The translations under genes and the position numbers were made by a program. DNA of 23,416 nucleotides. Source: a virus. Location: IMG/VR virus record IMGVR_UViG_3300030104_003697, positions 1 through 23,416 of that record; one strand, given 5' to 3'. Below, one piece after another: positions 1 through 23,416 of this stretch; the stretch's first letter is position 1, and each line of letters opens with the position of its first letter. The notes beneath the pieces are model-generated. The model saw only the letters and a list, made by a program, of their open reading frames with translations, did not search any database and was not told the origin of the DNA.

Positions 1-1
1 C

Positions 2-277
2 CTCCCATATCAGGAAGACGTTTTAAAAGTCATATCAAAAGTATCAAATCCTCGAATGGGTGGTGCTTATGATGGATTTGAAATTAGAGATTCTGCTGAG
101 AAGAATGCTTTTCAACGACATGAAATTAGGTACTGGTTGTACTATCAAAAAGAATTGTCAGGGAATCGTGAAGTACACGCTCATATGCAGTTCCATGAGC
201 CTTATAACAACTCAGACATTGAAAGATTCACTAGAGCTGTAGATCAATTCATCATAAATTCAGAAGGTGAAAGATAA
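2..277 (+). CDS. hypothetical phage protein, 5' end outside window
   Basis: The frame is open from the first bases of the window, so the gene starts upstream; about 91 C-terminal residues are visible. The internal Met at 56 is not needed as a start because the reading frame continues before it. The visible part is polar, with a Tyr/Trp-rich segment (IRYWLYYQKEL) and no motif that I recognise. It overlaps or abuts the integrase: the stop at 275-277 lies just before the integrase ATG at 279, which suggests co-transcription and translational coupling. Function unknown. Confidence 0.6.
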   Translation, partial: LPYQEDVLKVISKVSNPRMGGAYDGFEIRDSAEKNAFQRHEIRYWLYYQKELSGNREVHAHMQFHEPYNNSDIERFTRAVDQFIINSEGER

Positions 278-278
278 G

Positions 279-1622
279 ATGGCGAAAAATTACAAACCTA
301 AAGAAGCTAAGTATTGTAGGTGGTTGGATGACAGCCTTACAAAGATAGAGATAACTTTTGTAAAAGAAAAAGAATCTAGTGATACAAAAAGAAAGAGAGG
401 ATCAAAAAGGATTGATATAAAAAATTATCCTAATTTAACCCCTACAGAATTTATGGCTGAAGCTAAAGCTCAGCAAGAAGAACTCACTAGAATGTACGAA
501 GAGATGGAGGGCGATGATTTGTACGACCCGACTCTTACGTTCGGGAGCTTTTTGTATCATTGGTATGACACTGCCATTGCCACAGCTCCGGAAAATGCGT
601 TAGCAACCTCTACTAAAGTAAGTTATTTAGCACATATAAAAAAGATTGCTACTAGAGATGAGCATGGATACATAAAAGCTCAAGACCCGATAGCTGACGT
701 ACTAATTTCGGATCTTCAAAAAAGAACAGTTTATGTTTACCAGTTTGCTAGAAGATTTGTTGCAAGTAATCCCGACTTTTCACCAGCAACTTTTAAAAGG
801 CACTTCGCTACATATCGTAACGCTATTAATAAAGGTGTGTGGTGGAAAGTTTTTAAAGAAAATCCATTATCTGATTTAAGTAACCTAAGTTTACCTAAAG
901 ATGAAATAAAAAGAGGTAAGCCTGAAGTTACATTAAAATTAATTGATGCGATTTGGGAAATAGCTGAAGGCGATGATGTTGAAGTAGCCTTAACAATTGC
1001 CATCTACACTGGGTTTCATAATTCAGAATTACTTGGGTTGAGATGGTCCGATATTAAAAACCTAGAATCAACCACAGAACCCACAGAAGTCCACCTATAT
1101 CAAACCCATCACAGGGTAAACGGTAATCCGCACCATATAAGAAGCCCTAAAAATGGTTATCGATCTGGAATGAGGTGCAGTCTGAAAGATGATGTGTCTC
1201 TTTGGCTAAAAGAATACAAACAAAAACAAATTCAGTTGGCAAAGGGTGAATGGTCAGAAGATAGACCAATCATTTCTAATCATCGAGGTGTTGCATACAC
1301 AAACAATTTTCTCTCTCGAAGAATGCGTAAATGGAGAGTTCAACTTGCGGATGAGTTTGCTCCCTTTAATGCTCGGACTGAGGATGACGGCGGACTCACT
1401 TTTAAAAGACTACGAGGGGCATATGCGACCTTCCTCAGACATGCACACGTTGATTCAATTACAGTCCGAGACGCTATGGGTCACAGCGATGAGAAAACAA
1501 CTAAAACTTATTACGATTCAGTTTCTCATAATGATAAGGTGTTGGCAGGCAATCAACTGGGAAATGTTATACCCTTTTCTAGGGGACAAAACCCTGATGA
1601 AAAATACACCATGGGGGAATGA
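279..1622 (+). CDS. int: tyrosine recombinase / phage integrase, variant catalytic residues
   Basis: About 447 residues. The C-terminal half follows the tyrosine recombinase plan: TGFHNSELLGLRWSDI near residues 244-259, a beta-hairpin lysine K291 (SPKNGYRSG), FKRLRGAYATFL with Arg379, MGHSDEKTT with His402, and the nucleophile Tyr412 in TTKTYYDS. The N-terminal part is likely the arm-binding and core-binding region. Two catalytic positions differ from the family: the first Arg (TGxR) is His247, encoded CAT, and the His of HxxR is Lys376. The change at position 247 is one base from an Arg codon. An in-frame GTG at 267 could add four residues; I prefer ATG 279, which has AAGGTG upstream. The gene ends four bases before the first attP arm repeat, the usual int-attP arrangement. 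Function in site-specific integration is inferred; activity is uncertain. Confidence 0.9.
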   Translation: MAKNYKPKEAKYCRWLDDSLTKIEITFVKEKESSDTKRKRGSKRIDIKNYPNLTPTEFMAEAKAQQEELTRMYEEMEGDDLYDPTLTFGSFLYHWYDTAIATAPENALATSTKVSYLAHIKKIATRDEHGYIKAQDPIADVLISDLQKRTVYVYQFARRFVASNPDFSPATFKRHFATYRNAINKGVWWKVFKENPLSDLSNLSLPKDEIKRGKPEVTLKLIDAIWEIAEGDDVEVALTIAIYTGFHNSELLGLRWSDIKNLESTTEPTEVHLYQTHHRVNGNPHHIRSPKNGYRSGMRCSLKDDVSLWLKEYKQKQIQLAKGEWSEDRPIISNHRGVAYTNNFLSRRMRKWRVQLADEFAPFNARTEDDGGLTFKRLRGAYATFLRHAHVDSITVRDAMGHSDEKTTKTYYDSVSHNDKVLAGNQLGNVIPFSRGQNPDEKYTMGE

Positions 1623-1625
1623 AAG

Positions 1626-1657
1626 GGGGAATTTGTCGGTGTTTTTGTCGGTGTTTT
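1626..1657 (+). repeat. left arm-type direct repeat of attP
   Basis: GGGGAATTTGTCGG begins this repeat, which contains two tandem copies of TTGTCGGTGTTT spaced 12 bp apart. The same block recurs at 1873-1903 with 11-bp spacing. Short tandem motifs flanking a core are typical of integrase N-terminal-domain arm sites; this role is inferred from position. Confidence 0.65.
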
Positions 1658-1715
1658 CAGAAATATTTTTTATAAAGTACAATAAACCGTCTGATTCGTA
1701 GCTAAAAATCACCAT

Positions 1716-1753
1716 GCCCCTATAGCTCAGGAGGATAGAGCACCGGTTTCCTA
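1716..1753 (+). other. attP core: 5' half of tRNA-Arg(CCU)
   Basis: The sequence starts GCCCCTATAGCTC, with a D-arm (GCTC-loop-GAGC), the 5' strand of an anticodon stem (CCGGT) and the loop TTCCTAA, giving anticodon CCT. After the loop the expected CCGG-type 3' stem and T-arm are absent (TCCTAGTAATG follows), so this is not a functional tRNA gene. Integrases often recombine within the anticodon loop; here the phage carries the 5' half, so integration would place phage-borne 5' sequence in front of the host's 3' half. Confidence 0.7.
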
Positions 1754-1872
1754 ATCCTAGTAATGCTGTATTTGATTGTCAATTTTGCAACCATCGTGGT
1801 CAAATTTGTCACTAATTAGCTACGAAAATGAATTCTATTCCTGTTCTGAAAATGCCATGTACAAATAAGGTT

Positions 1873-1903
1873 GGGGAATTTGTCGGTGTTTTGTCGGTGT
1901 TTT
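1873..1903 (+). repeat. right arm-type direct repeat of attP
   Basis: This is a second copy of the left arm repeat, in the same orientation, again with two TTGTCGGTGTTT-like units, here spaced 11 bp. It ends one base before the stop codon of the convergent operon's last gene. Confidence 0.65.
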
Positions 1904-1904
1904 A

Positions 1905-2246
1905 CTACCCTACCCGCTCCACTAAATATTTGTCTAAATCCATCAAGTTTTTAAGATGGTATCCGTAAACATTTTCTACCATATCTTTGACTGGAAACCT
2001 TCCCATATAATCGACACCGCCATCTGAGTGGTAGCCCATCGCTTCATGTTCATCTTCATCAAAGTCATCATCATCTTCATCGAAATTATTTTCTTGTTCC
2101 CACTGGCAATAATCTTGGAAACTGTCACGATCATTGTATTGAACAAACTCTATCCAATCCTCTCGCATTTGGTCCAAATCGTACTTTGAATCATCGAATT
2201 CTATTTCGGTATGTTTGCCATCCTCGTATATATCAAGAGTAATCAT
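1905..2246 (-). CDS. hypothetical acidic protein
   Basis: 113 residues, strongly acidic, with an Asp/Glu run in the middle (DEDDDDFDEDEHE near residues 56-68) followed by a more ordered C-terminal part (HSDGGVDYMGRFPVKD, then YLVERVG). No family recognised; a DNA-mimic role is possible for such a charge pattern but nothing else supports it. ATG overlaps the stop of the upstream gene as ATGA, with AGGTG a few bases before it, so it is translationally coupled. It is the last gene of the minus-strand operon and ends right at the attP arm. Confidence 0.7.
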   Translation of the reverse strand: MITLDIYEDGKHTEIEFDDSKYDLDQMREDWIEFVQYNDRDSFQDYCQWEQENNFDEDDDDFDEDEHEAMGYHSDGGVDYMGRFPVKDMVENVYGYHLKNLMDLDKYLVERVG

Positions 2247-2530
2247 TTTGCACCTGTTTTTCTTATTTCAAATTTATACCATTTATCATTCGGAACATTT
2301 TCAATTGTAGAAAATAAACTTCTTCCTTTTGAATCTGTAGAGTATTCATAAGAATTAAAAAATCCCCAATCACTCTCATTTGTTTTATAAATATTTGCTA
2401 TATAAGACCCACTTTCATGTAAAAATTTTGCATCATGTTTAATAATGCCTAAAATACCATTTGGTTTATCGCATGAAATAATTTCGGAAATCCATTTATT
2501 TTTATAATTAATAGCTTTAATTGATGGCAT
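2243..2530 (-). CDS. hypothetical protein
   Basis: 95 residues from ATG at 2530. A GTG at 2542 is in frame, but the ATG has AAGGTG at a good distance, and the GTG itself forms part of that ribosome site. The protein is mixed alpha/beta in appearance, with GSYIANIYKTNESDWGFFN and a C-terminal basic tail. No known domain seen. It sits between a coiled-coil protein and the acidic terminal gene, overlapping the latter by 4 bp. Local AT content is higher than in the neighbours (runs of A/T between 2270 and 2520). Function unknown. Confidence 0.65.
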   Translation of the reverse strand: MPSIKAINYKNKWISEIISCDKPNGILGIIKHDAKFLHESGSYIANIYKTNESDWGFFNSYEYSTDSKGRSLFSTIENVPNDKWYKFEIRKTGAK

Positions 2531-2531
2531 T

Positions 2532-2942
2532 TTATTCTGCACCTTTCTTCCTTTTTATTTGTAGTTTATACGTTCTCATGGTGGCTTTGCCAATAGTCTC
2601 AGCTATTTCGCCACCGTACTTTGTAAATTTCTTGAGCTGTGTACCGTCCCATTTTTCGGGGATCTGTTTTATCTCTTCATGAGCCGGAACATATGCTTTT
2701 GAATCGTGGAGTTCATCGGCTATCAATTCGTTCTCAAGCAATGGTTTTAAGCTGATGCTGTCGAACTGGGTACGGGACAGTTTTAATTCCACATCATAGA
2801 GCTTATGCGGTAGCTCTCTAGCTCCGATTGTTTCCATCTCTCGAGTTATTTCATGCTCTAGTTTTCTGATCTCATTATCGAGGTCAGATTGAGCTTCTAA
2901 AAGATTACCTAATTGATCTACTTTTTCTTGAATATTATTCAT
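2532..2942 (-). CDS. hypothetical coiled-coil protein
   Basis: 136 residues. Residues 1-40 are predicted helical and heptad-like (QLGNLLEAQSDLDNEIRKLE); the middle holds a Leu-rich stretch (LKPLLENELIADEL), then PAHEEIKQIPEKWDGTQLKKF and a Lys-rich C-terminus. The PAHEE...KW...KKFTKYG pattern looks like a conserved phage family, but I cannot name it or its role. The start overlaps the end of the preceding zinc-ribbon gene as AATGAATAA. The N-terminus MNNIQE resembles MNSIQE of the gene at 3486-3914, hinting at shared ancestry of the first segment. Confidence 0.7.
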   Translation of the reverse strand: MNNIQEKVDQLGNLLEAQSDLDNEIRKLEHEITREMETIGARELPHKLYDVELKLSRTQFDSISLKPLLENELIADELHDSKAYVPAHEEIKQIPEKWDGTQLKKFTKYGGEIAETIGKATMRTYKLQIKRKKGAE

Positions 2943-3117
2943 TAATCACACTCTCTAATTTAGTTTCTTGATCACACTTTCTACACGTTGCGTTGTCCTG
3001 TTCAGGAAATGCTTCGACTAGTTCCCACGCCTGACTAGCCACATTAAATTGTGCATACGCATCAACTAAAATATCGTCAGAACCACAATTGAGACAAACC
3101 CATTTATATTTATTCAT
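2935..3117 (-). CDS. small zinc-ribbon protein (paralog family member)
   Basis: 60 residues with two CxxC knuckles: C8-x2-C11 and C45-x2-C48. Between them lies the core ILVDAYAQFNVASQAWEL, matching the pattern VxAxA-[FW]-[ND]-xxx-Q-x-W also found in the genes at 3486-3914 and 3907-4167. A structural zinc site is inferred from the four cysteines. Function is unknown; such single-ribbon proteins may bind nucleic acid or protein partners. Its ATG overlaps the stop of the upstream gene (AATGAATAA), with GAGG upstream. This is the shortest and most complete version of the motif in the cluster. Confidence 0.75.
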   Translation of the reverse strand: MNKYKWVCLNCGSDDILVDAYAQFNVASQAWELVEAFPEQDNATCRKCDQETKLESVINE

Positions 3118-3493
3118 TGGTTATTTCCTCTTCTTCACAATCGCTACAAGTGCAGTTATTCATGTGATCTGTGTCGTAGCCTGAATTTATAAATACATCT
3201 TTAAAAACATTAAAACAATTAACTCCATTTGGAGAAGTTGTGTCAGCAATGTAATCGATTGAATTACAATAGGTGTTTTTATTACATATTGGACAGTTAA
3301 AGTCTTCTTGGAATTCTCCTAACCATCCACACCACTCGCAATAGGTCAAACTAGCTGAGTCTACATCTAATGAAACTGGTATCGTTTTTTCTTTTAGATA
3401 AGTGAGTACAAAATCTTTCGCATTTTTTTCAGGTATGGTTTGAAGATTTAAAATTAATTCATCTATAACTTTTTTGTTTATAAAATCAATCAT
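3110..3493 (-). CDS. zinc-ribbon protein, different type
   Basis: 127 residues from ATG 3493; a GTG lies directly before it. GGAGGG is upstream of the ATG. The N-terminal third is helical (KKVIDELILNLQ). A four-cysteine ribbon follows: C52-x2-C55 and C67-x2-C70 (CEWCG...CPIC). The C-terminus has a further CTCSDC motif in a strongly acidic end (EEEE). It lacks the Q-x-W core of the neighbouring paralogs, so it is a separate zinc-ribbon type. It overlaps both neighbours by a few bases. Function unknown. Confidence 0.7.
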   Translation of the reverse strand: MIDFINKKVIDELILNLQTIPEKNAKDFVLTYLKEKTIPVSLDVDSASLTYCEWCGWLGEFQEDFNCPICNKNTYCNSIDYIADTTSPNGVNCFNVFKDVFINSGYDTDHMNNCTCSDCEEEEITNE

Positions 3494-3914
3494 CACTTCC
3501 CTCCTCTATGCCTTCCATATTGATTGACGCTACTCTTTGTGCGTATTCCTCGTCTGTTTCTATATGTGGAGTCATGTCATCACTTATCTCATGTACTTGA
3601 GTTGAACCATCACAGTCATAACAAAAACCATCGTGAGGATATTCTGATCCTTTTTCTAGTTGCCAATCTTGAGATTGCTTATCCCATCGTGCAGATGCAT
3701 CGACAGTTACATTTTCTGATCTACATTCAGTGTCTGAACAAATCATTTTTACTGGATTGAAACTATTTAAAACTTTTTCTGATTTTTGTAATTCAGATTC
3801 TAGCTGACTCAAATAATTGTCAGGGTCATCACCTTCATGGACTGTTCGCAAATGATCGACAACGCTTTCAAAATTTTCGTACAGTTCTTTGTATTGTTCT
3901 TGAATACTATTCAT
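3486..3914 (-). CDS. coiled-coil plus zinc-ribbon protein (paralog family member)
   Basis: 142 residues from ATG 3914, which overlaps the upstream stop and follows GGGGG. The longer start at 3938 would lie inside the previous gene without a better ribosome site. Residues 1-50 look helical (MNSIQEQYKELYENF onward). The next part carries a CSDTEC knuckle, the core VTVDASARWDKQSQDWQL and a second knuckle CYDCD, matching the 60-residue protein at 2935-3117. An acidic tail follows. It looks like a fusion of a helical N-terminus (similar in its first residues to the gene at 2532-2942) with the ribbon module. Function unknown. Confidence 0.72.
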   Translation of the reverse strand: MNSIQEQYKELYENFESVVDHLRTVHEGDDPDNYLSQLESELQKSEKVLNSFNPVKMICSDTECRSENVTVDASARWDKQSQDWQLEKGSEYPHDGFCYDCDGSTQVHEISDDMTPHIETDEEYAQRVASINMEGIEEGSDD

Positions 3915-4167
3915 TGCTACCCCCATCGATAAATCCAACTTCTAAATCATCTAAATCATCTAAAGTAAATGGGTACTCCTGAATAGCTATTTCATTTACT
4001 TCATTATTCATATGTTCATCGGGTGTTTTACAAAAATAAACCACGCTTGATTCATCTGTTACTCGCCATCTTTGGTTCGTAACATCCCATTCACATACAG
4101 CATCTGCCATTAATATTTCAGTACTGTCACACTCTACGCATTGATAAGTTACATTTTCATTATTCAT
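3907..4167 (-). CDS. degenerate zinc-ribbon protein (paralog family member)
   Basis: 86 residues. It has the first knuckle CVEC and the core ILMADAVCEWDVTNQRWRV shared with its neighbours. The second knuckle is altered: the sequence reads CKTPDEH where the paralogs have CxxC, so a Pro stands in place of the last Cys; a downstream His might substitute as ligand. The C-terminal 35 residues are unique and acidic. ATG overlaps the stop of the 49-residue gene upstream (ATGA). Function unknown; it may be a diverging or decaying copy. Confidence 0.72.
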   Translation of the reverse strand: MNNENVTYQCVECDSTEILMADAVCEWDVTNQRWRVTDESSVVYFCKTPDEHMNNEVNEIAIQEYPFTLDDLDDLEVGFIDGGSNE

Positions 4168-4313
4168 TTTTTTTCCTTGTATTTGATTTCTTTGATCTCG
4201 AATCCACCAGCTAGGAAGTACTCAATTATTCCTACGGTAGCTCCGACCCTATAAGTTTTTTTGTCCGAAAATCTAAGCTGAACCGGTTCTTTATGTGATA
4301 AAATATTTTTCAT
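4164..4313 (-). CDS. short hypothetical protein (49 aa)
   Basis: A 49-residue frame starting MKNILSHKEPVQLRF and ending in a Lys-rich tail (KEIKYKEKK). GGAG lies seven bases before the ATG, and its TGA overlaps the ATG of the next gene, so it fits the operon exactly. The middle (YRVGATVGIIEYFLAGGF) is moderately hydrophobic. No domain recognised. It is the first gene after the hairpin and AAACAAAACAGG leader motif at 4331-4379. Confidence 0.6.
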   Translation of the reverse strand: MKNILSHKEPVQLRFSDKKTYRVGATVGIIEYFLAGGFEIKEIKYKEKK

Positions 4314-4330
4314 GGGCAGTCTCCAAATTG

Positions 4331-4342
4331 CCTGTTTTGTTT
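4331..4342 (-). repeat. AAACAAAACAGG leader motif, copy 1
   Basis: On the minus strand this reads AAACAAAACAGG, upstream of the 49-residue gene. Near-identical copies occur at 4405-4419, 4733-4747 and 6260-6272, all in the same orientation, always in gaps before or between minus-strand genes. Confidence 0.5.
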
Positions 4343-4379
4343 AAGCTCCATGAGGCGACATCCTCACGGAGCTTTTTTT
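4343..4379 (+). terminator. Rho-independent-type hairpin reading on the + strand
   Basis: AAGCTCC and TGAGG pair with CCTCA and GGAGCTT around a CGACAT loop, with one mismatch, followed by a run of T on the + strand. This is a textbook terminator shape, yet all genes around it lie on the minus strand, where the hairpin is followed by AAACAAAAC and not by U. It may end an antisense or small RNA, or act as a structured leader or processing site in the minus-strand mRNA. Confidence 0.6.
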
Positions 4380-4404
4380 ATCCAGTTATTTTTTTATTTC
4401 ACCC

Positions 4405-4419
4405 CCTGTTTTGTTTTAT
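4405..4419 (-). repeat. ATAAAACAAAACAGG leader motif, copy 2
   Basis: This lies between the stop of the 98-residue gene and the hairpin. No start codon with an open frame follows it directly, so it may be a relic of a lost gene start or a regulatory repeat. Confidence 0.5.
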
Positions 4420-4427
4420 TTTTAAAA

Positions 4428-4724
4428 TTAGATATCAAGTAATGATTCAATCTCTTTTGATCTTGACCAACTTTTGTATAGATTATTACTGTTTAAGCTC
4501 CTGACATGTTCCATATAATCAAGTACTTCTTTATGGCTTAGGTATCCGTGGGTCATTTCCTCATCTAGCCACATATCCGGCTGTTCTGTTCTCCAAGCTC
4601 CTACCTCAACCAAACCCCCGAAATTCCCGTTGGAGCTGTTAGTACCTTCGCCCCAAACTACGCTAACTGTCCACCCGTTTGGGAAGTCAACCGCAAAACT
4701 GTTTTTATGTGTTTTCCAAGTCAT
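4428..4724 (-). CDS. conserved-looking hypothetical phage protein (98 aa)
   Basis: The N-terminal half is beta-rich: FPNGWTVSVVWGEGTNSS followed by GGLVEVGAWR, a pattern that I associate with small phage and plasmid proteins of unknown role. The C-terminal half is helical (LSHKEVLDYMEHVRSL). AGGAG lies before the ATG, directly after leader motif copy 3, and a strong sigma70-like promoter sits at 4769-4797. It is therefore probably the first gene of a transcript running down to 1905. Function unknown. Confidence 0.7.
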   Translation of the reverse strand: MTWKTHKNSFAVDFPNGWTVSVVWGEGTNSSNGNFGGLVEVGAWRTEQPDMWLDEEMTHGYLSHKEVLDYMEHVRSLNSNNLYKSWSRSKEIESLLDI

Positions 4725-4732
4725 TTTTTTCT

Positions 4733-4747
4733 CCTGTTTTGTTTTAT
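4733..4747 (-). repeat. ATAAAACAAAACAGG leader motif, copy 3
   Basis: This identical 15-mer to copy 2 forms the 5' leader and ribosome site (CAGGAG) of the 98-residue gene. Confidence 0.55.
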
Positions 4748-4768
4748 AATTTCCTGGCTCTTTTAGGT

Positions 4769-4797
4769 ATAATATAACACATGATGTGATATGTCAA
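4769..4797 (-). promoter_or_regulatory. sigma70-like promoter with palindromic operator
   Basis: On the minus strand: TTGACA (4792-4797), a 17-bp spacer, TATTAT (4769-4774). The spacer holds a perfect dyad CACAT-C-ATGTG (4778-4788), so a bound protein would block polymerase. The promoter at 6291-6320 has a related dyad in the same place. It faces the 98-residue gene. Confidence 0.7.
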
Positions 4798-4807
4798 CCC
4801 CTGTTTT

Positions 4808-4945
4808 TTAATATCCCAAAAAGTGTTTTAATTCTTTTATTGTGTAATCGTTTTTAATTCCTACTAATTTGATAAAGTCTTTATAATCTCGAATCGTCAC
4901 GGTATGAATTTTTAATATTTCTATTGCTTGCGATCTATTAAACAT
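4808..4945 (-). CDS. short hypothetical protein (45 aa)
   Basis: A 45-residue frame beginning MFNRSQAIEILKIHTVTIRD and ending KELKHFLGY. AAAGGAT precedes the ATG at a good distance. The sequence is amphipathic and helix-like, with balanced charge, similar to small phage regulators in look only. It lies between the gp88-family gene and the operator-promoter at 4769-4797, and its stop is just upstream of that promoter. No homolog recognised; function unknown. Confidence 0.55.
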   Translation of the reverse strand: MFNRSQAIEILKIHTVTIRDYKDFIKLVGIKNDYTIKELKHFLGY

Positions 4946-4990
4946 TTTTTATCCTTTAGGCAGTTTTTAGACTTACCTAGGTCTAATTAA

Positions 4991-5794
4991 TTAAATAACT
5001 TGTATTACAAATCCGGACGTATCTTTTCTAGCGTCACCCTTGGCTTTTAGCCCGACTATTACGCCCTTGGGGTCTAAGAAACGCATATCGTGAATATCGC
5101 CGTTTATCACTTCATAACCTAGATATTGACTAGGTAATTCTTCACTCTTTTTAGTGCTGAATACGATTGCGACATTGCGACCGGCTCGCAAGTTGTCCAG
5201 TACTTGATCATGGTTCGCTTCTGATCTCGAAAATGTCAAAGTATAATTTTTTGGTAAATTTGTACGCTTGTTAATTGGAAATTTTGTATAGTCATAAAAA
5301 ACCACATCGGGAAACATTGCGAACAATTCGGGAAATACTGTTTCCCAAGCTATGTCGCTAGTACCATTTAAACGGATAGCGGGCGTTGAACCCTCGGCAA
5401 TACATTTTGATTCATGGCTAGCAATTTCTTTTATTAATTGCTTCAAAAATCCTTGACGGTCGCTGTAAAAAAATCTAGTCCTGCGAATCCTTGCATTTTG
5501 GATTGCGTTGGTATATTCGCCCGTTTTGATCATCCCGCCACGACCCGCAGTATTTAGACACCCTGAGGAACATCCAGCACTAGCGAATGGACAAACTTGT
5601 TTCCCGCTCAAATCATAGGGCGCTAAGTACATAATAGCGGTGTTATATTCGCCTTTTCCAAATTCGTTGGAATGCTGAATTTTGACGGAATTGCTACCCA
5701 ATAAATTGTGCTTTTTGGGATCAAATTTATCAATTTCTTTTTTATTATTATTTTGTAGTTCGATAAATTTAGTTGTAAAATCTAATGTAGTCAT
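4991..5794 (-). CDS. gene product 88 (GP88) family protein
   Basis: 267 residues from ATG 5794; a GTG at 5806 would add four residues without a clear ribosome site. The pattern fits the phage gene product 88 family: LLGSNSVK, MYLAPYDLSGKQVCP, then a Cys cluster C68-x6-C75-x3-C79 followed by GRGG, then AIRLNGTSD, VVFYDYTK, YTLTFSRSE, VAIVFS and GVIVGLKAKGDAR. The regular alternation of short hydrophobic strands with loops suggests a TIM-barrel-like fold, and three cysteines near the first strand could hold a metal or cluster; both points are inference. The biochemical role of the family is not known to me. It stands alone between two hairpin-rich gaps, with weak AAGTGAG as ribosome site. Confidence 0.8.
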   Translation of the reverse strand: MTTLDFTTKFIELQNNNKKEIDKFDPKKHNLLGSNSVKIQHSNEFGKGEYNTAIMYLAPYDLSGKQVCPFASAGCSSGCLNTAGRGGMIKTGEYTNAIQNARIRRTRFFYSDRQGFLKQLIKEIASHESKCIAEGSTPAIRLNGTSDIAWETVFPELFAMFPDVVFYDYTKFPINKRTNLPKNYTLTFSRSEANHDQVLDNLRAGRNVAIVFSTKKSEELPSQYLGYEVINGDIHDMRFLDPKGVIVGLKAKGDARKDTSGFVIQVI

Positions 5795-5821
5795 TTTAAT
5801 ACTCACTTATTAATTTGATTA

Positions 5822-5863
5822 GGATTTGCGGAGTGTTAGCGCACTCTGTGAATCCGTTTTTTT
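5822..5863 (+). terminator. terminator-like hairpin on the + strand
   Basis: GGATT and GAGTG pair with CACTC and AATCC, with an unpaired TGCG/TGTG bulge pair between the stems, followed by G and seven T on the + strand. On the minus strand it lies in the leader of the gp88-family gene and has no U-run after it. It could be a leader structure for that gene or end a + strand transcript. Confidence 0.5.
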
Positions 5864-5903
5864 ACCCTTGGTAGGGTAGGGGCGGGGATTGTTCCCCGAC
5901 CCT
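5863..5903. other. two adjacent inverted repeats
   Basis: TACCCT-TGGT-AGGGTA (5863-5878) is directly followed by AGGG-GC-GGGGA / TCCCC-GA-CCCT (5878-5903). The second is unusually GC-rich for this region and lies just after the stop of the 111-residue gene on the minus strand, so it probably stabilises or ends that transcript. Confidence 0.5.
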
Positions 5904-5912
5904 ATTATTTAT

Positions 5913-6248
5913 TTAAGTAATACTTGGTATCCCATGAACATTTTGAGTTAATGAAACTTCATCCTCATACACGTTGAAATGTGGATATTTACAATCTGTT
6001 TTCCAACTTGTATCGACTCTTTTTAATAGTTCATTTGTTCTGTATTTCGTATAAATTGAATTATCAAATTTATAATTAAAACCATGGTATAAAACCTCTT
6101 CCAAAGTTTCGGCTTTTCTTACGTATTCTTTGGCTTGATTCCAATCATTATCATCATATTGTTTAGAAGTTTTTAAATAGTCGTTGGCTAAACTAACTAA
6201 ATTGTTTCTATTGAAAATCAATGTCTTTTTGATATCTGCCTTGATCAT
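5913..6248 (-). CDS. hypothetical protein (111 aa), first gene of leftward operon
   Basis: The protein is polar, with a helical N-terminus (MIKADIKKTLIFNRNN), repeated Lys/Tyr/Asn and no recognisable motif. GGGAG precedes the ATG, immediately after leader motif copy 4. An operator-containing promoter (6291-6320) faces it, back to back with the late promoter. As the first gene expressed leftward it may be an early regulator or takeover protein, but only position suggests this. Confidence 0.65.
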   Translation of the reverse strand: MIKADIKKTLIFNRNNLVSLANDYLKTSKQYDDNDWNQAKEYVRKAETLEEVLYHGFNYKFDNSIYTKYRTNELLKRVDTSWKTDCKYPHFNVYEDEVSLTQNVHGIPSIT

Positions 6249-6259
6249 TTTGCTTGTCT

Positions 6260-6272
6260 CCCGTTTTGTTTA
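6260..6272 (-). repeat. ATAAACAAAACGG leader motif, copy 4
   Basis: This slightly diverged copy of the ATAAAACAAAACAGG motif sits directly before the GGGAG ribosome site of the 111-residue gene. Confidence 0.45.
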
Positions 6273-6290
6273 TTTGCTCGACCTGTGAAC

Positions 6291-6320
6291 AGAATAGCAC
6301 ACTATGTGAGATTATGTCAA
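6291..6320 (-). promoter_or_regulatory. sigma70-like promoter with palindromic operator
   Basis: On the minus strand: TTGACA (6315-6320), an 18-bp spacer, TATTCT (6291-6296). The spacer holds CACA-TAG-TGTG (6298-6308). Compared with the promoter at 4769-4797, both share TTGACAT, a TCACA half-site and a TGTG half-site in the same position, so one repressor probably controls both. Confidence 0.65.
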
Positions 6321-6338
6321 CACTTTTCCCCGTATTCG

Positions 6339-6368
6339 TTGGAAATTCAACGATATCACAGGTATAAT
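6339..6368 (+). promoter_or_regulatory. candidate rightward (late) promoter
   Basis: TTGGAA (6339-6344), an 18-bp spacer and a consensus TATAAT (6363-6368), facing terS. A perfect dyad TCGTTG-GAAATT-CAACGA (6336-6353) covers the -35 element and could be an operator different from the CACA/TGTG type. Confidence 0.55.
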
Positions 6369-6382
6369 CTAGCTACAAAAGA

Positions 6383-6407
6383 AAATTGCTCAAAAATTGC
6401 TCAATTT
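6383..6407 (+). repeat. tandem AAATTGCTCAA and dyad in the terS leader
   Basis: AAATTGCTCAA occurs twice in perfect tandem (6383-6393, 6394-6404). The second copy also forms AAATTG-CT-CAATTT (6394-6407). It lies 15-45 bases after the TATAAT, so it could be an operator or a transcript structure. Confidence 0.5.
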
Positions 6408-6428
6408 GGGTATTGACAAGATATTTTT

Positions 6429-6917
6429 ATGCCGGAAATAAAACACAATTTGAATGATAAACAAAAGCATTTTTGCGATGTTTACCTTAACAATAATCGG
6501 AATGCCTCCGAAGCATACCGTCAAGCATTCGGAACAGATAAGGCGGAATCAGTTATAAATGCGTCGGCTTCTCGATTGTTAAGAAATGTTAAGGTGCGTG
6601 ATTACATTGTTAAGATTCAGCAACAAAACGCACAAATTACGCAAAGAAAACAAGATATCGACCGTGATTTTCTGATAACGGAATACCTCGATGTGTTGAG
6701 ACTGTCGAAAGAGACGAAACAACTATCAACGGCACGGCAAACGCTCGACAGTTTGGCGCATCTCGCTGGACTGTGGACAGATCGCCGAGAAGTAACGACT
6801 AATATCAACGTAGACGCTACGCTCCGACAGCTAGAGACCGCCGATCTATTACAGGCACTAAAATCTAGTAACACAAACGCCATTGACGGGGAATTTTACG
6901 AAGTAAACGGCGACTGA
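6429..6917 (+). CDS. terS: terminase small subunit
   Basis: 162 residues. The N-terminus has the signature of small terminases of the Terminase_2 type: LNDKQKHFCDVYLNNNRNASEAYRQAFG, then INASASRLLRNVKVRDYI, a helix-turn-helix-like DNA-binding region. Residues 65-115 should form the oligomerisation helices and the C-terminal end is acidic. The protein recognises phage DNA and recruits the large subunit. No Shine-Dalgarno is obvious before the ATG. Codon use changes within the gene: the 3' part uses CGA, CGC, ACG, GCG and CTC often, unlike the AGA-rich genes after it. A non-coding block of 530 bp separates it from the next gene. Confidence 0.88.
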   Translation: MPEIKHNLNDKQKHFCDVYLNNNRNASEAYRQAFGTDKAESVINASASRLLRNVKVRDYIVKIQQQNAQITQRKQDIDRDFLITEYLDVLRLSKETKQLSTARQTLDSLAHLAGLWTDRREVTTNINVDATLRQLETADLLQALKSSNTNAIDGEFYEVNGD

Positions 6918-7033
6918 ATCGGTGTGCGCCTCGTGCGTGGGCGATGCGTGCGTGTCGTGCGTGTGTGCGTAGGGGTGTCACGAGAATTTTCGCCGATCGC
7001 AACCCGGCTGCCGCCCCCCGCCATCGAAGATGG
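6918..7033. other. GC-rich GTGCG-type tract and triloop hairpin
   Basis: After the terS stop comes a strongly GC-rich, alternating purine-pyrimidine stretch made of repeated GTGCGTG-like units (about 6921-6970), then a C-run and a small stable hairpin CCATC-GAA-GATGG (7021-7033). No coding frame is convincing. The composition contrasts with the AT-rich genome. A packaging (cos/pac) or replication site is possible. Confidence 0.5.
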
Positions 7034-7097
7034 TGTGTACAACTCCAAACCAATAATGTGCGTTTTTGCCATTCTATGCTCGTTACCGTTATAGCTA

Positions 7098-7221
7098 CAG
7101 TGATCGTCACTGGTAGTCGTCATTATCGTCACTCCAGCTACAGATCCTGAAGTGATGACAGAGCTTTAAGCGATTGTGTCATCATGTAAGGATAGTGACG
7201 CTTAATCACTACCGTCACTAT
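7098..7221. repeat. cluster of nested inverted repeats with AGTGAY core
   Basis: Three perfect dyads follow one another: CAGTGA-TCG-TCACTG (7098-7112); TGATGACA / TGTCATCA (7153-7160, 7177-7184) with 16 bp between; ATAGTGACG / CGTCACTAT (7192-7200, 7213-7221) with 12 bp between. Additional single CGTCAT and CGTCACT copies lie at 7117-7132, and CGTCATTTTCGTTAC follows the last dyad. The repeated short core suggests multiple binding sites for one protein, such as TerS, an origin-binding protein or a repressor. Confidence 0.6.
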
Positions 7222-7260
7222 TCGTCATTTTCGTTACTGTATTTTTCTTAAATACGGTGT

Positions 7261-7307
7261 TAGTGATATATACCCCCTTTAGGGGGGGTATATCACTACG
7301 CTTTTTT
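7261..7307 (+). terminator. strong Rho-independent terminator
   Basis: TAGTGATATA pairs perfectly with TATATCACTA (7289-7298), extended inside by CCCCC against a G-run with a TTTA-like loop, then ACGC and six T. It ends transcripts that come through terS and the repeat block. The outer arm carries the same AGTGAT core as the dyads before it. From 7308 to 7449 I see no gene and no clear promoter. Confidence 0.8.
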
Positions 7308-7449
7308 CTTTGTTACTTTCTTTTTTATAGGAACTTATTCTCTATAGTGGTTGTTTTTTCAACAATGCTTTGTTATTTTAGGGAATAGGGGCGGAAATAC
7401 GGGACTGCACCTCCTTCGACATCCGTCCCTTTAGTGTTCAGGAGATGTA

Positions 7450-7716
7450 ATGGCAGCAAAAAGGGACCCTAGGTTAAAAAGAGCTGGCGTATCAGGTTTC
7501 AATAAACCAAAAAGAACTCCCAGCCATCCTAAGAAGTCTCATGTTGTTGTTGCAAAATCAGGTGGACAGGTAAAAACGATTCGATTTGGGCAACAAGGCA
7601 AGACTGGTGACAGAACCATGACTCCCCGTGCTAAATCATTCAAGGCTCGACACGCAAAAAACATTGCTAGAGGCAAAATGTCAGCTGCGTATTGGGCAAA
7701 CAAGGTGAAATGGTAA
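7450..7716 (+). CDS. basic phage protein, conserved SHVVVAK...SAAYWANKVKW family
   Basis: 88 residues with a high Lys/Arg content. It contains KSHVVVAKSGGQ, IRFGQQG, then KSFKARHAKNIARGKM and ends SAAYWANKVKW. I recognise this combination from small structural-module proteins of marine podovirus-like phages; function is not established. The charge and position before terL suggest DNA or RNA binding, possibly within the virion. AGGAG lies just before the ATG, and the stop overlaps the next start as TAATG. It is the first gene after the strong terminator, so a promoter should lie in 7308-7449, but none is clear. Confidence 0.75.
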   Translation: MAAKRDPRLKRAGVSGFNKPKRTPSHPKKSHVVVAKSGGQVKTIRFGQQGKTGDRTMTPRAKSFKARHAKNIARGKMSAAYWANKVKW

Positions 7717-7874
7717 TGGCAACTAAAAAAAGACCGGGGCTGTACGCAAATATCCAAGCCAAGAGAAAAAGAATCAAGGCAGGGAGTGGTGAAACTATGA
7801 GGAAGAAGGGACAGAAAGGTAGACCCACTGCAGCACAATTCCGGAGAGCAGCAAAAACTGCTAAAAGGAGATAA
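7716..7874 (+). CDS. basic phage protein, GLYANIQAKRKRI family
   Basis: 52 residues from the ATG at 7716, which overlaps the previous stop (TAATG) and has AAGGTG upstream; the longer start at 7692 lies inside the previous gene. The sequence GLYANIQAKRKRIKAGSGE, then MRKKGQKGRPTAAQF and a run of Lys/Arg is a pattern that I know from many marine phages as a tiny basic protein of unknown role. More than a third of the residues are basic. It probably binds nucleic acid; whether it enters the virion is unknown. Confidence 0.75.
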   Translation: MATKKRPGLYANIQAKRKRIKAGSGETMRKKGQKGRPTAAQFRRAAKTAKRR

Positions 7875-7876
7875 CA

Positions 7877-8176
7877 ATGCCTGAAGGTAAAGGTACATAC
7901 GGAAGAAGATTAGGTCGCCCTAAAAAGAAAAGACCAATGGGTGGAGCTACGAAAAGACCAATGCGTGGAACAGGGCGTGCACCTAAGCGTGGTGTTGCAA
8001 CTGGAGCAGGACGTGCAGCTAGAGGAGTTGCTGGTGCTGCAATAGGTATAGCAGGCAAAGCAATAAAAAGAAAGCCTATCCCACAGGTGGCTAAAAGAGC
8101 AAGTAAGGCTACTGTTGGTTCAATGATGAAAAAAAGAAGAAAAGCTAGAACTACTAAAAGATCATCTTACCTATAG
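7877..8176 (+). CDS. protamine-like basic protein
   Basis: 99 residues, extremely basic and low in complexity: N-terminus MPEGKGTYGRRLGRPKKKRP, an Ala/Gly/Arg-rich middle (GAGRAARGVAGAAIGIAGKA) and a C-terminus of Lys/Arg runs. AAAGGAG lies before the ATG. The composition recalls DNA-condensing proteins, and the Ala/Gly centre could be a short membrane-seeking or flexible segment. It is the third of three adjacent basic genes in front of terL, which suggests a common role in genome packaging or condensation; this is inference. Confidence 0.72.
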   Translation: MPEGKGTYGRRLGRPKKKRPMGGATKRPMRGTGRAPKRGVATGAGRAARGVAGAAIGIAGKAIKRKPIPQVAKRASKATVGSMMKKRRKARTTKRSSYL

Positions 8177-8184
8177 GAATATAA

Positions 8185-9696
8185 ATGGTTGCATTAACCG
8201 ATGCACACAAAGAGGAAGCAGTCAGGAGAATAGAGAAAGAATTTGCTAGAAGAAATTTTATCTCCCCTGACGGAGAGCAACCTGACTTTCTTGACCATGT
8301 AAAGATTCTAGAAAGATCTCAATTACATTCAGGAAAAGCAGGGGGTGCTGCCCCATTCCAAAAATGGGACTACATCAAAGACCTAGCAGCTGCAATAACA
8401 GAGAACAGATTAGTCACAGTTCTAAAAGCAAGACAGCTAGGATTCTCATGGACAAGTGCAGCTTATGCAGCATGGTTATTAACTTTCAGTCCCGGCACTA
8501 ATGTGCTAATGATCTCCAAAGGTCAGACTGAAGCATTCAGCTTATTGGATAAAGTAAGGTTCATTTTGAAGAACCTCCCACAGGAGTGGCAACATCCACT
8601 ATCCCCTGATTCAAGATCAGAAATAGGGATACCTTCACTGGACTCAAAGGTATTGGCACTTCCATCAACTGAAGATGCAGGTCGTTCAGAAACAGCATCT
8701 GTAGTCATACAGGATGAGGCTGACTTTCATGAATACCACGCTCAGAATTACGCAGCCGTAAAACCGACTATTGATGGAGGGGGTCAGATGATTATGGGAT
8801 CTACCTCCAATAAAAGAAAAATGTCATCTCTGTTCAAAGAACTTTACAGAAATGCTCCTGACAATGGATGGAAGACTGTTTTCATTCCTTGGAGTGCAAG
8901 ACCGGGAAGAGATGAGAAATGGTACGAAGCAACTATGGATTCTGTTCCATCTATGGATTTACAGGGTATGAGTCCCGAGCAATACATGGAACAGGAGTAT
9001 CCCACTGAGGAAACGGAGGCATTATCACCACCAAGAGCGCAAAGCATTTTCGACAGGGACATGATAATTGGAATGGAAGATTACTGCATAGAACCAATCA
9101 GACAGGTTGGGGCAGGCAACATCTATCAGGACGTAAGGGCGGGCAAGAGATATGTCGCAGGTACGGATGTCGCAGCGGGGGTTGGAATGGATTACTCCGT
9201 CACCGTCATAGTTGATATCAACACAGGGTATGTAGTAGCAGATCTAGTCACAAACACAATGCAACCTGAAGACTTTTCTGTTGCATCCATGGACCTGCTT
9301 GAAGAATACAGCAACCCTGAATGGGCTATAGAAAATAACTTTTCAGACACAGTTCTGACTGTAGCACGAGATGAAAACTACCCAAGACTTTTCAGAAGAA
9401 GAGTCGGTAGAGGTAGAAACCAAAGAAGAGAATACGGCTGGAAAACTGATCGCATGAGTAGACAGGCTCTGTTCGATGAACTTAGAGCTTCTTTTAATGC
9501 AGGTCAACTTACCATCCCTAACCGATATGGCTTAGATGAATTTTCTACCATTATTGCGTCTCCGGGAGAAAAGCCACAGGCAATGGGTGGCGCTCACGAT
9601 GACTACGTAATGGCATTAGGAATTGCACTTATGTGCAAAGAAGAAAAAGGAATGGTTAGTAACGGAAAAATAATAAGACTACCAGCATTCGCATAG
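8185..9696 (+). CDS. terL: terminase large subunit
   Basis: 503 residues. The N-terminal ATPase domain has a Walker A-like motif KARQLGFSWTSA (81-92), Walker B VVIQDEAD (173-180) with the catalytic Glu next to the Asp, and a coupling motif GSTSN (205-209). The C-terminal RNase H-like nuclease has Asp328 in AGTDVAAG, Glu383 in AIENN and the HDD triad end at 471-473. It drives ATP-dependent DNA translocation into the procapsid through the portal and cuts the concatemer. Length fits complete large terminases. AGGA lies before the ATG, and the portal gene follows after 10 bp. Confidence 0.92.
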   Translation: MVALTDAHKEEAVRRIEKEFARRNFISPDGEQPDFLDHVKILERSQLHSGKAGGAAPFQKWDYIKDLAAAITENRLVTVLKARQLGFSWTSAAYAAWLLTFSPGTNVLMISKGQTEAFSLLDKVRFILKNLPQEWQHPLSPDSRSEIGIPSLDSKVLALPSTEDAGRSETASVVIQDEADFHEYHAQNYAAVKPTIDGGGQMIMGSTSNKRKMSSLFKELYRNAPDNGWKTVFIPWSARPGRDEKWYEATMDSVPSMDLQGMSPEQYMEQEYPTEETEALSPPRAQSIFDRDMIIGMEDYCIEPIRQVGAGNIYQDVRAGKRYVAGTDVAAGVGMDYSVTVIVDINTGYVVADLVTNTMQPEDFSVASMDLLEEYSNPEWAIENNFSDTVLTVARDENYPRLFRRRVGRGRNQRREYGWKTDRMSRQALFDELRASFNAGQLTIPNRYGLDEFSTIIASPGEKPQAMGGAHDDYVMALGIALMCKEEKGMVSNGKIIRLPAFA

Positions 9697-9706
9697 GAAA
9701 AATAAC

Positions 9707-11554
9707 ATGGCTGATTTAAGGGAACGACCCGAAGCAGAACAAATTACACGCTTCTACTCAAAGATGACCGAACTATGGTCAAAAGCTCACGAAGAATTTC
9801 GTGACAATGATGACTACTATCAAAGAAAATTTAATGTGTGGAATCAGAACTATCAGGGCAGACCGATATTCTATGACTCCACACCCACACACCTTGTAGA
9901 TCATGCCGTATCTACATTGATGAGTTTCTCACCAAGAATTCACAGAGAACCTGTCGGTGATACAGAAGATGACAAAATCAACGCAACAAATTTAGAACAT
10001 GGACTAAAAGCTGTCATGGATAATGCAGCACTTCATGAACCCAACCTACCATGGAAAATGTTATCTCAATATATGGTGGCTCATGGTTATGGAGTAATTG
10101 AAGCTCCAATACTTTCAGGATTGTCAGATAGACCTACATCACCTGACAGGGCTAACTTTGCAACTGACGAAGAGTACGAACAAGAGTCAGCTATATTCAA
10201 AGCTAATAGAAAAAACTTTAACCCTGTAAGAATCAGGATTCCACATCCCTCTACAGTACTTATGAATCCTACTGAGAAAATACCTACGATTGCAATAAAA
10301 GCATCAAAGATGACAGCTCAGAGTTTGCACGATCAATCAGTATTGAAGAAGAGAACTCAACGTAGAAAATTTGCAGAAATTTTTGATATGGATAATCTAG
10401 ACCCATGGGATGAAATCGAAACGTGGGATTACTGGAGTCCTTACTGGCACGTTAAAATGGTAGCTAACCCAGCCCCAACATATGGTAGTCCGAACTCAGT
10501 CGCAGCTACTCCGATTTACATGGAACGCAATACTTGGGGGTTTGTCCCATTTGTTCATGCGTTCTCAGGATTATCAGGTATGGACTTTGCCGATGAGGGC
10601 GGAGATCCTTATAACTTTGCACAGGGAATTTTAAGTCCAAACAAAGAAACAATCAGAAAAAGAACTCAGGAAATTTCTGCGTTCCATCAAATGCTTTTAC
10701 GATCTGCATTCGCACCTATGGGTACATCGAGAGATCCTATGACCCTTGCTCAGGCAATTCAGAATGAGGGAATACTTGAGGGAGATATGCAGGATTTTTG
10801 GGTAATGAATACCCCGGATATTCCGGGATGGATGCAAAGTATCAGAGCAGGAACTGACTCAACATTGGAAATGGGAACCTACTCTCCAGCACTAGCAGGT
10901 CAAAGACAAGCCGGTGTTACAACAGTAGGACAACAGGCAATTTTAAATACTGCAGGTATGAGAATCTTCTCAGGTGTAGCAATGCAGAGAGAACATCTCG
11001 CATCTATTGTCGGAAGTCGGATTCTGCAATTAGTGGATAACGTATCTGAACTCGCATCAGGTATTGGTGCTAATGGGAAACTTCTAACTAAAGCACAAGT
11101 TAATGGTGTGTATGGAATACAAATACAATTCCCACACTCAGAACCTGTGATGGAAATGCAACAGAGACAGATGGCAATGAGTGAGTATGGAGCAGGATTA
11201 ATTGATCCAATGACATACTACGAAACTGCAGGATACGAGAACGGAACTGAAATTAAGAAACGATTGATCGAGGAGTCTGTACGAAAACTACCAGCTGTCA
11301 GAGAAAAGATAGAAACATTGGTAGCTCAGGAACTTGGATTAGTAGATGAAGAGAACTCCGCAGCTGCCATGGAGCAAATCCAACAGCAGGCTCAAGGCGG
11401 AATGATGGGTGGCGCAGCTCCGGGAGCAGGCGCACCTCCACAAGCAGGACCACCTCAAGAGGGACCACCTCAAGGCGGTGGCGCTCCGGCTGATTTAAAT
11501 GAACCATTAACCCCTGACACATTTACACCAAATAGGATAAACCTTGCCCAGTAA
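9707..11554 (+). CDS. portal protein
   Basis: 615 residues, directly after terL. The position, length and mixed alpha/beta body followed by a long helical part (residues 300-490, with RQAGVTTVGQQAIL and REHLASIVGSRILQLV) fit a dodecameric phage portal. The C-terminus is Gln/Gly/Pro-rich (GGAAPGAGAPPQAGPP and similar), probably flexible and perhaps projecting into the capsid. No single catalytic motif defines portals, so the call rests on context plus general shape. AGGAAAAA precedes the ATG. The next gene starts within its last codons. Confidence 0.8.
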   Translation: MADLRERPEAEQITRFYSKMTELWSKAHEEFRDNDDYYQRKFNVWNQNYQGRPIFYDSTPTHLVDHAVSTLMSFSPRIHREPVGDTEDDKINATNLEHGLKAVMDNAALHEPNLPWKMLSQYMVAHGYGVIEAPILSGLSDRPTSPDRANFATDEEYEQESAIFKANRKNFNPVRIRIPHPSTVLMNPTEKIPTIAIKASKMTAQSLHDQSVLKKRTQRRKFAEIFDMDNLDPWDEIETWDYWSPYWHVKMVANPAPTYGSPNSVAATPIYMERNTWGFVPFVHAFSGLSGMDFADEGGDPYNFAQGILSPNKETIRKRTQEISAFHQMLLRSAFAPMGTSRDPMTLAQAIQNEGILEGDMQDFWVMNTPDIPGWMQSIRAGTDSTLEMGTYSPALAGQRQAGVTTVGQQAILNTAGMRIFSGVAMQREHLASIVGSRILQLVDNVSELASGIGANGKLLTKAQVNGVYGIQIQFPHSEPVMEMQQRQMAMSEYGAGLIDPMTYYETAGYENGTEIKKRLIEESVRKLPAVREKIETLVAQELGLVDEENSAAAMEQIQQQAQGGMMGGAAPGAGAPPQAGPPQEGPPQGGGAPADLNEPLTPDTFTPNRINLAQ

Positions 11555-11750
11555 AAACCCATACACAGATGCGATTTTATCTATCGCTGATGAATACAAA
11601 AACTTAATAGGACACTCTAAAAAGAAAGGTAATAAGACACCGGAGACTATGACTGAATTACCTAAGAACTATGAGATGTTTCCAAAGATGAAAAGAAAAC
11701 TTAAAGCTAACGGAATTACTCAAAAGCCTAGGAGAAATATAATTGGCTGA
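11544..11750 (+). CDS. small basic hypothetical protein, TTG start
   Basis: 68 residues if started at TTG 11544, which has AGGAT at a good distance; no ATG is available near the start. It overlaps the portal stop and its own stop overlaps the next gene's TTG. The protein is Lys-rich in its middle (GHSKKKGNKTPE) and C-terminus (MKRKLKANG). No domain is recognised. The tight overlaps on both sides support it as a real gene of the portal operon. It may be a virion or assembly factor. Confidence 0.6.
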   Translation: MPSKNPYTDAILSIADEYKNLIGHSKKKGNKTPETMTELPKNYEMFPKMKRKLKANGITQKPRRNIIG

Positions 11751-14142
11751 AGCAAAAGAAAGGTTAGGTATTGCAGATATATCAAGAGAACAGGAAATTC
11801 TAGATTTATGGAATGCCCGTCTTAATCCTCCCGGCTCGCCTAGTAAAATCGGTGATGTTCAGTGGACTGTTGACGATTTAAATACAAGAAATGAATATAT
11901 TAGACTTCTTACAAATGCTCGAAACCTTAATCTTCAAAGTGAAATTGAAAACCAACTAGAAAATATAGCTTATATTGATGGGGAAGCAAACTTCACTTTA
12001 TTTGATTTAGATCCTGAAACTATTTATAACACTGACGAAGTAACTGAAATCCAAAATGAAAAGTCTGACACCTCACTTATTTTAAAAGAACCTGTAACTA
12101 TAAATGATGTTTTTTCCCTAAATGAAGAAATATCTAGGGATGTTTTAAAAGAATGGGAAAGTCAGGGGTATGTCGGAACAATAGCTGAAGCTAAAACTTT
12201 TGTTTCAGAAAATCTTTTTTACAACACTGAAGTTGACTTGAAAGGAAACACAAGAATTACTAGTGAATATCGAGCTGGAGTTACAGAAAAAGAAACCCTA
12301 GCTTTCTCTGTTTTAAATGGAGTCAATACTGAATTTAGAAATTCTCCTGACAAACTTACAAAGAACAGTAAATTTTGGGCGGCTGTAGAAAAAGGTGTTG
12401 AGAGTGGATACTACCCTGTTCAAATTAACGCATTACTCGAAGGAAATCTAAATACAATTGAAGACGCTAACAGGTTTTTGGAAAACCTTGAAATAGACTC
12501 AAGTGAACTCAATGCACTTTATTCAGATAAAGGTGGGTCAAAAGGAATACTAGATAAACTTGATTCAATTGGAGATTCTTTTGTTGAAGATTTGAATCAG
12601 GTAATTGAAGACACTAAACAAGCTGCGAGAATATCAGGTGATACAACTGCTTTTTATGCGGATCTACCGGAAATTATGTCAGCTGGTGAAGGACCTGAAC
12701 TTCCAAGAATTGGTGAAAAAGAACGTACAGATCAACAGCTTTACAACAACTTCAAAGAGTCAGGTTGGAATTTCAATAAATCTATTGAAGACAACGTGAA
12801 AGCCATGATGGCTAAAAACGATTTCACTAATCCTAACAATAATAATTATCCACAAGAATGGAGAGAAAATTTTACTGATAAAGATATAACAAGCTCACTT
12901 GGTAAGTGGCAAAGAGATTTAATTAAAAGAATTGAAGACTCTGAATTTGGTAAAAAATATACAGATGCATTTAATGATCCTAAGAAAAACCCATCACTAG
13001 AAATGGGTTTTGATATTTTTAATTTAGTTGACGGTGCAACTGGGGATAATGACTCAATTGTACTCACAGAAATTCAGGATGTTTTAGATGCGCAAAAGGC
13101 TATTGAGGATAAAAAGAACAGTGCTGCAGAACTTCAGAAACAACTTGAAGATGAAATGGAAGCCCGAGCCAAATTCAGGGCTGACACAGAAGATGTCGAT
13201 TTCAGAGAAGCACAAGCTGCAAAATTTCTTAAACAAGACCCTAGATATAGGGGCATTCTTGAAGGAGAAGCTGGAACTCTTTTCCTCAGAGAAGTCGCAA
13301 ACAGTGTATCGGACTTTGAATCATTTGATGATTTACTTGCGGATGATGATTTTGCACAGCAAGTTGATTACCTAGCTGGTCGTATGAACCCTGATGAGGT
13401 TCCGCCTCTTAGTGGGCAAGCAGCTGCAGAAATAGGGGGGATTGCCGGAGAACCCGGACTTCCCGGATTAATAGTTCGTGATCCATTTCCTGAACCTACT
13501 GACTTTGACTTAGAGTCGATTTCACCGCAGCTCAGACAGATAGCTGTTGACAGACCTGAGTATGCACAGTTTTTATTAGAACAAATTCAATTGCCCGGAT
13601 TCAACGAACAATTTAGAAAAGTGTCAGCTCCTCGATTGGATGAAGAAGGATACTTAGCTGCTATCGGAGGTGGAGCGCAAGACGGAACAGACGCATTTGA
13701 ATTACAACAACGAAAGCTGGACACAGCTCAAGAAAGATATGACGCAATCATAGAGTCAGGTGAGGGCTACGTTGATAATAAGCCAACTGAAGAATTGTTG
13801 GCAGAAGCAGAACGACTAGAAGAATCAAGAAACAGATATCAAATGGAAACTGGTGTTGATCCACTGACTGGTGAAAGAGGGGCTGTTGGAGAAGCATTTA
13901 TGCCGGGTGGTTTTGCAAGAGAAATGGCTCGTGATCGATTTACTATAGACGCAACTACTGCTGAAGGTTTTTTCAAACAACAGTTACCGGGATTCCAATC
14001 TAGATTTGAAGAGACTCCGTTCTTTAAGTTAGAGCAAGACAGAATTAAAGAGACAAAGAACAGAGAAGAACTAAAACGTAGACTGCCATTGTTAAGAACT
14101 GGTGGTCGTGGACGAACAATTGTAACTACAGGTAGAAGATAA
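11743..14142 (+). CDS. large hypothetical virion-type protein, TTG start
   Basis: 799 residues, starting at TTG 11743 with AGGAGA upstream. The protein is acidic over most of its length, with predicted coiled coil near residues 449-490 (AIEDKKNSAAELQKQLEDE). A Pro/Gly-rich loop follows (GGIAGEPGLPGLIV) and the C-terminus turns strongly basic (RLPLLRTGGRGR). There is no known enzymatic motif. Between portal and the 1622-residue protein, it is likely a structural or internal virion component. It overlaps the next gene as TAATG. Another possibility is a tail or ejection accessory protein. Confidence 0.7.
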   Translation: MAEAKERLGIADISREQEILDLWNARLNPPGSPSKIGDVQWTVDDLNTRNEYIRLLTNARNLNLQSEIENQLENIAYIDGEANFTLFDLDPETIYNTDEVTEIQNEKSDTSLILKEPVTINDVFSLNEEISRDVLKEWESQGYVGTIAEAKTFVSENLFYNTEVDLKGNTRITSEYRAGVTEKETLAFSVLNGVNTEFRNSPDKLTKNSKFWAAVEKGVESGYYPVQINALLEGNLNTIEDANRFLENLEIDSSELNALYSDKGGSKGILDKLDSIGDSFVEDLNQVIEDTKQAARISGDTTAFYADLPEIMSAGEGPELPRIGEKERTDQQLYNNFKESGWNFNKSIEDNVKAMMAKNDFTNPNNNNYPQEWRENFTDKDITSSLGKWQRDLIKRIEDSEFGKKYTDAFNDPKKNPSLEMGFDIFNLVDGATGDNDSIVLTEIQDVLDAQKAIEDKKNSAAELQKQLEDEMEARAKFRADTEDVDFREAQAAKFLKQDPRYRGILEGEAGTLFLREVANSVSDFESFDDLLADDDFAQQVDYLAGRMNPDEVPPLSGQAAAEIGGIAGEPGLPGLIVRDPFPEPTDFDLESISPQLRQIAVDRPEYAQFLLEQIQLPGFNEQFRKVSAPRLDEEGYLAAIGGGAQDGTDAFELQQRKLDTAQERYDAIIESGEGYVDNKPTEELLAEAERLEESRNRYQMETGVDPLTGERGAVGEAFMPGGFAREMARDRFTIDATTAEGFFKQQLPGFQSRFEETPFFKLEQDRIKETKNREELKRRLPLLRTGGRGRTIVTTGRR

Positions 14143-17100
14143 TGGTTGATAAAAACGAACAGTTTTTGACAGGACAAAGTTTTCAGTTAACACCAACAGA
14201 TTATGAAACTGATGAAAGCGAAGGTGTTGATGAGTCTTTACCTATTGGTGAACAAATACAAACACTGATTAATCAAAAGCAAGATCCACAAAATATGAGT
14301 AGAGCTGAACGAAGGCGCTTTGAATATAACAATAAAAAAAGAGAGCGAGAAAAAAGCACTCAAGATCGTCGTAAGTACAGAAATTACGGAAGACCTAAAC
14401 CTGACGCTGTTTACGAAAAAATCCTTGAAAAACCATACAACCCTAGAGGAATGAGTGCGCCTGACTTAAATTTGTATAGGGAAGCTCGTCAATGGTACTA
14501 CGACAACAACCCTGACGTTGTGCCGGGACAATACGGAGAAGATGCAATTGGACCTTTAACTTTATTGGGAGCAGAGCAAGAGCTTACAGCTGTGGCATAT
14601 CATTCAATAATTGAATCCCTTCCTGAAACTACTGCATTATCTACGAACAGGCAACAAAACAAAATGTCAGGTCCGCAAATACCAAATCTTTTGCATTTGT
14701 TTAAGTTTGGTGCAGAGAGATTAATGTCTCCGCCTTCAGAAGAAACTAGAGCAATCGTTAAGCAAATAAACCCGTTTGATGATGAACCAAGGACAATGCC
14801 AATAGCTGACATTATCAGAGGGCTAGATGAGGAAACACAAAAAAGACCACTGAGCGAACAAATCATTGGCGGAACGATAGTTCCTACTAACGTGCTTCCA
14901 GTTGGTTGGCTGGGAGGATTAGTTAAAACAGGTGGAAAAGTTACAAAAGCCGGAGAGGCAGCGTTTACTACCATACAACTTGCTCCTGAATTAAAAGCTA
15001 CATCAAATCACAATACTTTTAAAACTTTTGTTCAAAGTGTTCCTGATGCACTAGGCAAACAGGGCGATGATGCCTTAATTGAAGCATCTAAAAAAGGTAA
15101 AGATGAATTAGTTTCAGCAATAATGAACACACCAATTGACATTGAAGGACTTCCTGCAGGGACATTGTTTGAAGGAGATGTTCGGATTTGGTTAATGATG
15201 GGAGATAAGCCCATTAGCCTTAAAGCTTTTGGTGAAGAAACAGGAGTAGTTCTACAACAGGGAGGAGTACAAGATTCTCTTGAGAGATTAGTAGAACTAG
15301 GGTTGTTAAATAAAAGAACTACTAAGCTTGGTGCAGGAGATGAGATATACGAAAAAACTGTTGATCTAAATTCTCCTGAAGCAATAGAAGTTCTTAGGTC
15401 AACAGGTATGAAAGTAGGGGTAGGGGGAGCTGCAAGTGGGAACAAAGTAGTGTTTGGATTAAAAAGTCTTTCTAATCAAATTGACGACATCAATGTGTAC
15501 GACAGTAACATTGCAAGAAAAGTTGCATCGGGAACAGGAATTAATCCGTCCGCAGCTGCTACAACACCCGAAGCAAAAGCAAAAATAGCAGTAGCACGAC
15601 AGCAAACATCAGCAAAAGAACTTGTTGAAGTAACTTTACAGGGAAGACTTGATAGCCTTGCAGGTCGCTCGAGGGGATTGACTCATCGTTTAGGTAAAAC
15701 CATTGGTGGTTTATTTCGTGGAGGTGGTCTACCTATTAAAATAGATAAAGACGGTGTTGTAGATGGCACTGAAATGTTATGGCAGGATCTTTTTTCTATC
15801 CCGGAAGAAGTTCTTATCAGGGAATACGGAGCTGTGATTTCTGATGATGGCTTGGAATACATCAGAAGATATAGGGAAATAGTAGATGAAGTTGAGAATT
15901 TAAGAGTTGAGAATGGGCTACCCCCATTGTCAAAAGACAGAGATGGGTACTACTACATACCTAGACAAGTAGTTTCTATTGATGATGTGCAACTTTTAGG
16001 TAAAAGCAATTCACATAATGCACGGACTTGGGAAACAGCTATGGAAGCTAGAGTGGCAGGTAAAGTCGATGAAGTTACAGGAGAAATCGTAGAGTATGTT
16101 TACGAAGCAGACCCAAGAGCCACATTAGCTTCACATATGCGAGCAGCCTATGGAGAAATCATTGACGACCAGCTCACTGATTATTTAGCAAAAAATGTTA
16201 AATCATTTACCCCAACTGAGTATCTAGAAAAAATAAATCCGCAACTTATAAGCAGAACTCAGGACGCTATTAATACAGCTGCAAGAGATAAAGCTGCATT
16301 GAAAAGAGCAAGAAGGAAACTTGCTGGAGCTAAATCTCAAGCTGATTTTGATTTTGTTGACTTTGTTAAAGACGGTGTTTCTAAAACGAGGGTAGGAGCA
16401 GTAAAACTTACAAAAGAACAATCCGCTATGTTAAAAAACATAAATAAATTGCAAGATGACGTAGATACCGCAGCGGCAAAATTTGCAAAATCAAAAGCTA
16501 CTCAGAATCAATTAAAAAAAGAAAGATCTATTCAATTAGAAAAAATAAGAAAATCAGAAACATTAGCCGGTAAATTCTTTGGTGATGTCGGTGAAATTAG
16601 CGTCAGACAATGGCGAGGCAAAATTTACAACGACAAAGTTTTTAGAGGGATAGAAGACATTACAGGAGTTTCAGGTGCAGGTCCTATGAGGTCAGGCACT
16701 AAAGGGATATCACAAAAAGTCGGAGGCAAACTTGCATGGGGAGTCGGAAGAGTTACGGATGCTGCAAGGTTCCTAATGGCTACAGCTGACTTTGGTGCGC
16801 CGTTTATTCAAGGGCTTCCTATATTAGCAACTAATCCTAAACGATGGGCTGCAGGTACATTAAGGCATTATGGTGCTTTTCTTGATCCGTCTGTTCAAGC
16901 AAGGTATGTCGAAAACAATTACGACACATTTATAGAAATGGCTCAAAACGGAATACCGGTTGGTGACAGCGAAATGTTTGCAGCATTACAAAAGGGTCGA
17001 GGAATACCTGTTACAGGATTTCTAGACTTACTTCCTACAGCTAAAGGAGATCAGTTTTTCGGTCATGTTTTTGAATCAGCAGCTGACAGTAAAGTTTATA

Positions 17101-19010
17101 GCGTAGGTAGAAAAGCTTCAGAATTTAGAAGAAAAAGAGTAAAGCCTTTTACTAATCAAACAATGGGTAGATTTCAAAGCTCTTACAGTATGTTTTTAGC
17201 GTATAACCGAGCTGAATTATTTAAGACACTAAAACCTACATGGACAGCTGCAGGTAAAAAAGGGAATTCAGTAGCTGAATTAGCCACATATATTAATAAT
17301 TTAACAGGTGGGTTAGACGTTAAAGGGTTAGGTGTCAGTTCTTCCCTACGAGAAATTGAAAGCACATGGTTAGCATTTTCTCCAAGACTATTGCGTTCAA
17401 CAACAAGTTTAGTAGCAGACGCAATTATGGCTATTCCCGCAACAGCTACCGGGAAAGCAACAGCAAGACAAAAAGCTTCTTTCCGTGCAGTTGCTCAAAC
17501 TATTGCAGTAACACACGGAATGGCGGCTAGTGCAATATTTGCCCATGGCTTAGCAAAAGGAGACAGCATGGACAAGATTATTGACGATATAGCTGTATCT
17601 CAAAACCCTCTTTCAGGAAAAAGATATTTAAGTATTGAGATCGATGGGGAACACTATGGAGTCGGTGGACAAATCAGAGCCTTGACTCAGCTTTTGACAG
17701 GTCTTGCAGGTTCAGTAACTGATCCTACAACTCTTGCCAGCATGGATCTCCAAGAAAATCCATTCCTCAAATTTATGGCTAGCAGGGGTTCTCAGGGAGT
17801 GAGAATTACTCAAACTGTTGCAGAGGGAATTACCCCAATGGATGCTAATCCATATGTTGAAATCGAAGGACTTGGGGATATGGCACATCATTTACTCTTA
17901 GACTCCGCACCGTTTGTGTTACAGGGAATTTTTGAGGGCAGCTCAACTCCCGGCAATATAATGGCTATGACTGGAATGAGAACCAGCCCGTCAACAGCCT
18001 CGGATGATTTCAAGAGAGTATTAGAAGATGACTTTAGAAAAATGAGTGAAGAAGAACTCGCAAAGTATGGTCACAAACCGGGAAGTTTCCCCAAAAGATC
18101 CAAAGACATGAACTCTCAGTTGTACTCAAAACTTGTTCAGGAAAACGAAGAACTACAAGAGTTACGAGAAGATGTTCAAGAAGAACGACAAGAACGAGGA
18201 AGCGATCTAGGTAAATACATTGAAGCTAAAAACGAAGTAAAAAATACTAGAGATACAAATATAGCTAATGCTTTAGAAGAGGTTGGTGTCGGGAAAAAGT
18301 TGAGAGAAGCAATTTCAAGATCATACGGTGAGTATATAGATGAGGTAGATAAGATCGAGTCAGATAGTGAGTACGAGGACCTCAAAGGATTTTTTGATGA
18401 ACAAGAAGAAAGTGAAAATGAATTTAACAGAGCAGTCGAAAAGTATTTTGCTATTCTTGAAGACCCTCCTTTAGAAGATCTAGTTTGGGGTTATGACTTT
18501 AAAGAAAGAGATAAAAGAATTGAAAACATGAGGCAAGACCCTGAAATGGCAGATCATGTAGATAATATTCTAGAGTTTGTTAAATCAGGTGGTCCGCCAA
18601 TAGTACAAAAACTTAATCAAGATAGACAAGTAATGGAGCCTTACTTCAGGATTTTGGATGAAATTGTAGAAGAACAAGGTTTTGCAGAAAAATACGATTT
18701 TTGGAAAAAGAAAAATGGAGATGACCGACAAACAATGAGAGAGGGTGGAGTTCCATCAAAGGGTTGGAGTAACACAGACTCAGTAGATTTACGAAGAATT
18801 TTAGCTAAGGCTGATGAAAAGAAATTAGAGATGCGTAAAGCAGATCCTGTATTAGACGGTTTGTTGTGGAAATGGGAATACAATCCTACTCCCGCCAACT
18901 TAAAAGTAAAGCTTCTCAAAAAAGAAATTCAATATTCATCCGGAGGATTGATAGGAACAAACAGAGGTGAAATCGATAATTTGCTTAGAAGGGATGGGTT
19001 CAATTGGTAA
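14142..19010 (+). CDS. giant internal virion / ejection-like protein (1622 aa)
   Basis: A single uninterrupted frame, longest in the window. Residues 1-100 are charged and disordered. A hydrophobic Gly-rich segment lies at about 243-265 (VLPVGWLGGLVKTGG), a Lys-rich coiled coil at about 769-805, then a segment ATADFGAPFIQGLPIL (about 880) and NPLSGKRYLSIEIDG with LLTGLAG (about 1154-1190). The last two resemble the C-terminal module of large polyvalent or internal virion proteins of phages, in which a similar stretch ends a helical membrane-like region. A charged coiled coil fills 1335-1460. It probably travels in the capsid and enters the host with DNA; no lytic transglycosylase or protease motif was seen. 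Confidence 0.7.
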   Translation: MVDKNEQFLTGQSFQLTPTDYETDESEGVDESLPIGEQIQTLINQKQDPQNMSRAERRRFEYNNKKREREKSTQDRRKYRNYGRPKPDAVYEKILEKPYNPRGMSAPDLNLYREARQWYYDNNPDVVPGQYGEDAIGPLTLLGAEQELTAVAYHSIIESLPETTALSTNRQQNKMSGPQIPNLLHLFKFGAERLMSPPSEETRAIVKQINPFDDEPRTMPIADIIRGLDEETQKRPLSEQIIGGTIVPTNVLPVGWLGGLVKTGGKVTKAGEAAFTTIQLAPELKATSNHNTFKTFVQSVPDALGKQGDDALIEASKKGKDELVSAIMNTPIDIEGLPAGTLFEGDVRIWLMMGDKPISLKAFGEETGVVLQQGGVQDSLERLVELGLLNKRTTKLGAGDEIYEKTVDLNSPEAIEVLRSTGMKVGVGGAASGNKVVFGLKSLSNQIDDINVYDSNIARKVASGTGINPSAAATTPEAKAKIAVARQQTSAKELVEVTLQGRLDSLAGRSRGLTHRLGKTIGGLFRGGGLPIKIDKDGVVDGTEMLWQDLFSIPEEVLIREYGAVISDDGLEYIRRYREIVDEVENLRVENGLPPLSKDRDGYYYIPRQVVSIDDVQLLGKSNSHNARTWETAMEARVAGKVDEVTGEIVEYVYEADPRATLASHMRAAYGEIIDDQLTDYLAKNVKSFTPTEYLEKINPQLISRTQDAINTAARDKAALKRARRKLAGAKSQADFDFVDFVKDGVSKTRVGAVKLTKEQSAMLKNINKLQDDVDTAAAKFAKSKATQNQLKKERSIQLEKIRKSETLAGKFFGDVGEISVRQWRGKIYNDKVFRGIEDITGVSGAGPMRSGTKGISQKVGGKLAWGVGRVTDAARFLMATADFGAPFIQGLPILATNPKRWAAGTLRHYGAFLDPSVQARYVENNYDTFIEMAQNGIPVGDSEMFAALQKGRGIPVTGFLDLLPTAKGDQFFGHVFESAADSKVYSVGRKASEFRRKRVKPFTNQTMGRFQSSYSMFLAYNRAELFKTLKPTWTAAGKKGNSVAELATYINNLTGGLDVKGLGVSSSLREIESTWLAFSPRLLRSTTSLVADAIMAIPATATGKATARQKASFRAVAQTIAVTHGMAASAIFAHGLAKGDSMDKIIDDIAVSQNPLSGKRYLSIEIDGEHYGVGGQIRALTQLLTGLAGSVTDPTTLASMDLQENPFLKFMASRGSQGVRITQTVAEGITPMDANPYVEIEGLGDMAHHLLLDSAPFVLQGIFEGSSTPGNIMAMTGMRTSPSTASDDFKRVLEDDFRKMSEEELAKYGHKPGSFPKRSKDMNSQLYSKLVQENEELQELREDVQEERQERGSDLGKYIEAKNEVKNTRDTNIANALEEVGVGKKLREAISRSYGEYIDEVDKIESDSEYEDLKGFFDEQEESENEFNRAVEKYFAILEDPPLEDLVWGYDFKERDKRIENMRQDPEMADHVDNILEFVKSGGPPIVQKLNQDRQVMEPYFRILDEIVEEQGFAEKYDFWKKKNGDDRQTMREGGVPSKGWSNTDSVDLRRILAKADEKKLEMRKADPVLDGLLWKWEYNPTPANLKVKLLKKEIQYSSGGLIGTNRGEIDNLLRRDGFNW

Positions 19011-19153
19011 CAACTGAAACAGGTATCAGATGTCCCGGATGCAATAAGAAGATTGCAGAAAAACTATACGGAGAGTTATGGACAAGGTGTGTGAGATGCA
19101 AGAAAAGTATTCACATTCGCTTTGACAGAAATGGATATAAGGTTTTAGACTAA
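19004..19153 (+). CDS. Com-like zinc-finger protein (49 aa), TTG start
   Basis: A 49-residue frame starting at TTG 19004 within the stop region of the giant gene; GAAGGGA lies upstream. It has two knuckles, C10-x2-C13 and C29-x2-C32, in the arrangement RCPGCNKKIAEKLYGELWTR then CVRCK. This matches small Com proteins of Mu-type phages, where such a protein binds mRNA and activates translation of the mom DNA-modification gene. No mom-like gene is visible here, so the target is unknown. A terminator follows at 19184. The small size and TTG start make it easy to miss. Confidence 0.68.
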   Translation: MVTTETGIRCPGCNKKIAEKLYGELWTRCVRCKKSIHIRFDRNGYKVLD

Positions 19154-19183
19154 GAGCAAAATTAAATAAAGTTACAGTGCGCA

Positions 19184-19219
19184 AGTCGCCATGAGTTCAA
19201 CTCAGGCGGCTTTTTTTTT
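19184..19219 (+). terminator. Rho-independent terminator before scaffold-MCP genes
   Basis: AGTCGCC pairs with GGCGGCT (one G-T), and TGAGT pairs with ACTCA around TCA, followed by nine T. It separates the terL-to-Com operon from the scaffold and capsid genes. Partial read-through or a promoter of unclear position must serve the genes after it. Confidence 0.85.
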
Positions 19220-19240
19220 GTTTTAAAAAAGGGGTAGTAA

Positions 19241-20065
19241 ATGACATTACAGGACTCGACAGCAGGATTTGATGAACCAGTACAACCTAGTACAAATGGA
19301 ACAGGCGACCTTGCTCCACCGAATGAAACTGCAGCTCCCTCGGCAGAGGCAGACCCAGTGACATCACAAGAGCAACAACCCACCATGGAATCCCTGCAAC
19401 AGCAGATTCAACAGATGCGTAATGACCTTGAAAAAGGTAATAAGGATTACTCCGCTCTCAATGGCAGATACAAGAAAGCCATAGAAGAGAAATCATCTAC
19501 GGATGAAATTGCTGACTCGATTGCAGCTCTGACAGGAACAGTCAATGCCTTAATACGGCATCAGGCTACTCAGGATGAGCAAGTGTTAGCTGAGGAGCTT
19601 GAGAAAGTTCAGGCAGACACAGTGAACAGAACATCGAGCAGATCCTTTACAAACGCATCAGCTGAAATGGTTCGTGAGATAAGAGACACAGTTGAAGAAC
19701 TGGGACTCAACCTTGAACAATCCGAAGAACTCAGTGACTTCAGGGCTTTGTGGACACCAGCCTATCAAAATAATGATGTCTCAGGACTATATGCAGCATA
19801 CGCAGAATTCTTGAAAGTCGCTAGGCGATTGGAGAGAACTAAGCGTGAAACTGAGGTTGAAGAAACTCGAAGGACGGCAGATGAAGAGAGGCGAAAGCAG
19901 AACGAGGAACTTGGCATAAACGACTTGGATTCAGGTGTGGGTATGCCAGTATCTCCTAATGGCAACTCTTTACTTACTAGACTTGGAAATTCTGAGACTT
20001 CAGTTACTAGAGATGAAATAGCACAAGCTGCCGAACAAATGCAAAAGCTCGGCATTAGATTTTAA
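19241..20065 (+). CDS. putative scaffolding protein
   Basis: 274 residues immediately before the major capsid gene. The N-terminus is Pro/Thr/Ala-rich and disordered (residues 1-45). A coiled coil follows near 50-84 (SLQQQIQQMRNDLEK), then acidic and charged helical regions (TKRETEVEETRRTADEERR near 203-221), and a short C-terminal helix (AQAAEQMQKLGIRF). A helical, charged protein with a small C-terminal helix before the capsid gene is the usual scaffold picture; the helix would bind the shell during assembly. GGGG lies upstream of the ATG. Not proven by motif. Confidence 0.72.
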   Translation: MTLQDSTAGFDEPVQPSTNGTGDLAPPNETAAPSAEADPVTSQEQQPTMESLQQQIQQMRNDLEKGNKDYSALNGRYKKAIEEKSSTDEIADSIAALTGTVNALIRHQATQDEQVLAEELEKVQADTVNRTSSRSFTNASAEMVREIRDTVEELGLNLEQSEELSDFRALWTPAYQNNDVSGLYAAYAEFLKVARRLERTKRETEVEETRRTADEERRKQNEELGINDLDSGVGMPVSPNGNSLLTRLGNSETSVTRDEIAQAAEQMQKLGIRF

Positions 20066-20078
20066 TTAGGAGAAAAAC

Positions 20079-20972
20079 ATGGCATCAGGAAATACTATTA
20101 CTGATTCGTTAGCTGATTCGATTCCTACTATGATTGCATCTGCAAGAATTGTCAGGGAATTTGCTGGCGTAATGCCTAACCTTGTTGACCGACAAAGGTT
20201 AGACGAAAACACAGGTACTGTTTGGAATGAAGTTGCAATGAGCAAGTTGACAGCTCAGGCAGTTTCTGAAAACACAGAACTAGACAACCCACAACAAATG
20301 GAAGATACCCTCATGAGTATCACTCCTACAGTTATCGGTGTACATACAGTTATAACTGACAGGGTTGCTTTAAGAATTAGTGCGAATGCTTATGCCCAAA
20401 CAGGGTCATTGGCACAGAACGCTATTGAAAGAAAGAAAGACGAAGATGGACTTGCTGCTATCGATGGAGCTACTACAGCTCTTGGTGGCGCAAATGCATT
20501 GGACTCAGGTGAAGTTGCTGCTGCAGCTTACAGGATAACTTCTAACACAACAGAACCAGCTCCTGCTAATGCTCCAATCAATGCAGTATTTCATGGATTT
20601 TCTTTAAAAGATATCGATGATGAATTGATTAATGCAGGTCTAGATACTACTACAGGTCAAGGCGCACCACTAACTATGGGTGTGGCTGTAGAGGCTTACC
20701 AAAACAGATACAGAGGAACTATTGCTGGTGCAAGACTTTATGAAGATGGCAACTTAACCATCGCATCAAACCTTGCTAAAGGTGGAGTTTTCTCTCAGAT
20801 GGCTTTGGTATTAGTAGAAGGTCGATCACCTTACATCGAGACTAAGAGATTACCTGAACTTGGTGGTGGAGCTACAGCAATGTATCACTATGACGAGTAC
20901 GCATATGGTGAGCGTGGTTCAGGAAACTGGCTATACGAAGTACAGGCAGACGCAACAGCACCAACTAGCTAA
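20079..20972 (+). CDS. major capsid protein
   Basis: 297 residues, 13 bp after the scaffold gene and with TAGGAG before the ATG. The protein starts with a helical segment (DSLADSIPTMIASARIVRE), then WNEVAMSKLTAQAVSE, a long region rich in Ala/Thr, and an aromatic C-terminal end (YHYDEYAYGERGSGNWLYE). Size, composition and place after the scaffold are those of HK97-fold capsid proteins, and I regard this as the shell subunit. Its stop overlaps the next start (TAATG). No separate protease gene is seen nearby, so scaffold removal without a dedicated protease is likely. Confidence 0.82.
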   Translation: MASGNTITDSLADSIPTMIASARIVREFAGVMPNLVDRQRLDENTGTVWNEVAMSKLTAQAVSENTELDNPQQMEDTLMSITPTVIGVHTVITDRVALRISANAYAQTGSLAQNAIERKKDEDGLAAIDGATTALGGANALDSGEVAAAAYRITSNTTEPAPANAPINAVFHGFSLKDIDDELINAGLDTTTGQGAPLTMGVAVEAYQNRYRGTIAGARLYEDGNLTIASNLAKGGVFSQMALVLVEGRSPYIETKRLPELGGGATAMYHYDEYAYGERGSGNWLYEVQADATAPTS

Positions 20973-21175
20973 TGAATGACAGAAGAAGGACTTGGTCTTC
21001 AGAACGTGGGCCAATTCCAAAAGGATGGATCGTTCATAACATGAACGGCAATATGAGGGATAACAGGCTAGAGAACCTAGCTTGTATCCCTCGTAAAACA
21101 GAACACATAAATGAAGTTATCGCTCCCTACAGGGAACGAATAAGACAACTAGAGCTAAAGCTCGAGGAGAAATAG
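20972..21175 (+). CDS. small HNH-like protein, incomplete motif
   Basis: 67 residues. GPIPKGWIVHNMNGNMRDNR and LENLACIP match the HNH core of phage endonucleases, where the usual form is VHHxNG...DNRxENL. Here the second His is Asn23, leaving His22, Asn31 and Asn35. The protein lacks the longer DNA-binding parts of free-standing homing enzymes and ends in a charged helix. It sits between the capsid and decoration genes, joined to the capsid stop by TAATG. It may be a reduced endonuclease or a non-catalytic DNA binder. Confidence 0.7.
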   Translation: MNDRRRTWSSERGPIPKGWIVHNMNGNMRDNRLENLACIPRKTEHINEVIAPYRERIRQLELKLEEK

Positions 21176-21931
21176 ATGGCTACAGTACAGGGAAGTAATG
21201 GAAGAATTGAAATATTTGAAGATTTTTTTGGTGGCGAAGACATAATTGCTAATACAGCAGATACAAGATCATTTGGTGGTTCAGGACTAAGAGTGCTTGG
21301 TCAAGGAATTGCTGAGACAGACTCAGGAATTACAGTCGGTGAAACTGATGCTAATAACGGAGTCGGAATTCTAACTACTACTGACGAAGCTAACCACTCT
21401 TGTGGTGTTGCTACATCACAGGGATTCGTAGTTGGAAAAATGGGAACAATAGTAGCTGAATGTAGAGTTCAGTTCCCTGATTTGGACACTAAAGAGTTTT
21501 ACTTTGGATTGACAGACGAGAATGTCGATGCTGAAAACTTGGAAGGTTCTACTATTCATGGAGCTTCTACAACTATCACTCTTACTGCTGCAAACCTTTG
21601 TGGATTTTTGTTTTCTGCTGAACTAACAGATGACGAAGACTGGCACATGGTTTACAACGGAGGAACAACTACTGGAGAAACAACATCAACAAACATTGAT
21701 GCTGATGTAGATGCAGTAGCTGGAGAGTACGACATCATCAGAGTTGAAGTGGCAATCAATGGAACTGCTAGATGGTACATCAATGGTGTGCTAAAGCAGA
21801 CTGTAGAAAATGCTGTATCAACTACTGCTGAACTCGCTGTTATCGCAATGGTAGAAGCCAAAGGCGCAGCTATTGAATATGCATGGATTGATTACATTTC
21901 AATTTCAGCTGCAAGAGACTTCACTAAGTAG
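21176..21931 (+). CDS. possible head decoration / beta-sandwich protein
   Basis: 251 residues of mainly beta-type sequence rich in Gly, Thr and Asp. It starts with GRIEIFEDFFGGEDI, continues with VAECRVQFPDLDTKEFYFGL and has YDIIRVEVAINGTARWYING near residues 183-202, a pattern seen in concanavalin/LamG-like folds (strand, then an ARWYINGVLK turn). Such proteins occur as capsid decorations or receptor-binding parts in phages. AGGAG precedes the ATG. The position directly after the capsid genes favours a decoration role; no direct evidence for sugar binding. Confidence 0.6.
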   Translation: MATVQGSNGRIEIFEDFFGGEDIIANTADTRSFGGSGLRVLGQGIAETDSGITVGETDANNGVGILTTTDEANHSCGVATSQGFVVGKMGTIVAECRVQFPDLDTKEFYFGLTDENVDAENLEGSTIHGASTTITLTAANLCGFLFSAELTDDEDWHMVYNGGTTTGETTSTNIDADVDAVAGEYDIIRVEVAINGTARWYINGVLKQTVENAVSTTAELAVIAMVEAKGAAIEYAWIDYISISAARDFTK

Positions 21932-21939
21932 GAGAGTAA

Positions 21940-22359
21940 ATGGTTTCTAGGATTGAATTAACTCAAGCCGAAATCATGGGTCATGAGCCTTGTTATTACA
22001 TTTCAGAGATGAATAAACAGGCTCATGATTCTTCGGGTTTCAGAAGATTTCAAACAATAACTGTTATTAGAAATGACAGGAAGGTGAAATTTGAAAGAGA
22101 CATCGGAGACTCAAGATTATTCGGGGAACAATTTCAATTAATCTGTGGAGTTCCAAATGGTAAGGGTGGTGGCGAAGCACTATATACAGTCGATGAGGCT
22201 ATAAGGATGGCTCAAAACATGAACCTCAAGCCACCTGAAATGTCAGAACGAAAGCCAAAAGATTTAAGACAAATCTATTTGGACAACATAGAAGAAAGGA
22301 ATAAACAGAAAAAGGGGTTGAGTGTATTTGGTCCCATGTATAAAAAGGAGCGAACCTAA
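21940..22359 (+). CDS. hypothetical protein (139 aa)
   Basis: AGGAG precedes the ATG, 8 bp after the previous gene. The N-terminus is mixed (ELTQAEIMGHEPCYYISEM), the middle contains RNDRKVKFERDIGDSR and a Gly-rich turn (GKGGGEALY), and the C-terminal third is Lys/Glu-rich and helical. No domain recognised. The stop overlaps the start of the next gene (TAATG), so the two are coupled. It could be a head-completion or minor structural protein by position only. Confidence 0.65.
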   Translation: MVSRIELTQAEIMGHEPCYYISEMNKQAHDSSGFRRFQTITVIRNDRKVKFERDIGDSRLFGEQFQLICGVPNGKGGGEALYTVDEAIRMAQNMNLKPPEMSERKPKDLRQIYLDNIEERNKQKKGLSVFGPMYKKERT

Positions 22360-22925
22360 TGGTACAAAACAATGAAGTATCTATCCAAGAACAGTTAAGA
22401 GACGCAGAAGCTGCAGAGGAACCCGGAAATATAAAGGCTGGGTCTGTGGTTGGTAATTCAAATGGAATGACTATGAGTGCATCAGAACTTAATAGTGCAG
22501 GATGGGTATATGTCTACGATACCTTCACAGGAGATCGCTCAATAGTTAACAGGAATATGTTGCCACAACAATTACAGAAAAAACGTGAAAACGGCACATA
22601 TGTATTTACTACTACTAAACCTGAAAATGAAAAAGTACACGGAACTATCAAGTGTCTTTTGCATGAGACAGATCCTAACAGAGAACTTTATGACTCATGG
22701 GGTCTTGCCTACTGCACTAAAGATAATTTAACAGCCTCTCATGATTTGAGAGTACATATGGAAAAACGCCACAGAAGAGAATGGGCAACCATCGATGGCG
22801 AGAACAGAGCAAAAGAAAAAGAAGAAGAAAAAGCTAAAGACAACTTGTTAGCTGAGGCTATCAAGGAACTCGCAGCTTCAAATAGAGCAAGCAATAACAG
22901 GAGAACTAATAATGGCGAAAAATAA
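22359..22925 (+). CDS. hypothetical protein with C2H2-like zinc finger
   Basis: 188 residues. The N-terminal half is polar, with GWVYVYDTFTGDRS. The middle contains C99, C119, then H133-x4-H138 (LRVHMEKRH), which looks like a C2H2 finger with a long insertion between the cysteines. The C-terminus is a charged helix (RAKEKEEEKAKDNLLAEAI) ending in an Asn/Arg-rich tail. AAGGAG lies before the ATG. It overlaps the next gene by 14 bp. In a virion gene row such a protein could bind DNA, RNA or a partner protein; I cannot say which. Confidence 0.62.
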   Translation: MVQNNEVSIQEQLRDAEAAEEPGNIKAGSVVGNSNGMTMSASELNSAGWVYVYDTFTGDRSIVNRNMLPQQLQKKRENGTYVFTTTKPENEKVHGTIKCLLHETDPNRELYDSWGLAYCTKDNLTASHDLRVHMEKRHRREWATIDGENRAKEKEEEKAKDNLLAEAIKELAASNRASNNRRTNNGEK

Positions 22926-23220
22926 TTTTTCTCCCATACCCAATTCGTTAGTGACTCACGCAGTGACAGACTCAGCAACATCGCTGACTGTACCTGACCA
23001 AGCTAACTACGCTGAGGGTTATGTCAGAACTAATAGCGTAACCGAATTACGCAGTGGTTCTACTCCAGCTAACGATACAGGTAGAACTTGGGCAGCAGGA
23101 GACATAATAGTTTTAAGATCAAGAGATGAATGTGTGAAATTCCAAGTAATCAGGCAGAACGATTCCAACGCTGCCACCATAGACTTTGAGTTCTGGAATA
23201 AAGTGCCAGGTATGAACTAA
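22912..23220 (+). CDS. hypothetical protein (102 aa)
   Basis: AGGAG lies before the ATG, inside the end of the previous gene. The protein starts MAKNNFSPIPNSLVTHAVTD and has beta-type segments rich in Thr/Ser/Val (SATSLTVPDQANY, DIIVLRSRDECVKFQVI). It is small and not membrane-bound. The order in the module suggests a head-tail or tail-fibre accessory protein; no family is recognised. Its stop overlaps the next ATG (TAATG). Confidence 0.62.
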   Translation: MAKNNFSPIPNSLVTHAVTDSATSLTVPDQANYAEGYVRTNSVTELRSGSTPANDTGRTWAAGDIIVLRSRDECVKFQVIRQNDSNAATIDFEFWNKVPGMN

Positions 23221-23416
23221 TGGCAGGGATACTATTACCAGGAAGTGCTAGACCAGGTGGTGGAGACATCGAGGGCGTAACAGCAGGAGATGGATTGTCA
23301 GGTGGTGGATCTAGTGGTTCTGTAACTGTAACACTCGATCTTAATGAGCTGACAGCAGCAGCAGTTGCTGATGGTGACTTCATTGCAATTATTGATGCTA
23401 ATGATTCCAATGCTTC
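23220..23416 (+). CDS. fibre-like structural protein, 3' end outside window
   Basis: About 65 N-terminal residues are visible: MAGILLPGSARPGGGDIEGV, then a Gly/Ser-rich stretch (TAGDGLSGGGSSGSVTVTL) and ADGDFIAIIDANDSNAS. The pattern of TAGxGLxGGG followed by a short strand is common at the start of phage tail-fibre and related trimeric proteins. The start overlaps the previous stop as TAATG. The gene runs off the window, so length and receptor-binding domain are unknown. Confidence 0.65.
   Translation, partial: MAGILLPGSARPGGGDIEGVTAGDGLSGGGSSGSVTVTLDLNELTAAAVADGDFIAIIDANDSNA

Follow-up and report, generated by a model that had tools for sequence, protein, structure and literature searches.

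The DNA analysed here (the window) comprises an entire linear record of IMG/VR, 23,416 bases long, from a phage with the gene order terS, non-coding block, three small basic proteins, terL, portal-position protein and capsid protein. The early genes of the window point leftward and include a GP88-family gene; a tyrosine integrase gene is found at positions 267-1622. The small terminase subunit gene, terS, occupies positions 6429-6917 of the plus strand (Pfam Terminase_2, E 1.2e-13; PHROG 51, E 2e-17) and is preceded by a rightward sigma70-like promoter, TTGGAA-18-TATAAT, at 6339-6368. The start of the late operon, also on the plus strand, comprises p88, p52, p99 and terL (7450-9696, terL at 8185-9696), and the structural gene region further downstream contains an open reading frame of 1622 aa (14142-19010). 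A TerL search of IMG/VR yielded about 105 relatives, of which 80 were kept; contigs covering the terS side were sought with single terS queries. TerL is highly conserved within the family (72-83%) and at most 29% identical to that of the best-ranked GenBank phages, and no close prophage was found among GTDB genomes; the family is thus uncultured as far as GenBank and GTDB show. One near-complete circular relative, G001 (L120-L122), carries, as judged by eye, genes resembling a C5 cytosine methyltransferase, a VRR-NUC protein, a RecA/RepA-like ATPase and an HTH repressor.

An earlier note on this DNA had pointed to the non-coding block between terS and the late genes, and all features that it listed are present at the places given. 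These are a GTGCG-type alternating tract (6923-6970, unstranded), a C-run (7014-7019), a triloop hairpin CCATC-GAA-GATGG on the plus strand (7021-7033), three perfect dyads (CAGTGA-TCG-TCACTG, 7098-7112; TGATGACA/TGTCATCA, 7153-7184; ATAGTGACG/CGTCACTAT, 7192-7221) and a terminator-like hairpin whose outer arm carries AGTGACG/CGTCACT just as the dyads do. The dyads are above chance, with four of at least 6 bp observed versus 0.3 in dinucleotide shuffles. RTCACT words occur nine times in the 393-nt block versus 14 times in the remaining 23 kb, and AGTGACG/CGTCACT is found four times in the block and not once in the other 23 kb of the record. A genome-wide repressor or stoperator network was rejected because the core words are restricted to the block. 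The comparison with relatives that the note had called for gave a divided answer: the C-run and the hairpin belong to a conserved module, whereas the GTGCG tract and the dyads are lineage-specific, the former being confined to the window's own lineage and absent from L005, L006, L007 and other relatives. The parts of the block thus differ in their histories, and its division into two rests on about 85 IMG/VR relatives.

The conserved part is a module of 95 bp (6970-7065, plus strand; nhmmer E 1.7e-14 in the window), defined by aligning the terS-to-late-gene regions of 19-24 lineages. It is nearly free of indels (0-2 nt across 95 bp) while its flanks diverge past alignment, and the spacing of its elements is near-fixed. 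Its three boxes lie on the plus strand. Box A (GGGGTGTC, family GGRGTSYC, 6972-6979, with G6973, G6975 and C6979 invariant) is separated by about 20 variable bases from box B (GCAACCCGGC, family GCGAACCGCG, 6999-7008, with A7002 invariant and C7004 and G7006 present in 22 of 23). Between box B and box C (TACAACTCCAAACCAATAATGT, family GTACAACTCGCAACCAATTTTGT, 7038-7059, with C7050 and C7051 invariant) the sequence is first GC-rich and then either forms a hairpin or is rich in AT. The triloop hairpin keeps its position, with differing arms, in about half of the lineages. RNAalifold predicted no pair on the module alignment, which has no consensus RNA fold. A structured RNA was rejected: Rfam gave no family, and the repeats behind the module surpass shuffled sequences in folding only in part of the lineages, those of L011, L012 and L057 being among the exceptions. 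With the nhmmer profile, nearly every close relative shows a single module per contig (E values reaching 5e-19), always upstream of terL, so that the module presents the single site in or adjoining the terminase genes that is expected of a pac. A profile search of 2.4 Mb, including loci fetched by a partial module pattern, gave neither a second copy nor an outside match. The partial pattern has 113 matches across IMG/VR, and no match from outside the family passes the full model. Within the family, only the right half of the module is weakly detectable in L056 and L057 (E 2 and 0.35), and the profile gave no significant match in L059 and L075.

The position of the module relative to its neighbours is informative. 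In L043 a leftward three-gene cluster stands between terS and the module, which remains about 330 nt before terL, indicating that the module belongs to the late-operon side. Its distance to the late -10 box ranges from about 110 nt (L039, L043) to 830 nt (L011), as expected for a stand-alone site rather than a promoter-bound operator. We read the module as a site that is recognised as DNA and that marks the upstream border of the late operon. It remains conserved while TerS drops to 30-60% identity, and it does not track TerS type. The reader of the module may thus be TerL or a host factor, a point that counts against a pac bound by TerS.

Behind the module lies a variable insert (7066-7260, unstranded) that in the window holds the three dyads with their AGTGAY core. 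Its length varies from about 40 to 800 nt across lineages, and both its sequence and its presence depend on the lineage: L012 and L015 have no repeats, and in L039 and L043 the insert is nearly missing. The core of the repeats is AGTGAC in the window's own lineage and L006, TGTCCTTA in L005 and L008, TGTCCTG in L011 and L062, TAACG in L032 and GTGTAACC in L056 and L057. Pairwise comparisons place mosaic boundaries at the 3' end of the module and in the middle of the terminator hairpin. L105 and L011 have arrays and hairpins that are 93% identical over 444 nt, although no alignment is obtained between their terS genes; L040 and L062 have the module region in common (79%) but not the array; and the match of L007 to L005 starts in mid-hairpin, with the array and the outer arms unmatched. 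These comparisons speak against the proposal that the dyads are repeated sites for one protein such as TerS, and TerS binding to the dyads was dropped as the leading interpretation: the arrays vary independently of TerS and are missing in L012, L039 and L043, near-identical arrays adjoin non-aligning terS genes, and similar modules carry different arrays. Conservation of the dyads had been named beforehand as a check that could refute the proposal, and the dyads are not conserved among the relatives. We regard the array as an exchangeable, lineage-specific insert to which a different factor, of the phage or the host, probably binds.

A conserved element accompanied by repeats that are specific to the lineage is also the arrangement of an iteron-type origin of replication, in which the array would supply initiator iterons, with specificity set by lineage, and the module would hold sites for fixed host or phage factors. 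The restriction of the repeats to the block and the near-fixed spacing within the module agree with an origin, as does the location of the block at the divergence of early and late transcription, near the minimum of the cumulative GC skew. The GC-skew test suggested in the earlier note thus finds a turning point close to the block, but this minimum coincides with the flip of gene orientation and is confounded by it. The repeats, moreover, are not kept in relatives: they are absent from L012, L039, L043 and others and so dispensable there, and inspection of the G001 genes by eye revealed none that looked like an initiator. We consider an origin unlikely.

The terminator-like hairpin, TAGTGATATATACCCCCT-TT-AGGGGGGGTATATCACTA, spans 7261-7298 on the plus strand and is followed by T6 at 7302. 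A GC-rich hairpin with a subsequent T-run is the hallmark of an intrinsic terminator, and the structure is conserved in most lineages. Since the T-run starts 3 nt past the stem base, the terminator is good but not ideal, and a consensus terminator scan of the window missed it. The T-run opens a conserved pyrimidine tract, TTTTTTCTTTGTTACTTTCTTTTTT, at 7302-7326 of the plus strand. As a unique mark of the locus this tract was discarded because its pattern also matches unrelated phages. In such phages (L085, L086, L087, L093, L096, L099, L102, L106, L108, L112) an alternating GC tract adjoins a minus-strand pyrimidine tract with a length of about 150 nt; in several of them a terS-like gene (23-29% identity) is located at a distance of about 100 nt from the pyrimidine tract. 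The arrangement recalls the GTGCG and pyrimidine tracts of the window. In a different phage (L101, positions 180-292, and L109) a long hairpin with the arms CGTGTTATTAC/GTAATAACACG adjoins the same pyrimidine tract motif. Downstream of the tract in the window is a sigma70-like late promoter on the plus strand (7351-7379), with TTGTTT at 7351-7356, a spacer of 17 nt, TATTTT at 7374-7379 and a TG extension. A TATTTTAAATAGGGG box is found 3' of the terminator in most lineages; it often has a TG extension, and a hexamer similar to a -35 box precedes it by 16-18 nt.

The outer arms of the terminator contain the core of the array in about half of 18 lineages (p about 5e-5 versus permuted pairings), a coupling that rests on the strongest lineages, for it is not significant (p 0.13) when four of them are left out. 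The motif GTG[AC][CG]TA, present in the arrays of 9 of 20 lineages (e.g. L020, L032, L033, L063) and sometimes serving as dyad spacer, occurs 14 times on the plus strand versus once on the minus strand; shuffles give 1.1. The common core, this strand bias and the presence of a terminator and a conserved promoter downstream could speak for a regulatory function in late transcription, with the module as regulatory site and array plus terminator as a regulated attenuator. This would be difficult to reconcile with the variable distance between module and promoter and with the absence of the array in several lineages; in addition, pairing with the array would presumably miss the GC-rich half of the terminator. 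We rate such a function as quite unlikely, and an RNA antiterminator formed by pairing of the array with the terminator arms was rejected because the GC-rich half would probably stay unreached. A further and similarly doubtful possibility is that array and outer terminator arms are exchanged together as a single cassette, placed between module and late promoter and having its own core in each lineage, in which a fast-evolving factor would read the core and control termination or the timing of packaging.

A TerS profile built from 17 relatives matches the structures of Pam5 TerS and SF6 G1P (3zqp, 2cmp), and tblastn with TerS finds the TerS of ES18 and of staphylococcal phages. ES18 is a headful pac phage. 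The same holds for SPP1 and SF6 (PMC6316719, PMC9611059), and in SPP1 the contacts of TerS lie on either side of the region that is cut, for which no particular sequence is required (PMC9611059). G001 (41.6 kb) overlaps itself by at least about 600 nt at 88% across terS, which results in a circular map of 40.8 kb with one module copy. This map is compatible with the permuted DNA of a phage with a pac-type TerS but is not proof of permutation. Dozens of contigs read through the module; together with the circle of G001, this is expected for a pac rather than for fixed ends. No contig starts at 7039/7040, the cut position considered here, which counts against a cut there. The contigs L281 and L284, which come from different samples and are 81% identical, stop at positions 71 and 70 of the model, respectively, corresponding to 7039/7040 of the window. 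Around the block there are a dozen right-hand contig ends, for which we estimate that about 0.2 coincident pairs would be expected. As a second pair of ends (L144, L150) lies 3' of the pyrimidine tract and the terminator hairpin contains the ends of L271 and L274, the ends of L281 and L284 may reflect a sequencing or assembly effect beside a hairpin, and we take their coincidence only as a hint of a genome end in the module.

These ends bear on the alternative that the module is a cos site, at which a cut near 7039/7040 would produce fixed cohesive ends. The module resembles a lambda-type cos in being a multi-box, GC-rich DNA site of about 100-200 bp that adjoins the terminase genes and occurs once per genome, and the GC-rich conserved core, the strongly conserved TerL and the two contigs stopping at the same base fit such a site. 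It differs from a cos in that most contigs with a module read through it and none starts at the presumed cut, with no sign of fixed ends, and both the circular map of G001 and the headful type of the TerS relatives argue in the same direction. Since metagenomic DNA may contain concatemers, read-through lowers the probability of a cos without reducing it to zero; we consider it very unlikely.

A TerS similar to those of SF6/SPP1 and ES18, the circular map of G001 and the two contigs stopping at most 1 nt apart lead us to favour a packaging function, and we tentatively propose that the module (6970-7065) is a pac-type packaging-initiation site, a reading that in our estimation falls just short of an even chance. 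The suggestion of a cos or pac site in the block is thus plausible as far as packaging is concerned, but the conserved candidate is the module and not the dyads. According to this proposal, terminase would start packaging at the module, held by boxes A and B on one side and by box C on the other. The cut would then occur in or beside the poorly conserved hairpin or AT-rich stretch between the boxes, around 7039/7040, in a manner similar to SPP1. The dyad array behind the module would bind some other phage or host factor, and the terminator hairpin would stop the transcript from terS ahead of the separate late promoter. With the pac sites of SPP1 and SF6 the module would share the layout of several contact regions flanking a sequence-free cut; the TerS family is homologous, and headful packaging would fit the map of G001. 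The location is different: the pac of SPP1 overlaps promoters and the start of terS, whereas the module lies after terS and stays with the late operon where terS is separated from it. The pac of P22 likewise overlaps the terS gene, and the downstream position of the module counts against a pac.

Only for a small number of model phages is the packaging site known, and such sites are difficult to spot in a sequence. In an uncultured marine phage family, a module of 95 bp that a profile can detect offers a concrete place at which DNA ends can be sought in reads from virions, and it allows testing which protein reads the packaging signal when TerS diverges fast but TerL remains similar. The array, which can be swapped and is matched by the arms of the terminator, poses a puzzle separate from the packaging site; if repeat array and terminator stem do turn over together, this would represent a new kind of phage control element.
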